A stretch of 60,082 bases of DNA, from assembly GCA_031255775.1 (NCBI GenBank), contig JAIRRW010000031.1:1-60082 (forward strand). Direction: 5' to 3'. Below, piece by piece: positions 1 to 60,082 of the stretch. A program made the translations under genes and the position numbers. The notes under the pieces were generated by a model. That model was not told the origin of the DNA. It saw only the letters and a program-made list of their open reading frames with translations, and searched no databases. Position 1 is the stretch's first letter, and each line of letters begins with the position of its first letter. The stretch comes from Clostridiales bacterium (GTDB taxonomy: Bacteria; Bacillota; Clostridia; Christensenellales; Pumilibacteraceae).

Positions 1-13
1 CGGGAGGAGAGAC

Positions 14-895
14 GTGAACGAAAAGACCGCGGCTGAATATTACCGCATCATCAAGCATATGTCCGACGCCTTTGTCGTGGACGCGGGCGGGGAGGAGCGG
101 CCGGTGCGCGCCCGCAAAAAGGTGAAGCTTTCGGGCGGGCTTGTCGTGGGCGATTTTGTGGCGATCGCCAAAGAGGGCGACGGTTGGGTGATCGAGAGCG
201 CGGCGCCCCGGAAAAACGAGCTGATCCGGCCGGCCGTGGCCAACATCGACCAGATCGTCATTGTGGCCGCGCCCGTCCCCTTGACCGATTATTATCTCAT
301 TGACAAGCTGTTGATCCACTGCCGCAAGACCGGCATCGACTGCGCGATCTGCTACAACAAGGCGGATTTGCGGGGCGATGAGGCGGCGGTTTTGAAGAGT
401 CAGTATAAAAAATCCGGGGTCAAGATTGTGTCGGTCAGCGCGATCCAAAACGAGCTGGAGCCGTTGAGGGCGCTTGTATTGGGCAAGCTCACCTGTCTGG
501 CCGGGCAGTCGGCGGTGGGCAAGTCGACCATCACAAACGCGCTTTTGGGCGAGGCGCGCATCAAAACGGGGACGGTGAGCGAAAGGACCGAGCGCGGCAA
601 AAACACCACCACGACCGCGCAGATCTATCCCATCGGCGCGCAGACGTTTTTGGTGGACACGCCCGGGTTTTCGATGCTGGACAACGTCGATATTCCGCCC
701 GAGGAATTGGGCGCGTATTACCCCGAATTTGAAAAATACGCGCCGCTCTGCCGATTTGGCGGCTGCTGTCACGACCGCGAGCCCGACTGCGCCGTGGCCG
801 AAGCGGCCGAAAAGGGTCGGATCAGCCAGGAGCGGTACGCGCGGTATAAGAGGTTGTATCAGGAATTGAAAGCGGCCGGGAGAAAACGGAAATGA
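14..895 (+). CDS. rsgA: Ribosome small-subunit-dependent GTPase RsgA
   Basis: RsgA is a circularly permuted GTPase that binds the 30S subunit late in its maturation and uses GTP hydrolysis to release itself or assembly factors. The G motifs appear in permuted order: NKADL (G4), then GQSAVGKST (P-loop), then DTPGF (G3). They follow an N-terminal OB-like region and precede a Cys/His zinc cluster (CRFGGCCHDREPDC), as expected. At 293 residues the length is normal. The GTG start is supported by GGGAGGA a few bases upstream. The stop overlaps the rpe start as ATGA, so the two are translationally coupled. In relatives the gene follows the kinase gene prkC, which would lie just outside the window. 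Confidence 0.95.
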   Translation: MNEKTAAEYYRIIKHMSDAFVVDAGGEERPVRARKKVKLSGGLVVGDFVAIAKEGDGWVIESAAPRKNELIRPAVANIDQIVIVAAPVPLTDYYLIDKLLIHCRKTGIDCAICYNKADLRGDEAAVLKSQYKKSGVKIVSVSAIQNELEPLRALVLGKLTCLAGQSAVGKSTITNALLGEARIKTGTVSERTERGKNTTTTAQIYPIGAQTFLVDTPGFSMLDNVDIPPEELGAYYPEFEKYAPLCRFGGCCHDREPDCAVAEAAEKGRISQERYARYKRLYQELKAAGRKRK

Positions 896-1548
896 AACAA
901 ACGACTTGGATCGCCCCCTCGATTTTGAGCGCCGACTTTGCGGACATGGGCAGGGACGTCCGGCGCATGGAGCAGGCGGGCGCCGATCTCATCCACTGCG
1001 ACGTGATGGACGGGCTGTTTGTCCCCAACATCAGCTTTGGTTTTAAAATGATCGAGGACATCAAGCGGCACACAAGGCTTCCGCTGGACGTGCATTTGAT
1101 GATCGAAAAGCCCGAGCGCTATCTCGAACGGTTTATCAAGGCCGGGGCCGATTATCTGACCTTTCATTTCGAGGCGGCGACCCGACCCGAACAGGCGCTA
1201 AGGGACGTGCGCGGCGCGGGCGTCAAGGCCGGACTTGTGATAAGCCCGGACACGCCGCCCGAGGTTCTGCCGCCCTTTTTGCCGCTGTGCGATATGCTGC
1301 TGGTCATGAGCGTATACCCGGGGTTCGGCGGACAGTCCTACATCCCGGGCGCGGCCGATAAGCTCGCGTTTTTGCGGCGGGCCATCGACGAGGGGGGATA
1401 CGACTGCCGGCTGGAGGTGGACGGCGGCATCGCCGAGCAGACGGTCGGGGCGGCAAAGGCCGCGGGCGCGGACACGCTGGTCGCGGGCTCCGCCGTATTT
1501 GCGGCAAGGGATGCGGGCGCGGCCATCGAAATGCTGCGCCGCGCGTAG
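892..1548 (+). CDS. rpe: Ribulose-phosphate 3-epimerase
   Basis: Interconverts ribulose 5-phosphate and xylulose 5-phosphate in the non-oxidative pentose phosphate pathway, a cytosolic TIM-barrel metalloenzyme. Visible family motifs are MDGLFVPNISFG, VHLMIEKPERY, VMSVYPGFGGQSYIP and LEVDGGI; the Asp and His residues in these bind the metal and act in catalysis. The length of 218 residues is standard. The start overlaps the rsgA stop by four bases, with GGGAG about nine bases upstream. The rsgA-rpe-thiN order is conserved in many Bacillota and supports one transcript. Confidence 0.96.
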   Translation: MKQTTWIAPSILSADFADMGRDVRRMEQAGADLIHCDVMDGLFVPNISFGFKMIEDIKRHTRLPLDVHLMIEKPERYLERFIKAGADYLTFHFEAATRPEQALRDVRGAGVKAGLVISPDTPPEVLPPFLPLCDMLLVMSVYPGFGGQSYIPGAADKLAFLRRAIDEGGYDCRLEVDGGIAEQTVGAAKAAGADTLVAGSAVFAARDAGAAIEMLRRA

Positions 1549-1588
1549 GCCGTGCTCACACGATCCGGTAACGGGGGGCGTTGCCCGC

Positions 1589-2218
1589 ATGAAAAAGGCT
1601 CTGTTATTTTTAAACGGCGATCCGCCGACACAAGAGTATCTGTCCGATATTGACCGGGCGGGTCGTTTTGTCCTGTGCGCGGACGGCGCTTACCGCTATC
1701 TTAAGGGCGTTATCCGGCCCGATCTCATTTTGGGCGACTTCGATTCGCTTTTGGACGCGGACGCCGACGGGATCGGGCGGGTTCGGTTTGACGCGGACAA
1801 GGACTATACCGACGGACACCTGGCCGTCGAATACCTGCTGGAGCGGGGCTATGCCGACATCGACATTTACGGCGCATTCGGGGGGCGAGCCGACCACGCG
1901 TACGCCAACCTGTCGCTGCTGTACCAAGCAAAGCTTGCGGGCGCCCGCGCCCGGCTCTTGGACGAAAGGCAGTGCGTCATGCTCAAAAGCGGCCGGATCA
2001 CGCTAAAAAACGTGAAAGGGCGGACGATTTCGCTCGAACCCTTTTTGACCGAGGCGCATATTATACTAACAAAGGGTTTCAAGTACAACCTAAGGGACAA
2101 AACGCTGGATCGCCGTCATATTTTGGGCATTTCCAACGTGGCGCTGTCGGATACCGTCGGCGTCGAGGCCGAGGGGGAGCTGCTGCTCTTTATCGAACGC
2201 CTGCCCGGCGACCGATGA
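1589..2218 (+). CDS. thiN: Thiamine pyrophosphokinase
   Basis: Transfers pyrophosphate from ATP to thiamine to give thiamine diphosphate. The 209-residue product has DGAYRYL, the metal-binding GDFDS, DKDYTDGHLAVEYL and YGAFGGRADH, the hallmark blocks of the thiamine pyrophosphokinase catalytic domain. An open frame extends about 90 bases further upstream, but the ATG used here follows a G-rich Shine-Dalgarno-like stretch (GGGGGG, about ten bases away) and begins right at the conserved MKKALLFLNG block. It is third in the rsgA-rpe-thiN operon, 40 bases after rpe. I see no TPP riboswitch in front of it. Confidence 0.9.
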   Translation: MKKALLFLNGDPPTQEYLSDIDRAGRFVLCADGAYRYLKGVIRPDLILGDFDSLLDADADGIGRVRFDADKDYTDGHLAVEYLLERGYADIDIYGAFGGRADHAYANLSLLYQAKLAGARARLLDERQCVMLKSGRITLKNVKGRTISLEPFLTEAHIILTKGFKYNLRDKTLDRRHILGISNVALSDTVGVEAEGELLLFIERLPGDR

Positions 2219-2260
2219 GCGGCGGAAAATTTCCGTCCCTTCGGCCGATCGGGCATGGGG

Positions 2261-2426
2261 TTAGTCCTGTATCACGTCTAAGCATTGGCTTTTAGCGGTG
2301 TCTTTTTGGATAGAAAATGCCTTCTTTTCTTGACAATCGTGCAACGATTGCCTGCGAAAATAAGTCATCTTCTATCTTAAAAATCCACTCGTTAAAAGTC
2401 AACGTATAGACGTGATACAGTACTAG
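2261..2426. repeat. Long imperfect inverted repeat, family A (full-length copy)
   Basis: About 166 bases fold into one long imperfect hairpin. The ends match as TAGTCCTGTATCACGTCTA on the plus strand and TAGTACTGTATCACGTCTA read from the minus strand. The apex is CAATCGT-GCA-ACGATTG. On the minus strand the apex is flanked by TTTTCGCAGGC and GTCAAGAAAA, and the element at 38987-39153 has nearly the same flanks around a different apex stem. It lies between thiN and the rpsT promoter, 42 bases after the thiN stop, with no coding capacity. It could be a MITE-like element or a structured RNA. Confidence 0.75.
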
Positions 2427-2460
2427 CGTATGTTTTGCCCAAAAAACCCGCATTTATTAC

Positions 2461-2489
2461 TTGCTTTTATAAAAAGAATGTGATAAAAT
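2461..2489 (+). promoter_or_regulatory. Promoter of rpsT (TTGCTT-17-TAAAAT)
   Basis: A -35 box TTGCTT and a -10 box TAAAAT are separated by 17 bases and lie about 45 bases ahead of the rpsT start. The same TTGCTT -35 box recurs in the cca and diacylglycerol-kinase promoters of this window. Confidence 0.75.
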
Positions 2490-2534
2490 AGCTTGGTCAG
2501 ACAAAAAAAGGGATAATTTAGAGGAGAAAACCCC

Positions 2535-3104
2535 GTGCCGAATATCAAATCAGCCGAAAAGCGCGTGCTTGTCAACAAGAAAAAGCATGACGAAAACCAA
2601 ATGATCCGGACCCGGGTCAAGAATGCCGTCAAAACGATCAATCAGGCCATCGATACCAACAATATCGAGGAGGCCGAGGCGTTGCTGCCCAAGACTGCGG
2701 CGATCATCGACAAGGCCGTTTCCAAGGGCATTTTTCATAAAAACACCGCCGCCAACAAAAAGTCGGCGATCGCCAAGCGCATCGACGCGATCAAGAGCGG
2801 CAAGCTCGTCATTCAGATAAAGAAGGACAACAAGACCATCGCGGCCGAAAAGGCCAAGGCGGCCAAGGACGCGCGCGAGGCGGTCAGGGCCGAAAACGCC
2901 CGCAAGGCGGCCGAACGCGCGGCGGAAAAGGAAGCCGAGAAAAAGGCGGCCGAGCAAGCGGCAAAGGACGCCAAAAAAGCGGCGAAAAAGGAAAAGCCCG
3001 AAAAGGCCAAGGCCGTCAAAGAGGACAAGCCCGCCGAGGAAAAGAAGCCCGCTAAAAAGCCGGCGGCCAAGAAAAAGACCGAGGACGGGGAAACCGCCGA
3101 ATAA
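2535..3104 (+). CDS. rpsT: Ribosomal protein S20 with long Lys/Ala-rich C-terminal tail
   Basis: Residues 1 to about 90 are a normal S20, the primary 16S rRNA-binding protein of the small subunit (opening MPNIKSAEKR, then NKKKHDENQMIRTRVKNAVK, and ending NKKSAIAKRIDAI). S20 is usually about 88 residues; this protein continues to 189. Residues 91-189 consist almost only of Lys, Ala, Glu and Pro, first as a helix-like Ala/Lys/Glu stretch and then as PAEEKKPAKKPAAKKK, resembling histone H1 or HU-type tails. The GTG start has AGGAG eight bases upstream. The gene has its own promoter and a strong terminator. The tail is in frame with no sign of a fused second gene; its role is unknown. Confidence 0.93.
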   Translation: MPNIKSAEKRVLVNKKKHDENQMIRTRVKNAVKTINQAIDTNNIEEAEALLPKTAAIIDKAVSKGIFHKNTAANKKSAIAKRIDAIKSGKLVIQIKKDNKTIAAEKAKAAKDAREAVRAENARKAAERAAEKEAEKKAAEQAAKDAKKAAKKEKPEKAKAVKEDKPAEEKKPAKKPAAKKKTEDGETAE

Positions 3105-3126
3105 AGCCCCCGCTCAAAAAAAACAA

Positions 3127-3161
3127 CCCCCTTTCCGCCCGATTGCGGAGAGGGGGTTTTT
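3127..3161 (+). terminator. Rho-independent terminator after rpsT
   Basis: A 12-base stem (CCCCCTTTCCGC with GCGGAGAGGGGG, one mismatch) encloses a six-base loop and is followed by five T. A run of A before the stem means it may also act on the opposite strand. Confidence 0.9.
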
Positions 3162-3221
3162 CTGTGGACTCCTTTTATTAGACTTATTCTTACTCTTTTT
3201 TACAAAAACGACGTTTTTTGT

Positions 3222-3284
3222 AAAAAAGCGCCTTATCCCTCGATAAAATGAAAGCCTCGGCGTCATTTTATCGAAAGCGTCAGC
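3222..3284 (-). repeat. Family C 3'-end repeat, downstream of galT
   Basis: Read on the minus strand, it begins at the galT stop codon (TGACGCTTTCG). It then forms a hairpin with arms TCGATAAAATGA and TCATTTTATCGA and ends GGGATAAGGCGCTTTTTTA. The segment after the ROK-family gene at 10152-10214 is clearly homologous, with the same flanks, similar loops and partly changed stem bases. The position after the stop and the closing T-run fit a terminator or a 3'-UTR element. A second small hairpin (ACAAAAAACG / CGTTTTTGT type) follows at about 3196-3227. Confidence 0.65.
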
Positions 3285-4788
3285 GTATTCCGATTCCGTC
3301 CAAAAATTTGAGGAAGGAGGCGGTACCGGCCTCGTCCTTTTTAAAGACGGCGGTATTGTCCAAAATGCCCTCGCAAATGCGGTTGATCTCGTCCTTGATG
3401 TTGAGCTGCGCCTCAATCGCGCTGCACTTGGGCGCCTCTTTTGTCAGCTTTTCGATCATGGGCGCGTAAATTTTCATCTCGTCGGGCAGCGCGGGCTTGC
3501 TGTACTTGACCTCCTTGGTCAGGTATTTTTCGATCTCCTTGAGGTGGCCGTCCAGCCTGCCGGGCAGGATGAAAAGACCCATGGCCTCGATCAGGCCGAT
3601 GGCCTCGCGCTTGATGTGGTGGTATTCGGGGTGCGCGTGATAGATGCCGTCGGGGAACTCCTCGGAGGTGCGGTTGTTGCGGAAAATGAGATCCATCACG
3701 TATTTGTCGTCGAGCTTGCGCGCGACGGGCGTGACGCCGTTGTGCTGCTCGGAGGTCTTTGCCAATATCCCGATCGACTCGTCGGTGTAGGTCTCCCAGG
3801 CGGCGATTATTTTGGACGCGTATTCGATCATCAGCTCCTTATTGGCGCCGCAAAGGCGGACGACCGAATTGTACCAGTCCACGATGCCCGTATCGACGTA
3901 CGGATATTCGGCGCATTTGAGCTTGGTCAAAATCGGCGCCTTGTGCATGGGAAGCTGCTTCATGCCGCCCTGAAAATGGTCGTGCGTCAAGATGGAACCG
4001 CCGATGATGGGCAGCGCCGCGTTGCAGCCGATAAAATAGGCGGGCGCAAAGTCGACAAAATCCAACAGCTTGCGGACGGTGTCGCCGTTTACCTTCATGG
4101 GGGTGTGCGACAGATTGACCGCGATGCCGTGCTGGTTGAAGTACGAATACGGCGAAAATTGCCAAAACCACTCCTCGCCGCCCAGCGTCAGGGGGATCGT
4201 CCGCAGGTTTTGCCGACACATTCCGTGGCCGCAATACCCTTCGTTTTCGACGCAGATGTCGCAGGCGGGATAGCGCTCTTCCTTCGTCTTTTTGGCGGCG
4301 GCGATGTCGGCGTTGTTTTTTTCGGGCTTGCTTAGGTTGATGGTGACCTCCAGCTTGCCCTTGGTCCCCTTGGCGTCCCAATGCTTATTTTTGGCGATGC
4401 GGCTCTGCTTGACATAATCGTTTTTGACCGCGTAATCGTACAGCCAGTCGAACGCCTTTTGCGGCGAACGGCCATGCAGCCCCGAAAAAATGTCCGCCAC
4501 CTCGGACGGGCGGATGCTGACCGCGTCCATGACGTGCGTGGCAAACGCCTCCCGCGCGTCCTCCTTGATGACGCCCTCGGCGACCGCGTACTCGACGATG
4601 GGGGTGAGCACCGCGTCGGGATTGGTCATCTCCTCGATGGCGTCGCAATCGACCTCGTACTCGGTGTAGCCCGTCAGCTTGAGGTCGGTGAGCAGCCGGT
4701 TGCGGACATAAACGACGTCCAGCTCATCCAAAAAGAGATGCGCCTTTGCGTACGTCAGCAGGTTTTCGATGTGTGAATAAATGATCAT
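3280..4788 (-). CDS. galT: UDP-glucose--hexose-1-phosphate uridylyltransferase (Firmicutes type)
   Basis: Leloir-pathway enzyme that swaps UMP between UDP-glucose and galactose 1-phosphate. At 502 residues it has the length of the Firmicutes GalT family rather than the roughly 350-residue E. coli type. Recognisable blocks are SILTHDHFQGG, ICVENEGYCGHGMCRQN and HPEYHHIKREAIGLIEAMG. The start has AGGAGAAGG directly upstream. It is monocistronic here; its partner galK lies at 17.5-18.7 kb in a different operon, and no UDP-galactose epimerase gene is seen. The leader carries a small hairpin at 4806-4827, and the stop runs straight into a family C repeat. Confidence 0.95.
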   Translation of the reverse strand: MIIYSHIENLLTYAKAHLFLDELDVVYVRNRLLTDLKLTGYTEYEVDCDAIEEMTNPDAVLTPIVEYAVAEGVIKEDAREAFATHVMDAVSIRPSEVADIFSGLHGRSPQKAFDWLYDYAVKNDYVKQSRIAKNKHWDAKGTKGKLEVTINLSKPEKNNADIAAAKKTKEERYPACDICVENEGYCGHGMCRQNLRTIPLTLGGEEWFWQFSPYSYFNQHGIAVNLSHTPMKVNGDTVRKLLDFVDFAPAYFIGCNAALPIIGGSILTHDHFQGGMKQLPMHKAPILTKLKCAEYPYVDTGIVDWYNSVVRLCGANKELMIEYASKIIAAWETYTDESIGILAKTSEQHNGVTPVARKLDDKYVMDLIFRNNRTSEEFPDGIYHAHPEYHHIKREAIGLIEAMGLFILPGRLDGHLKEIEKYLTKEVKYSKPALPDEMKIYAPMIEKLTKEAPKCSAIEAQLNIKDEINRICEGILDNTAVFKKDEAGTASFLKFLDGIGIR

Positions 4789-4805
4789 GTTCCTTCTCCT
4801 ATTCT

Positions 4806-4827
4806 CGGGTCGTGTTTTTCGCGGCCC
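4806..4827 (-). other. Small hairpin in the galT leader
   Basis: The plus-strand sequence GGGTCG pairs with CGGCCC around a T-rich loop (GGGTCGTGTTT...). The same GGGTCGTGTTT arm occurs in the hairpin at 22404-22427 and at the right end of the family A element near rex, so this may be a degenerate miniature of family A. It sits between galT and the run TTTTTTTT at 4829-4837. Confidence 0.4.
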
Positions 4828-4891
4828 AGTTTTTTTTCTTGTTATTTTTTTGCGCTTTTACGACGCGGAGTGGGCAAATCATGAGGTATAC

Positions 4892-5015
4892 GGAGTGACA
4901 AAGAGTGAGGTTCAGACGGGCAACAGGCGGCAAGGCGACGAGGGCGCGTATTTCTAATACGTAACCGAGTCGTCGCGCCGCACGTAGCCCGTATCAACCC
5001 ACTATCTGTCACTCC
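4892..5015. repeat. Family B structured repeat, copy 1
   Basis: A 124-base element bounded by GGAGTGACA and TGTCACTCC. Its outer arms of over 30 bases are nearly identical to those of the inverted copy at 24408-24533, and similarity extends left to about 4864. The middle differs between copies but each middle forms a hairpin. Here GCGGC, GGCGAC and GCGTATT pair with GCCGC, GTCG and AATACG. The right end lies three bases from the rluA stop codon. No open frame is present. Confidence 0.8.
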
Positions 5016-5017
5016 CT

Positions 5018-5734
5018 TTACGACGGCGGCCGGGCGACGCTGATAAACCGCTCGATCTCAAAAAACTTCCAGGGCGTTTTGTCCACCGGCGGAAACGCCT
5101 TAAAGGTCATCAAGACCTTGGTGGTCGGGTGATAAAATTTGAGCTCGTACGCCCAGAGCGCGAGATTTTGTCCCTTTGACAGCTTGTCGCCGTACTTGAC
5201 GTCCCCGAAAATGGGGGTGTTGATATAGCTCATTTGGACACGCGCCTGATGCGACCGGCCGGTGATCAGCCGAATGTCCACCAGCGACATTTTGAGGCCG
5301 CTGTCCAAGACCCGGTAGACGAGCTCGGCTTTTTTTGCGCCCTCGACGGTCGCGGGGACGACCTTGACGGTATTGGTCTTTTCGTCCTTCATGAGGTAGT
5401 TGGTCAGCCGCGCCTGGTTGTCCTTGGGCTTGCCCCCGATGACGGCAAGGTACCGCTTTTCGAACTCGCCGGTCGGCATTTGCTGCGCCAGCCTTGCCGC
5501 GGCCTTGGATGTCCGCGCAAACACCATGACGCCCCCGGTCGGCCGATCCAGCCGATGCACCAGCCCGACAAAGGCGTCGCCCTGCTTGTCGTACTTTTGC
5601 TTGATATAGTCCTTGACCGCCGTCAAAAGGTCCAAATCCCCCGTCGAATCGCCCTGCGAGGGCATATTTTGCGGTTTTAGCACCACGATGAGGTGATTGT
5701 CCTCGTATAAAATTGTCAGCTCGGGCTTTTCCAT
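5018..5734 (-). CDS. RluA-family pseudouridine synthase
   Basis: Converts uridine to pseudouridine in rRNA or tRNA. The catalytic motif HRLDRPTGG at residues 60-68 carries the nucleophile Asp63; ITGRSHQARVQ and FGDVKYG further along are typical RluA blocks. The 238 residues contain only the catalytic domain and lack the N-terminal S4 domain of RluD, so the exact target uridine cannot be assigned. It is last in the ileS-methyltransferase-rluA operon, 33 bases after the methyltransferase, and its TAA stop abuts the family B repeat. Confidence 0.88.
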   Translation of the reverse strand: MEKPELTILYEDNHLIVVLKPQNMPSQGDSTGDLDLLTAVKDYIKQKYDKQGDAFVGLVHRLDRPTGGVMVFARTSKAAARLAQQMPTGEFEKRYLAVIGGKPKDNQARLTNYLMKDEKTNTVKVVPATVEGAKKAELVYRVLDSGLKMSLVDIRLITGRSHQARVQMSYINTPIFGDVKYGDKLSKGQNLALWAYELKFYHPTTKVLMTFKAFPPVDKTPWKFFEIERFISVARPPS

Positions 5735-5767
5735 GTCCTTTTCGGGTTCCTTATGCTTGGGGATAAT

Positions 5768-6621
5768 TTACCGTTCGACCCACAGGCCGCTGCAACCGGC
5801 CGGCAGCAGAATCTCGTTTTCGGTGATCGGCAGCGCCAGCTCACCGCTCTCGACCCGGCCGCCGCGTCCGGCCATCACCAGCCGCAAGACCGTCTCGATG
5901 ACCGTGGGCTGAAGCCCCGTCGTATAGCTGTTGATCAGGTAGAACAGCGGGTCGCGCAACAGCCTTGCGGTGAGCGCCGCCAGCTCGTACAGGCTGTCCT
6001 CCAACTTCCACAGCTCGCCGCCCGGCCCCCGGCCGTAGCCGGGGGGGTCCATCAGCGCCGCGTCGTAGGTATTTCCCCGTCTCAGCTCGCGCTCGACAAA
6101 CTTTTTGCAGTCGTCCACGATATAACGGATGCCGTCGGCCGGACAGCCGGACAGCGCGGCGTTTTCCTTACATCGCTCCACCATGCCCTTGGCGGCGTCA
6201 ACGTGCGTCACCCGCGCGCCCTCTTTGGCCAGCGCCGCGCTGGCCGCGCCGGTGTAGCCAAACAGGTTGAGGACGCGGACCGGCGTGTCCCGGGTCTTGA
6301 CGAGCGCGCGCATACGGTTCCAGTTGACGGCCTGTTCGGGAAATAAGCCGGTATGCTTAAAGCCCATGGGCGCGATCTTAAACGCGAGGTCGCGGTAGCG
6401 CACCGTCCAAGCGGGCTCGTGCCGTTTGAGCGTCCGCCAACGCCCGCCCCCCGTGCTTTCGCGCAGGTAATGCGCGTGCAGGCGCGGATCCTCGGCAAGC
6501 GCGCGGGGCGCCGGCCAGATCGCCTGCGGATCGGGACGCAGAAGAAACACCTCGCCCCAACGCTCCAGCTTTTCTCCCCCGCCCGCGGCCAGTATCTCGT
6601 ATTCGGTAAAGTCCGTGACCG

Positions 6622-6625
<4 letters not shown>
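5768..6625 (-). CDS. Class I SAM-dependent methyltransferase, RlmI/RlmK-like
   Basis: The 285-residue product has a Rossmann SAM-binding motif (LNLFGYTGAASAA), an acidic strand (VTHVDAAKGMVE) and the catalytic DPPGYGRGP, which match the C-terminal half of the RlmI/RlmK family that methylates 23S rRNA. The PUA domain of true RlmI is missing; the first roughly 80 residues are a small beta-rich region instead. The substrate is therefore only inferred to be RNA. The start overlaps the ileS stop as ATGA, so translation is coupled. Grouping with ileS and an rRNA or tRNA pseudouridine synthase suits a translation role. Confidence 0.82.
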
Positions 6626-9726
<3,101 letters not shown>

Positions 9727-9786
9727 GATCCTTGCTTGCCCTTTTGTCCGATCCGTCGGCCGATAAAAAAATCCGACTTTTAAATA

Positions 9787-9817
9787 TTGAGAGAAGAACA
9801 AACTGCTCTTCTCTCAA
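9787..9817 (-). terminator. Hairpin between the SRP RNA gene and ileS
   Basis: An 11-base perfect stem (TTGAGAGAAGA with TCTTCTCTCAA) around a nine-base loop, followed on the minus strand by AATATTTAAAAG. It probably ends SRP RNA read-through or attenuates transcription into ileS; the U-tract is weak. Confidence 0.55.
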
Positions 9818-9825
9818 ACGCCGCC

Positions 9826-10097
9826 AAAAAACTGTGCATCCGCCGTCGATATAAGCCGCCGAAGCGTCCCGCCGTCAGCCGACTCCGCCAAAGCTCCCCT
9901 GTGGCACACATTATGATCTACTTAGTGCTGCTGCGGTCAAGCCCTGACACGGTTCATAGGATAACGTTGCACAAGACCCTGGTATCAACATTACTTAACG
10001 ACAACTGCCTTCCACGATCTATACCTAAGGCGGCGTTCAGCCCCACTATAGCGGATTGTAGGTACAGGGCACCGCTGGCTCCCCGCCTAGCACAGTA
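9826..10097 (-). ncRNA. Signal recognition particle RNA (large bacterial type)
   Basis: On the minus strand, the 5' part (GTGCTAGGCGGGGAGCCAGC, GGTGCCCTGTA, CAATCCGCTATAG) matches the Alu domain of Bacillus scRNA. The S domain shows GAACCGTGTCAGGGCTTGAC, then GCAGCAGCACTAAG and TGTGCCACAGGGG. The ends pair (CTGTGC near the 5' end with GCACAG), and the 3' end runs into TTTTTT. At about 270 nt it is the long Bacillota type. The Ffh-binding hairpin is capped by UGAC (URRC type) instead of GGAA. It has its own promoter. Confidence 0.93.
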
Positions 10098-10102
10098 CCA
10101 TG

Positions 10103-10131
10103 ATTGTAACCCATTTTCCGAATTTTTGCAA
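10103..10131 (-). promoter_or_regulatory. Promoter of the SRP RNA gene (TTGCAA-17-TACAAT)
   Basis: On the minus strand TTGCAA and TACAAT are 17 bases apart, with the predicted start about six bases downstream, just before the conserved 5' end of the SRP RNA. Confidence 0.8.
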
Positions 10132-10151
10132 GTATTAGCGCATAGATTTTT

Positions 10152-10214
10152 ATAAAAAAGTGCCGTATCCCTCGATAAAATGCAAGCGGCAGCGGCATTT
10201 TGGCAAAAGCGTCA
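10152..10214 (-). repeat. Family C 3'-end repeat, downstream of the ROK-family gene
   Basis: Homologous to 3222-3284: on the minus strand it reads GACGCTTTTGCC, a hairpin with arms AAAATGC and GCATTTT, then ATCGAGGGATACGGCACTTTTTTA. It follows the stop of the ROK-family gene by a few bases. The loop (CGCTGCCGCTT here, CGCCGAGGCTT in the other copy) and the bases beside it differ while the stem remains. Confidence 0.65.
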
Positions 10215-10217
10215 GCG

Positions 10218-11561
10218 TCAAAGCGACGCCGCCACAATGCTTTGGCTGAGTCGCCGGCCGATTTCGTCCGGCATGACAAACTCGACCGGGAGGCCGTACC
10301 GCCCGCAAACGATCTCTCTTGCGGCGGCCAGAATGATTTCGCCGCCCGCGCCGCTCGTGACTCTCCCCAAGAGCAAAAGCCGCCCGATGTCGTAAAAGCG
10401 GGCATAATAGGCCACGGCATAGCCTAGGTACAGCCCCATCGTCTCGAAGACGGGCGCGTACCGTTTCCGCTCCCGCTCCAGCGCGTTCTGCACGCTTTTC
10501 AGCTTTTTTGCGGGCGTGTCCTCCTGCGGGGAAAATACGTGGCCGACCCGCGCGGAAAGGCGGATCACGCCCTCCTGACACAGGTATTTGGCGCCCGTCC
10601 CGTAGTCGCCGCTGATCTCGTCCCTCACGTCGCGGTTAAAGCAGAGCGGCACATAGCCAAGCTCGTTGAGCCAGCCGTTTAGGCCGCCCTCGGCGTCGAC
10701 ATAGCCCGCCGCCTCGCTTGTCCCCATCGCCAGCCCCAATAATCGGCCTTTCTTGCCCGAAAAATACCCGGCCAACGCCGCCACGTCCCCGTCGTTTTCC
10801 ACCGTCACGGGCATATCGCCAAAGCGTTTCGCGACGTCCGTGTAGATATGCCGGACGTGCTTGTCGTACAGGCTTTTGGGGACGGCGCGAAAGAGCGCGG
10901 CCGACTTGACCTGATTGTCCAGACATATCCCGGCGCTGGACACGCCGACGGCGTCCACCCGATTGTCCAAGACCTCCGCCGCGCGCCTAAAGGCGGCGTA
11001 TATTTCGTTGTAGTGGTACAGGGGGTCGGCATGAACCTTGGGGAGCCACTGCACCTCCTCGCTGTAGAGCACCTCGCCGTCCCGAACGGCGCTGACCTTG
11101 CGGTCGCTGCCGCCCGCGTCAAAGCCGATGCGGCTGCCGGCATAATGCCCGCCGATCCTTCGCGAACAGCGCTTTTCGGGCGGCAGGCTTTCGGGCGCGC
11201 AAAACCGCACCTCGAAAGGCCTGTCAAAAATCCGCCGCATAAACGCGGCGTCGTAGGCGCGCGCCCCGCCGGGGGCATACGCGGCCTTGAGCCGACGGTA
11301 TAGGGCGCGGTCGCCCGACACGTACAGGGTGTGGCCGCCCGCCGTCCACAAAAGCGTCTTGACGACGCGCTCGACGATCTCGTCGTTTTTTTCGGGCTGT
11401 CCGTCAAAAACCGTCATCGAAAACCGATTGGCGCAGCCGTCCTGCCGGACAAGCGACAGCGTCAATCGCTTATGGGGCGCGGCGGCGGCGGCCGCTTCAA
11501 ACGCCTCCAATTTTTCGATCATCGGGACAAGGGCCGGATCGAGCCCCCGGTCGGCGCTCAT
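10218..11561 (-). CDS. ROK-family protein with N-terminal extension (probable sugar kinase)
   Basis: The C-terminal 300 residues have the actin-like ATPase fold of ROK kinases: the phosphate-binding FDAGGSDRK, then VDAVGVSSAG, VTVENDGDVAALAG and LLGLAMGTSEAAGYV. About 140 residues precede this domain and match no motif I know; there is no helix-turn-helix like that of ROK repressors. Ordinary ROK glucokinases are about 300 residues, this one 447. A much longer open frame exists upstream, but this ATG overlaps the cca stop as ATGA, so it is taken as the start. The sugar cannot be named from sequence. Confidence 0.75.
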   Translation of the reverse strand: MSADRGLDPALVPMIEKLEAFEAAAAAAPHKRLTLSLVRQDGCANRFSMTVFDGQPEKNDEIVERVVKTLLWTAGGHTLYVSGDRALYRRLKAAYAPGGARAYDAAFMRRIFDRPFEVRFCAPESLPPEKRCSRRIGGHYAGSRIGFDAGGSDRKVSAVRDGEVLYSEEVQWLPKVHADPLYHYNEIYAAFRRAAEVLDNRVDAVGVSSAGICLDNQVKSAALFRAVPKSLYDKHVRHIYTDVAKRFGDMPVTVENDGDVAALAGYFSGKKGRLLGLAMGTSEAAGYVDAEGGLNGWLNELGYVPLCFNRDVRDEISGDYGTGAKYLCQEGVIRLSARVGHVFSPQEDTPAKKLKSVQNALERERKRYAPVFETMGLYLGYAVAYYARFYDIGRLLLLGRVTSGAGGEIILAAAREIVCGRYGLPVEFVMPDEIGRRLSQSIVAASL

Positions 11562-12937
11562 GCCCCTTCCGCCGCAAGGTCCCGGGCGTCCGTCTCCGGC
11601 TCGTCCGGCTCCTCGGCGTAACGCCGGATCCGCGCCAGCAGCCAGTCCTCGTTGTTGAGGCGGGGCTCCAGGACGCAGGCGCGCCACAGCTCCTCTAAAA
11701 TCCCGCCGATCTTGACGGCCTGAATCCCCTCCGAAATCAGCATACTTCCGTCGATCTTGAGGTCGGTCACCTTTAGGGGCGCGTTTTCGTCCGTCAGCGC
11801 CCGCTTGACCGCCTCTAACCGGAGGGTCGGGGGCAGGTCGTACATACCCGTGCCCATGCGGTCGGCCTTGATGAGGGCGGCGAGGTCGTCTATCCGATCA
11901 AAATGCTGCGCCGCAAACAGCCGGAGCTTGGTCTCGCGCATATCTCCGGCCATATCCAGCATATGGTGCCTGACCAGCCAGACGGTGTCGTCGATGACCT
12001 TATTGGCATACTTTAGGCCGTGCTCCCCCAGCGTATAGGCGGCAATGTTGGCGGACACCAGCTCGTGCCCGTGCATATTTCCGGTCTTCTCCAAGGCGTA
12101 GGGCTTTCCGATGTCGTGCAGGAGGGCGGCGAGCCGCAGATGCGGCGGCGCGAAACGGACGGTTTGCAGCGTATGCTCCAACACGTCGTATTTATGATAG
12201 GCGGGGTTTTGCGCGACGCCCTCCATGAGGTCCACCTTGGGAATGAGGTAGGGAAACACGCCCATCTTGTGCAGCAGCTTGATCCCCCGGTAATGCGCGT
12301 TTTTGACGCCGTATTTTTGATCGGCCGTCAAAATGAGATTCAGCTCCTCGCGCTTCCGTTCGGCCGAAATGTCCTTTAAAAGCGGCGCGGCTTCCATGGC
12401 CGCCTTGGCGGTTTCGCCCTCGATCTTAAAGCCGGTCTGGCAGGCGATGCGCACCAGCCGCATGACCCTAAGGCCGTCCGAAGCAAAAATGAGCTTGGGG
12501 TTTCGGGCTCTTACAAGCTGCTTTTCGATATCGGCGACGCCGCCCACGGGATCGATCAGCTCTCCCTTTTTGATGTCGTAGTACACGCTGTTGCAGGTAA
12601 AATCCCGCCGGAGCGCGTCCTTAAAAAGATCCGTAGTCAGTACGCTGACAATGGGCGTATGCCCGCCGCCGGGCGCGTATTTTTCGAGGCGGAAGGGCGT
12701 ATATTCGTAGCTGTCGCCCCCGATCCGAATGACCGCCGTCCCCAGCTTGTAGTTGACAATGTCGATGCGGTATCGGCCGGGCAACCCCAAGGCCGAGCTG
12801 ACTGCGGGTCCGGCAATATCGACATCGGTCGACCCCAAGCCCGCCAAAAGATTGCGCACATGGCCGCCCACCACATAGACGGGAAAGGCGGAAATCTCGG
12901 CAAGCGCCTTTAAAGTTTCGGGAACCTCGATATTCAT
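11558..12937 (-). CDS. cca: CCA tRNA nucleotidyltransferase with HD domain
   Basis: Adds or repairs the 3' CCA end of tRNAs. The 459-residue protein has the class II nucleotidyltransferase head (YVVGGHVRNLLAG, then the metal-binding STDVDIAG), the LRVMRLVRIACQTGF neck motif, and an HD domain (LAALLHDIGKP, then HGHE) as in long bacterial forms. No Shine-Dalgarno precedes the ATG. The -10 box ends six bases before it, so the transcript probably starts at the A of ATG and is leaderless. It is first in a two-gene unit with the ROK-family gene and divergent from the diacylglycerol-kinase-like gene. Confidence 0.93.
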   Translation of the reverse strand: MNIEVPETLKALAEISAFPVYVVGGHVRNLLAGLGSTDVDIAGPAVSSALGLPGRYRIDIVNYKLGTAVIRIGGDSYEYTPFRLEKYAPGGGHTPIVSVLTTDLFKDALRRDFTCNSVYYDIKKGELIDPVGGVADIEKQLVRARNPKLIFASDGLRVMRLVRIACQTGFKIEGETAKAAMEAAPLLKDISAERKREELNLILTADQKYGVKNAHYRGIKLLHKMGVFPYLIPKVDLMEGVAQNPAYHKYDVLEHTLQTVRFAPPHLRLAALLHDIGKPYALEKTGNMHGHELVSANIAAYTLGEHGLKYANKVIDDTVWLVRHHMLDMAGDMRETKLRLFAAQHFDRIDDLAALIKADRMGTGMYDLPPTLRLEAVKRALTDENAPLKVTDLKIDGSMLISEGIQAVKIGGILEELWRACVLEPRLNNEDWLLARIRRYAEEPDEPETDARDLAAEGA

Positions 12938-12943
12938 ACGGAT

Positions 12944-12972
12944 AGTATAACATACTAACGGTAGATAAGCAA
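12944..12972 (-). promoter_or_regulatory. Promoter of cca, predicting a leaderless mRNA
   Basis: TTGCTT and TATACT lie 17 bases apart on the minus strand. Only six bases separate the -10 box from the ATG of cca, which places the expected transcription start on the start codon itself. Confidence 0.75.
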
Positions 12973-13045
12973 TTTTTTATCCCGCAAAATTCGGGAGCTT
13001 TTTGTAAAAAAAAGCGGCAATTTATCGCGATACTATGGCTATGTC

Positions 13046-13074
13046 TTGCTTATCTGTCGGATTTGCGCTATACT
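13046..13074 (+). promoter_or_regulatory. Promoter of the diacylglycerol-kinase-like gene
   Basis: TTGCTT-17-TATACT, the same two hexamers as the divergent cca promoter. Even the bases after the -35 box (ATCT) are shared. Unlike cca, this transcript has a leader of about 20 bases with a good ribosome site. Confidence 0.75.
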
Positions 13075-13100
13075 GGGTCTATTCTAAGGAGAAAACAAAT

Positions 13101-13958
13101 ATGGTCAACTTTATCGCCAATATCAAAAGCGGCCACGGACGCGGTCACAAAAACGTCGAAAAGCTGCTGGCCTATTGCCTGTTGCACAACATTCCCTATT
13201 CGCTGCATATCACCAACCGGCCGGGACACGCGACCGAAATCGCGCGCCTCCTCACCTCAAACGGCGAGGACGTCATCGCGGTCGGGGGCGACGGCACCTT
13301 TCACGAGGTTTTAAACGGCGTGGCCGACCCCAAGCATAACGCGGTCGGCTTTATCCCCAGCGGCCGCGGCAACGATTTTACGCGGGCGGCGGGCTTTTCG
13401 CTGGACCCCATCGCGGCGTTTCAGGACATTCTGCGCGGCGAAACCGCGTATATCGACTACATACAGGTGGGCGAGTTTAGGTGCCTAAACGTCGCGGGGA
13501 CGGGTCTTGACATCGACGTTTTGGAGCGCGTGGCGGGCCGAACCGGCAAGCTGAGCTATCTGCGCGCGCTGCTGTATTGCATCCGCCATTTCGACCCGTA
13601 TAAAATCGAGGTGGCCGTCAACGGCGAAACCCACGCCTACGAATGTATCATGGCGGGCGTTTGCAACGGCGTCGCCATCGGCGGCAACATCCGCATCTCC
13701 CCGCTCTCTAAAATCGACGACGGCAAGCTCGACGTCATCGTCATGCTGATGCCGCCGGACGGCAAGCTCCTAAAGGTGCTGCCCGGCTTTGTCAAGGGCA
13801 AGCATATGGACTACCCCATCACCCGCCATTTTGTCTGCGACGAGGTGCGCATCACAAGCGAAAAGCCGATTCAGCTGGACGGCGAAATCTACCGCAACCT
13901 GCAGCTGGACTGTAAAATCGTCGCGGGCGGCGTAAAAACCTATATGATCAAACGCTGA
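13101..13958 (+). CDS. Diacylglycerol/lipid kinase, DagK (YegS/BmrU) family
   Basis: ATP-dependent lipid kinase that probably returns diacylglycerol to phosphatidic acid for phospholipid synthesis. The 285-residue product carries the nucleotide motif VGGDGTFHEVLNG and GSGRGNDFTRA, with DDGKLDVIVM and a late QLDGE block, as in DagK. AAGGAG lies nine bases ahead of the chosen ATG; in-frame codons further upstream overlap the promoter and are rejected. It stands alone on the plus strand, divergent from cca and convergent with the large membrane-anchored protein. The substrate is inferred from the family. Confidence 0.85.
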   Translation: MVNFIANIKSGHGRGHKNVEKLLAYCLLHNIPYSLHITNRPGHATEIARLLTSNGEDVIAVGGDGTFHEVLNGVADPKHNAVGFIPSGRGNDFTRAAGFSLDPIAAFQDILRGETAYIDYIQVGEFRCLNVAGTGLDIDVLERVAGRTGKLSYLRALLYCIRHFDPYKIEVAVNGETHAYECIMAGVCNGVAIGGNIRISPLSKIDDGKLDVIVMLMPPDGKLLKVLPGFVKGKHMDYPITRHFVCDEVRITSEKPIQLDGEIYRNLQLDCKIVAGGVKTYMIKR

Positions 13959-13978
13959 CGCGTTTCGCGCCAAACGCG
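13959..13978 (+). terminator. Hairpin after the diacylglycerol-kinase-like gene
   Basis: CGCGTTT pairs with AAACGCG around a six-base loop immediately after the stop codon, followed by a second small stem (GCCG / CGGC) and CTTTT. It lies in the short convergent gap and could serve both strands. Its TGACGCGTTTCG opening resembles the start of the family C repeats. Confidence 0.45.
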
Positions 13979-14004
13979 AACGCCGGAGGCATTCGGCCAA
14001 ACTT

Positions 14005-17000
14005 TTACGGTGTCGGACGCGCGAAGCTTTCGGCGACGGATGCCACATAATTGTAGCTGTAGGCAAACGCGCCGATGAGGTCGGGCATGGCCATAAACAG
14101 TTGATAATTTTCGGCGTCGAGATAGGCGATCATATTTTCCAGGCTGTCGACGTGTTCGTCCGACATGGCGTTGATGTACATTTTGGTTTGATATACGCCG
14201 TTGGCCATAACCGATTTGTCCAGGACAAAGGTGATGTCGATGTTGCGGCTCAAAAGACTGTCGGTACTCGCGCCCGTGGATAAAAATTCGGCCAGCTCAA
14301 AGCGATAGGTCAGGTACATCGTCCCCGTGTCTATGACGTGGCGATCGGTATCGAAGGCGCCGATGAGCTCGGCAAAGTTGTAGTACAGCGTGCTGTCCGC
14401 CGCGTTGCGGTACCCGTCCATGTTGGCGGCCAGGCCGCGGTCGTTGAAGGTTCCGTCTCCCCCCATCGCATCATACACGCCCACAAAGGGGTGGGCGGGA
14501 TCGTCACCGCAGAGCGCCAGCATATTCGGCAGAGGCTCGGTCGTAATCGGCAGCCACTCGGCGGGGTCGAACCCGGGCGGCAGCGGTTGACCCTGGTTTT
14601 CCAGCGCCTGCCGCGCGTTTGTGAAGTCGATTTTCTCGTAGGTCTCCTGCTCGGGATCTTCATTTTCCCATTCGATCTTTTCTCTCTCGTTGTACAGTCC
14701 CTTTAGGACGTCGTTGATGTTGCGGCCTTCTATCACGATCGGCCGGCCTTCCTCGTCTGTTTTTTCGGGGTTCTCGGGGAACACCATGTGCGCCAGCGTG
14801 TCGTAAATATCCTGCATCTTGAGGTTGCCGGTATCAAACGTGATGCCGCCCAGTGTGCCGTTCATGGTGTCCAGCGCACTGCGGACGGGTCGGCACAGCT
14901 TTTCCTCAAGCTCGCCGAGCCGGATGCCCGCGACGCCCAAGCGGTTTAAAATCTCCAGCGTCGCATTGGTGTTTGCCGCGGACAACCCGTTAAACCCGTA
15001 TTCGGCGGGCAGGTATTCGTCCTCGGTAAGCCCCAGCGTAATATCAAAACGCGCCGAAAAACCGATCCGCTCGCCCAAAAGGTTTTGGACCAGCGGGACA
15101 TTCGCGCCGATGGCGGCTATGCCCACCGAGACGCCGATCTCCATGATATGGTGCGCCGCCCCGTCCCGCTCCTCGGTCAAAATCTTGACAAAATCGAGGG
15201 TGATCGCCGACAGAAAGTCATTTTCGCCGGGCTTTACGATGCTGTTAAACTGCGTGTCCACCAGCGCAGCCAGCATCTTGTCGGTGATGATCAGCCGCCC
15301 GTCGTACCCCGACTCCCCGTACAGGTTGACAAACCATTCCTGCGGGTCGTCGGAGGGCGCGCCCCCCGGCTTTTTGGTGAAGCCCTGCGCGTCAAACAGC
15401 GACATGATATCCGCCGCCGGTCCGCCGCCGGGCGCGTCGCCCAGTCCCAAAAAGGCGGCAAAATCCGCGAAGCTCATCTTTTTTAGCTCGGTCGGGATGT
15501 GGACGATCCGCCTGTAGGCGGAGACATCCACCTCCGCCGCCGCTAAGGCCGCGTACTCGGCCTCCGTGTAGGCGATGCGGTTTTCGTCCACGTACAAAAC
15601 CGCGACCTGCTGTCCGTCCTCGATAAAGTCGTTTTCTTTCAGCCGTTCGGCCGTGGCGCCCTTTAAATCAACGCCGCGGTAGGTCAGCGCCGGATCGTTT
15701 TCGCCCTCGCCGAGATAGCGGAAAATCATGGGCACAAGGTGCGTCTGCTCGCCCGCGCCCTCGCCGACCTCGACATAATATTCGTCGACCAGCAGGTATT
15801 TTTCGCGCAGCTCGCTCATAAATTCCACGCCGTAATCGATCGCGCCCGTCTCCTCCCGCGCGGGGTCAAAGACGACCGCGCCCTCCTCCTCAAAATTGTG
15901 ATGAAAGATCGCGTCGGCATAGGCGTCCAGCATATCCTCATACTCGGTGGACAGCGTAGTCACCAATAGGTAGGCGATGTCCACGCCCCCGACCTCACGA
16001 CCCGAAAAGGCGGAGGTAGCGATAAGCCCGTACACATCAAAATACATACGGCCGTTGTCGATGTTGCGGTTGAAATCCAGATAGCCGTCCATATCCTTGA
16101 CGACGTCGCCCACGGCATCGTTGACGAGATCGTTGATCGCCGCGCGCGCGCTGAACGCCGAATTGCCGGTCAGCGCAACGATCTTGTCGACCAGCTTAAA
16201 GGCGCGGTCGGCCTTTGCCTCGTCCATATGGTTGATGTAAATATCGGCCGTGAGACTCTCGCCCAAAAAGAGCTCGGCGGTGACAAACAGTTTTTTCGGG
16301 ACGATCCACTCGACCAGCGACCGCACAAAATCGGGCAGGGACGCGCCGTCCAGCATGGAGCCGACGGCCTCTCTTAGGGCGATGGATGCGACCAGCGAGA
16401 TGGCCGGCGCCTTGTCCGCCGCCGCCGCTTTGAGCTTGACCTGCTCGAAGGTCAAGAGAGAGACATACCGCGCGGCATCCCCCTCCAGGCCGGACAGCGC
16501 CCGATCGAGCATGACCGTCAACACCGCCATCATCTCTTTATCGGTCACGTACGCCAAAAAGTCGTCGCGGTACTGCGCCTCGATTTCGCCGTATCCGACG
16601 TTTTTATAGAGAAACAACCGTTCCTCGTCCAGATTTTCGCGCCGAATGATCCGATCAAAAATTGCGGCGATCTCGTCGTTGCCGGGGGGCGGGCCTACAT
16701 CCTCCCCTTCCCCGTCCCCGTCCTCGTCTTGTCCGTCCTCATTTTCCCCGTCCTCGGGTTCGCCGTTCTCGGGTTCGCCGTCCCCGTCCGTGTATTCCCC
16801 TTCCGCGCCCTCGGTTTTAGCCGAAACCGTATGCGCGGCGGCCGCGGGGGCGGCGCCCGCCGAAACGGAGGATAACAGCTTGTTGACCATCTCCTCGTCC
16901 ATCGTGCCTTCCTTTAAGAAGAGCTGCCGATCAAAGGTTTTATATAGGGATAGCGCGTCGTTTTCGCCCGGCTTATTGTCCAAAAGCTTTTTCTCGTCGG

Positions 17001-17298
17001 CATTGTAGAGATCGGACACGATCCCGATACAGTCCCAAATCGACATATCGAGATATTCCCGCGCAAAATAATCGCCGGCAATCAACGCGCCGCCGCTGAG
17101 GAGCAGGATCAAAACCAAAATCACCGAAACAAAAACGAGCAGCGCCTTGAGGCCGCCGTTCATCTTTTTTTTCTTTTTTCGGACGGCCGCACTCCTAACG
17201 GCCTTTCCGGCGGACACGGGAACCGCCTCGGTCTCCTTGACGCCAAATAGTCGATTTTCTACCGAAGGCCGCTGTTCGTTCTTACCCTTTTTTGCCAT
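14005..17298 (-). CDS. Unrecognised large membrane-anchored protein
   Basis: I do not recognise this 1,097-residue protein. A basic cytoplasmic start (RKKKKK near residue 40) is followed by one membrane span at about residues 51-75 (ALLVFVSVILVLILLLSGG), so most of the chain should lie outside the membrane. Residues 163-201 are an acidic Gly/Glu/Asp/Pro linker. The rest has alternating helical and strand-like segments without cysteines typical of enzymes, sortase signal or lipobox. An AsmA-like or cell-envelope scaffold role is possible but unproven. It is monocistronic, with its own promoter and a palindrome at the start of its leader. Confidence 0.8.
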   Translation of the reverse strand: MAKKGKNEQRPSVENRLFGVKETEAVPVSAGKAVRSAAVRKKKKKMNGGLKALLVFVSVILVLILLLSGGALIAGDYFAREYLDMSIWDCIGIVSDLYNADEKKLLDNKPGENDALSLYKTFDRQLFLKEGTMDEEMVNKLLSSVSAGAAPAAAAHTVSAKTEGAEGEYTDGDGEPENGEPEDGENEDGQDEDGDGEGEDVGPPPGNDEIAAIFDRIIRRENLDEERLFLYKNVGYGEIEAQYRDDFLAYVTDKEMMAVLTVMLDRALSGLEGDAARYVSLLTFEQVKLKAAAADKAPAISLVASIALREAVGSMLDGASLPDFVRSLVEWIVPKKLFVTAELFLGESLTADIYINHMDEAKADRAFKLVDKIVALTGNSAFSARAAINDLVNDAVGDVVKDMDGYLDFNRNIDNGRMYFDVYGLIATSAFSGREVGGVDIAYLLVTTLSTEYEDMLDAYADAIFHHNFEEEGAVVFDPAREETGAIDYGVEFMSELREKYLLVDEYYVEVGEGAGEQTHLVPMIFRYLGEGENDPALTYRGVDLKGATAERLKENDFIEDGQQVAVLYVDENRIAYTEAEYAALAAAEVDVSAYRRIVHIPTELKKMSFADFAAFLGLGDAPGGGPAADIMSLFDAQGFTKKPGGAPSDDPQEWFVNLYGESGYDGRLIITDKMLAALVDTQFNSIVKPGENDFLSAITLDFVKILTEERDGAAHHIMEIGVSVGIAAIGANVPLVQNLLGERIGFSARFDITLGLTEDEYLPAEYGFNGLSAANTNATLEILNRLGVAGIRLGELEEKLCRPVRSALDTMNGTLGGITFDTGNLKMQDIYDTLAHMVFPENPEKTDEEGRPIVIEGRNINDVLKGLYNEREKIEWENEDPEQETYEKIDFTNARQALENQGQPLPPGFDPAEWLPITTEPLPNMLALCGDDPAHPFVGVYDAMGGDGTFNDRGLAANMDGYRNAADSTLYYNFAELIGAFDTDRHVIDTGTMYLTYRFELAEFLSTGASTDSLLSRNIDITFVLDKSVMANGVYQTKMYINAMSDEHVDSLENMIAYLDAENYQLFMAMPDLIGAFAYSYNYVASVAESFARPTP

Positions 17299-17345
17299 AA
17301 ACCGTATTCCCGCTCACATAATTTAGTATCGTCTGCTCTCAATTT

Positions 17346-17379
17346 AGGTCGTTTTTACATGAATGTAAACACGACCTAC
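17346..17379 (-). promoter_or_regulatory. Palindrome at the transcription start of the 1,097-residue protein gene
   Basis: A near-perfect palindrome with 16-base arms (TAGGTCGTGTTTACAT on the minus strand, one mismatch) around two bases. It starts three to four bases after the -10 box, covering the expected transcription start. The arm matches the family A terminal sequence, so it is either an operator, a leader hairpin, or a family A element reduced to its two ends. Confidence 0.6.
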
Positions 17380-17382
17380 CCC

Positions 17383-17411
17383 ATTGTACTCGATTTTGCC
17401 CGGCGCGTCAA
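17383..17411 (-). promoter_or_regulatory. Promoter of the 1,097-residue protein gene (TTGACG-17-TACAAT)
   Basis: Good -35 and -10 hexamers with 17-base spacing on the minus strand, about 85 bases ahead of the ATG. Confidence 0.75.
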
Positions 17412-17480
17412 CGAGGATATCGGTTTTTTCACATTTCTAATTGAACTCTAATACGAAAAAGTTGTTTTAAGAAAATTTTG

Positions 17481-18662
17481 CTATTCGTAAAGCTCTTTTG
17501 CGCCGTCCTCGACCGAGGTTTGATAAAAGGTGGGGGCGTATCCCACGGCCTTTTGGTAGCGGTCGGTCACAAATTTGGCAAATTCGGCCGCGCGTCCCGA
17601 CTCGACCAAGGACACCGTACAGCCGCCGAAGCCCGCGCCTGTCATGCGCGAGCCGATACAGCCGTCAAAGGCCTGCGCGGCGCCCGCCAGCGCGTCAAGC
17701 TCGACGCCCGTCACCTCGTAGAGGTCCTTGAGCGAACGGTGCGATTGGTTGAGACATTCGCCGAAGGCCTCGATATTGCCCGCCTGTAGGAGCCTTGCGC
17801 TTTCGGCCACGCGGGCACATTCGCCGACGACGTGCCGGGCGCGGTCGGCCACTTTCCCGGCCAAAACCGCTTGATTTTTTTCGAAATCCTCGGGCGAAAC
17901 GTCCGCCAAACAGGTGATGCCCGGCAGTCTTGTCTGTAAAAGCGACAGGGCCTGTTCGCATTCGGCGCGGCGCTCGTTGTACTTGGACTCGATGAGCGAC
18001 CGACTCTTGTTGCAGTTGGCGATGACCAGCGAATACCGACCCAAATCCAGCGGTATGTATTGATACGCCAGCGTCTTGCAATCCAACAGGATGGCATGGG
18101 CTTTTTTCCCCAAGGAGGCGGCAAACTGATCCATAATGCCGCAGGCGACGTTGTTGTAGGTGTTTTCGGCGCGTTGGGATAGGACGGCGAGCTCGACGAG
18201 ATCGGCCGTCTTGCCGCCCGCCTCGCCCGAAAAGGCGCAGAGCATCCGCGCGGTCGCCACCTCAATGGATGCGGAGGAGCTTAGCCCCGACCCAAACGGA
18301 ACGGTCGTATCGTACAAGAGCTCGCAGCCCCCGACGGCAAAACCGGCCTCCCGCATCACATAGGCGACGCCCGCCTGATAGTCGCCCCACTTTAACCCGC
18401 GGTAGGCGTCTAACGTATCGATGTTGAGCGTCACGCGGTCGGGAAGCGTCGTGGCGGCCAAGCGGATCTCCTTTGAGCCCGGCCTTTTACGCGCGGCGAC
18501 GACCGTCCGCAGGTTGAGCGCGGCCGGAAAGACCCGCCCCCCGCAATAGTCGATGTGCTCGCCGATCAGGTTGACCCGTCCGGCGGCCGAAAAGAGCCGA
18601 ATATCGTCGGGCGCGCCGCCGTAGACGCGGCAAAATTCAGTTTTTAGCTCGGTTGTTTTCAT
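17481..18662 (-). CDS. galK: Galactokinase
   Basis: Phosphorylates galactose at C1 with ATP, the first committed Leloir step. The 393-residue GHMP kinase shows the galactokinase signature GRVNLIGEHIDYCGG, the ATP loop PFGSGLSSSAS and the C-terminal GGCTVSLV. GGGAGG lies eight bases before the ATG. The start lies 26 bases inside the end of the P-type ATPase gene, so the two are read from one transcript. galT is 13 kb away on the same strand. Confidence 0.95.
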   Translation of the reverse strand: MKTTELKTEFCRVYGGAPDDIRLFSAAGRVNLIGEHIDYCGGRVFPAALNLRTVVAARKRPGSKEIRLAATTLPDRVTLNIDTLDAYRGLKWGDYQAGVAYVMREAGFAVGGCELLYDTTVPFGSGLSSSASIEVATARMLCAFSGEAGGKTADLVELAVLSQRAENTYNNVACGIMDQFAASLGKKAHAILLDCKTLAYQYIPLDLGRYSLVIANCNKSRSLIESKYNERRAECEQALSLLQTRLPGITCLADVSPEDFEKNQAVLAGKVADRARHVVGECARVAESARLLQAGNIEAFGECLNQSHRSLKDLYEVTGVELDALAGAAQAFDGCIGSRMTGAGFGGCTVSLVESGRAAEFAKFVTDRYQKAVGYAPTFYQTSVEDGAKELYE

Positions 18663-21465
18663 GCAGTAAGCCTCCCAGCTTGATACTCATCATCAGCCTT
18701 GTCAATATAGCGATCAAAAAATACGACAACAAAATCACGCACAGCAGGAAGGTGATGTTGTTAAAGCCGATGGTAAAGACGTTGACGACGCTCTCCCCAA
18801 AGGGCAGCGCCATGCCGATAAAGGCGCAAAAGGCCAGTATTCCGCTCAATGCCAAAACCGTGACGGCCAGCGTACTGATCAAAAGCACCACCTTGTACGC
18901 CGTGTAGGGCTGGCAAATCTTGATGAGCGCCATATACCCGGCAAAGACGACGCCGGCCACCAGCATGGTATCGTAGACGACCGTCGGCCCGCCCTTTAGG
19001 TCGAGGCCGCCCATCGCCCGGCCATACCCGTATACGGCCAAAACGACGCAGGCCAGCGCGAGGCCGCCGGGCAGGCTCCGCTTTAGGACGGTCGCCAAAA
19101 AATTGTCCTTGATGATGCTCTTATTCGGCTGAAAGGCCAGGAAAAAGGAGGGGATCCCGATAATAAAAAGTTCTAGGGGGATCATATTGGCCGTATCGAA
19201 AAAATAGACCTTATCCGAAACCCTGGCAAACCGCAGGGCGATGGATATAAAAGCCAGCACAACGGTCATGATAGTTTTCATGACAAACAGCGACGCCGAA
19301 TTTTGGATATTGTTGACCACCCGCCGCCCCTCGAGCACGACCTGCGGCATGGACGAAAAGTTGGAGTCCAGCAGCACCAGATGGCTGACGTTTCGCGCGG
19401 CCTCGGCGCCGGAAGCGATGGCGATCGCGCAGTCGGCCTCGCGCATGGCCAAAATATCGTTGACGCCGTCACCCGTCATGGCGACGGTTTCGCCCGCGGC
19501 CTTCATGGCCTTGACCAAAACGCGTTTCTGCTCGGGCGTCACCCGGCCGAACACCGTGTATTTTTTGGCGGCCTCCACCACCTGCCGATTGCTCATGCCC
19601 TCTAGGGATATATATTTGGACGCGTTTTCTACCCCCACCCTTGCCGCCACCTCGGAGACGGTGAGCGGGTTGTCGCCGCTGATGATGCGCACCGCGACGT
19701 GGTTTTCTTTAAACCATTTGATGACCTCGACGGCGTCCTCCCGGATATGATCCTCGATGGCGACGACCGCGACGGCCTTTAGGTTGGGCGGCAGCCGATT
19801 GTCCTTGATCTCCCCCGGCGCGTGCGCCAAGAGAATGACCCTAAGCCCCGCCGCGGCGTGCTCGTCGATCTCCTTTTGCAGGCGGACGCCCGGGTCCTTT
19901 AGGATAAATTCGGGCGCGCCGAGCACAAAGGTGCCCCCCTCGCCGTTAAAGGTGACGGCCGAATATTTTCGCTGGGAGGAAAACGGCATGACCGTCTTGG
20001 CCGACAGCTTTTGCGAATACCCAAAATGATCGGCCAACGCCAGCGCCGTCTGGTTGTTGTCGCCCGTCGCGGTCAAAAACGACCCGACGATCTCCTTTAA
20101 CGGCCGTTTGAATTGGGCGTTGCCCTTGATCTCGGACACCTTGGTGACGTGCATGGTTCCGTCCGTGATGGTGCCCGTTTTGTCCAGACACAGGACGTTG
20201 ACGCGGGCGAGCATTTCGATACAGTACAAATCCTGCACCAGCGTATGCCGTTTGGCCAGCCGAATAATGCCGGTAAACAGCGCCACCGACGTCAATAAAA
20301 AGAGGCCGGAAGGGATCATGCCGATGACCGCGCCCGCCACCTCCAAAACGTTTTGCTGCCAATTTGCCCAAGTGTTGGGCGTATCGGTGACCCGGCCGCT
20401 CAAAAGCAGCAGGACCGTCACCGGGACAATGATGATCGATACGGCCTTGATGATGCGGGTCACGGCGGCGTTGAGCTCGGACTTCGGCTTTTTATAACGC
20501 TTGGCGTAGCTTGTCAGCCGTTCGACATAATTGGCGCCGCCCACCTTTTCGACGCGGGCATAACAGCTGCCGCTGGAGACAAAGCTGCCCGACAAAAGCT
20601 GCGCCCCCAAAACCTTTTTGACCGGCTCGCTCTCGCCCGTTAAAAGCGCCTCGTTGGTTTCCATCTCGCCCTTGACGACCACGGCGTCCGCGCAAATCTG
20701 CTTGCCCGTCTCAAAATAGACGATATCGTCCAGGACCACCTCGGCCACGGGAATGGTTGACCGCACGCCGCCGCGAATGACAATGGCGGTGGGCGCGGTG
20801 ACGAGCTTGAGCTTTTCGACCGTGATTTTGGAGCGGATCTCCTGATAGATCCCGATCCCGACGTTTAGGGCGACGATGCCCATAAAGAAAAAGTTGGCGA
20901 CCGGCGCCTGAAAGACGATGAGCGCGATACAGACCAAAAACATCACCACGTTGAAAAAGGTGAAGACGTTGGACAAAATGATCCTAAGGTACGATTTTCC
21001 CGCCTTGGTGGTATAGGCGTTGACGTAGCCGTGCGCGTTGCGGCCCTGCACCTGCTCCAGGCTCAAGCCCTCCTCGACGCTGGGATAAAAGCGCTCGGCG
21101 TCGCCCATGTCCAAAAAGGACGCGTGCGTCGTGGTCTTGTACGTCTTGGCGGCCGCGGTTTTAAGCCTGTCGCGCGACAGCAGCGACTCGCCCCGCGCGG
21201 TCGTCGGCACGGACACGGCCTCCTCCTCCAAAACGGGCGCCGTCTCCTCGTCGAATACCGTGGGGTCGATCGCGTCGCCCACCTCCTCCTTCAGCAACTC
21301 GTGCATCGCGCTAAAGGATTCCCGCTTGGAGGCGTCCCCGATCTCGATATCCTTGACTTTTTTGCGGGGCAGGGGCTTTAATTCGGTTGACTTCCCCCGC
21401 TTTGCCCCGCCTTTTTCCGCCTCTTCAAAGAGGTTTTCGCCGTCGTTTGCGCTGTTTTTTGCCAT
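18637..21465 (-). CDS. P-type cation-transporting ATPase, CtpE-like
   Basis: Membrane pump driven by an aspartyl-phosphate intermediate: LCLDKTGTITDG holds the phosphorylated Asp, LLTGESEPV the actuator motif, and MTGDGVNDILAMREADCAIA the hinge. The core resembles the CtpE group, for which calcium transport has been described. No N-terminal metal-binding CXXC is present, so it is not a copper or zinc pump. The first 125 residues are a charged, probably disordered extension, making the protein 942 residues against about 800 for CtpE. It is preceded by AAGGAAGAG and followed by overlapping galK. The transported ion is an inference. Confidence 0.87.
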   Translation of the reverse strand: MAKNSANDGENLFEEAEKGGAKRGKSTELKPLPRKKVKDIEIGDASKRESFSAMHELLKEEVGDAIDPTVFDEETAPVLEEEAVSVPTTARGESLLSRDRLKTAAAKTYKTTTHASFLDMGDAERFYPSVEEGLSLEQVQGRNAHGYVNAYTTKAGKSYLRIILSNVFTFFNVVMFLVCIALIVFQAPVANFFFMGIVALNVGIGIYQEIRSKITVEKLKLVTAPTAIVIRGGVRSTIPVAEVVLDDIVYFETGKQICADAVVVKGEMETNEALLTGESEPVKKVLGAQLLSGSFVSSGSCYARVEKVGGANYVERLTSYAKRYKKPKSELNAAVTRIIKAVSIIIVPVTVLLLLSGRVTDTPNTWANWQQNVLEVAGAVIGMIPSGLFLLTSVALFTGIIRLAKRHTLVQDLYCIEMLARVNVLCLDKTGTITDGTMHVTKVSEIKGNAQFKRPLKEIVGSFLTATGDNNQTALALADHFGYSQKLSAKTVMPFSSQRKYSAVTFNGEGGTFVLGAPEFILKDPGVRLQKEIDEHAAAGLRVILLAHAPGEIKDNRLPPNLKAVAVVAIEDHIREDAVEVIKWFKENHVAVRIISGDNPLTVSEVAARVGVENASKYISLEGMSNRQVVEAAKKYTVFGRVTPEQKRVLVKAMKAAGETVAMTGDGVNDILAMREADCAIAIASGAEAARNVSHLVLLDSNFSSMPQVVLEGRRVVNNIQNSASLFVMKTIMTVVLAFISIALRFARVSDKVYFFDTANMIPLELFIIGIPSFFLAFQPNKSIIKDNFLATVLKRSLPGGLALACVVLAVYGYGRAMGGLDLKGGPTVVYDTMLVAGVVFAGYMALIKICQPYTAYKVVLLISTLAVTVLALSGILAFCAFIGMALPFGESVVNVFTIGFNNITFLLCVILLSYFLIAILTRLMMSIKLGGLLHENNRAKN

Positions 21466-21546
21466 AACTCTTCCTTATTGTTTCTTTATTTGCGAATTTA
21501 TCCGCCGCTTCCGCGTATTTTTTGCGGCCGCGGCCCGGCGGATCGG

Positions 21547-22263
21547 TCAGCTCTGCGGCGTCGGCTCTTGGTCGGCTTTTTGCCTGCGGGCGATCAAAAG
21601 CCGCCCCTTGATCAGCATAACGGTCTCCAAAACCGCAAAAAACAGGACGAGGCAGGCCGCCGTAAACACGATTGCCGGCACATCCAGCATAAAGGGGACG
21701 GCCGCCGCCGCAAACGCGAACAGGTAATTGGCAAAGGAGCCCAAACTCTTGCGGGACTTTTTCCACATCATTTTTTTCGACATTCCGCCCGCGCCGTTTT
21801 TGTGCCCCAAAAAGAGGGGCACATCGGTTTTTGCCAAAAAATTGGCCGAAAAGCTGAACAGGAGACAGACCACCGAGCAGATAAAGGGGCCGACGTCCAC
21901 CCGGTTCATCATTCCCTCGTGAAAGAGAGAGACGATCAAGATATAAAAGATCATGCCGAAGTACACGGTGCTTAAAATCAGTGTGCCCAAAATAATGCCG
22001 TTAAAATTGATGATCAGCTTTTTGCGGCTCTTTAGAAACCGGGCGACCACGATAAACAAGAGCGGAATGATACAAAACAGCCCCAAAAAGAAGAGGCGGC
22101 TCTTGTCAAACATAAAGGGCGTCATATCGATGTCCTCGAGCGCGGGCGCGACCATCAGCGAAAAGCCGTCGGGAAACAAGCGGTACATGGCCGCGATGAG
22201 GATCAGCGGGAGCAGGGCGACGACCAACGCCGCGGACGAAAACCATCTGTTTGACCCGGTCAA
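21547..22263 (-). CDS. Predicted polytopic membrane protein of unknown function
   Basis: A 238-residue protein with about six or seven hydrophobic spans (for example SSAALVVALLPLILIAAMY and LFFLGLFCIIPLLFIVVARF) and a basic C-terminus. No enzyme motif is visible; the layout recalls SdpI-like or DUF1648-type proteins, but I cannot assign it. The start is taken as TTG because AAGGAGG lies nine bases before it. A longer frame from an ATG 63 bases upstream has no ribosome site and adds a very Arg-rich stretch. It leads an operon with the P-type ATPase and galK. Confidence 0.65.
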   Translation of the reverse strand: MTGSNRWFSSAALVVALLPLILIAAMYRLFPDGFSLMVAPALEDIDMTPFMFDKSRLFFLGLFCIIPLLFIVVARFLKSRKKLIINFNGIILGTLILSTVYFGMIFYILIVSLFHEGMMNRVDVGPFICSVVCLLFSFSANFLAKTDVPLFLGHKNGAGGMSKKMMWKKSRKSLGSFANYLFAFAAAAVPFMLDVPAIVFTAACLVLFFAVLETVMLIKGRLLIARRQKADQEPTPQS

Positions 22264-22320
22264 AAGCTCTCTCCTCCTTGCGCGCGGGCGGCGACGCGCA
22301 CCTTTTCTTTTAAATCGTAT

Positions 22321-22346
22321 CCACACGGCGTGTCTACACTATCTAG
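22321..22346 (-). repeat. Solo family A end in the leader of the membrane protein gene
   Basis: On the minus strand CTAGATAGTGTAGACACG is close to the family A terminus CTAGGTAGTGTTGACACG at 60058. It begins at the -10 box of the promoter just upstream, much like the palindrome at 17346-17379. Confidence 0.45.
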
Positions 22347-22373
22347 TATATCGATTAATAAGCGTTCTGTCAA
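22345..22373 (-). promoter_or_regulatory. Promoter of the membrane protein-ATPase-galK operon
   Basis: Consensus-quality TTGACA-17-TATACT on the minus strand, with a leader of about 75 bases before the TTG start codon. Confidence 0.85.
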
Positions 22374-22403
22374 ATCCTGCGAACGGGCAGCGGAAGGAGC
22401 ATA

Positions 22404-22427
22404 CCGGGTCGTGTTTGCGCGACCCGG
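22404..22427. other. GC-rich hairpin between tcdA and the next promoter
   Basis: CCGGGTCG pairs perfectly with CGACCCGG around TGTTTGCG. It lies 24 bases after the tcdA stop but lacks a T-run. Its GGGTCGTGTTT arm is the one seen at 4806-4827 and at the end of the rex-side family A element. Confidence 0.5.
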
Positions 22428-22450
22428 GGGGCGATGAAATTTTTCGCGCC

Positions 22451-23170
22451 TTACAAGCCCGCAAGCTCCTTGACGACCGTCCACCCCAAAAGGATGCCGG
22501 CGGCGGCCGGACAAAACGCGACGCTTGCCGGAGGCCCCTTTGACTTTAGCCGGGGCGTCTCGGTCGAATAGACGGTTTTTAGCCCGTCGATCCCCCGCTT
22601 TTTGAGCTCGCGGCGCATGACCTTTCCCAGCGGGCAGCCGCGAACCTCTCCGATATCCCCCACCCGAAAGGCGGTCGGATCGACGCGGTTTCCCGTCCCC
22701 ATGCAGCTGATGACGGGGACGCCCGCCTTTTGGCACCGCTCGATGACGGTCAGCTTGCCCGTCACGGTGTCGATCGCGTCCACGCAATACGAATAGGCGG
22801 TCAAATCGATCCGATCGGCCGTTTCGGGCAGGTAAAACAGCGCATAGGCGGTCGACTGTATCGCGGGATCGATGGCTTTTAGCCGTTGGGCGGCGGCAAG
22901 CGCCTTGCTCTTTCCCAAGACGTCTCCCGTCGCCAGCAGCTGTCGGTTGAGGTTGCTTTTTTCAAACACGTCGCGGTCGACAATATCGACGCGGCCCACG
23001 CCGCTGCGCGCCAAAATCTCCAGACAGTACCCGCCCACGCCGCCCGCCCCAAAGACAAGGACGGCCGCGTTTTGCAGGCGGCCTACGCCCGCGCCCAAGA
23101 GCGGCGCCGACCGTATAAACAGCCCGCTCCCGCCGGACGCGCCCGGAGTGTTATCGCTTTTATCGGTCAT
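22451..23170 (-). CDS. tcdA: tRNA threonylcarbamoyladenosine dehydratase TcdA
   Basis: E1-like ATP-dependent enzyme that cyclises t6A37 of tRNA to ct6A. The 239 residues hold the nucleotide-binding VFGAGGVGGYC, the DxDxFExSNLNRQ block (DIVDRDVFEKSNLNRQ), and CVDAIDT, the usual ThiF/MoeB/TcdA fold. MoeB and ThiF-type CXXC zinc pairs are missing and no sulfur-carrier gene is nearby, which favours TcdA. The start overlaps the stop of the DUF815 ATPase gene as ATGA. Confidence 0.85.
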   Translation of the reverse strand: MTDKSDNTPGASGGSGLFIRSAPLLGAGVGRLQNAAVLVFGAGGVGGYCLEILARSGVGRVDIVDRDVFEKSNLNRQLLATGDVLGKSKALAAAQRLKAIDPAIQSTAYALFYLPETADRIDLTAYSYCVDAIDTVTGKLTVIERCQKAGVPVISCMGTGNRVDPTAFRVGDIGEVRGCPLGKVMRRELKKRGIDGLKTVYSTETPRLKSKGPPASVAFCPAAAGILLGWTVVKELAGL

Positions 23171-24390
23171 TGTTCTTGCTCCGCGGGCGTTTCGGCGGCC
23201 AGCGCCCGGATAAACTGCTCGGCCATCCGCCCCGAACGGCGGCCGCCCGCAAGCTGCCATTGCTTTAACAGGCTCTCCAGCCTTTCGTCCGAGAGCGCCA
23301 GCCCCGCACGGTCTCTCAGGCTGCGGGCGATCTCCAAAAACGCCTCGCCGTCGGGCGCGGGAAAAAAGACTTTTAGCCCGAAACGCGCGGCCAGCGACAG
23401 CTTTTCTTCCAGGGTCTCGCTGCGGTGCACGTCGCCCGTGTACGTCATGTCCTGCCGATCGGAAAACTGCTCGGCCACAAGGTGGCCGCGGTTGGAGGTG
23501 GCGTAGACCGCGATGTGCGGGGGACGCCGCCGCAGCCCGCCCTCCAAAAAGGCTTTTAGGTACTTGTAATCGGTTTCGCTCTCCTCAAACGAGAGGTCGT
23601 CCAAAAACAGGATGCAAAAAAAGCCGCGCGGCGCCAGCATATCCAAGAGGAGCGGAATGTCGCGGTAGCGGTCGCGGTTGACCTCGATCAGCTTGAGCTT
23701 TTTGCCGGGAAACACGTTGATCAGCGCCTTGACCGCCGATGATTTTCCCGTACCGGCGTCGCCGTACAGGAGGACGTCGTTGCCGCCCCGTCCCTTTAAA
23801 AAGGCGGCGGTATTGGCGATCAGCTCGTCCTTTTGCCGCTCATACCCGACCAGATGCCCCAGGCCCCGCCGATCGACAGCGGGCACGGGATGCAGGCTCG
23901 CCTTGCCGCCCTCCGCCAAAAAGGTAAACGCGTCAAACGCCCCCATCTGTCCCGCGCCCCTAAGCGCGTATTCCTCGGTCAGCGCGTCCAAAAATTCGGC
24001 CGGCCGCCCAAGCCCGGCCAAAATGCCCGTGAGGTTCCGCACGCGCTTGGCCATCAAGGACCCGGCGGGGCTCATGGGCGTATAGGCCGCGATCTCGGCC
24101 GCGATCGGGCAGTTGTTTTCCAAAAATTCGGGGTCGAAATAATCGGCGATGACCTCGATGTCCCTGCGGGCAAGCGCCGCAAGCGTGCCCGTCGTCCGCC
24201 CGAGCTCGGCCCGGAGCGAGTACGGATTTTCGTCCAAAAGAAGCCGATACACGATATAATGCTGCCAGACGTTGCCCGAAATGCCGTATTCCTCGGCAAA
24301 CGAAAAGAGCCGCGTCAAAAACCCGGGCAGGCCGAATACCTCCTCGCCCAGCAGATCGTTTAGGTCAAATACAAGCAGTTCTTCCTGCAT
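23167..24390 (-). CDS. DUF815-family AAA ATPase
   Basis: A 407-residue P-loop ATPase. Walker A is LLYGDAGTGKSS at about residues 207-218, Walker B is CILFLDDLSFEE near 262, and a sensor-like ATSNRGHLV follows. The first 170 residues are helical and lack known motifs. These features and the ERQKDELIANTAAFL block fit DUF815 (COG2607), whose role is unknown. GGAGG precedes the ATG. The gene is translationally coupled to tcdA; the region upstream holds a family B repeat instead of an obvious promoter, so the unit may be read from jag. Confidence 0.85.
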   Translation of the reverse strand: MQEELLVFDLNDLLGEEVFGLPGFLTRLFSFAEEYGISGNVWQHYIVYRLLLDENPYSLRAELGRTTGTLAALARRDIEVIADYFDPEFLENNCPIAAEIAAYTPMSPAGSLMAKRVRNLTGILAGLGRPAEFLDALTEEYALRGAGQMGAFDAFTFLAEGGKASLHPVPAVDRRGLGHLVGYERQKDELIANTAAFLKGRGGNDVLLYGDAGTGKSSAVKALINVFPGKKLKLIEVNRDRYRDIPLLLDMLAPRGFFCILFLDDLSFEESETDYKYLKAFLEGGLRRRPPHIAVYATSNRGHLVAEQFSDRQDMTYTGDVHRSETLEEKLSLAARFGLKVFFPAPDGEAFLEIARSLRDRAGLALSDERLESLLKQWQLAGGRRSGRMAEQFIRALAAETPAEQEQ

Positions 24391-24407
24391 ACCAGCCTCC
24401 GGCTCCC

Positions 24408-24533
24408 GGAGTGACAGATAGTGGGTTGATACGGGCTACGTTTGTCTTGCCGCCTCAGTCATGTATGTCCCTATACACTCCTGTCGGCGGCAAAACAACT
24501 GTTGCCCGTCTGAACCTCACTCTTTGTCACTCC
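24408..24533. repeat. Family B structured repeat, copy 2 (inverted)
   Basis: Bounded by GGAGTGACA and TGTCACTCC, in opposite orientation to the copy at 4892-5015; similarity extends right to about 24557. The outer arms are nearly identical to copy 1. The middle here pairs TTGCCGCC with GGCGGCAA and has an inner GTGTAT/ATACAT stem. It fills most of the 221-base gap between the DUF2726 and DUF815 genes, 17 bases from the DUF815 start codon. Confidence 0.8.
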
Positions 24534-24611
24534 GTATAACTCATGTTTTGCCACTCCCTTGCGGCTCCGTTAAAATGCCGCTTCGCCCGCCCTTTAGCGG
24601 CTGGGGCAAAG

Positions 24612-25187
24612 CTACAGCAGCCGCAACAAATGCTTTCTTAGGTCTCTGACGTCATAGGCCTCGCCCGGCGTGACGATCAGGAGCGGCAGTCCGGCGTTGC
24701 CGAGAATGGCCGCCACCTTTTCGTCCCGCGCCTGTCGGTCGGCGCGCTTGTGACTGCTGTCGTTGAGCTCGACCGCCAAAAGCGGCCGAAACGTCCCCCG
24801 CTCGGCGATGACAAAGTCGATGATGCGGAACAGCTCGTTTCGGTACGACGTATGGGTCTCCTTTTCGATAAAGGCCAAGAGCGCCGCCTGCGGAACGATC
24901 TCGTACCGACCCTCCAGCGCCTGACAGAGCGCCCGGTAAAACACCAGCTCGGGATAGGTCATCATCGCGTCCTTGGCGCGGTAGTCCGATTTTAACGCGG
25001 CGCCGCCCGGCTTATTCCCCCCGCTCCCCTCCCTATGATAGAGATAAAACAGGAAAAAGGCGAGCAGCAAGAGGAGGATACCGAGGAGAAAGACCCACCA
25101 CAAAAACCGACCCGCCGCCGTAAAGCTCAAAACGCAGGTCAAAAATCCCAGGACGGCACAAATAAAAATGAGGATCGGTTTTTTCAT
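24612..25187 (-). CDS. Membrane-anchored DUF2726 protein
   Basis: 191 residues: two N-terminal hydrophobic spans (about residues 4-22 and 27-50) followed by a soluble DUF2726 domain with YPELVFYRALCQAL, FRIIDFVIAERG, AVELNDSSHKRADRQARDE and LPLLIVTP. The ELND and Lys/Arg pattern resembles the restriction-endonuclease-like fold proposed for this domain, but no activity is established. It lies 55 bases after jag with only a weak ribosome site. The protein would face the cytoplasm. Confidence 0.75.
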   Translation of the reverse strand: MKKPILIFICAVLGFLTCVLSFTAAGRFLWWVFLLGILLLLLAFFLFYLYHREGSGGNKPGGAALKSDYRAKDAMMTYPELVFYRALCQALEGRYEIVPQAALLAFIEKETHTSYRNELFRIIDFVIAERGTFRPLLAVELNDSSHKRADRQARDEKVAAILGNAGLPLLIVTPGEAYDVRDLRKHLLRLL

Positions 25188-25242
25188 CTGTCGCGGATCG
25201 CGCCGGGCTTGTCACCGTCCCGGCTCTGTTGTGGGCGGAGGC

Positions 25243-26202
25243 TTAGTCCCGCTTGGGCAGGATGACGATGCGCCGATTGGGCTCGCGCCCCTCGGACCTT
25301 GTCACGATTTGCTGATTGTCGTTGAGCGTCGCGTGGACGATCTTGCGGTGCGCGCTGCTCATGGGCTCCAGGATCACCTTGCGCCCGGTCTTGATACATT
25401 TTTCGGCCTGGCGGTTGGCAAGCGCGACCAGGGACTCCTCGCGCCGCGCCCGGTAATTTTGGCTGTCCACCCGGATCACGGCGTGGCGGCCGCCCGCGCT
25501 TTCGGCCGCGCGCTTGCACAAAATCTGCAGCGCGTCCAGCACCTCGCCGCGGTGCCCGATCACGACGCTGTCGCCGGTTTGAATGTCGGCAAAAAGCACG
25601 CCCTCCTCGTCCCGGGTCGCGGTTGTGCCCTCGACGCCCATCAGCGGCAGCAGCCTGTCGATATAGCTCTTGACCGCGTCAAGCTCGGGCTGGGTGACCG
25701 GGGTCAGCGGCCTTCTTGCCGCGCGATCCTCGCCGTAAGCGGGTCTATGCGAGGCGATCGGCGCGTTTTCGTACCGCTTGGCAAACACCTCGCCGCCGTC
25801 CGAGGCGTCGTCCGCCGACTGTTTGTCCGACGGTTCGACCCGCTTTTTGTGTTCCGGCTTGGGCTCGGCTCTTTTGTCCGCCTTTTCGCCGCCCCGCTTT
25901 TCCTTCTTGTCGCCACGGCCTTCCTTTTGGCGAAAATCGGCGTCCCCGGCGTCCCTTTTTCTTTCCTCTTTTTTAGGGGGCGCGGGGCGCTCGGCGCTCG
26001 CCTTGGCGGCGGGCGGCGGCGCCTGCCCGTCCCGACCCGTTCCGGCGACCGACGAGAGCGTCAGGCGCACCTTGGCTTTCTTAAAAAAGCCGCCCTGCTC
26101 GAGCACCTCGACGTTGACCTCATCCATGGTGGCGTTCAGCTGCTTTAAGCCCTCGCTGATCGCGTCGTCCAGTTTTTTGGCCGTCACTTCGACCTGGTTC
26201 AT
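25243..26202 (-). CDS. jag: Jag/KhpB RNA-binding protein
   Basis: RNA-binding partner of KhpA linked to cell elongation in Bacillota, usually encoded next to yidC. Order: a Jag-N domain (residues 1-50, VEVTAKKLDDAISEGLKQL), a long charged linker rich in Lys, Glu, Arg and Pro (about 55-145), a KH domain with SVVIGHRGEVLDALQ in place of GXXG-type loops, and an R3H domain (ALANRQAEKCIKTGRKV then MSSAHRKIVH). AGGAGG precedes the ATG. A possible promoter lies in the gap to yidC. Confidence 0.93.
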   Translation of the reverse strand: MNQVEVTAKKLDDAISEGLKQLNATMDEVNVEVLEQGGFFKKAKVRLTLSSVAGTGRDGQAPPPAAKASAERPAPPKKEERKRDAGDADFRQKEGRGDKKEKRGGEKADKRAEPKPEHKKRVEPSDKQSADDASDGGEVFAKRYENAPIASHRPAYGEDRAARRPLTPVTQPELDAVKSYIDRLLPLMGVEGTTATRDEEGVLFADIQTGDSVVIGHRGEVLDALQILCKRAAESAGGRHAVIRVDSQNYRARREESLVALANRQAEKCIKTGRKVILEPMSSAHRKIVHATLNDNQQIVTRSEGREPNRRIVILPKRD

Positions 26203-26278
26203 ACAAAAACCCTCCTATTTAGCGCCCCGTTCCGAACCCTTAGCGAAGCCTAAGCTGTCCGGCGCGGACGGCGGCATA

Positions 26279-26307
26279 ATTTTAACAAAAAAGCGGCGGA
26301 CGGGCAA
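26279..26307 (-). promoter_or_regulatory. Possible promoter of jag (TTGCCC-17-TAAAAT)
   Basis: Moderate hexamers with 17-base spacing in the yidC-jag gap, about 70 bases ahead of jag. A small GTCCG/CGGAC hairpin falls in the leader. Confidence 0.5.
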
Positions 26308-26335
26308 ATGTATGCCTTTTCCTCCGCTTGATCGG

Positions 26336-27463
26336 TCACAAGTCCTTGGGGTCGGGGCGGCCGTACTTTTGCACCTCGTTTTCGAGCTTGAACTTGTCGT
26401 TTTTGTCCTTGAGGTAAAAGATAAGGTTGGCGGTGAGCGTGATCGTCAGCGTGATCGCGTAGTTGATGACCAGATAGATCGCGAACGCGGCCGTATACTG
26501 GAGCGAGAAGATGCCGATCATGATCGGCATGATCCACATCATCATCTTCATGGTGTTGCCGCCCATCGCCCCGCCCGGCTGGGACTGCCCCATCTGCTTT
26601 TGCTGGCGCTGTGACAGAAACTGCTGGAGAACCGAGAGCCCTAAGGACAGGATCGGGAGGATCAAAAAGCCGTTGGTGGCGTTGGATTCGTCGTCGATGA
26701 GGCCGGACATGACAATGTCGTAGTCCGCCGTCATCTGATTCAGCTTTTTTTGCGCCTCGTCGATGTCCCCGCCAAACATCCCCGATTTTGCGGGATCGGT
26801 CGCGTACTTGCCGGCGTTGGCCTTCCACTTGTCAAAGTCGTTGATGGGCTTTTGCCAAAAGACGTCCGGGCTCCAGATGTTTTTGATCCACAAAAAGTCC
26901 TCTTTGATGCCCGCGTAATGCGCCTTGACCGCCTCCTGTCCCGCGGCAACGGCAAGGTCGTTGGCCTCCTTGTCCGTCTTTCCGGCGGCCGTTTCGGCCT
27001 CGCGAACCACGGCGTGCTCGGCCGTGTAGACATTGTGCAGCTCGTAATACTGCTTAAAATTCATATACTGGCTGATCGAGTTTAGGCTGATCAAAAGGGT
27101 GATAAAGATGACCATGGTGAGGAGGGCGGGCAGACAGGCCGACAAATAGCTGTAGCCCTCCCTTTTGTTTAGGGCCATCTGTTTTTGCGCAAACTGTGTC
27201 TGGTCGGGATATTGCTTTTTCAGCTTTTCGATCTCCGGCTCGAGACGCTTGGTAATCTTTTGGTTTTTGCGCGTCTTGACGCGCTGAAAAATGTCCAGCG
27301 GCGAGAGCGCCAGCTTTAAGAGCACGGTAAACACGACGACGCGCCAGCCGTAATCGGCGACAAAGCCAAACACGGTCAGGATAAACCATGCCCAGGGCCC
27401 GCCGGGCTGATTGATGCCCAGTCCGTCGGCCGCCGCCAGCAATACGGTATTTAACACAGCCAT
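26336..27463 (-). CDS. yidC: Membrane protein insertase YidC/Oxa1 family
   Basis: Inserts proteins into the membrane alone or with Sec. The 375 residues contain the Oxa1 core: first span ([17 protein letters not shown] then [14 protein letters not shown]), the charged coiled loop [19 protein letters not shown], and later spans ending in [19 protein letters not shown]. The conserved groove Arg is a Lys here (VLLKLALSP). The extracytoplasmic loop between the second and third core spans is about 130 residues, much longer than in B. subtilis. The start overlaps the yidD end by 13 bases. No lipobox is visible. Confidence 0.94.
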
Positions 27464-27741
27464 TTCATATCTCCTTTGGGGTTGTCGGGCACGGGATCAA
27501 ACCCGCCGCGGCGCCAGGGAACACAGCGCAGAATACGCCTCAGCCCCAAGTACGACCCCTTGATCGCGCCGTGCTTTTCGAGCGCCTCGAGCATATAGCT
27601 CGAACAGGTGGGATAATAGATACAAACCCCGGGCAAAAGCGGCGAAATACACCGCTGATAGAACCGCACAAGCGCCTTTAACGGAAGTTTTAGGGTCAGT
27701 ATATCGATCAAAAGCCTCTTGTTTTTATCGGGTTTGGTCAT
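27451..27741 (-). CDS. yidD: Membrane protein insertion efficiency factor YidD
   Basis: Small amphipathic protein associated with YidC function. The 96 residues include [14 protein letters not shown], the conserved triplet-cysteine block [28 protein letters not shown] and GGFDPVP, all family hallmarks. It overlaps rnpA by four bases and yidC by 13, so the three are co-translated. Confidence 0.95.
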
Positions 27742-28130
27742 GTCGTCGTTTCCGGGGAACCGCTCACGGGTCCCTGTTTTTCCGTCGGGATACGGAGGAG
27801 CCCCGCTTTGTCCAGCGCGTACCGCATATCGGCAAGAAGCGCTTTGTACGTCGGCGGCCCGTCCGCCGCCGCGGCCTTATTAAAGGCGAACACGGCCTGA
27901 CAGGGCTTGACAGCGCCCGGCATCTCCCGAATAATCGCGCGCATACGGCGCTTGATCTTGTTGCGGCTCACGGCGTTTCCCGCCTTGTTGCTGACCGAAA
28001 AGCCGATCCGCATACCCGACTTAGCCGTGACAAATACGAGGGTGACGGTCTTGGTGCGCACCGCCCGTCCCTTGCCGTATACATAGGCAAACGAACCCTT
28101 TTTTGTCAGTCTGTTCTGTTTTTTCAGCAT
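27738..28130 (-). CDS. rnpA: Ribonuclease P protein component
   Basis: Protein subunit of RNase P, which matures the 5' ends of tRNAs. The 130-residue basic protein has the substrate-binding N-terminal part ([12 protein letters not shown]) and the RNR-type motif [17 protein letters not shown]. There is no clear Shine-Dalgarno before the ATG; a terminator-like hairpin separates it from rpmH, so expression may depend on read-through. Confidence 0.95.
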
Positions 28131-28136
28131 ACGCCG

Positions 28137-28163
28137 AAAATACCCCTAGTCACAAAGGGGTAT
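28137..28163 (-). terminator. Terminator or attenuator hairpin between rpmH and rnpA
   Basis: ATACCCC pairs with GGGGTAT around a ten-base loop and is followed by TTTTC on the minus strand. It would lower expression of rnpA-yidD-yidC relative to rpmH. Confidence 0.6.
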
Positions 28164-28209
28164 CAAATAAGCCTCATTATGCGAATAAAACCGGCATACC
28201 GTCAACGGT

Positions 28210-28362
28210 CTATTTGCCGCCCAACGGCGCGGGCGTCAGGTCCTTTCTGCCCTTTCTCCTGCGGCGGGACAACACGCGCTTCCCCCCCGCCGACTTCATG
28301 CGCTGACGAAAACCGTGTACTTTTGCCTGTTTGCGTTTTTTGGGCTGATATGTTCGTTTCAT
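28210..28362 (-). CDS. rpmH: Ribosomal protein L34
   Basis: Translation gives a 50-residue basic protein opening [12 protein letters not shown], with [20 protein letters not shown] and RRKGRKDL, the L34 signature. L34 is usually 44-46 residues; the extra end is [14 protein letters not shown] lies eight bases before the ATG and a consensus promoter follows upstream. It leads the rpmH-rnpA-yidD-yidC cluster. The expected neighbour dnaA is absent; recG lies upstream instead. Confidence 0.96.
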
Positions 28363-28433
28363 GCCTACCTACTCCTACGTGCTTGTCCGAATAAAAGAAT
28401 CTAAATAGAGAATCTTGATAAAGAACCTTAAAC

Positions 28434-28462
28434 ATTATACTAAAACAAGCCTATCGCGTCAA
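28434..28462 (-). promoter_or_regulatory. Promoter of rpmH (TTGACG-17-TATAAT)
   Basis: Near-consensus hexamers with 17-base spacing on the minus strand, about 70 bases ahead of rpmH. Confidence 0.88.
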
Positions 28463-28518
28463 GCGTTTACCTCAATCGGCGCAAAATTCCAGAGCCCCTA
28501 TCTTTTCGGGGACTTTTA

Positions 28519-28538
28519 GATCGTGACAATACTGCCTA
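28519..28538 (-). repeat. Solo family A end fused to the recG stop codon
   Basis: On the minus strand TAGGCAGTATTGTCACGATC starts with the recG stop codon TAG and matches the family A terminus TAGGCAGTGTTTCCACGACC at 34338 in 16 of 20 positions. A GGGG/CCCC hairpin follows at about 28492-28513. Confidence 0.5.
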
Positions 28539-30545
28539 GTTGAGCGTAATATTTTTTAGCTGCGCCGTTTCCTGCTCGTCGAGGGCGGCTCTTAAACGTT
28601 TACAGGCGGCTTCGTCGGACAAAATATCCGCCGCGATCCCCTTGGCGGCGCGGACGATCGCCTCGTCTAGGATGAGGCCGCCTGCGCCGCCGGACTGGTC
28701 CTCGCCGACAAATTCGCCGCCGCCGCGCTGCATAAAGTCGTATTCGGCCAGCTCAAACCCGTCCGAACAGGCGGCGAAAAAGCCGAGGCGTTCGGCCGCC
28801 GACTCCGCCCCGCCGTCCAGAATAAAGCAATAACTCTCCCGCTCGCCCCGACCCACGCGGCCCCGCAGCTGGTGCAGCTGGGACAGGCCCAGCCGATCCG
28901 CGCCGTAAATGACCATACTGGTGGCCGCGCGGACGTCCAGCCCCACCTCGACCACGGTGGTCGCGATGAGCACGCGCGCCTCGCCGCTCTCAAACCGGCG
29001 CATGACCGCGTTTTTTTCGGCCTCTTTGAGGCGGCCGTGAATCAGCGCGAGTTCGCCGGGCTTAAACCCGGCCTTTTCGCGGTCAAACAGCGCCTTAGCG
29101 GCGGGAACGCCCGTCCGCTCCCCGTCGTCGTCGTCCTCGTCGATGCGCGGGCAGACCACATAGCTCTGCTCGCCCGCGGCGGCCTTGCGCTTTAGGTAGT
29201 CCCACATATCGCGTTCCTTACCCGGCCGCACGACCCGCGTGACCACCGGCTTGCGACCCTCCGGCTTCTCCTTTAGGACCGACTGGCGGAGCTCGCCGTA
29301 CAACGCGAGGCTAAGGGTGCGCGGAATGGGCGTGGCGCTCATGCTCAAAATGTCGCCGCCCGCCGACTTGCTCTCCAGTAGGCCGCGCTGCCCCACGCCG
29401 AACCGCTGCTGCTCGTCGGTGACGATGAGCGCCGGATTTTTGAAGATCACGTCCTCGGACAGCAGCGCGTGCGTGCCGATAATAAAGCCCGCCGCGCCGC
29501 TCTCGATCTCAAACAGCGCCGCGTCCCGCGCCTTTTTGGGCAGAGAACCGCTCAGGCGGCAGCATCGGACGCCCAGCGGCTCAAACAGCTTGAGCGCGGT
29601 TTGATAGTGCTGAAAGGCCAAAATCTCGGTGGGCGCCATTAAAACCGCCTGACAGCCCGACAGGTACGCGTAATACATGGCAAGCATCGCCACCACCGTT
29701 TTTCCGCTCCCCACATCGCCCTGCAACAGGCGGTTCATGGGCTCGGGGCCGCTCATATCGCAAATCACCTCGTCCAACGCCCTCCGCTGATCCCCGGTCA
29801 ATCGGTACGGCAGGCCGTCCGCCGCCTTTTGCAGCGCCTCCCGTTTGTCGGCGTACACCACCGTGCGGGCGCGGCGGCTTTGACGCCGAACCAGCGTATG
29901 CGCGGCCAGCGACGTCCCCAGCTCCTCGGCCGAAAGCGAACGCCTGGCCAGCACATAGTCGCCGTACGTCTCCGGTCGGTGCAGCCGCCTTAGCGCCGCG
30001 TTCCGCCCGATCAGGCCGTATGCCTCGGCGGTCTCGGCGCGCAGATAGCCGGGGTCGCCGCATCCGGCCAGCGCCTTTTCGATCAGGCCGATCAACGCGC
30101 TGTTGGAAACGCCCTTGACCGGCGGATAAAAGGGGTACAGCGCCCGCTCCTGCGGAAAGGAAATGAGCCGCGGCGCGCTCAATTGATAGGACGATTTGGT
30201 CTTTTTTAGGCGGCCGTAGGCGTAATAATACCGATCCGCGGCCAGACTGTTGGCGTAAAAATCCTGGTTGAACCACACCAGCGTCATCGGCGTGTCGCCG
30301 TATATCAGCTTGACCCGCAAAACCGACAGCCCGCGCCGGATCCGCACGGGACGCGGCGTCTCGGCCACCCGCCCCAAGACCACCGTCATCTGCCCGTCCT
30401 CGAGATTCTCCAGCGGTTTTAAGCCGTTTAGCGCGACCACCGTGCGCGGAAACAGGCGCAACAGCTTGTCCGCCGTGTCGTATCCGGCATCCAAAAGCGC
30501 TTGTTTTTGGCGTTGGGTCATCCCATCGAGGGCGGTGATGTGCAT
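28536..30545 (-). CDS. recG: ATP-dependent DNA helicase RecG
   Basis: Branch-migration helicase that regresses stalled forks and processes Holliday junctions. The 669 residues have an N-terminal wedge OB region, Walker A LLQGDVGSGKTVV, Walker B variant DEQQRFGVGQR (usually DEQHRFG), and helicase motifs such as SMSATPIPRTL and QLRGRVGRGE. Codons upstream lie inside DnaA boxes; the ATG used has GGGAG nine bases ahead and starts at the conserved MHITALDGMTQRQ. It is third after yloU and fakA. Its TAG stop is the first three bases of a family A end. Confidence 0.93.
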   Translation of the reverse strand: MHITALDGMTQRQKQALLDAGYDTADKLLRLFPRTVVALNGLKPLENLEDGQMTVVLGRVAETPRPVRIRRGLSVLRVKLIYGDTPMTLVWFNQDFYANSLAADRYYYAYGRLKKTKSSYQLSAPRLISFPQERALYPFYPPVKGVSNSALIGLIEKALAGCGDPGYLRAETAEAYGLIGRNAALRRLHRPETYGDYVLARRSLSAEELGTSLAAHTLVRRQSRRARTVVYADKREALQKAADGLPYRLTGDQRRALDEVICDMSGPEPMNRLLQGDVGSGKTVVAMLAMYYAYLSGCQAVLMAPTEILAFQHYQTALKLFEPLGVRCCRLSGSLPKKARDAALFEIESGAAGFIIGTHALLSEDVIFKNPALIVTDEQQRFGVGQRGLLESKSAGGDILSMSATPIPRTLSLALYGELRQSVLKEKPEGRKPVVTRVVRPGKERDMWDYLKRKAAAGEQSYVVCPRIDEDDDDGERTGVPAAKALFDREKAGFKPGELALIHGRLKEAEKNAVMRRFESGEARVLIATTVVEVGLDVRAATSMVIYGADRLGLSQLHQLRGRVGRGERESYCFILDGGAESAAERLGFFAACSDGFELAEYDFMQRGGGEFVGEDQSGGAGGLILDEAIVRAAKGIAADILSDEAACKRLRAALDEQETAQLKNITLN

Positions 30546-30562
30546 GAGGGCGTTCTCCCGAT

Positions 30563-30685
30563 TTATCCACATTTTATCCACATTTTATGGGGTCGAAAGC
30601 CGAGAAAATGTTTCACAATGTTCCACGACGCCGCGATCGGGCGGTAAATGATACAAAGTTATCCACAAAATGTGGATAACTTTGT
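30563..30685. promoter_or_regulatory. Cluster of four perfect DnaA boxes between fakA and recG
   Basis: TTATCCACA occurs at 30563-30571, 30574-30582 and 30659-30667, and its reverse complement at 30671-30679. The last two form a palindrome with 15-base arms (30653-30685). Perfect boxes at this density suggest DnaA binding, either as an origin element, a DnaA-titrating site or a DnaA-controlled promoter. No dnaA gene or strongly AT-rich unwinding region is adjacent, and gene orientation does not switch here. Confidence 0.6.
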
Positions 30686-30745
30686 CAAAATTGAGCAAAA
30701 CTTGAATGATTGGGGAAAGATAAACGATCCCGTTGAATCCTCGGC

Positions 30746-32383
30746 TTATTCTAAGGATACGATATAATAGTACAGGGGCTGGCCGCCGAAGTGGATGTCG
30801 ATGTCGCAGCGCTTGTAGTCGGCCGCCAGCGAATCGGCGATCGCCTGCGCCTCGTCCTCGGTCACGTTGTTGCCGAAGTAGAGGGTCACGTTGCTGATCT
30901 CGTCGTCCATCATGCCGGCCACCAGCTGCTTGGTGACGTCGCCCACGCTGTCGCCCTTGGCCACGATGGCGTTTTGATCCATCGCGATGATATCGCCCTC
31001 TTTGAGCTCAAACTCGTCGACGGTGGTGGAGCGCACCGCATAGGTGACAAGCCCGGCCTTGATGTGCCGGATGGCCTCGTTCATGCCGGTCTCGTTGCCG
31101 GCGGCGCTGTCCTCGGGATTGAAGGCCAAAACGGCGGAGAGCCCCTGCGGCACGTTGCGCGTCGGAATGATGTGCAGCTTGCGCTTGCTGAGCGCCTTGG
31201 CCTGCTCGGCCGCTAAAATGATGTTTTTGTTGTTGGGCAGGACAAAAATATCCTTGGCGCCCACCGCGTCGCAGGCCTTGGCGATGTCGTCGGCGCTGGG
31301 GTTCATGGTCTGGCCGCCCTCGATGACCTTATCGACCAAGAGATCTTTAAAGATATTGGTCAGCCCCTCGCCCGCGCAGATGCTGACGATGCCAAAGGGC
31401 TTTAAGTCCTCGCGCTTTTGTCCGGTGAGCGCGCGGTTTTGCTCGAGCATATTTTCGATCTTGAGCTTGTCAAGCTCGCCCAGCTCCAGCGCGTAGGTCA
31501 GCGCGACGCCCGGCTCGTTGGTGTGGACATGCACCTTGACCATCGAGAGGTCGCCGATGACCAGCACGCAGTCGCCGATGGACATCAGACTCTCTCTTAA
31601 GCGGTCGATGTCGGCCTCGGTGGTCTTTTTGTGGAGGTTGATGACAAAAAACTCGGTACAGTAGGCAAATTCGATCTCGGCCAGGTCGTTGTAATCAAAA
31701 TGCGACTTTTCGCTGTACTTGTCCTCGTCGATGGAGACGTTGTCGTCAAAGGCCAGCGACACGTCCTCCGACCCTATCAGCACGTGATGGAAGCCCTGAA
31801 AGACGATCAAGAGGCCGCGGCCGCCCGCGTCCACGACGCCGGCTTTCATGAGGACGGGCAGCATTTCGGGCGTCCGCTTTAGGGTCTCCTCGCCGTCCTC
31901 GATGATCTTTTGGATAAACTCGGTCATCTCGATATTCTTTTTCGAGTACTTTTCGGCGCTCTCGGCCAACGACCGGACGACCGTCAAAATAGTGCCCTCC
32001 TTGGGCTTGGTCACCGCCTTATAGGCGACCTCCGTCCCCTTTTTGAGCGCCCGGGCAAAATCCTTCGCCCCAAACTCGGTCACCGAGGACAGGACGTCGG
32101 TCATGCCCCGGAGAATCTGGCTCAAAATGACGCCGCTGTTGCCGCGCGCCCCCCGAAGCGCCCCCTTAGACACCGCGCCGCACAGGTCGCTCATCTGGTT
32201 GGAGGGACAGTTGGTCACCTCCTTCGCCGCCGAAAACATGGTGAGCGACATATTGGTGCCGGTGTCGCCGTCGGGCACGGGGAATACGTTTAACGAATCG
32301 ACATGTTCTTTATTGATATCGAGGAGCTTGGCCCCGTTTAAAATCATTTTCCGAAAGGTTGCGCCGTTGATGGTTTTGTACAT
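30746..32383 (-). CDS. fakA: Fatty acid kinase catalytic subunit FakA (YloV, DAK2 domain)
   Basis: Phosphorylates fatty acids held by FakB proteins so that they enter phospholipid synthesis. The 545 residues start with a DAK2 domain (SLNVFPVPDGDTGTNM, with the Asp residues binding Mg-ATP, then GARGNSGVILSQILRG) and continue with the DegV-like C-terminal part (FGIVSICAGEGL, FVLPNNKNI). It follows yloU and precedes recG, the order seen in many Bacillota. No fakB gene is in the window. GGAGG lies 12 bases before the ATG. Confidence 0.93.
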   Translation of the reverse strand: MYKTINGATFRKMILNGAKLLDINKEHVDSLNVFPVPDGDTGTNMSLTMFSAAKEVTNCPSNQMSDLCGAVSKGALRGARGNSGVILSQILRGMTDVLSSVTEFGAKDFARALKKGTEVAYKAVTKPKEGTILTVVRSLAESAEKYSKKNIEMTEFIQKIIEDGEETLKRTPEMLPVLMKAGVVDAGGRGLLIVFQGFHHVLIGSEDVSLAFDDNVSIDEDKYSEKSHFDYNDLAEIEFAYCTEFFVINLHKKTTEADIDRLRESLMSIGDCVLVIGDLSMVKVHVHTNEPGVALTYALELGELDKLKIENMLEQNRALTGQKREDLKPFGIVSICAGEGLTNIFKDLLVDKVIEGGQTMNPSADDIAKACDAVGAKDIFVLPNNKNIILAAEQAKALSKRKLHIIPTRNVPQGLSAVLAFNPEDSAAGNETGMNEAIRHIKAGLVTYAVRSTTVDEFELKEGDIIAMDQNAIVAKGDSVGDVTKQLVAGMMDDEISNVTLYFGNNVTEDEAQAIADSLAADYKRCDIDIHFGGQPLYYYIVSLE

Positions 32384-32423
32384 CTCGAATCTTTACCTCC
32401 TGATCCTCTATTGATCTCGTTTT

Positions 32424-32774
32424 TTATACGCGGATGCCGACTACATTGACATTGATCGTATCGACCACCATTCCGGTGAATTTTTCGACGTCGTATTTGA
32501 CGGTTTTTTTGAGAGACTGCGCAACGGCCTCGATCGAAACCCCGTACTTTAGGACGACGTAAAGGTCTATAAAAATCCGATCTCCGTTTGTCATGACGCG
32601 AACGCCCCGTGAGCTGTTTTGTTTTCGGAACAAATCGGAAATGGTGTCGGACAGCTTTTTGGATACCAGATCTACGACTCCGTAGCATTCGAGCGCCGTG
32701 CTGCCGGCGACCTGGGCGATGGCCTCTTCGGTCACCGTGATCCGGCCGTAAGCATTGGTTGTGTTGACGCTCAA
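32424..32774 (-). CDS. Asp23/Gls24-family protein YloU
   Basis: A 116-residue alkaline-shock (Asp23) family protein with YGRITVTEEAIAQVAG, CYGVVDLVSK, VYLD-type strands (IFIDLYVVLKYG) and VNVNVVGIRV-like end. It is linked to envelope stress and fatty acid kinase genes in Bacillota. Two TTG codons could start it; the second is chosen because GGAGG lies nine bases before it, while the first is only three bases away. It leads yloU-fakA-recG with its own promoter. Confidence 0.88.
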   Translation of the reverse strand: MSVNTTNAYGRITVTEEAIAQVAGSTALECYGVVDLVSKKLSDTISDLFRKQNSSRGVRVMTNGDRIFIDLYVVLKYGVSIEAVAQSLKKTVKYDVEKFTGMVVDTINVNVVGIRV

Positions 32775-32815
32775 AGACAAGCTCCTCCAAAATACTATAT
32801 GTAGCCGCCACCCTT

Positions 32816-32844
32816 ATTTTAACCTATCGCAAGGATAAAATCAA
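32816..32844 (-). promoter_or_regulatory. Promoter of yloU-fakA-recG (TTGATT-17-TAAAAT)
   Basis: Good hexamers with 17-base spacing on the minus strand, about 40 bases before the yloU start. Confidence 0.72.
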
Positions 32845-32957
32845 GAAAAATCGCCCCATTTTACCGGTGATTTGTTTTTAGTATAAAGTATGGCGGACGG
32901 AATAAGGGCACATTCCTATTGTTCCCGAAACCCGAATAAAATATATATATAATATAT

Positions 32958-33000
32958 AGAATGAGCCCTCCGGCAAAAATGCCGCCGAAGGGCTCATTCT
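32958..33000 (-). terminator. Terminator-like hairpin after murA
   Basis: A 12-base perfect stem (AGAATGAGCCCT with AGGGCTCATTCT) with an inner CGGC/GCCG stem, followed on the minus strand by an AT-only run instead of a pure T-tract. It separates murA from the yloU operon; between it and the yloU promoter I see only AT-rich sequence. Confidence 0.7.
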
Positions 33001-33036
33001 GTACATGATAGTAGAAAGGGGTTTTACAGAACAGGT

Positions 33037-34299
33037 CTAGTGAATTTTTTCCACCCGCTTTACGTCGCCGCCCAGCCGTTTAAAATCCTCTTCGAGCTGA
33101 TAATAGCCCCGGTCGATGTGATCCACCCCGCCGATATAGCTGACGCCGTCCGCCGCGAGCGCCGCCATAACAAGCGCCGCCCCGCCCCGCAAATCCTCGG
33201 CCGTGACGACCGAGCCGTTGAGCCTTTTGACGCCCTTGACCACCGCCATCCGATCCTTGACCGTGATGTCCGCCCCCATTTTGTTGAGCTGCACGGTGTA
33301 TTTAAAGCGGTTTTCAAACAGGTTTTCGACCATCATGCTGGCGCCCTGCGCAAGGGTCAGCATGGCCACGGTCTGCGCCTGCATATCGGTCGGAAAGCCC
33401 GGATAGGGCTGGGTCTCGATCTTATGGATCGCGCGGATCCTCCCCTCGGACTTGATGCGCATATACTGGGCGCCCCGCTCGACGCGCATACCCGCCCGGA
33501 TCAGCTTTTCGGTCAGCGAATTGACGGCGCCCGGGTTAAAGCGGTTTAGCCGGACGTCGCCGCCGGCCATGGCGCAGGCGGTCAAAAACGTCCCGCCCGC
33601 GATTCGGTCGGAAATGGGCGTATAGGCCCTTCCGGCCAGCCTTTTGACGCCCTCGATATGTACGGTATCGGTGCCCGCGCCCGACACCCTGCCGCCCATC
33701 GCGTTGATAAATCCGGCAAGATCGACGATCTCGGGCTCGCGCGCCGCGTTGCGAATGACGCTTGTTCCCTTTAAAAAGACCGCCGCCATCATGATGTTTT
33801 CGGTCGCGCCCACGCTCGGAAAGTCGAGGTCCACCTCGCCCGCGGCCATGCCGCGCCCGTCACAGACCAGCAGGCCGCCCTCGTCCTTGATGCGGACGTT
33901 GAGTTTTTTTAGCCCGCTCAAATGGAGGTCGATGGGTCTAAGCCCGATCTCGCAGCCGCCGGGATAGCAGACCTGCGCCCGGCCGAACCGCGCCAAAATG
34001 GGACCCAAAATAAAAATGGACGAGCGTATCCCGCCCGTCAGCTCGCCGTCGATGGGCACCGGCACCGAATCCCGGCAGTTGATATAGACCCCGCCGTCCT
34101 TGTATTCCGCCCTGCCGCCGGTCTTCCGAATGATCCTAAGCATGGCCAGAATGTCGGACAGCGGCGCGCAGTTTTGAATGTTAATTTCGTCCTCGCAGAG
34201 GATCGAACACGCAATAATGGGCAGGACGGCGTTTTTTGCGGCGCCGATATCCAGCTCGCCGCTCAGCCGCCCGCCGCCGCTCACGCGTAAATAACTCAT
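33037..34299 (-). CDS. murA: UDP-N-acetylglucosamine 1-carboxyvinyltransferase
   Basis: First committed step of peptidoglycan synthesis: transfers enolpyruvate from PEP to UDP-GlcNAc. The 420 residues show IGAAKNAVLPII near the N-terminus and the catalytic Cys116 in YPGGCEIGLRPIDLHL, so fosfomycin sensitivity would be expected at this residue; YPGFPTDMQAQ is also present. It is monocistronic, with GAGGCG before the ATG and a strong hairpin after it. A family A repeat lies upstream. Confidence 0.95.
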   Translation of the reverse strand: MSYLRVSGGGRLSGELDIGAAKNAVLPIIACSILCEDEINIQNCAPLSDILAMLRIIRKTGGRAEYKDGGVYINCRDSVPVPIDGELTGGIRSSIFILGPILARFGRAQVCYPGGCEIGLRPIDLHLSGLKKLNVRIKDEGGLLVCDGRGMAAGEVDLDFPSVGATENIMMAAVFLKGTSVIRNAAREPEIVDLAGFINAMGGRVSGAGTDTVHIEGVKRLAGRAYTPISDRIAGGTFLTACAMAGGDVRLNRFNPGAVNSLTEKLIRAGMRVERGAQYMRIKSEGRIRAIHKIETQPYPGFPTDMQAQTVAMLTLAQGASMMVENLFENRFKYTVQLNKMGADITVKDRMAVVKGVKRLNGSVVTAEDLRGGAALVMAALAADGVSYIGGVDHIDRGYYQLEEDFKRLGGDVKRVEKIH

Positions 34300-34337
34300 A
34301 TATTTCGCCTCTTTTTAGAATCGGGCTTATGTATGCC

Positions 34338-34404
34338 TAGGCAGTGTTTCCACGACCTATAGGCGGTGTTTCCACGCGTGTAATCTCGTGGAAACGCTAC
34401 TTAG
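34338..34404. repeat. Family A element with a duplicated left end
   Basis: Ends TAGGCAGTGTTTCCACG and, read from the minus strand, TAAGTAGCGTTTCCACG. A second left end (TAGGCGGTGTTTCCACG, followed by CGTGTAATC) lies inside, so the element looks like one copy nested in or recombined with another. It occupies the 206-base divergent gap between murA and the ABC exporter. Confidence 0.7.
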
Positions 34405-34505
34405 TACAATGTATGAGAGCGGCCGGGCATTGGTGCAAAAAAATTCGACACGGCGCGCGTTTCGGTTTACGAACCCCGTCGTTTGTGCTACTATAATACC
34501 AAACT

Positions 34506-36236
34506 ATGAAAAACCTGCTGCGCTATTTGAAAGGATATTGGGGCAAGACGGTCTTGGGGCCGCTCTTTAAACTGACCGAGGCGGTCTTTGAGCTGATCGT
34601 CCCGCTTGCGGTGGCATACATCATCGACACCGCCATCCCCGAGGCGCGGGGCGGCGTCTATCGGCCGCTGATCTTCGGCGGCGTCCTGATCTTTATTTTG
34701 GGCGCGGCGGGGCTCGGCTTTTCGCTGACCGCCCAATTTTTTGCCAGCCGCGCCTCGGCGGGCTTTGGGACCAACGTCCGCAACGCCCTGTATCGGCACA
34801 TCAACACCTTGTCGGCGGTCGAGCTGGATCGCTTTTCCGCCCCGACCCTGGTCACCCGCCTCCTCAACGATACCGCGCAGACGCAAAATGCCGTGGCGAT
34901 GTTTATCCGTTTGGTCACCCGCGTCCCCTTTATCGTCGTCGGCTCGGTCGTCATGGCATTTATCATTCATCCGCTTTTGGCGCTGATCTTTGTGGGCGCG
35001 GGACTGATCACGGGTGCCGTCCCCTTTGTCCTCATGCGCTTCACCCAGCCCGGCTACCGCGAGGTTCAGCAAGGCCTCGACAACATCGGCGCCAAGACCC
35101 GCGAAACGCTGGCGGGCGTCCGCGTGATCCGGGCGTTTGGCCGCGAGGCCGACGAGCAGGCGGGTTTTGCGGCGGCCTCCAAGACGCTGGCGCAAAAAAG
35201 TATCCGGGTGGGCGGCATCTCCGCCCTCTTAAACCCCTTTGCCTACGCGCTGGTCAACCTGTCCATCATCGCCATCCTCTACTTTGGGGGCGTGGAGGTC
35301 AGCCTCGGAAATTTGACGCAGGGACAGGTCATCGCGCTGATCAACTATCTGACGAGTATCATGCACACGCTGCTGGTGTTTGCCAACCTGGCCATCGTAT
35401 TTTCCAAGGCGTCGGCGTCGGCCGCGCGGATCAACGAGGTATTTGAGACAAGGAGCTCGATGGAACCGGGCAAGGGCGCGGCGCCGCTGATCGGTTCGCC
35501 CGCGGTCGAGTGCCGGGACGTCTGCTTTGCCTATCCCGGCGGCGCCAAGAACACGCTGGAAAACCTGTCCTTTACCGTCATGCCCGGGCAGACACTGGGT
35601 ATTTTGGGCGGCACGGGCAGCGGAAAATCGACCGTCTTAAACCTGATCCTGCGCCGTTACGACGCGGGCGGCGGCGAGATCCGCCTGTTTGGGCGGCCGG
35701 TATCCGCCTATACGGAGGCGGAATTGCGCGCGCTGATCGGCTGCGCCCCGCAAAAGGCCGAGCTGTTTGCGGGCACCGTTCGCGAAAACCTCCTGTGGGG
35801 GAACGCGGCGGCGGCGGAAGCCGACGTCGAGCTGGCTTTAAAAGTTTCGCAGAGCGCCGAATTTGTCTCGAAAAAGGCGGGGGGCGCGGACGCCCGGGTG
35901 GAGGCCAAGGGCAAAAACTTTTCGGGCGGACAGCGCCAGCGCCTGTCGATTGCCCGCGCGGTCATCGGGCGCGCGCCCATCCTCATACTGGACGACGCGA
36001 CAAGCGCCCTCGACTTTTCGACCGAGGCCAGGCTTAGGCGGGCGTTGAAAAAGCTCCCCCGCGAGCTGACCACCCTATTGGTCTCTCAGCGTGTGACCAG
36101 CGTCAAAAACGCCGACATCATTTTGGTTTTGGAGGACGGCCGGCCCGCGGGCTTGGGGACGCACGCCTCTCTCCTCAAGGATTGCGCGCTCTATCGGGAA
36201 ATTTATGAGGCGCAGACCAAGGGGGTATCGGCATGA
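34506..36236 (+). CDS. ABC exporter half-transporter, subunit with degenerate ATPase site
   Basis: 576 residues: six membrane spans, then a nucleotide-binding domain with Walker A GGTGSGKSTVL, signature FSGGQRQRLSIARA and Walker B ILILDDATSALD. The catalytic Glu after Walker B is Asp, so this is the non-consensus half of a BmrCD/TM287-288-like heterodimer with the next gene. A TATAAT box lies eight bases before the ATG and no ribosome site is seen, so the mRNA may have almost no leader. The substrate is unknown (drug, lipid or peptide export are possible). Confidence 0.9.
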   Translation: MKNLLRYLKGYWGKTVLGPLFKLTEAVFELIVPLAVAYIIDTAIPEARGGVYRPLIFGGVLIFILGAAGLGFSLTAQFFASRASAGFGTNVRNALYRHINTLSAVELDRFSAPTLVTRLLNDTAQTQNAVAMFIRLVTRVPFIVVGSVVMAFIIHPLLALIFVGAGLITGAVPFVLMRFTQPGYREVQQGLDNIGAKTRETLAGVRVIRAFGREADEQAGFAAASKTLAQKSIRVGGISALLNPFAYALVNLSIIAILYFGGVEVSLGNLTQGQVIALINYLTSIMHTLLVFANLAIVFSKASASAARINEVFETRSSMEPGKGAAPLIGSPAVECRDVCFAYPGGAKNTLENLSFTVMPGQTLGILGGTGSGKSTVLNLILRRYDAGGGEIRLFGRPVSAYTEAELRALIGCAPQKAELFAGTVRENLLWGNAAAAEADVELALKVSQSAEFVSKKAGGADARVEAKGKNFSGGQRQRLSIARAVIGRAPILILDDATSALDFSTEARLRRALKKLPRELTTLLVSQRVTSVKNADIILVLEDGRPAGLGTHASLLKDCALYREIYEAQTKGVSA

Positions 36237-38017
36237 ACCGCCTAAAAACCGCGCCGCAGCCCCGCCGCGCCGCCACCCTTGGCCGTATGCTGCGCTACAC
36301 CAAGCCTCATGTCCTGCTGCTGGCCCTCTCCCTGCTGCTGTCTCTCGTTTATGTGCTGGCCGCCCTGCTCGCGCCCGTGTTTATCGGACGGGCGGTCGAT
36401 CATATCCTCGGCCCCGGCAGCGTCGATTTTGGCGGCGTGCTCGTCAATAGCCTGCTCGTGGGCGTGAGCGCCGGCGCGGCGGCTCTTTCGCGGTACGCGG
36501 CGGCGTATACCCTCAACGCGGTCACTTACCGCACGATCACCGGCCTAAGAAACGACGCCTACGACAAGCTGGCCGCGCTCCCCGTCGCCTACATAGATTC
36601 GCACAGCCACGGCGACATCATGGCGCGTATCGTCACCGACATCGACCTCATATCCGACGGACTGATCCAAGGGTTTTCGCAGCTGTTTACCGGAATTTTG
36701 ACCATCGCGGGCACGCTGGCGCTCTTGATCGCCGCCAACTGGCTGGTCGCGGCCGCCGTCGTGCTGTTTACCCCCCTGTCGCTGTTTGTCGCCTACTTTA
36801 TCGCGCGGGGCACGCACAGTATGTTTCAAAGCCAGGCCAAGGATCGGGGCGACCTCACCGCCCTGTCCGAGGAAATGCTGGGCAGTCAGCTGACGGTCAA
36901 GCTGTTTGGGCAGGAGGCGGCCGCGCAACGGCGGTTTGAGGCCATCAACGAATCGTTTAAAAAGAGCTCGCAAAACGCGGCGTTTTATTCGGCCATGGTC
37001 AATCCCTCCACCCGTTTTGTCAACGGCCTGATTTATCTGACCGTCTGCATACTGGGCGTTTTGTCGGTCATCGCGGCGGGCGGCGGATTTTTCGGGCTGG
37101 CGGGCGCCCTGACGGTGGGCGAGCTGTCCTCCCTCCTCTTGCACGTCAACCACTACACCAAGCCCTTTAACGAAATTACCGGCGTCGTCACCGAGTTTCA
37201 GACGGCGCTGGCCGGGGGGCGGCGGGTGCTTGACCTGTTGGACGAGGCCGAGCTCACGCCCGATCGGACGCTGCCCGCGCTCGCCGTTGCGGGCGGCGGC
37301 GTGGAGCTTCGGGACATGGCCTTTTCGTACACGCCCGACCGGCCGCTGATCGAGGACTTTACGCTGTCCGTTGTGTCGGGCAAGCGCGTGGCGATCGTCG
37401 GCCCCACCGGCTGCGGCAAGACCACGGTCATCAACCTCCTCCTGCGCTTTTACGAGACCGACGCCGGATCGATCGAGGTGGACGGCCAAAACATTCGGGG
37501 GGTCACCCGGCTTTCGCTCCGAACCGCCTACGGCATGGTTTTGCAGGACACCTGGCTCAAAAAGGGCACAATTTACGAGAACATCGCCTACGGCAAGCCG
37601 GACGCTACGCCGGAGGAGGTGGCCGAGGCCGCCGCCGCCGCCCGCATCCGTAAATTTATCGAACGCCAGCCCGCGGGCTATGATACCCTGCTGGACGAAA
37701 ACGGCGGAAACCTGTCCGAGGGGCAAAAACAGCTCCTCTCCATCGCCCGCGTCATGCTGGTGCGTCCCCCCATGCTCATTCTGGACGAGGCCACCTCCAA
37801 CCTCGACCTCCGCACCGAGATCCGCGTACAAAAGGCCTTGAAGCAGCTCATGGAGGGAAAGACATCCTTTATCGTCGCCCACCGCCTCTCCACCATCCAA
37901 AACGCCGACATCATTCTGGTCATGAAGGACGGAAAAATCATCGAAAAGGGCAATCACGCCGAGCTCCTGTCGCAAAAAGGCTTTTATCACGAGCTTTATA
38001 ACGCGCAATTCTCTTAG
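36233..38017 (+). CDS. ABC exporter half-transporter, catalytic subunit
   Basis: 594 residues with an exporter-type membrane domain and a complete nucleotide-binding domain: Walker A GPTGCGKTTVI, signature LSEGQKQLLSIARV, Walker B MLILDEATSNLD with the catalytic Glu. Together with the preceding Asp-type subunit it would form a heterodimeric exporter with one active ATP site. Its ATG overlaps the preceding stop by four bases. A promoter for the following phosphatase lies directly after its stop. Confidence 0.92.
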   Translation: MNRLKTAPQPRRAATLGRMLRYTKPHVLLLALSLLLSLVYVLAALLAPVFIGRAVDHILGPGSVDFGGVLVNSLLVGVSAGAAALSRYAAAYTLNAVTYRTITGLRNDAYDKLAALPVAYIDSHSHGDIMARIVTDIDLISDGLIQGFSQLFTGILTIAGTLALLIAANWLVAAAVVLFTPLSLFVAYFIARGTHSMFQSQAKDRGDLTALSEEMLGSQLTVKLFGQEAAAQRRFEAINESFKKSSQNAAFYSAMVNPSTRFVNGLIYLTVCILGVLSVIAAGGGFFGLAGALTVGELSSLLLHVNHYTKPFNEITGVVTEFQTALAGGRRVLDLLDEAELTPDRTLPALAVAGGGVELRDMAFSYTPDRPLIEDFTLSVVSGKRVAIVGPTGCGKTTVINLLLRFYETDAGSIEVDGQNIRGVTRLSLRTAYGMVLQDTWLKKGTIYENIAYGKPDATPEEVAEAAAAARIRKFIERQPAGYDTLLDENGGNLSEGQKQLLSIARVMLVRPPMLILDEATSNLDLRTEIRVQKALKQLMEGKTSFIVAHRLSTIQNADIILVMKDGKIIEKGNHAELLSQKGFYHELYNAQFS

Positions 38018-38028
38018 AAAATTTTTTC

Positions 38029-38057
38029 TTTACATTTTCTTTCGTTTGCTGTATACT
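38029..38057 (+). promoter_or_regulatory. Promoter of the PP2C phosphatase gene (TTTACA-17-TATACT)
   Basis: Good hexamers with 17-base spacing just after the exporter gene, about 45 bases ahead of the preferred phosphatase start. Confidence 0.72.
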
Positions 38058-38100
38058 GTAGGTTGGGAATATGGCAAGTTCTTTTTCCATAGAGGAAACC

Positions 38101-38946
38101 ATGACGGATATTTTCGGAATCTCTAAAAAAGGCGGTCGAACGTACAACCAGGACTGCGCCGCGCAAATGACCGTAAACGGCAAAACGGCGGTGGTGGTTT
38201 GCGACGGGCTGGGCGCGTACGCCGGCAGTGATATTGCCGGTGAGATTGCCATTGACCGTGTTTTAAAACAGCTAAAAAAGGATATTATCAAGGGCGAGGA
38301 CGTCTTGTCCCCCGTCGCCCTGACAAAAGCGGTCAAGGCCGCGCATAACGCGATCCTAAAGGGGAAAGGCTTTAAGGGGGATTTTATCGAGGGCTGTACG
38401 ACCATCGCGCTTGTGGTCACCGACGGCAAGGGCGCCGCGATCGCGACCCTGGGCGACACCCGGGTCTACTACTTTAAAAACGGCAAGCTCGGCTTCCAGT
38501 CCCGCGACCATTCGCTGGCGCAGGCGGCGGTGGACCGCGGCGAAATCAAGCGCGAGGAGATCCGCTACCACAGCGGCCAAAACAAGCTGACCAAGGTGAT
38601 CGGCTCGGACGTTTTTTCTCCCCCCGATATTCATATTATTTCGGGCCCCTTGTCGGACGGCGACCTCCTAATGATCGCCAGCGACGGGTTTTGGGAATAC
38701 GTCTTTGAATCGGAGATGGCGCAGGCGGCCGGACGCGGGCTGGACGCGCGGACGCTTGTCGAAGGCTTAGAGACCCTTTTGCTCGGCCGGGTGGACGGGC
38801 GCAACGACAACTATACCGCGGTGGCGCTGGCCTTCGGCGCGCCCAAAACCCCTGCCGCGCAAGCGGACGCCGGAAACATCCGCGTGTGGGAGGCGGACGA
38901 ACAGTCCCCCGCGCAGGCGGACGCCGAACCGACCGGCCGGCCATAA
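38101..38946 (+). CDS. PP2C-family serine/threonine phosphatase
   Basis: Metal-dependent protein phosphatase; in Bacillota such enzymes reverse phosphorylation by PASTA kinases like PrkC. Motifs seen: GGRTYNQDC, VVVCDGLGAYAGSDIAGEIA, ATLGDTRVYYF, MIASDGFWEYV and RNDNYTAVAL, carrying the metal-binding Asp residues. The last roughly 40 residues are an Ala/Pro/Gln-rich tail. The ATG chosen has GAGG five bases ahead; an upstream ATG ten codons earlier is possible. It is not beside a kinase gene, though prkC would be expected just left of the window. Confidence 0.87.
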   Translation: MTDIFGISKKGGRTYNQDCAAQMTVNGKTAVVVCDGLGAYAGSDIAGEIAIDRVLKQLKKDIIKGEDVLSPVALTKAVKAAHNAILKGKGFKGDFIEGCTTIALVVTDGKGAAIATLGDTRVYYFKNGKLGFQSRDHSLAQAAVDRGEIKREEIRYHSGQNKLTKVIGSDVFSPPDIHIISGPLSDGDLLMIASDGFWEYVFESEMAQAAGRGLDARTLVEGLETLLLGRVDGRNDNYTAVALAFGAPKTPAAQADAGNIRVWEADEQSPAQADAEPTGRP

Positions 38947-38986
38947 AAAAGCCCTATACGAAAAAATGGAGCGCCGCATAAAAAAT

Positions 38987-39153
38987 TTGGTCGTGTTGAC
39001 ACGCGTGTAATCGAGGAGGTTTTTAGAGATTTTTATGTTGGTTGAAACGATTTTTCGCAGGCCGTAGTGGAACTACGGACAAGAAAATTCGTTTCAACCA
39101 ACGCAAAAAGATCAAAAACCTATCGATTATTATCTCGTGGAAACACGACCCTA
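38987..39153. repeat. Long imperfect inverted repeat, family A (full-length copy)
   Basis: About 167 bases forming one long hairpin. Arms are GGTCGTGTTGACACG on the left and, from the minus strand, GGTCGTGTTTCCACG on the right. Inner arms GTTGGTTGAAACGA and TCGTTTCAACCAAC pair, and the apex is CCGTAG-TGGA-ACTACGG. TTTTCGCAGGC and GACAAGAAAA flank the apex, as in the copy at 2261-2426. The right end begins with the rex stop codon TAG. It could also act as a terminator for the convergent phosphatase and rex genes. Confidence 0.8.
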
Positions 39154-39804
39154 ATCACCCTGTTCCTTCAGCTTTAACGACAGCAGCGCCAGCGAAGCGG
39201 CCATGTCCTCGTTTTTGACCGCCACCTTTTCGGGCAGAACCAAATGGGCGGGCGCAAAATTCCAGATCGCACGGATACCCGCCTTGACCAGACAGTCGGC
39301 CACGCTTTGCGCCGCGTCTTTGGGGACGGTGATGATGCCCATGCGGATCTTGTTGCGGCGGACGTAGAGCTCGAGCTTGTCAAACGCGTAGATCTTTTTG
39401 CCCCGAAACACCGTGCCGTCCAGCGTCTCGTCGGTATCGAAGCCGGCGACGATTTTGAGGCCGTAGGCCGCGAAGCCCGAATAGGACATCAGGGTTTTTC
39501 CCAGCTGTCCGACGCCGACGAGGATCGCCTGGTTGGCGTCGCGGTAGCCCAAAAACTTTTCCATCGAATCGATCAGCTCGTCGATCTTAAAGCCCATTTT
39601 CGGCTTGCCCGGCTGCTCGCTGACAAAGGCCAGGTCCTTGCGCACCTGCACGGGGTTTTGATTGAGGTCGGAGGAAATCACCGTGGAGGAGATATACTCC
39701 ACCCCCTCGGCGCGCTTGCCGCTTAGGTACAACAGATACCCCGGTATCCGGCCAAACGCAGCCTTAGAGAGCTGCGAGGTTTCCTTACTGTTATCCTGTC
39801 CCAT
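39151..39804 (-). CDS. rex: Redox-sensing transcriptional repressor Rex
   Basis: Dimeric repressor that senses the NADH/NAD ratio and controls fermentation and hydrogenase-type genes in Bacillota. The 217 residues have a winged-helix N-terminus (ISSDLNQNPVQVRKDL) and a Rossmann domain (AILVGVGQLGKTL). AAGGAG precedes the ATG. Upstream lie a TTGACA-18-TATAAT promoter, a Rex-box-like site suggesting self-control, and two palindromes of another kind. The TAG stop is the start of a family A element. Confidence 0.95.
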   Translation of the reverse strand: MGQDNSKETSQLSKAAFGRIPGYLLYLSGKRAEGVEYISSTVISSDLNQNPVQVRKDLAFVSEQPGKPKMGFKIDELIDSMEKFLGYRDANQAILVGVGQLGKTLMSYSGFAAYGLKIVAGFDTDETLDGTVFRGKKIYAFDKLELYVRRNKIRMGIITVPKDAAQSVADCLVKAGIRAIWNFAPAHLVLPEKVAVKNEDMAASLALLSLKLKEQGD

Positions 39805-39861
39805 TGCCGCTCCTTTTTATAAACGATAATAAGCCCCGGCGCCAAGCGGATCGATCCGATC

Positions 39862-39916
39862 ATATCGGTATTATATGACCGATATATCGATTATATCAGT
39901 AAAATATTACCGATAT
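39862..39916 (-). promoter_or_regulatory. Twin palindromes in the rex leader (putative operator pair)
   Basis: ATATCGGT-N8-ACCGATAT at 39862-39885 and ATATCAGT-N8-ACCGATAT at 39893-39916 have the same eight-base spacer, and their centres are 31 bases apart, close to three helical turns. They lie just after the predicted rex transcription start. They do not match the Rex box, so a second regulator, or a pair of RNA hairpins, is implied. A 12-base palindrome CGGATCGATCCG follows at 39847-39858. Confidence 0.6.
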
Positions 39917-39925
39917 AACGCCTTG

Positions 39926-39955
39926 ATTATACAATGACGCCGCAAACCCTGTCAA
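39926..39955 (-). promoter_or_regulatory. Promoter of rex (TTGACA-18-TATAAT)
   Basis: Consensus hexamers on the minus strand with 18-base spacing, giving a leader of roughly 115 bases that contains the twin palindromes. Confidence 0.75.
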
Positions 39956-39970
39956 CGGTTTGGGCGCAAA

Positions 39971-39988
39971 TTGTTAAAATGTTAGGAA
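39971..39988. promoter_or_regulatory. Rex-box-like site upstream of rex
   Basis: TTGTTAAAATGTTAGGAA compares with the Rex consensus TTGTTAA-N4-TTAACAA: the left half is perfect and the right half differs at two positions. It lies 16 bases upstream of the -35 box. Confidence 0.5.
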
Positions 39989-40031
39989 ATTCAGTTCAAA
40001 GTTAACACAATATTACATTAGAACAGGGCTT

Positions 40032-40994
40032 TTATACTAAGAACGGGCAGAGCAGCATAAAGAGCGGAATGGTGACGGTGCACAGCAGCGTGGAGATGAC
40101 GTTGACGCGGACGGCCGTTTCGCGGTCGCCGTCGAATTTTTCGCACAGGGACAGGGTCAGGGAGGCCGAGGGCATGGCCATGATGATAAAGAGCGCGACA
40201 AACAGCATGGGGTCGAGCGGCAAAAACAGCCGAAACAGCAGCATCAGCGCAAAGCTCAAAAGGGGCGCTAAAACCAGCTTGCAGGCGGCCGCGAGGTAGG
40301 CGCCGGGCCGACAAAAAATGCGCGTAAACGACATTTCGGCCAGACGTATGCCCAAGATGATCATGGACAGCGGCAGCGTCATATCCGACAAAAAGGTGAT
40401 AAAGGGGGTGATTTGCCCGATGACCGGCGCCGGAATGTACGCCTTGGTAAAAAACAGGGGCAGCGCGAGGATGAGCGCGGCCACGGGGGGATTGAAAAAT
40501 ATCCGGCGAATGCTGATATTCCTCTTGTTTTGCGTGATGTTATAGACGCCCAAAGACCAGCCGACCATATTAAAGCCGACGATGACGACCGCGGTATACA
40601 GCAGCATTTCGGGGTTTTCGGGAAAGAGCGCCCGCATGACCGGGATGCCCATATAGCCGACGTTGCCCAAAAAGGCGGTGATCTCCAGCACATTTTTTTC
40701 GGCTTTTTCGCGTATCCCCAAAAAGGCGGGCTTGGCGGCAAAGTAGACAAGCAGGTGCAGCAAAACGGCCGTCAAGAGCGCCGCGCCCATATTGAGGAGG
40801 AGGGCGGGCTCGAAATCCTTTTGCAAAAACGAAAAGACCGTTTGCGCGGGCTGCGCCACGTACAGCAAAACGGTCACGAGCCCCGCGACCGCGCCGCCCC
40901 CCAACAGCTTTAGCTTGCGCAGGATAAATCCGGGCAGGCAAAGCGCCACCATCAACGCGACGCTGACTAGGGTTGTCAAAAAATCGACCTGCAA
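40032..40994 (-). CDS. AEC-family (auxin efflux carrier type) permease
   Basis: A 320-residue protein with about ten membrane spans in two halves. It has FLGNVGYMGIPVMRALF and the second-half equivalent LFIIMAMPSASLTLSLCEKF, the paired broken-helix motifs of the AEC/BASS fold. Bacterial members carry organic acids such as malate. It is last in araC-fruK-AEC, 34 bases after fruK, so an anionic sugar-derived or fermentation substrate is plausible but unproven. Confidence 0.85.
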   Translation of the reverse strand: MQVDFLTTLVSVALMVALCLPGFILRKLKLLGGGAVAGLVTVLLYVAQPAQTVFSFLQKDFEPALLLNMGAALLTAVLLHLLVYFAAKPAFLGIREKAEKNVLEITAFLGNVGYMGIPVMRALFPENPEMLLYTAVVIVGFNMVGWSLGVYNITQNKRNISIRRIFFNPPVAALILALPLFFTKAYIPAPVIGQITPFITFLSDMTLPLSMIILGIRLAEMSFTRIFCRPGAYLAAACKLVLAPLLSFALMLLFRLFLPLDPMLFVALFIIMAMPSASLTLSLCEKFDGDRETAVRVNVISTLLCTVTIPLFMLLCPFLV

Positions 40995-41028
40995 GCTATC
41001 CTTTCCTCTCCGATGCGTTTCCGCTTTT

Positions 41029-41970
41029 TTATTGTATGCGCGTCATTTCCGGCAGGCCGCTAAAAATCCGATCGACCGCCTCTCTTTGCGCAAGCCCCAT
41101 GCCGTACGCCGTCGCCGTCCCCGCCGCGCACCCGTAATAAAAGGCCTCGGGCTCCGACAGTCCCTCTAACCGCGCGGCGATAAAGCCCGCGACCGCCGAA
41201 TCGCCCGCGCCCACCGCGTTGATCGGCTTTCCCGCGGGCGGCACATACCGATACGCCGTCCGATCCGCCCCGATAAACAACGCGCCCGCCCCGCCCAGCG
41301 TCACAAAGACCCGGCCTGCGCCCGCGTCCGACAGCTCCCGCGCCGCCGCGGCCGCTGCCTTTTCGCCGTCCAAACGCCGACAAACCGCGCGTTCCAGCTC
41401 TGCAAGGTTGGGCTTGATCAGGTACGGCCGCTCCTTAAGCGCGGCGCGGTACGCAGCCGCCGTCCCCGCGAAATCCAGCGCCGCCAGCGCCCCCGCCCCA
41501 TTGGCCAGGGCGATCAGCCCGGCGTAAAAATCCTCGGCGGCATTTTCCGGCGGCATCCCGGACAGCACCAGATAATCGCCCGGCGCGACCGTCCGCCGCA
41601 ACGTTTTTGTCAGCGCCGCCAACGCCCGCTGCGTGACCAAAGCGCCCGGGCCGTTGACCTCGGTCTCCCGCCCGTCCCCGTCCAATATCTTGACGTTGAC
41701 GCGGGTATCCGGGCCGTCCAAGTCGATAAAGTCCGTCCCGATGCCCGCCTCGCCCAGGCGGCGTTTGATCTCTCTCCCCGTAAAACCGGAAACAAAGCCC
41801 AGCGCCCGGCTCTCCGCCCCCAAATTTTTTAGGACGCGGGAGACGTTGATGCCCTTGCCGCCCGCCTCAAAGCCAAATTGGGCGGCGCGGTTGAGGCCGC
41901 CCGGGGCAAGCGGGGCGGGCAGCGTCAGCGTATAATCGAGCGCGGGCGAGCAGGTCAGCGTATAAACCAC
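41029..41970 (-). CDS. fruK: PfkB-family hexose-phosphate kinase, probably 1-phosphofructokinase
   Basis: Phosphorylates fructose 1-phosphate to fructose 1,6-bisphosphate, or tagatose 6-phosphate in the close LacC relatives. The 313 residues start like FruK (VYTLTCSPALDYTL) and carry FEAGGKGINVSRVLKNLG and NAVGAGDSAVAGFIAA with the catalytic Asp. The start is GTG with AGGAGG upstream, six bases after araC. No fructose PTS is nearby, so the substrate is less certain than usual. Confidence 0.82.
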   Translation of the reverse strand: MVYTLTCSPALDYTLTLPAPLAPGGLNRAAQFGFEAGGKGINVSRVLKNLGAESRALGFVSGFTGREIKRRLGEAGIGTDFIDLDGPDTRVNVKILDGDGRETEVNGPGALVTQRALAALTKTLRRTVAPGDYLVLSGMPPENAAEDFYAGLIALANGAGALAALDFAGTAAAYRAALKERPYLIKPNLAELERAVCRRLDGEKAAAAAARELSDAGAGRVFVTLGGAGALFIGADRTAYRYVPPAGKPINAVGAGDSAVAGFIAARLEGLSEPEAFYYGCAAGTATAYGMGLAQREAVDRIFSGLPEMTRIQ

Positions 41971-41976
41971 GGGCGG

Positions 41977-42897
41977 CTATGCCTCCTCTGCCGGCCGCCA
42001 ATCGGCCGAAAGCGCGGCGCAATCCGTTTCGAAATCTAAAAAGCTCTTGAGCGTGACGCCTGTCAGCCGCTTGAACGCGCGTGTGAGCTCGACCTCGTCC
42101 ACAAAGCCCGACATGACCGAAATTTGGTGCAGCGTGAGCGTCCCCGACTGAGCCAGCAGGGATTTGGCGCGATCCAGCCGCAAGCCCTCCAGATACCGCT
42201 GGGCGCTCTTGCGGAAAACCGTCTTAAACTGCACCAAAAAATCGCGTTTGATGAGGCCGTATCCGTTGGCCAATTGCTTTAGGGTAAAATCCTTGGACAT
42301 AAACCGCGCGTCGATCGCATCCCGCGCCTCTTGCATGACCCCGGCAAAGGCGGGGGGCTTATCCCGGTCGGCAAAGCCGGTCAGCGAGACGAATAACCCG
42401 ACGATGTCGGCCATCAACAGCGTAAAGAGCGCGTCGGCCTTGGTGTGGTAGCTGTACCCTTTTTCGCTCAAAGCCTTGTTGAGCAGCTTGATGCAGTCGT
42501 TGACCTCGTTGCCCGGGCTTCTAAACGAATAGCTGACAAAGCCGTCGTCGGATATTTCCTCCGGGCTCCTGCCTAAAATACTCAAATTTCCCACCAAAAA
42601 CGAATAGGAAACGAGCGGAATGTTGCTGATCTCGTTGTAAAAGCGGTAAGGCTGGCCGCTGTTGATCATGAATAGGTCGTTGGTATGGATGGGATACCGG
42701 CTCCCGCCCGTCTCCAAAATGCCGTTGCCGCTCTCGAAATACAGGATGTTGACGTACGGATGGCGGCAGAACAATTCTTCCGGCCGTCCGGCGGTCTCCC
42801 TGCGCGTAAACGAAAGCATGACCGGCCGAATAAAGGCCAGCTCGTTGGTGTCATAGCTGCGGTCACCCGCCCGGTATAAGACGCGGTCGTCGTGCAT
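41977..42897 (-). CDS. AraC-family transcriptional regulator
   Basis: 306 residues: an N-terminal cupin-type sensing region (VNILYFESGNGILETGGSRY, FMINSGQPYRFYN) and a C-terminal double helix-turn-helix (FTLKQLANGYGLIKRDFL and LTLHQISVMSGFVDEVELTRAF). AAGGAG lies ten bases before the ATG. It leads a compact unit with fruK and the AEC carrier and probably regulates it in response to a sugar or acid; the ligand is unknown. Confidence 0.88.
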   Translation of the reverse strand: MHDDRVLYRAGDRSYDTNELAFIRPVMLSFTRRETAGRPEELFCRHPYVNILYFESGNGILETGGSRYPIHTNDLFMINSGQPYRFYNEISNIPLVSYSFLVGNLSILGRSPEEISDDGFVSYSFRSPGNEVNDCIKLLNKALSEKGYSYHTKADALFTLLMADIVGLFVSLTGFADRDKPPAFAGVMQEARDAIDARFMSKDFTLKQLANGYGLIKRDFLVQFKTVFRKSAQRYLEGLRLDRAKSLLAQSGTLTLHQISVMSGFVDEVELTRAFKRLTGVTLKSFLDFETDCAALSADWRPAEEA

Positions 42898-42936
42898 ATG
42901 CTTGTTTCTCCTTTTCTAAAACCCTGCTCGGTTATG

Positions 42937-42955
42937 CTCGTGTAAACACTGCCTA
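42937..42955 (-). repeat. Solo family A end fused to the purL stop codon
   Basis: On the minus strand TAGGCAGTGTTTACACGAG begins with the TAG stop of purL and matches the left end at 34338 (TAGGCAGTGTTTCCACGAC) in 17 of 19 positions. No second arm is visible in the 55-base gap before araC. Confidence 0.6.
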
Positions 42956-45900
42956 CTTAAAATAATCGACGCCCGCCGAAAAAATGGGCATCTCGAAATT
43001 GCCGGGGACATTTTGGTACAGGCCGGGCGCGTACCGCTCGGTATGCCCCATCTTGCCGTAAATGCGGCCGTCCGCGGAGATGATGCCCTCGATCGCGGCC
43101 GTCGATCCGTTGGGGTTAAACGGCGATTTCATGGTGACGTGCCCCTGCTCGTCGATGTACTGCGTCGCGATTTGTCCCAGCTTGTTGAGCTGATCCAGCT
43201 GCAGGCCGCCGATCACAAATTTTCCCTCGCCGTGGGAGACGGGAACCGAAAAGATGTCGCCCATCCTGACCTCGCTTAGCCAAGGCGAACGGGTGGTGCC
43301 CACGCGGACGCGCACGATCGTACTGACGTGCCTGCGGAGGTTGTTAAAGGTCAGCGTCGGGCTCTTTTCGGTCATGCGGCGTTCGATATGGCCGCCCGGC
43401 AAAAGCCCCAGCTTGACCAACGCCTGAAAGCCGTTGCAGATGCCCAGGATCAAGCCGTCGCGCCGATACAGATGCGCCTCGACGGCATCGGCCAGCGCGG
43501 GATTGCGAAAGGTGGCCGCGATAAATTTTCCGCTTCCGTCCGGCTCGTCCCCGCCCGAAAACCCGCCGGGAAAGGCGATGATCTGGGCTTGGTCGATCCG
43601 CCGCTTCATCTCGGCGATCGAATCTTCGATGTCCTGCGGGGTGCGGTTTTTGACAACAAAAATGTCCGCCTTTGCCCCCGCCCGCTCAAAGGCTCTCGCC
43701 GTGTCGTATTCGCAGTTGGTGCCCGGAAACACGGGGATAAAAACGGTGGGCGCGGCAAACTTATGGCCGGACACATAAATTTTGGTGCCCGCATATCCGG
43801 CGGCCGACGCGCTTCCGACCGCCGCAGCCGTCGTCGGATAGATCGGCTCGAGCGTCGAAGTCAGGGGCGAGACAAGCTGCTTCAACTCGGTCTTATAGCC
43901 GGGAAACTCCAGCCAGCCGCTGTCGTTGACGCTGCCGACCTGCCGCGCGTACTCGCTTTTGACGGGCGCATACGACACCGCCAAAATGTCGCCGTAGGCC
44001 GCCTGAAACAGCTCGCGGTCGTAGTGGAGCCGTACGCCTGTCATGTTGCCTAGGGCGGACTTGACGACGGCGGCCAGCATCCCGCCCTCCTCGACGACCG
44101 CGGCCTGGACGATCCTTTTGTCTTTGATGAGCCGTTCGATCTCACGGTACATGGCGGCAAGCTTGGGGAATTTGGGCATATCCCAGTTGTCCCGGGGGAT
44201 CGAAAAGCGGTAGATCATGCCCGGCTTTTCAAACACGTTGTGGATGATGTTGCGGTCGTCGTTTAGGCCGAACGCAAAGGAGATCAGCGTGGGCGGCACG
44301 TCCAGCTTTTCGAAGGTCCCGCTCATGCTGTCCTTGCCGCCGATGGCCGGCAGCTTTAGGCCGGTCTGCGCGGCAAAGGCGCCCAAAAGCGCGGACAGCG
44401 GCTCGCCCCAACGCGCGGGATTGCCGCCAAGGCGCTTAAAAAACTCCTGCAAGGACAGGCGGATCGAATCGTACCGAACGCCCGAGGCCACCAGCTTGGA
44501 TACGGAGGAGACAATGGCGTACACCGCGCCGGTAAACGGGGACTGGCTCATGAGGTGCGGATACAGCGCAAACGACGAGCAGGTGACGGTGTGCGTCAGC
44601 CCGTCGGCCGGCGGCTTGGCCGCCATGACGACGGCGGGCGTGAGCTGCGTCCTGCCGCCGAAAGGCATCAAAACCGTGGCCGCGCCGATGGTCGAGTCAA
44701 AGGTCTCGCCCATGCCCTTTTTTGAGCAGACGTTTAGGCGGGAGAGCTCGTTTTTGACCGCGCCGTCGAGGTCTCCGGCAAACAGGTAGTTGCCCGTCGA
44801 GGGCTCGGGGGCGCGCAAAAACCCCTTATAGTCGTCAAAGATATGCGCGTCGGTCTCCTGCTTGACGCCGTTGGTGTCCAAAAAGGCGCGTGCGATGTCC
44901 ACGATGGTCTCCGCGCCGTACCGCATGACCAGCCGGTCGTTGTCGGTCACCTCGGCCACAAGCGTGGCGTTGAGGTTTTCGTCCTCGCACAGCGCGACAA
45001 AGGCCTCTACGCTCTCTCTTTCCAACACCACGGCCATCCGCTCTTGCGACTCGGAGATCGCCAGCTCCGTCGCGTTTAGCCCCTCGTACTTTTTGCGGAT
45101 CCGATCCAAATAAATACAGAGGCCGGGCGAAAGCTCGCCGATCGCGACGGCCACGCCGCCCGCGCCGAAATCGTTGCATTTAATGACCAGCCGCGCCGCC
45201 GCCGGATTTCGAAACAGCCGCTGGAGCTTGCGCTCCTCGGGCGGGTTGCCCTTTTGCACCTCGGCGCCCAGCGTGCCCACCGACTCGGCGTTGTGCGCCT
45301 TGCTGCTGCCCGTCGCGCCGCCGCAGCCGTCCCGGCCGGTATCGCCCCCGACGAGGAGCACGACGTCCCCCGGCTTGGGGGTTTGCCGCCGGACGTTTTC
45401 GGCCTTGTTGGCGCCCACGACATATCCGGTCTCCAGCCGCTTGGCGCGATAGCCGTCATGATAGATTTCCTCGACGATGCCGGTGGCAAGGCCGATCTGA
45501 TTGCCGTAGGACGAAAAGCCCTTTAGCGCGGTCTTGGTGAGCACGCGCTGGGGCAGCTTGCCCGGCAGGGTCTCGGACATATCCGCCAGCGGATTGCCCG
45601 CGCCCGTGACCCGCATCGCCTGATAGACATAGGCGCGCCCCGACAGCGGGTCGCGGATAGCGCCCCCCAAGCAGGTCGCCGCGCCGCCGTAGGGCTCGAT
45701 CTCGGTCGGGTGATTGTGGGTCTCGTTTTTAAACATCAGCAGCCATTCCTCGTCGCGGCCGTCCACATCGACGACGGCCTTGACCGAACAGGCGTTGATC
45801 TCCTCGCTCTCGTCGAGGTCGCCCAATAGCCCCTCGGCCTTTAAGAGCTTGGCGGCGATGGTCGCGATGTCCATCAGGCACATATATTTATCGGCGCGTT

Positions 45901-46669
45901 TTTTATACAGCTTTTTAAAGGCGGCCTGATATTTGTCGAGCGCGGCCCTGATGTGCGGGTTTTTGGACAGGATCTTGACGTCCTTGATCTCGGTCAAAAA
46001 GGTCGTGTGGCGGCAATGGTCCGACCAGTAGGTGTCGATCACCTTGACCTCGGTGTGCGTCGGGTTGCGCCGCTCGGTCAGCTTAAAATAATCGCGGACA
46101 AACCGCAGGTCGTCGATGCTCATCGCAAACCCGAATCGGGCATAAAAATCCCTGAGCTCGGCCTCCGACTTGGCCGTGAGGTCAATCTCCGTGCGCATCG
46201 CCCTTTGCTTGACCGGCGGACGGCGCAGCGTTGCGGGCAGGTCAAAGCTGCCCTCCTTGGAATCGACGGGATTGATGAGGTACTTTTTGACGGCGGCAAA
46301 ATCCTTGGCGGACAGGCCGTCAAACGCGTAGACGTCCGCGCACTTGACCAGCGGCCGCACCCCGCCCAGCAGGAGCTGGACGCACTGCATGGCCGAATCC
46401 GCGCGCTGGTCGTACTGGCCGTCCAAAAATTCGACGACCAGCTTCATGCCTTCGGGCACGATCTCGCCGTGCACGGTATCCACCATGGGCTCGGAAAACA
46501 CGCCCGCGATCGCCTTTGTCAATTGCTCGGCGTCCAGCCCCTCGATATCGTACCGAATGAGACGCCTGACCGATTTCATGCGGATGCCCAGGAGGTTTTT
46601 GATCTCCTCTAACAGGCTATTGCCGTCGTCAAAGCCCTTCCGCTTTTCTACATAGATCCGATTAACCAC
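42953..46669 (-). CDS. purL: Phosphoribosylformylglycinamidine synthase, single-chain form
   Basis: Fourth step of IMP synthesis: makes FGAM from FGAR, glutamine and ATP. One 1,238-residue chain combines the PurS-like N-terminus, the two AIR-synthase-like halves (TETHNHPTEIEPY-type motif as KNETHNHPTEIEPYGGAATC) and a C-terminal glutamine amidotransferase (GTNCEYDTARAF, and the nucleophile Cys in GICNGFQALVKLG). The GTG start has GGGAG nine bases upstream. It is last in the pur operon, and its TAG stop opens a family A end. Confidence 0.96.
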   Translation of the reverse strand: MVNRIYVEKRKGFDDGNSLLEEIKNLLGIRMKSVRRLIRYDIEGLDAEQLTKAIAGVFSEPMVDTVHGEIVPEGMKLVVEFLDGQYDQRADSAMQCVQLLLGGVRPLVKCADVYAFDGLSAKDFAAVKKYLINPVDSKEGSFDLPATLRRPPVKQRAMRTEIDLTAKSEAELRDFYARFGFAMSIDDLRFVRDYFKLTERRNPTHTEVKVIDTYWSDHCRHTTFLTEIKDVKILSKNPHIRAALDKYQAAFKKLYKKRADKYMCLMDIATIAAKLLKAEGLLGDLDESEEINACSVKAVVDVDGRDEEWLLMFKNETHNHPTEIEPYGGAATCLGGAIRDPLSGRAYVYQAMRVTGAGNPLADMSETLPGKLPQRVLTKTALKGFSSYGNQIGLATGIVEEIYHDGYRAKRLETGYVVGANKAENVRRQTPKPGDVVLLVGGDTGRDGCGGATGSSKAHNAESVGTLGAEVQKGNPPEERKLQRLFRNPAAARLVIKCNDFGAGGVAVAIGELSPGLCIYLDRIRKKYEGLNATELAISESQERMAVVLERESVEAFVALCEDENLNATLVAEVTDNDRLVMRYGAETIVDIARAFLDTNGVKQETDAHIFDDYKGFLRAPEPSTGNYLFAGDLDGAVKNELSRLNVCSKKGMGETFDSTIGAATVLMPFGGRTQLTPAVVMAAKPPADGLTHTVTCSSFALYPHLMSQSPFTGAVYAIVSSVSKLVASGVRYDSIRLSLQEFFKRLGGNPARWGEPLSALLGAFAAQTGLKLPAIGGKDSMSGTFEKLDVPPTLISFAFGLNDDRNIIHNVFEKPGMIYRFSIPRDNWDMPKFPKLAAMYREIERLIKDKRIVQAAVVEEGGMLAAVVKSALGNMTGVRLHYDRELFQAAYGDILAVSYAPVKSEYARQVGSVNDSGWLEFPGYKTELKQLVSPLTSTLEPIYPTTAAAVGSASAAGYAGTKIYVSGHKFAAPTVFIPVFPGTNCEYDTARAFERAGAKADIFVVKNRTPQDIEDSIAEMKRRIDQAQIIAFPGGFSGGDEPDGSGKFIAATFRNPALADAVEAHLYRRDGLILGICNGFQALVKLGLLPGGHIERRMTEKSPTLTFNNLRRHVSTIVRVRVGTTRSPWLSEVRMGDIFSVPVSHGEGKFVIGGLQLDQLNKLGQIATQYIDEQGHVTMKSPFNPNGSTAAIEGIISADGRIYGKMGHTERYAPGLYQNVPGNFEMPIFSAGVDYFK

Positions 46670-46731
46670 AGAGTTTTTCTCCCAAAAAATCTCGTTTTTG
46701 TCCCCCGGCTTGACGCGCCGATCCCTTCCCC

Positions 46732-48006
46732 TTACGTGAGGCCGATGTCCTTGCGGAAACGGGCGCCGTCAAAGCGGATCTCTCCGATATTGCGGTACAC
46801 CCTTTGCCGCGCCTCCTCCATGGTGCCCCCCAGCGCCGTCAGCGCGAATATCCGGCCGCCGTTGGTCACGAGGCGTTTATTTTCGTCAAACGCCGTCCCC
46901 GCGTGAAACAGGGTGCAGTCCGACCCGATATCCCCGATCTCGATGTGCGCCCCCCTGCTCGATTTTGCCGGGTAATCCGACCCGGCGACCACCACCGTCA
47001 GGCTTTTTTGATCCGAAAACCCGATCGGAAGGGCGGCCAACGTCCCGTCGATACACGCGTCGCAAATGTCGGCGAGGTCGGTTTTTAAAAGCGGAAACAC
47101 CGCCTGCGTCTCGGGATCGCCCAGCCGCGCGTTGTACTCGATGACCTTGATGCCGTCCCCGGTCAGCATCAGCCCGAAATAGAGGACGCCCCGATAGTCG
47201 ATCCCCTCGGCGCATAAGCCCGCCAGCGTCCGTTGCGCGATCGTCCGGTTAAACTCGTCCTCCTTGTCCTTCGTGAAGTACGGGCTGGGCGAAAACGCGC
47301 CCATGCCGCCGGTATTGGGGCCCAGGTCGCCGTCGTACGCCCGTTTATGGTCCTGCGAGGAGGGCATGGGCGTCACCGTTTTTCCGTCGGTAAACGCCAG
47401 CACCGTGACCTCCCGGCCCGTCAAAAATTCCTCGATCACCACGCGGCTGCCGCTGTGCCCAAACGCGCCGTCCACCATCACGGCCCTCAGGTTTTTTAGC
47501 GCCTCCGCCCTGTCCTTGGGGATACACACGCCCTTTCCCAGCGCCAGCCCGTCGGCCTTGATGACCAGGCGTCGGTCGGCCCTTTCCACATACGCGCGGG
47601 CGGCCTCGTAGTCGTCGAACACCTCGTATCCGGCAGTCGGAATGTCGTACTTTTTCATGAAGGCCTTGGCAAACGACTTGCTCGACTCCAAGCGCGCCCC
47701 CGCGGCCTTGGGGCCGAACGCGCGGATCCCTGCCGCGTTTAACCGATCCACCAGCCCCAAGCTCAACGGGTCGTCGGGCGTGACAAACACGAGGTCTGCC
47801 GCGCTTTTTTGGGCAAACGCCGTCAGCCCGTCGAGCTCGGTCGCGCCGATCGGGACGCATTCGGCCAGCGCGGCGATCCCCGCGTTGCCGGGCGCGCAGT
47901 ACAGCTTTTTGACGCGCGCGCTCTTGCGAAATGCCGAAACGACAGCGTGCTCCCGCCCGCCGCCGCCTACGACCAAAACCGTCATTTCACTCTTCTTTCC
48001 GGTCAT
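46732..48006 (-). CDS. purD: Phosphoribosylamine--glycine ligase
   Basis: Joins glycine to phosphoribosylamine to give GAR, the second step of the pathway. The 424-residue ATP-grasp enzyme has VLVVGGGGREHAV, the ATP-binding VIKADGLALGKGV and NARLGDPETQAVFPLL. AAGGA lies nine bases before the chosen ATG; an internal ATG seven codons later, at the conserved core, is the alternative. Fifteen bases separate it from purH. Confidence 0.96.
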   Translation of the reverse strand: MTGKKSEMTVLVVGGGGREHAVVSAFRKSARVKKLYCAPGNAGIAALAECVPIGATELDGLTAFAQKSAADLVFVTPDDPLSLGLVDRLNAAGIRAFGPKAAGARLESSKSFAKAFMKKYDIPTAGYEVFDDYEAARAYVERADRRLVIKADGLALGKGVCIPKDRAEALKNLRAVMVDGAFGHSGSRVVIEEFLTGREVTVLAFTDGKTVTPMPSSQDHKRAYDGDLGPNTGGMGAFSPSPYFTKDKEDEFNRTIAQRTLAGLCAEGIDYRGVLYFGLMLTGDGIKVIEYNARLGDPETQAVFPLLKTDLADICDACIDGTLAALPIGFSDQKSLTVVVAGSDYPAKSSRGAHIEIGDIGSDCTLFHAGTAFDENKRLVTNGGRIFALTALGGTMEEARQRVYRNIGEIRFDGARFRKDIGLT

Positions 48007-48021
48007 ACCGTTTTTTCCTTT

Positions 48022-49551
48022 CTAGTGCTTAAAGTGCCGTACGCCCGTCACGCACATGGCCAGGCCGCGCGCGTCGGCCGCCTTGACGCTGTCCTCGTCG
48101 CGAATACTGCCGCCCGGGTGCACGATGGCCGCCAGCCCCAAATCCGCCGCCGCCTCCACACAGTCCGAAAAGGGGAAAAAGGCGTCGGAGGCCATGACGC
48201 CGCCCGTCACCGGCCTTGTCGCGTGCTCGCCCGCCTGCCTGGCCGCCCAGATGCGGTTGGTCTGTCCCACGCCGATCCCCAGCGTCGTCTTGTCCTTGGA
48301 AAACACGATGGCGTTGGACTTGCAGTGCTTGACCACCTTCATGGCGAATTCCATCTCGTCCAGCTGCGCTTTTGTGGGCGCTTTTTTGGTCACCGTCCTG
48401 ATCTCGTCGTACACCCCGTAATCGGCCTCCTGATAGATCAGGCCGCCGTAGACCTTTTTAAACTCCTTGAGCCCGGGCGCGTTGGGGGCGGCAAAATCCG
48501 CCAATTTTAGGACGCGCAGGTTGGGCTTGGCCTTAAAGACCTCCACCGCCTCTACGCTAAAGTCGGGCGCAATGACGATCTCCAAAAAGATTTTGACCAT
48601 CTCCCGCGCCGTCCGCCCGTCCACCGCGCGGTTGACCGCCACGATTCCGCCGTAAATGGAGACGGGATCGGCCTCGTAGGCTCTGAGATAAGCCGTATAG
48701 ACGTCGCCTGCCGACGAGACGCCGCAGGGGTTGGCGTGCTTGACCGCGACCACCGTCGGCTCCGCAAATTCCTTCAAGAGCTCCACCGCGCCGTTGCAGT
48801 CGTTGATGTTGTTGTAGGAGAGCTGCTTGCCGTTTAGCTGGCTTGCGCCGATCAGCGAATTTTTGACCGGAATGGCGTCGCAGTAGACCGCCGCCGCCTG
48901 GTGCGGGTTTTCGCCGTAACGCATCTGCTCCTTTTTTTCGTACGCGAGCGTCAGCGTATCGGGAAAGGCGATCGAGAGCTTGTCCTTGAGATAATTGGAA
49001 ATCATCGAATCGTAGACGGCGGTATGCGCAAACACCTTGTACATCAGGTATTTTTTGGTTTCGATATCGACGCCGCCGCTCTCCAGCCCGCCGAGCGCCC
49101 TGTCATAATCGGCCGGATCGACCAAAACCACCACGTCCTGATAATTTTTGGCGGCGGACCTTAGCATCGTCGGGCCGCCGATGTCGATGTTTTCGACCGC
49201 CTCAAAAAAGTCCGCGCCCTTCATCACCGTCGCCTTAAAGGGATAGAGGTTGACGATCACCACGTCGATGGCGTTGATATGTAAGTCCTCCAGCTGTTTC
49301 ATGTGCGCGGGGTTGCCGCGCATGGCCAAAAGCCCGGCGTGTACCGCGGGGTGCAGGGTCTTGACCCGCCCGTCCAGACATTCGGGAAAGCCGGTGATCT
49401 CGCTGATGTTGACCGCGCCGACGCCCGCGTCCCGCAGGGCATTTAGCGTCCCGCCCGTCGAGACGATCTCGTACCCGCACTTTTCCAGCCTTTTGGCCGC
49501 CTCCACCACGCCCGTTTTGTCCGATACGCTGATCAACGCCCGTTTCTTCAT
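48022..49551 (-). CDS. purH: Bifunctional AICAR transformylase/IMP cyclohydrolase
   Basis: Last two steps to IMP. Residues 1-140 are the MGS-like cyclohydrolase domain (LISVSDKTG, IVSTGGT, GRVKTLHPAVHAG) and the rest the transformylase (VAVKHANPCGVSSA, RYGENPHQAAAVY). AAGGAG lies seven bases before the ATG; a frame ten codons longer lacks such a site. It also consumes AICAR released by histidine synthesis, relevant because hisIE lies upstream of this operon. Confidence 0.96.
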   Translation of the reverse strand: MKKRALISVSDKTGVVEAAKRLEKCGYEIVSTGGTLNALRDAGVGAVNISEITGFPECLDGRVKTLHPAVHAGLLAMRGNPAHMKQLEDLHINAIDVVIVNLYPFKATVMKGADFFEAVENIDIGGPTMLRSAAKNYQDVVVLVDPADYDRALGGLESGGVDIETKKYLMYKVFAHTAVYDSMISNYLKDKLSIAFPDTLTLAYEKKEQMRYGENPHQAAAVYCDAIPVKNSLIGASQLNGKQLSYNNINDCNGAVELLKEFAEPTVVAVKHANPCGVSSAGDVYTAYLRAYEADPVSIYGGIVAVNRAVDGRTAREMVKIFLEIVIAPDFSVEAVEVFKAKPNLRVLKLADFAAPNAPGLKEFKKVYGGLIYQEADYGVYDEIRTVTKKAPTKAQLDEMEFAMKVVKHCKSNAIVFSKDKTTLGIGVGQTNRIWAARQAGEHATRPVTGGVMASDAFFPFSDCVEAAADLGLAAIVHPGGSIRDEDSVKAADARGLAMCVTGVRHFKH

Positions 49552-49598
49552 ATCCTGTCTCCTTAGATTGTGTATCCGCAAAGTATTCGCAAAAACCG

Positions 49599-50183
49599 TT
49601 ACTCGGCGCAGAGCGCGGCAAGCGTCCGGGGCAGCAGCGTATGCTCAAGCGCCAGCACCCGCGCCTGCAAGGTCTCGGGCGTGTCGTCCGGCAAAATCGG
49701 CACCCGCTCCTGCGCCAGAATACGGCCGGTGTCCGTCCCCTCGTCCACGAGATGCACGGTCGCGCCCGAATACGCCTCGCCGTTTTCGAGCGCCGCCCGA
49801 TGGACGCGGATGCCGTAAAATCCGTCCCCGCAGTACTTGGGGATCAGGGAGGGATGAATGTTGACGATGCGGTCCCGATAATCCCGCACGATATTGGGCG
49901 TCAGAATGGTCAGGTACCCGGCCAAAACGATATAATCGACAAAAAGCGTCCGCAAAAACGCGGATATTGCCGCAAACATGGCCGCAGGGTCGGCATAATC
50001 CTTTTTTTGATAGACCGCCACCGAAATGCCGTGACGCGCCGCGCGTTCGACCGCGCCGATGTCGGGCTTGGATGCGACCAGAACGGCGATCGACGCGTTG
50101 ATCTCGCCGCGCTCCACGGCGTCGATGACGCTTTGAAAGTCCGATCCCGACCCGGACGCAAAAACCGCAAGGCGCTTTTTCAT
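49599..50183 (-). CDS. purN: Phosphoribosylglycinamide formyltransferase (folate type)
   Basis: Third step: formylates GAR with 10-formyl-THF. The 194 residues have VFASGSGSDFQSVID at the phosphoribosyl site, the catalytic NIHPSLIPKYCG and VDEGTDTGRIL. The start overlaps the purM stop as ATGA; an upstream frame extension is therefore rejected. The HPSLIPKYCGDGFYG form is the clostridial variant of the usual HPSLLPSFPG. Confidence 0.95.
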   Translation of the reverse strand: MKKRLAVFASGSGSDFQSVIDAVERGEINASIAVLVASKPDIGAVERAARHGISVAVYQKKDYADPAAMFAAISAFLRTLFVDYIVLAGYLTILTPNIVRDYRDRIVNIHPSLIPKYCGDGFYGIRVHRAALENGEAYSGATVHLVDEGTDTGRILAQERVPILPDDTPETLQARVLALEHTLLPRTLAALCAE

Positions 50184-51181
50184 GCCCGCGCCACGCGCCC
50201 CAGCTCTATCGCGTCCTCGCCCAGCGTTTTTAGGACGGCCAGCGTCCTTTCGGTATCCGTTTTGGCGACGCACAGCACTAGGCCGATGCCCATATTAAAG
50301 GTGTTGTACATCTTTTCGTCTGCGATTCCCGCGCGTTTTTGCAGCTCGCGGAACAGGCGCGGCGGTTGGTATTTTTGATAATCGACGACGGGCACAAAGC
50401 CGTCCGGCAGGATGCGGGGAATGTTTTCGATAAAGCCGCCGCCCGTGATGTGCGCGATGCCCTTGACCGAAACCGCCTCCAAAAGGCGCAGAACGGTTTT
50501 GACGTAGATCCGCGTGGGGGTCAGGAGGATCTCCGCCGGGACGCCGCCCAAAGCCGCGTCGTATTGGAAGGTCCTTTTGTCGTCGAGGGGAAACAATTGG
50601 CGCACGAGCGAAAACCCGTTGCTGTGCAGCCCGCCCGAACGGATGCCGATCAGCACGTCGCCGTCCCGGATATTTTCGCCGGTGATCAGCTTGTTCCGCT
50701 TGGTCAGCCCGACCGAAAACCCGGCAATGTCGTATTCGCCCTCGCCGTACATACCGGGCATCTCGGCGGTCTCCCCGCCGATGAGCGCGCAGCCCGCCTG
50801 CTTGCAGCCGTCGGCCACGCCCTTGACGATTTGCGCGACCTTTTCGGGGATCAGCTTGGGCAGCGCCATATAATCCAAAAACAGCAGCGGCCTTGCGCCC
50901 TGACAGACAATGTCGTTGACGCACATCGCCACGCAGTCGATGCCGACGGTATCGTGTTTATCGAGAGCAAACGCGTACTTCAGCTTGGTGCCGACGCCGT
51001 CGGTGCCCGCGACCAGCACGTCGCCGTCGGGCGCGTCGCTCAACGCGTACATCCCGCCAAAGGAGCCGATCCCGCCGATCACACGGCCGTCATAGGTCTC
51101 TTTGACATACTGTTTCATGAGCTCGACGGCCTTATAGCCCGCCGTCACGTCCACGCCCGCCGCCTTATAATCGATCGCCAT
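50180..51181 (-). CDS. purM: Phosphoribosylformylglycinamidine cyclo-ligase (AIR synthase)
   Basis: Closes the imidazole ring to give AIR, also the branch point toward the thiamine pyrimidine. The 333 residues contain YKAAGVDVTAGY, GTDGVGTKLKYA and GGETAEMPGMY. The ATG is preferred over a GTG three codons earlier, because that GTG is only three bases from AAGGAG. Coupled to purN by a four-base overlap. Confidence 0.95.
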   Translation of the reverse strand: MAIDYKAAGVDVTAGYKAVELMKQYVKETYDGRVIGGIGSFGGMYALSDAPDGDVLVAGTDGVGTKLKYAFALDKHDTVGIDCVAMCVNDIVCQGARPLLFLDYMALPKLIPEKVAQIVKGVADGCKQAGCALIGGETAEMPGMYGEGEYDIAGFSVGLTKRNKLITGENIRDGDVLIGIRSGGLHSNGFSLVRQLFPLDDKRTFQYDAALGGVPAEILLTPTRIYVKTVLRLLEAVSVKGIAHITGGGFIENIPRILPDGFVPVVDYQKYQPPRLFRELQKRAGIADEKMYNTFNMGIGLVLCVAKTDTERTLAVLKTLGEDAIELGRVARA

Positions 51182-51242
51182 ACCCGTCACGAACTCCTTC
51201 TTATCCTCATATAATAACGCCTTTTTAGCCGCGCTTTCTTTT

Positions 51243-52703
51243 TCATAATTCGAGCACGAATTTATCCAGATTGTAGTCGGACAGATCCAAGGGGTAATCG
51301 CCGTCGAAGCAGGCGGTGCAGAAATCGGATTTTTGGCCGCCGCAGGCCTTGACCATCAGCTCCATCGGCATATAGTGGAGGCTGTCCGCGCCGATGGCCT
51401 TACAGATGGCGTCGCTGCCCTGGTGGCCGCCGATCAGCTTGTCCTTGGACTCCATATCCACGCCGAAAAAGCAGGGGAACGCCACGACGGGGGACGCGAT
51501 GACCATATGAACCTCCGCCGCGCCGTTATCTCTGAGGAGCTGCACGATCTTGCGGCTGGTCGTCCCGCGCACGATCGAGTCGTCGATCAAAATGAGCCGC
51601 TTGCCCATGATGTTGGCCTTGATCGCGTTGAGCTTGACCTTGACGCTGTTTTCGCGCATGGATTGGCTGGGCTGGATAAACGTGCGGCCGATATAGCGGT
51701 TTTTGGACAGCGCGTCGGTATAGGGGATGCCCGAAACCTCGCTATAGCCCCGCGCGGATACGATGGCCGAGTCCGGCACGCCCGCCACCGCGTCGGCGTC
51801 GATCTTGCAAAGGCTTGCCAGCATACGGCCGCACTCGTACCGCGCGTCATAGACGTTGACGCCGTCGATCCGCGAATCACTGCGCGCCAAATACACGTAT
51901 TCGAAGATACAGGAGCGGCGCTTGATCACCCCGTCCAGCATGGTCGAACGGACGGTCAAATCCTTTTCGACCGTCACGATCTCGCCGGGCATGATGTCCC
52001 GAATCTCGGTCCCGCCCAGCGCGTCGATCGCGCAGGACTCGGACGAAAAGATGATGTCGTCGTTGAGCTTGCCCATGCACAGCGGCTTTAAGCCTAGCGG
52101 GTCTCGCAGCGCGATCAGCTTGTCGTCGGCCATGATGAGGATCGAAAACGCGCCCACGATCTCGCCGCAGGCCTTTTTGACGCCCGCCTCCAGGCTCTCC
52201 TCCGAATACTGATTGATCAGCGCCGCGATGACCTCGCTGTCGATCGAGCACTGAAAGATATGGCCGTTTTTGATCATGCGCGACTTGATCCTGTCGCAGT
52301 TGACGATGTTGCCGTTGTGGGCGACCGCCGTGCGGCCATAGCGGCCGTAAAAGACCACCGGCTGGGCGTTGGCGACGTTGGAAGAGCCGGTCGTCGAATA
52401 CCGGACGTGTCCCACGCCCGTCCGCGCGGAGGGAAATTCGCTCAAACGCCTTTGCGGAAACACCTCGCTGACCAGCCCCATTTTTTTGCTGTAGCTGACC
52501 TTGCGGCACTCGTACTGCACCGCGATCCCCGCGCTCTCCTGCCCGCGGTGCTGTAGGGCATAGAGGCCGAAATAGATGTCCTGCGCAATATCCCGGCTCT
52601 CCTTGCAGGCCATGCCGAATATGCCGCACTCCTCTTGTGGTTTAAACTCGTGCCGCTCAATGATGACCGACCGTCTATCCTTTGCGCGTTTTGCCGTCTT
52701 CAT
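51243..52703 (-). CDS. purF: Amidophosphoribosyltransferase
   Basis: First committed step: makes phosphoribosylamine from PRPP and glutamine. The catalytic Cys is residue 26 (EECGIFG), so a 25-residue propeptide must be removed, as in B. subtilis PurF. The PRPP loop [16 protein letters not shown] and C-terminal cysteines ([18 protein letters not shown]) point to the iron-sulfur, oxygen-sensitive Bacillus type. The ATG overlaps the purC stop. Confidence 0.96.
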
Positions 52704-53413
52704 CCGTTGTTTCCCATCAACCGTTTCAACACTTCCTGATAGGCCTCTTCCACCTCGCCCAGATCGCGCCTAAAGCGATCCTTGTCCAGCTTTTCCTGCG
52801 TCAGCGAATCCCAAAACCGACAGGTGTCGGGGCTGATTTCGTCCGCTAAAATAATATCGCCCTTATAGCGCCCAAACTCGAGCTTAAAGTCGATGAGGTC
52901 GATGTTGATGTCCCGCAAATAATGCCGGAGAACGTCGTTGACCTTGAGGCTGGTCTCCTTGATCTTGTCGAGCTCCTCCTTGGTGGCAAAGCCCATGGCA
53001 TAGATGTGATAGTCGTTGATCATGGGGTCGCCCAGCGCGTCGTCCTTATAGCAAAACTCCAGCACCGTCTGCTTCATGACCGTCCCCTCGGGCAGGCCCA
53101 AACGCTTGGACAGGCTGCCCGCCGCGATGTTGCGGACGATGACCTCGATGGGGACGATCGCCACCTTTTTGACATAGGTGTCGGTCTCGCCGATCTCCTC
53201 GATATAGTGGGTGCGGATCCCGTTTTTTTCCAGCATCCGAAACAGGTGGTTGGAGCAGCGGTTGTTGACCACGCCCTTGCCGGCGATCCGCCCCTTTTTG
53301 AGCCCGTTAAAGGCGGTCGCGTCATCCTTATACGAGACCAGCACAACATCCGGATCGGAGGTCGCGAATACCTTTTTTGCCTTGCCTTCGTACAGTTGTT
53401 CTTTCTTTTCCAT
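52700..53413 (-). CDS. purC: SAICAR synthetase
   Basis: Adds aspartate to CAIR. The 237-residue protein has [34 protein letters not shown] and [10 protein letters not shown]. The ATG is preferred over an in-frame GTG three codons upstream, since GGAG lies eight bases before the ATG. One base separates it from purE and four bases overlap purF, so translation is coupled. Confidence 0.96.
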
Positions 53414-53414
53414 G

Positions 53415-53906
53415 TCAGTCACTCCATTCCTTTTGCAGCGCGGCGTCGTCCGCTAAGACGTCGTCCGCCAGCTTTTTTTTGTACCCTTCTAATTTATCCC
53501 GCAGCGCCTTGTCGCCCACGGCCAAGATTTGCGCCGCCAAAAGCCCCGCGTTTAGGCCGCCGTTGATCGCCACGGTCGCCACCGGCACGCCGGGCGGCAT
53601 CTGAACCATAGACAGCAGGCTGTCCATGCCGTCCAGCGTCGAGCTTTTGACCGGCAGGCCGATGACGGGCGCCGCCGTATGCGCGGCGATGACCCCGGCC
53701 AAATGCGCGGCCTTGCCCGCCGCCGCGATAAAGAGGTCAAACCGCCCGCGTTCGCCCTTGGCGTAAGCCGCGGCCTCGTCGGGCGTGCGGTGCGCGGACA
53801 GCGCGTGCACCTCGACGCCTATCCCCAAGCTCTTGAGGATTTGCGCCGCGGGCCTAACGACGTCAAGGTCGCTCTTAGACCCCATGATAACCAATACCCT
53901 TGCCAT
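53415..53906 (-). CDS. purE: 5-(carboxyamino)imidazole ribonucleotide mutase (class I PurE)
   Basis: Converts N5-CAIR to CAIR. The 163 residues show [26 protein letters not shown] and [14 protein letters not shown]. Class I PurE normally needs PurK to supply N5-CAIR, and no purK is in this operon. The ATG follows GGGAGG at 11 bases; a longer frame overlaps the leader. It is the first pur gene, about 33 bases after the predicted transcription start. Confidence 0.95.
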
Positions 53907-53945
53907 GATGCAGACCGCCTCCCGCCATATCAATTACGCGATAAA

Positions 53946-53974
53946 ATTTTAGCACAATTGCGGATTTTTTGCAA
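53946..53974 (-). promoter_or_regulatory. Promoter of the pur operon (TTGCAA-17-TAAAAT)
   Basis: Good hexamers with 17-base spacing on the minus strand. The leader of about 33 bases is too short for a purine riboswitch, so control must act at the promoter or elsewhere. Confidence 0.78.
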
Positions 53975-54032
53975 TGATTTTTCCCTGCCGACGCGCAAAA
54001 GCTTGCGAGAATCCGAAAATCCCCGTCTTTTT

Positions 54033-54848
54033 TTAGAGCGGCACGTCGATAAACCGCCCGTCGGCAAACTGGCACACGCGGGCAAAGCCCAAATCCTTCA
54101 ACAGCCGCCGCCCCTCACGGAGCCCAAAGCCGATAAAGGCCGCGTCGTGGCAATCGGTGCTGACCGTCACGCGGCCGCCCAACCGCTTGAGCTCGGCCAG
54201 GAGCGGGAGGCCGGGATAGGGCTGGTCGAGCCCCGCCTTTAGGACGCCGCCGTAATTGACCTCGATCACGATCCCGCTTTTTGCCGCGAAACGCAGGGCG
54301 TCAAGCGCAGGTTCGACATAATAGTCCGCCGAAAAATCGATGCGCCCGGCCGCCCGTTTTTTGATGAGGTCGAAGTGCCCCAGTATATCGGCGCCGGTCC
54401 TGACACAGGCGATGACGTTTTGAAAATAAGCCGCCGAAAGCGCCGCCGGGTCGCCGTTAAAGCCCTCGTCCAGGCAGCGGACAAGGCTCTCGACCGGGCC
54501 GTCTATCGAATAGATCGTCTCATTTTTTTCGACATAATGCGTCGACGCGACGGTATACTCGTACGCGTCCGGGTACGCGGGCGGCGCAAGCAGGTCGACC
54601 TCCGTCCCCACATACACGTTGAGCCGTCCGGCGTAGGCCGCCTTGAGCGCCCGTACCTCTTGTATGTACGCCCGTTCGTCCTTGACCGAATAGGCGGGAT
54701 CGAAGGGCGCGCGCGAATGTGCGGACAGCCCGAAATCGGTTATGCCAAAGGACAGCGCCGCCTCGATCATCTCCTTCGGGCTCTGCTTGCCGTCGCAGTA
54801 TGTGGTATGGTTGTGCAGCGAGCTTAGGATCGGTCTAAAATCGGACAT
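54033..54848 (-). CDS. hisJ: PHP-family histidinol-phosphatase
   Basis: Dephosphorylates histidinol phosphate. The 271 residues have the PHP metal sites LHNHTTYCDG, LSAHS, GTEVDLL, GHFDLIKKRA and VSTDCH in order, the pattern of the HisJ/HisK group. The ATG has GAGAGG five bases ahead; a GTG two codons earlier overlaps that site. It lies 19 bases after hisIE, which supports the histidine assignment, but other PHP phosphoesterases look similar. Confidence 0.8.
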   Translation of the reverse strand: MSDFRPILSSLHNHTTYCDGKQSPKEMIEAALSFGITDFGLSAHSRAPFDPAYSVKDERAYIQEVRALKAAYAGRLNVYVGTEVDLLAPPAYPDAYEYTVASTHYVEKNETIYSIDGPVESLVRCLDEGFNGDPAALSAAYFQNVIACVRTGADILGHFDLIKKRAAGRIDFSADYYVEPALDALRFAAKSGIVIEVNYGGVLKAGLDQPYPGLPLLAELKRLGGRVTVSTDCHDAAFIGFGLREGRRLLKDLGFARVCQFADGRFIDVPL

Positions 54849-54867
54849 GGCCACCTCTCAAAATGGG

Positions 54868-55524
54868 TTATTTTGATTTCTGCGTCTCCTGCTTGGTCTT
54901 TTTGTCGATGATATGCCGCGCCGCCAGCTCGTCCGACACGCGTTTTAGCGGAACCCCGGCCTCGGCCATGAGCACCAGCGCGTGATAGCACAGGTCCGCC
55001 AGCTCGTAGGTCAGCTCGTCGTTGTCCGCCTTCATGGCGGCGATCAAGACCTCGGCGCTCTCCTCCCCCACTTTTTTCAGGATTTTTTCCAGCCCCTTTT
55101 CAAACAGATAGGTCGTATAACTGCCCGCGGGCATGGCCGCCTTGCGGCCTAAAATCAGCGCGTACAGGCCTTGGAGCGAAAAGGCGGGGGGCTGTCCGGG
55201 ATCGGCAAAAACCGGGTTAAAAAAACAGCTTTCCCGCCCCGTATGGCAGGCGGGGCCGTCCTTTCTCACCTCGACAAGCAGCGCGTCGCCGTCGCAATCG
55301 GCGGTGACCGACACAACGTGCTGGACATGGCCGCTCTCCTCGCCCTTTCGCCACAGCTTGTTGCGGCTGCGCGAATAAAAGCAGGTGCGCTTTTCGGACA
55401 GAGTTATCGCCAGGCTCTCGCGGTTCATGTACGCGACGGTCAGCACCTCTTTCGAATCGTGATCCTGCACGACTGCGGGAATGAGGCCGTTTGCGTCGAA
55501 TTTGAGGGAGGTCGGATCGATCAT
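54868..55524 (-). CDS. hisI: Bifunctional phosphoribosyl-AMP cyclohydrolase/phosphoribosyl-ATP pyrophosphatase
   Basis: Second and third steps of histidine synthesis in one 218-residue chain (HisIE). Residues 1-115 are the cyclohydrolase (YMNRESLAITL, WRKGEESGHVQ, DCDGDALLVEV, GPACHTGRESCF); residues 120-215 the pyrophosphatase (KKVGEESAEVLIAA, ELADLCYHALVLM). AAGGAG lies six bases before the ATG. No other his genes except the putative hisJ are here; it follows an ABC-importer gene by 31 bases, an unusual setting. Confidence 0.93.
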   Translation of the reverse strand: MIDPTSLKFDANGLIPAVVQDHDSKEVLTVAYMNRESLAITLSEKRTCFYSRSRNKLWRKGEESGHVQHVVSVTADCDGDALLVEVRKDGPACHTGRESCFFNPVFADPGQPPAFSLQGLYALILGRKAAMPAGSYTTYLFEKGLEKILKKVGEESAEVLIAAMKADNDELTYELADLCYHALVLMAEAGVPLKRVSDELAARHIIDKKTKQETQKSK

Positions 55525-55555
55525 GGGTGTCTCCTTCGCTTTTTTCCCTCCTATT

Positions 55556-56200
55556 TTAGCCGTTTATGAGGGCGTTTGTCAACGCTTCGCGCGGGAGCGG
55601 CTTGTTTTTGGGGTTTTCGGCGTCAAAAACGATACGCCCCGCCTTTAGGACGACCACGCGGGCGGACAGGTACAGCGCCTCGTCCGGGTCGTGCGTGACA
55701 AACAGCGCCGTGCGCTTGCCGCCCTCGTAATAGGAGAGGTAAAAATCCATCAGCTCCCGCTTGAGCTTTAGGTCGATGTTCAAAAAGGGCTCGTCCATCA
55801 AAATGGTCTTGGCCGGATACAAAAAGGCGCGTAGGATGGATACCCGACGGCGCTGGCCGCCCGATATATCCTTGATGTACGAATCACGCGCCTCGTAGAG
55901 CCCCGCGCGCCTAAGGTCGTCGTCCAGCTCCCGTTTGCCCGTCACGAACCAAAGATTGTCCCTGACCGAAAGATGGGGCAGCAGCCGATCGGTCTGAAAG
56001 ATAAAGGACAGCGGCGTCAGATCCGGCACCTCGCCCGCTTGGTAGGGCGTCAGCCCCGCCAAAATATTTAGGAGCGTGGTCTTGCCGCAGCCGCTTTCGC
56101 CCAAGATCGCGGTGACCGTGTTTTCTCGAAACGAAAACGAAAAATCGCGGTAGACCTCCTTTTCGCCGTACGCCTTGTCCAGGTGTTTGATCTCGATCAT
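55556..56200 (-). CDS. ABC importer ATP-binding protein (SsuB/TauB/ThiZ type)
   Basis: 214-residue ATPase with Walker A LGESGCGKTTLL, Q-loop FIFQTDRLLPHL, signature ISGGQRRRVSILRA, Walker B TILMDEPFLNID and switch FVTHDPDEAL. This is the family serving nitrate, sulfonate and pyrimidine-precursor importers. The ATG overlaps the permease stop as ATGA; a much longer frame upstream is a shadow of the permease gene. Confidence 0.9.
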   Translation of the reverse strand: MIEIKHLDKAYGEKEVYRDFSFSFRENTVTAILGESGCGKTTLLNILAGLTPYQAGEVPDLTPLSFIFQTDRLLPHLSVRDNLWFVTGKRELDDDLRRAGLYEARDSYIKDISGGQRRRVSILRAFLYPAKTILMDEPFLNIDLKLKRELMDFYLSYYEGGKRTALFVTHDPDEALYLSARVVVLKAGRIVFDAENPKNKPLPREALTNALING

Positions 56201-57003
56201 ACCCGTCCTCCCGCGTCCTTCCACCTGTACAGCGGTTTTGCCGCCGTCTTGATGCCCCACTCCATGAGGACGGCGGCGACTACCGAAACGATGGTCAGCG
56301 CCAACAGCTCGGCCGTATCGAAATAGATCTTGGCGGCGTTCATCATCGCGCCCAGCGAATGTGCGGTGTTGGACAGCACCTCGGCCGCAACCAATAGCTT
56401 GAGGTTTAACGACAGGCCGGAGGCCAGCGTCAGGATCACCTCGGGCAGCAGCATGGGCAGGATCATTCGACCCAAGATCCGGCTCCTTTTGACGCCGAAC
56501 ACCCGGCACATATCAAAGAGCGGCTGATCGATGTTATCGAGCGCCGACAGCAGCGCGGCATAGAGCGTGGGCATGATGACCAAAAGCGCCACCGCCACCG
56601 CCGCGCCGCCCGGGCTCATCCACAGCACAAGAAGTAAAATGACAGCGACGGTGGGCAGGGCGCGAAAGATGGCGATCAGAGGTTCGATCAGCCGCCGGAA
56701 AACGCCGAACAGGCGGCTCGATACGCCAAGCCCCGCCGCCAGCAAAAAGGAGAGACAAAAGGAAAACAGGCTGCGCAGCAGCGTGTTGGCAAACGAACGC
56801 CAAAACTCCCCCGCTCGCAGGAGGCCGAGCAGTCGCTCAAGGGTGGCCGCGGGCGCGGGCAGAACGATGGCCGAATGTGCGGCCAGGCTGCCGAGATACC
56901 AGACAAGCAGAACCGCGCCCACCGTGATAAGCGGGTACAGCATATTAAAGAGAATTTTGACCGCCCCGCTTGCTTCGGCGTGTTTGCCGTCCGTCCGCTT
57001 CAA
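56197..57003 (-). CDS. ABC importer permease (SsuC/ThiX type)
   Basis: 268 residues with about six membrane spans and an EAA-type loop (LGRMILPMLLPEVILTLASG) that docks the ATPase. It has SAIVLPAPAATLERLLGLL before the core domain, as in the sulfonate/nitrate/HMP permeases. It lies seven bases after the binding-protein gene and overlaps the ATPase gene. Confidence 0.88.
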   Translation of the reverse strand: MKRTDGKHAEASGAVKILFNMLYPLITVGAVLLVWYLGSLAAHSAIVLPAPAATLERLLGLLRAGEFWRSFANTLLRSLFSFCLSFLLAAGLGVSSRLFGVFRRLIEPLIAIFRALPTVAVILLLVLWMSPGGAAVAVALLVIMPTLYAALLSALDNIDQPLFDMCRVFGVKRSRILGRMILPMLLPEVILTLASGLSLNLKLLVAAEVLSNTAHSLGAMMNAAKIYFDTAELLALTIVSVVAAVLMEWGIKTAAKPLYRWKDAGGRV

Positions 57004-57010
57004 GGGCTTT

Positions 57011-57994
57011 TTACCCGAAAAACGCGTCTTGCGGGACGGCCGCCGCCTTAGGGTTGACGGCGATCAGCCGATCGACATAGGCCAGCACCCCCGCCTTGGC
57101 GTCCGCCGTCCGCAACGTACGGATGTTGCAGTTTTCGATCACCGCCGCGCTCATATTGCCGGCCGAAATGCCCGACTTGGCGCCGTCCTTCATGTGGGCG
57201 CCGACGGCGGTGACCGCGTCGGAAATATGATTGGCCAGCCAAGCGGCATCCTCGCCCGCCTCCAGCGCCGACAGCATGGCTTCGACCAGCGCGGCGTCCT
57301 CATACACGTCGCTGCGCGCCAAAAGCACGGCCTGGGGATACTCGCCGCCGTAAAGCGCCTGAATATCCATGAGGATGCTGACGTCCCCGTATTTTTTGGT
57401 CATGGTCGTCGCGGCGGGCTCGGGCGCCAAAACGTAGTCGTACGTCTTTTCGAGCTGTCCGGCGAGGTTTTCGGCGTCAATGCCGTGCAGCTTGATATAG
57501 GCGGCCGCCCCCGCCACTGCCGTTCCGTCGGTCGAATACGCGATCCCCTTTTTGTCCAAAATGTGCCTAAGCGTAAGGCCGGGGACGTTGGACAGGTTGA
57601 CGACGGCCAGCGACGCCTTATCGTCGGCCAGGCTCTCCAGCGTCGCGGCCCCGCCCCGGCCGATGATATAGAGGTTGCCGTGCGTGTTGACCGAGATCAG
57701 CTTATACGCCTCGCCGCTGCCCGCGACCAGCGTGGCGGCGTTGACCGGCATCAGGACAAAGGCCGCCTCCCTTTGGATGACCGGCTCCGAAATGCTGCCC
57801 GCCGCCGTCACGGTATACCGAACATTTTCGCGGCCCAGCTGATTTTCGTCATGCATGAGCTTGGCCATGACGAGCGCGGGCGCGCCGTCGGGCATAAAAA
57901 CGTCGAGATAGACCGTGTCCGGCTTGCCGCACCCGCTCAACGCGAATAGCCCCAAGACCCCGCCGAGCAACAGTGCCAATAACCGCTTTTTCAT
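57011..57994 (-). CDS. Substrate-binding lipoprotein of the ABC importer
   Basis: 327 residues with a lipoprotein signal peptide (MKKRLLALLLGG then LSGC, Cys as lipidation site). The mature part is a two-lobe binding fold related to the NMT1/SsuA group: FMPDGAPALVMAKLM at the N-terminal lobe, NLSNVPGLTLRHIL and YDYVLAPEPAATTM further on. The ligand cannot be read from sequence; this group binds sulfonates, nitrate or thiamine pyrimidine precursors. It follows the TM1266 gene by 39 bases. Confidence 0.85.
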   Translation of the reverse strand: MKKRLLALLLGGVLGLFALSGCGKPDTVYLDVFMPDGAPALVMAKLMHDENQLGRENVRYTVTAAGSISEPVIQREAAFVLMPVNAATLVAGSGEAYKLISVNTHGNLYIIGRGGAATLESLADDKASLAVVNLSNVPGLTLRHILDKKGIAYSTDGTAVAGAAAYIKLHGIDAENLAGQLEKTYDYVLAPEPAATTMTKKYGDVSILMDIQALYGGEYPQAVLLARSDVYEDAALVEAMLSALEAGEDAAWLANHISDAVTAVGAHMKDGAKSGISAGNMSAAVIENCNIRTLRTADAKAGVLAYVDRLIAVNPKAAAVPQDAFFG

Positions 57995-58033
57995 AGGATT
58001 TTTCTCCTTTGACGCATTTCACGGCGTCCCGTG

Positions 58034-58294
58034 TTACCTATTACTAAAAAGAACCTTGGCGTGCACCCCGTCGATCATGCCCAGCCGACCGCTCAAGGCG
58101 TTGATCGCCGCCGCGGGCGCGTCCATCACGACCGATATGACGCTGATGCCCCGCTCGCGGTACGGCAAGCCCATGCGTCCCGCGATATGATCCCGCATAC
58201 CGTGCAGAACCTCGTTGACCCGGGGAGCCGCCGCGGCCGCCTCGACGATAATCGCGACCACCGCCAAGCGGTTTTGCTCGTTCCCTTCGTTCAT
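58034..58294 (-). CDS. TM1266-family putative iron-only hydrogenase system regulator
   Basis: An 86-residue ACT-like protein (LAVVAIIVEAAAAAPRVNEVLH, shown here as part: NRLAVVAIIVE, then MGLPYRERGISVISVVMDA and ALSGRLGMIDGVHAKVLFS). The family is named from its neighbourhood with FeFe-hydrogenase maturation genes; its biochemical role is unknown. GGAG lies just before the ATG, and an upstream in-frame ATG is less well placed. No hydrogenase gene is in the window; the gene stands before an ABC importer and after a small ORF. Confidence 0.8.
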   Translation of the reverse strand: MNEGNEQNRLAVVAIIVEAAAAAPRVNEVLHGMRDHIAGRMGLPYRERGISVISVVMDAPAAAINALSGRLGMIDGVHAKVLFSNR

Positions 58295-58323
58295 GCCGTC
58301 TCCGCTCCTCTTAGCCATAATAT

Positions 58324-58407
58324 AAATCGGTATTTACCCCGGAGCAAGCTCCGGGCACGCGGCTACGCCGCCTTTTTGCAGCAGAGCTGCGGGGTATTTA
58401 CCGATTT
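58324..58407. repeat. Cruciform element with three internal hairpins
   Basis: Outer arms AAATCGGTATTTACCCCG and, from the other strand, AAATCGGTAAATACCCCG pair except for a three-base internal loop. Inside are three hairpins: CCCGGAGC-AA-GCTCCGGG, GCGGC-TAC-GCCGC and GCAGC-AGA-GCTGC. It would fold as a four-way junction in either DNA or RNA. It lies between the small ORF, whose stop is in the outer arm, and the TM1266 gene. Confidence 0.7.
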
Positions 58408-58538
58408 GTCGGCGTCGCAAAAATGCCCTTGCAAGCAAGCATTTTTGCTCCCGGAATAAACAACTCCCGGCCAAAACATCCGTTCTGCCCGGGAGGAACA
58501 TATAATAAGGAGACGTTTACCGCCTCATTATTCGTCAT
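58398..58538 (-). CDS. Small ORF at the head of the TM1266-ABC operon
   Basis: A 46-codon frame (MTNNEAVNVSLLYVPPGQNG and onward, with two Cys and ending ATPTNR) has AAGGAG eight bases before its ATG and lies 45-50 bases after a consensus promoter. No relative is recognised. It could be a real small protein, a leader peptide, or a chance frame in a regulatory leader. The stop codon falls in the cruciform element that separates it from the TM1266 gene. Confidence 0.45.
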   Translation of the reverse strand: MTNNEAVNVSLLYVPPGQNGCFGRELFIPGAKMLACKGIFATPTNR

Positions 58539-58595
58539 GCTGTCCGCTCCTTACCCGTCAGGCATCCCTTTCGGCTCAGGCAGGGGTATACGCAT

Positions 58596-58624
58596 AGTAT
58601 AACGCAACGGCAAACCAATGTCAA
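58596..58624 (-). promoter_or_regulatory. Promoter of the TM1266-ABC-hisIE operon (TTGACA-17-TATACT)
   Basis: Consensus -35 and near-consensus -10 with 17-base spacing on the minus strand. The leader opens with direct TGCCTGA repeats around GCCGAAAGGGA; I could not match this to a known riboswitch. Confidence 0.85.
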
Positions 58625-58700
58625 GCGCGGGAGCGGACAGAATTTCGGCAAATCGCCGCAAATCGCCGCTTTTTTTGTCGAATTTTTGTCGAATAACATC

Positions 58701-58729
58701 TTGACTTCGAATGTTATACGTACTATAAT
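58701..58729 (+). promoter_or_regulatory. Promoter of the lipoprotein gene (TTGACT-17-TATAAT)
   Basis: Strong hexamers with 17-base spacing. ATAACAT at 58693-58699 and ATGTTAT at 58711-58717 form an inverted repeat that brackets the -35 box, a likely operator. Two direct copies of TTTTTGTCGAAT lie just upstream. Confidence 0.82.
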
Positions 58730-58775
58730 ATAAATGGTTTTACATAAGCGACATTATATATTGAGGGGGTCGAAT

Positions 58776-59834
58776 ATGAAAAGAATCCAATATTTTGCGC
58801 TCATACTCATCTGTCTTATGCTTCCCGTTTTTGCCGCAGGGTGCCATAAACCGGACAATATCGACAAAAACGGCCATAACGGCAGTGACAACAGTCCCGT
58901 CGATCCGTTAAGTATCGGCAGGTCATGCAATCCCATTGCGCTTGCCGCCTACAAAAATGTCGAGGATAACGGCGGCATAAAGGCGCTGTCCGCCAACCCC
59001 TCGGCCATTCTCGCCGCGCCCCTTGCCGCCACCGATACGGAAAAGCAAGAAGACCTATGGGAGGACGAAAACGGAAATTGGCACGCATATTACCCTTACG
59101 ACTTTGTGCAAATAAACAGCGCGGTCTCCTTCGAAATCAATTTGAGCGGCGAGGGCTTTTTAGAAAGTATTTGCGGCGAGGGAATAGCGCTTGTCATCAT
59201 CGCCGATTTTATCGCGTATTCCGGCGAAGAAATAACGGGACCTATCACCGGTGGGTTTGACGAACATATCCTTTTGTTTTTTGGGCGTGACGGGATGTAT
59301 AGCTGCCTGACAAACGGCGGCGGCTTGGGTTTTTTAGAATTTAGTTCCCACAAGACGCTGACCGACAGCGCAATAGAAAAAGATCTTACACCCCCGATCC
59401 GGCTTTTTAATGTGGACACAAATACCTATTCGATCGAATATCTTATTCGTGACGCCGATTTCGGCCAGGGCGCATCCAAGCAGGCCGCGCACTATGAAAT
59501 GGTCGCCGAAACACAGAGCGAAGTCAAAAAAGAAACGGTCTATTCCGTCGTATCCCTGCAAGCCGGCTCCACCCTCGAAGTGTTTGCGCAAATCGAATCC
59601 ACCGAGACGGGAAGCATAACCATAAGCGGCAATTCCGTCTCCCGCCTCCAAAGAGCGGGCATCGACGAATTGACCGCGATCCGCCAAGGCGACGAAACCA
59701 AGACCGCCGCCGATTTGACCGAAGGCAGCGCCGTGCGCATCGTCTATTCAAAGTTTTACAGCCTATACGACCCCGTCGAGGCCTTTGTCGACCTAATCGA
59801 AATCTTACCGCAAGAGAATATAAACGGCATATAG
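58776..59834 (+). CDS. Predicted lipoprotein of unknown function
   Basis: 352 residues. A lipoprotein signal peptide (MKRIQYFALILICLMLPVF then AAGC) anchors it outside the membrane; a Gly/Asn/Asp-rich linker follows (about residues 27-45). The body is rich in short strands; the last 80 residues (TLEVFAQIESTETGSITISG, then GDETKTAADLTEGSAVRIVY) resemble an OB-like beta domain as in DUF3221-type proteins, a weak guess. GAGGGGG precedes the ATG; upstream in-frame ATGs lie in the leader. It is monocistronic with a strong, probably regulated promoter. Confidence 0.8.
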   Translation: MKRIQYFALILICLMLPVFAAGCHKPDNIDKNGHNGSDNSPVDPLSIGRSCNPIALAAYKNVEDNGGIKALSANPSAILAAPLAATDTEKQEDLWEDENGNWHAYYPYDFVQINSAVSFEINLSGEGFLESICGEGIALVIIADFIAYSGEEITGPITGGFDEHILLFFGRDGMYSCLTNGGGLGFLEFSSHKTLTDSAIEKDLTPPIRLFNVDTNTYSIEYLIRDADFGQGASKQAAHYEMVAETQSEVKKETVYSVVSLQAGSTLEVFAQIESTETGSITISGNSVSRLQRAGIDELTAIRQGDETKTAADLTEGSAVRIVYSKFYSLYDPVEAFVDLIEILPQENINGI

Positions 59835-59904
59835 TTCTTTGCCGATGACAGGCGGCTTTATAGACCGTTTTGCCGTTGCGATTGGTTGCAAGAACAGGTC
59901 TAAT

Positions 59905-59953
59905 CGTTAAAAGTAAATCCGAACCGGTCGCTATGGACGATTATCCGGCTCGG
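59905..59953 (-). terminator. Terminator after tRNA-Leu
   Basis: On the minus strand CCGAGCCGG pairs with CCGGTTCGG around a 17-base loop, followed by ATTTACTTTT. It lies 14 bases after the CCA end of the tRNA gene and just beyond the lipoprotein gene. Confidence 0.6.
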
Positions 59954-59966
59954 ATCATACTGACTT

Positions 59967-60049
59967 TGGTGCGAAGGACGGGACTTGAACCCGTACGGTT
60001 GCCCACACGCCCCTCAAACGTGCGCGTCTGCCAGTTCCGCCACCCTCGC
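59967..60049 (-). tRNA. tRNA-Leu (anticodon GAG)
   Basis: The minus strand folds as a class II tRNA: acceptor GCGAGGG with CCTTCGC, D-arm GGCGGAACTGGCAGACGC, anticodon stem CACGT/GCGTG with loop TTGAGGG (anticodon GAG), a variable arm, T-arm ACGGGTTCAAGTCCCGT, and an encoded CCA. It reads CUU and CUC codons. Confidence 0.95.
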
Positions 60050-60058
60050 ATAAGTGTC

Positions 60059-60082
60059 TAGGTAGTGTTGACACGCGTGTAA
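60059..60082 (+). repeat. Family A left end, cut by the window edge
   Basis: TAGGTAGTGTTGACACGCGT and the following GTAA match the left end of the rex-side element (GTCGTGTTGACACGCGTGTAA) and the inner end at 34338-34404. The rest of the element lies beyond the window, ten bases upstream of tRNA-Leu on its coding strand. Confidence 0.65.

Follow-up and report, generated by a model that had tools for sequence, protein, structure and literature searches.

Between fakA and recG, the analysed stretch, a contig of 60,082 nucleotides (the window), carries within 117 bp a cluster of DnaA boxes which, judged from its sites and their conservation, is on balance best regarded as a conserved, putative DnaA-binding control site in the promoter or leader region of recG, and which is probably not a chromosomal origin. 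The window is the entire contig C53 of an assembly of 1,707,245 bp in 143 contigs (89.8% complete). Four perfect TTATCCACA boxes (three on the plus strand, one on the minus strand) were located at the coordinates of the original prediction, in the following setting:

30563..30571, plus strand: DnaA box A (TTATCCACA), the box closest to recG, 17 bases from the recG ATG, in a direct pair with box B
30574..30582, plus strand: DnaA box B, in the same direction as box A, 11 bp further
30610..30626, minus strand: direct repeat of the parS half-site GTGRAAC, GTGGAACATTGTGAAAC, with a 10-bp period, between both box pairs
30653..30685, no strand: inverted repeat of 33 bases with perfect 15-base arms and an AAA loop, in which two extended DnaA boxes ACAAAGTTATCCACA stand face to face
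30659..30667, plus strand: DnaA box C, perfect match
30671..30679, minus strand: DnaA box D, perfect match, in an inverted pair with box C
28536..30545, minus strand: recG, directly downstream of the element (NCBIfam RecG models, E-values down to 7.9e-182, below the curated cut-offs)
30746..32383, minus strand: fakA/yloV, upstream of the element (TIGR03599, 596 bits, over the cut-off)
28210..28362, minus strand: rpmH, 2.2 kb from the element (TIGR01030, over the cut-off)
27738-28130: rnpA, after rpmH
26336-27463: yidC, after rnpA
25243-26202: jag, after yidC

The whole 1.7 Mb assembly contains 12 perfect DnaA boxes, four of which are in this gap, and the Poisson estimate for four boxes within 117 bp anywhere in the assembly by chance was about 3e-8. 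With up to one mismatch allowed, 18 boxes were found in the window, versus 5.8 ± 2.3 in shuffled sequences. The DnaA protein of the same genome carries GGRDHTT, which we take to be the box-recognition motif. Boxes C and D had been described as lying in a 33-base palindrome; the inverted repeat of that length with its 15-base arms is real, but the AAA loop is not self-complementary and the repeat is thus no strict palindrome. Folded as RNA it reached -20.5 kcal/mol (z -6.0), and no Rfam family matched at the fakA-recG element at the gathering score. Elsewhere in the window, the minus strand encodes an isoleucyl-tRNA synthetase at 6622-9801, with MupA as the top NCBIfam score (1001 bits, under the cut-off of 1900), and a bacterial large SRP RNA (Rfam RF01854) at 9832-10095.

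The gap behind fakA was read in 70 of the 74 family genomes (G019, G037, G057 and G071 were left out), and two to four perfect boxes were present between fakA and recG in eight of these, distributed over five genera (g1, g4, g5, g11 and g12). The other 62 genomes had no perfect box in this gap, a count in which G018, with a distant paralogue only, and 11 genomes without a recG match after fakA are entered as box-free. From the 80 named loci, 79 were readable and five had boxes, on the same contigs as in carriers G030, G031, G059, G061 and G062; locus L235 was dismissed as a further carrier, being the same sequence as G059. An exact direct pair with 2-4 bases between the boxes occurs in seven of the eight carriers, the second box being degenerate in G031, and an exact inverted pair in four. 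Inverted box pairs were also sought without bias by a pattern search, which gave matches in 21 of the 74 genomes and in five of these led to fakA-recG. The RecG proteins of the carrier genera are only 37-47% identical to each other, yet in an alignment of five gaps scarcely any column outside the boxes and a portion of the GTGRAAC motif was invariant, a pattern indicative of selection on these sites. Gaps with boxes are 107-228 bp long, versus 0-106 bp in 46 of the 48 box-free genomes with recG next to fakA (the exceptions being G051 with 211 bp and G056 with 168 bp). On the recG tree, some branches of which are long, the box trait needs about four changes, and accordingly it has been gained or lost more than once.

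The location of the boxes beside the recG start, together with the lengthened gap, favours control of recG transcription by DnaA, although the adjacency to recG is partly by construction, since this gap was the one read. The boxes with their position and their recurrence in relatives, the unchanged skew at the site and the separate origin-like loci of carriers are observations; binding of DnaA and of ParB, an effect on recG and the direction of that effect are inferred. DnaA would bind both the direct pair by the recG start and, further upstream, the inverted pair, and would thereby gate recG transcription, repression being thought likelier than activation, so that the RecG level would be tied to the DnaA status. 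As a side effect, the four strong boxes would hold some DnaA, and a ParB-type protein may read the half-site repeat between the pairs in genera g1, g5 and g12. According to passages of PMC4447404 and PMC8203912, apparent repression is the commoner outcome where Bacillus subtilis DnaA clusters lie upstream of non-origin genes. No promoter stood out: the scan of the window returned one weak match on the recG strand (9/12), overlapping the inverted pair, and the scans of G058 and G062 returned none on that strand between fakA and recG. As most family genomes with fakA-recG are box-free, recG does not generally need the boxes. Loss of RecG leads to over-replication in Escherichia coli and B. subtilis, according to the passages of PMC6116050 and PMC13220808 that deal with it, and a link between DnaA and RecG would therefore make sense: if DnaA controls recG, the initiator would govern a helicase without which both species over-replicate. 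DnaA clusters outside oriC are already known; recG as their target was not found in the literature searched. The word recG has no occurrence in the texts of PMC4447404 and PMC8203912, and DnaA control of recG was not found in the open-access literature searched, including the recG passages of PMC13220808, by which its absence from print is not established.

The inverted pair could instead be merely the transcription terminator of fakA, with the boxes incidental to it. All five sequences folded gave a stable RNA hairpin, a T run follows the hairpin in some relatives, and ordinary hairpins occupy the same place in several relatives without boxes, the last two points as judged by eye. In the window, however, neither a T run nor a terminator-like match accompanies the inverted repeat, and the reading was set aside as weak there. 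It also leaves the direct pair of seven of the eight carriers unexplained, and the extended box AAAGTTATCCACA recurs in the rsmG cluster of G058, so that termination as the sole role appears scarcely probable.

A cluster of DnaA boxes is also what is looked for in an oriC, and the element has one. It is the sole cluster of perfect boxes in its own assembly, contains both inverted and direct pairs, and lies in a gap of 42% GC within a window of 59% GC. A chromosomal origin relocated from dnaA to this place would show in the skew, but the GC skew of the window in 5-kb bins was negative throughout from 5 kb onwards, with no turn at the element, the single exception among the 2-kb bins being a value of +0.009 at 38 kb. 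Likewise, on contigs G030:C41 (13 and 87 kb) and G031:C36 (10 and 70 kb) the skew was negative to either side of the element, and on G058:C18 (34 and 6 kb) it was positive to either side; in G029, G061 and G062 no change was seen at the element, on contigs that are short on one side. Around 4000-5000 of the window, the skew passes from positive to negative and the direction of the genes switches.

The original prediction had doubted an ordinary bidirectional origin here, and it was borne out by the unchanged skew, by the genes, which on both sides of the element mostly point the same way, as it had noted (along the minus strand), and by dnaA, which as it had said is missing here: contig C120 carries the assembly's one full dnaA. 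A DnaA-trio run, which with an AT-rich unwinding element is looked for next to origin boxes, was not found in the window by a single simple pattern applied to the plus strand only, and the 60 kb contain neither parS nor ParB, the genome's own copies of which sit on contig C9. Moreover, this intergenic box group coexists with separate origin-like loci in G058, G059, G062 and probably G029, as would an extra-oriC cluster. The rsmG loci of G029, G031 and G061, which have no cluster within 1.5 kb, would agree with an origin at fakA-recG; against the skew and the positions of dnaA, rsmG, parS and parB, this reading was dropped as very improbable. A secondary or conditional origin, active in some cell state, would suit the origin-like arrangement of the boxes, but it has left no trace in the skew either, and we give it just as little credence. 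The case cautions against equating an assembly's best group of DnaA boxes with its origin.

The location of rpmH at 2.2 kb from the element was correct, but its proximity, which had been taken as a hint of an origin, did not hold up as a sign of one in the relatives. No rpmH match was obtained on the stretches read around the element in G029, G030, G031, G058 and G062, nor on those read around the rsmG cluster in G032, G049, G050 and G058. As rpmH was not found near recG in the former five, the order recG followed by rpmH-rnpA-yidC-jag (minus strand, 25243-30545 of the window) is perhaps a rearrangement of the lineage.

In much of the family, oriC goes with a box cluster on the rsmG side, and with parB on the contigs tested. 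At least two perfect boxes within 1.5 kb were present at 18 of the 40 rsmG loci read; at locus L009, mnmE lies on the opposite side, as identified by family search. On eight contigs with an rsmG box cluster, the skew changed sign within about 5 kb of the cluster in three (G032, G033 and G050), within about 20 kb in another three (G048, G049 and G058), and the turn was unclear or far in two (G034 and G059). A ParB homologue accompanies the box cluster at a distance of no more than about 5 kb in G032, G033 and G062, and of 12 to 38 kb in G050, G049 and G058. The 30 dnaA loci read had no more than one box each, even by the relaxed pattern, and dnaA is thus no marker of the origin in this family; in G050, a single contig carries both dnaA and the rsmG cluster, with about 170 kb between them. 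The genome's own dnaA (C120:48005-49390; L001, L218) adjoins an IMP dehydrogenase gene, and the 51.8 kb contig C120 has no DnaA box by the relaxed pattern. In two genomes (G050:C14:163141 and G054:C56:6882; L011, L014), the contig with the rsmG-side pair has a second inverted box pair 9 to 12 kb away from it.

Among the carriers of the fakA-recG element, G058 and G059 have a separate rsmG cluster as well, G029 has, some 2 kb from rsmG, seven boxes when up to one mismatch is allowed, and contig C22 of G062 has three perfect boxes, three parS sites and ParB. A skew change on the latter contig was discounted, as it arises only from the last 71 bases. In G030, contig C1 has an inverted pair close to its start (G030:C1:3142-3172; L004, L179), and the skew beyond this pair is positive; the pair is a candidate oriC. 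For G031 and G061 no oriC was found, and with the rsmG loci of G029, G031, G061 and many others being without a cluster, oriC has not been located in every genome. The genome under study has on C9:3279-4557 (L214, L317) two perfect parS sites and a ParB/Noc-like gene, with gatA-gatB further on; the contig carries one perfect and two near DnaA boxes, and rsmG was not found in this genome, the assembly of which is 89.8% complete. The skew of C9 was clearly negative in the first kilobase only and positive from 2 kb, a stretch too short to count. C9 is a candidate, proposed with modest confidence, for the region around this genome's origin.

Between the box pairs, the repeat GTGRAAC-N3-GTGRAAC was present in five of the eight carriers (the window, G030, G031, G061 and G062) and was not found in G029, G058 and G059. 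Across the 74 family genomes it had seven matches, five of them in the element, versus none for the reversed control. The motif GTGAAACA is one half of the parS palindrome of the family genomes, and a putative link of the repeat to ParB is plausible. The complete 16-bp palindrome TGTTTCACGTGAAACA does not occur in the element, which has two direct half-sites only, and its matches in the genome under study are on C9. Of the two family matches outside the element, that of G069 is accompanied by a ParB homologue at most about 1 kb away and adjoins a parS-like palindrome, and that of G044 is in coding-like sequence, by eye. An order-wide search of 396 genomes, sampled from a larger set, gave 28 matches in 25 genomes, 23 of these matches outside the family; as the reversed control also gave 23 by our count, most of the matches outside the family are due to chance. 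At two of the 23 loci (L326 and L344) a ParB homologue is no further than about 1 kb away, one (L333) has a parS-like palindrome, and 21 have no ParB homologue within 1.5 kb. The consensus of extracytoplasmic-sigma promoters is TGAAAC plus CGT, and such a promoter was rejected for the repeat, the second part being without constant spacing by eye.

By analogy with the 39-mers of Vibrio cholerae chromosome II, at which ParB2 competes with the initiator (PMC3688505), the element might act as a dual switch of DnaA and ParB, a possibility that overlaps with both recG control and titration of DnaA. The half-parS repeat of the five carriers with its blank reversed control, the ParB homologues near the non-element repeats of L326, L344 and G069, and the parS-like palindromes adjoining those of G069 and L333 are consistent with this, but the incomplete parS, the three carriers without the repeat, an order-wide frequency outside the family no higher than that of the control, and the lack of a ParB gene on the stretches read around the element make such a switch rather unlikely. 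A site combining DnaA and ParB, at which initiation and segregation status would set the RecG level and the initiator would tune a safeguard against stray replication, has in our estimate a slightly better yet still low chance.

The main rival of recG control is a titration or nucleotide-switch site, similar to datA, DARS and the B. subtilis clusters, whose effect would be on initiation instead of recG transcription. The two are compatible and can hold together; a datA-like role alone is possible, though clearly the less probable. The element's four boxes are one third of all perfect boxes of the assembly, the two box groups around a second motif resemble datA, which depends on its boxes 2 and 3 and on the IHF site separating them (PMC4585315), and according to passages of PMC13220808, six clusters outside oriC affect initiation timing in B. 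subtilis. However, a pure titration site is free to sit anywhere, whereas here only 17 bases separate the nearest box from the recG start, and gaps with boxes are longer than those without, which is suggestive only.

As a putative DnaA-binding control site of recG, the element shares perfect boxes with the rsmG clusters of its own family, some of which also have inverted pairs with the extension AAAGTTATCCACA, but unlike the element, most of the rsmG clusters tested coincide with a skew turn or lie close to one. Like datA and DARS of E. coli, it is a short non-coding DnaA-box locus off oriC, datA requiring boxes that flank the site of a second protein (PMC4585315). The V. cholerae chromosome II 39-mers (RctB/ParB2) are inhibitory initiator sites to which a partition protein can also bind (PMC3688505), as may hold for the element; they involve another initiator, and ParB binding at the element is suggested by the motif alone. 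The extra-oriC clusters of B. subtilis (trmE, ywlC, yqeG/sda, ywcI/vpr, yydA and gcp/ydiF) likewise consist of several intergenic boxes off the origin and, in the passages concerned of PMC4447404 and PMC8203912, are often upstream of a DnaA-regulated gene; unlike these, the fakA-recG element has four boxes that are all perfect, with a half-parS repeat between them.
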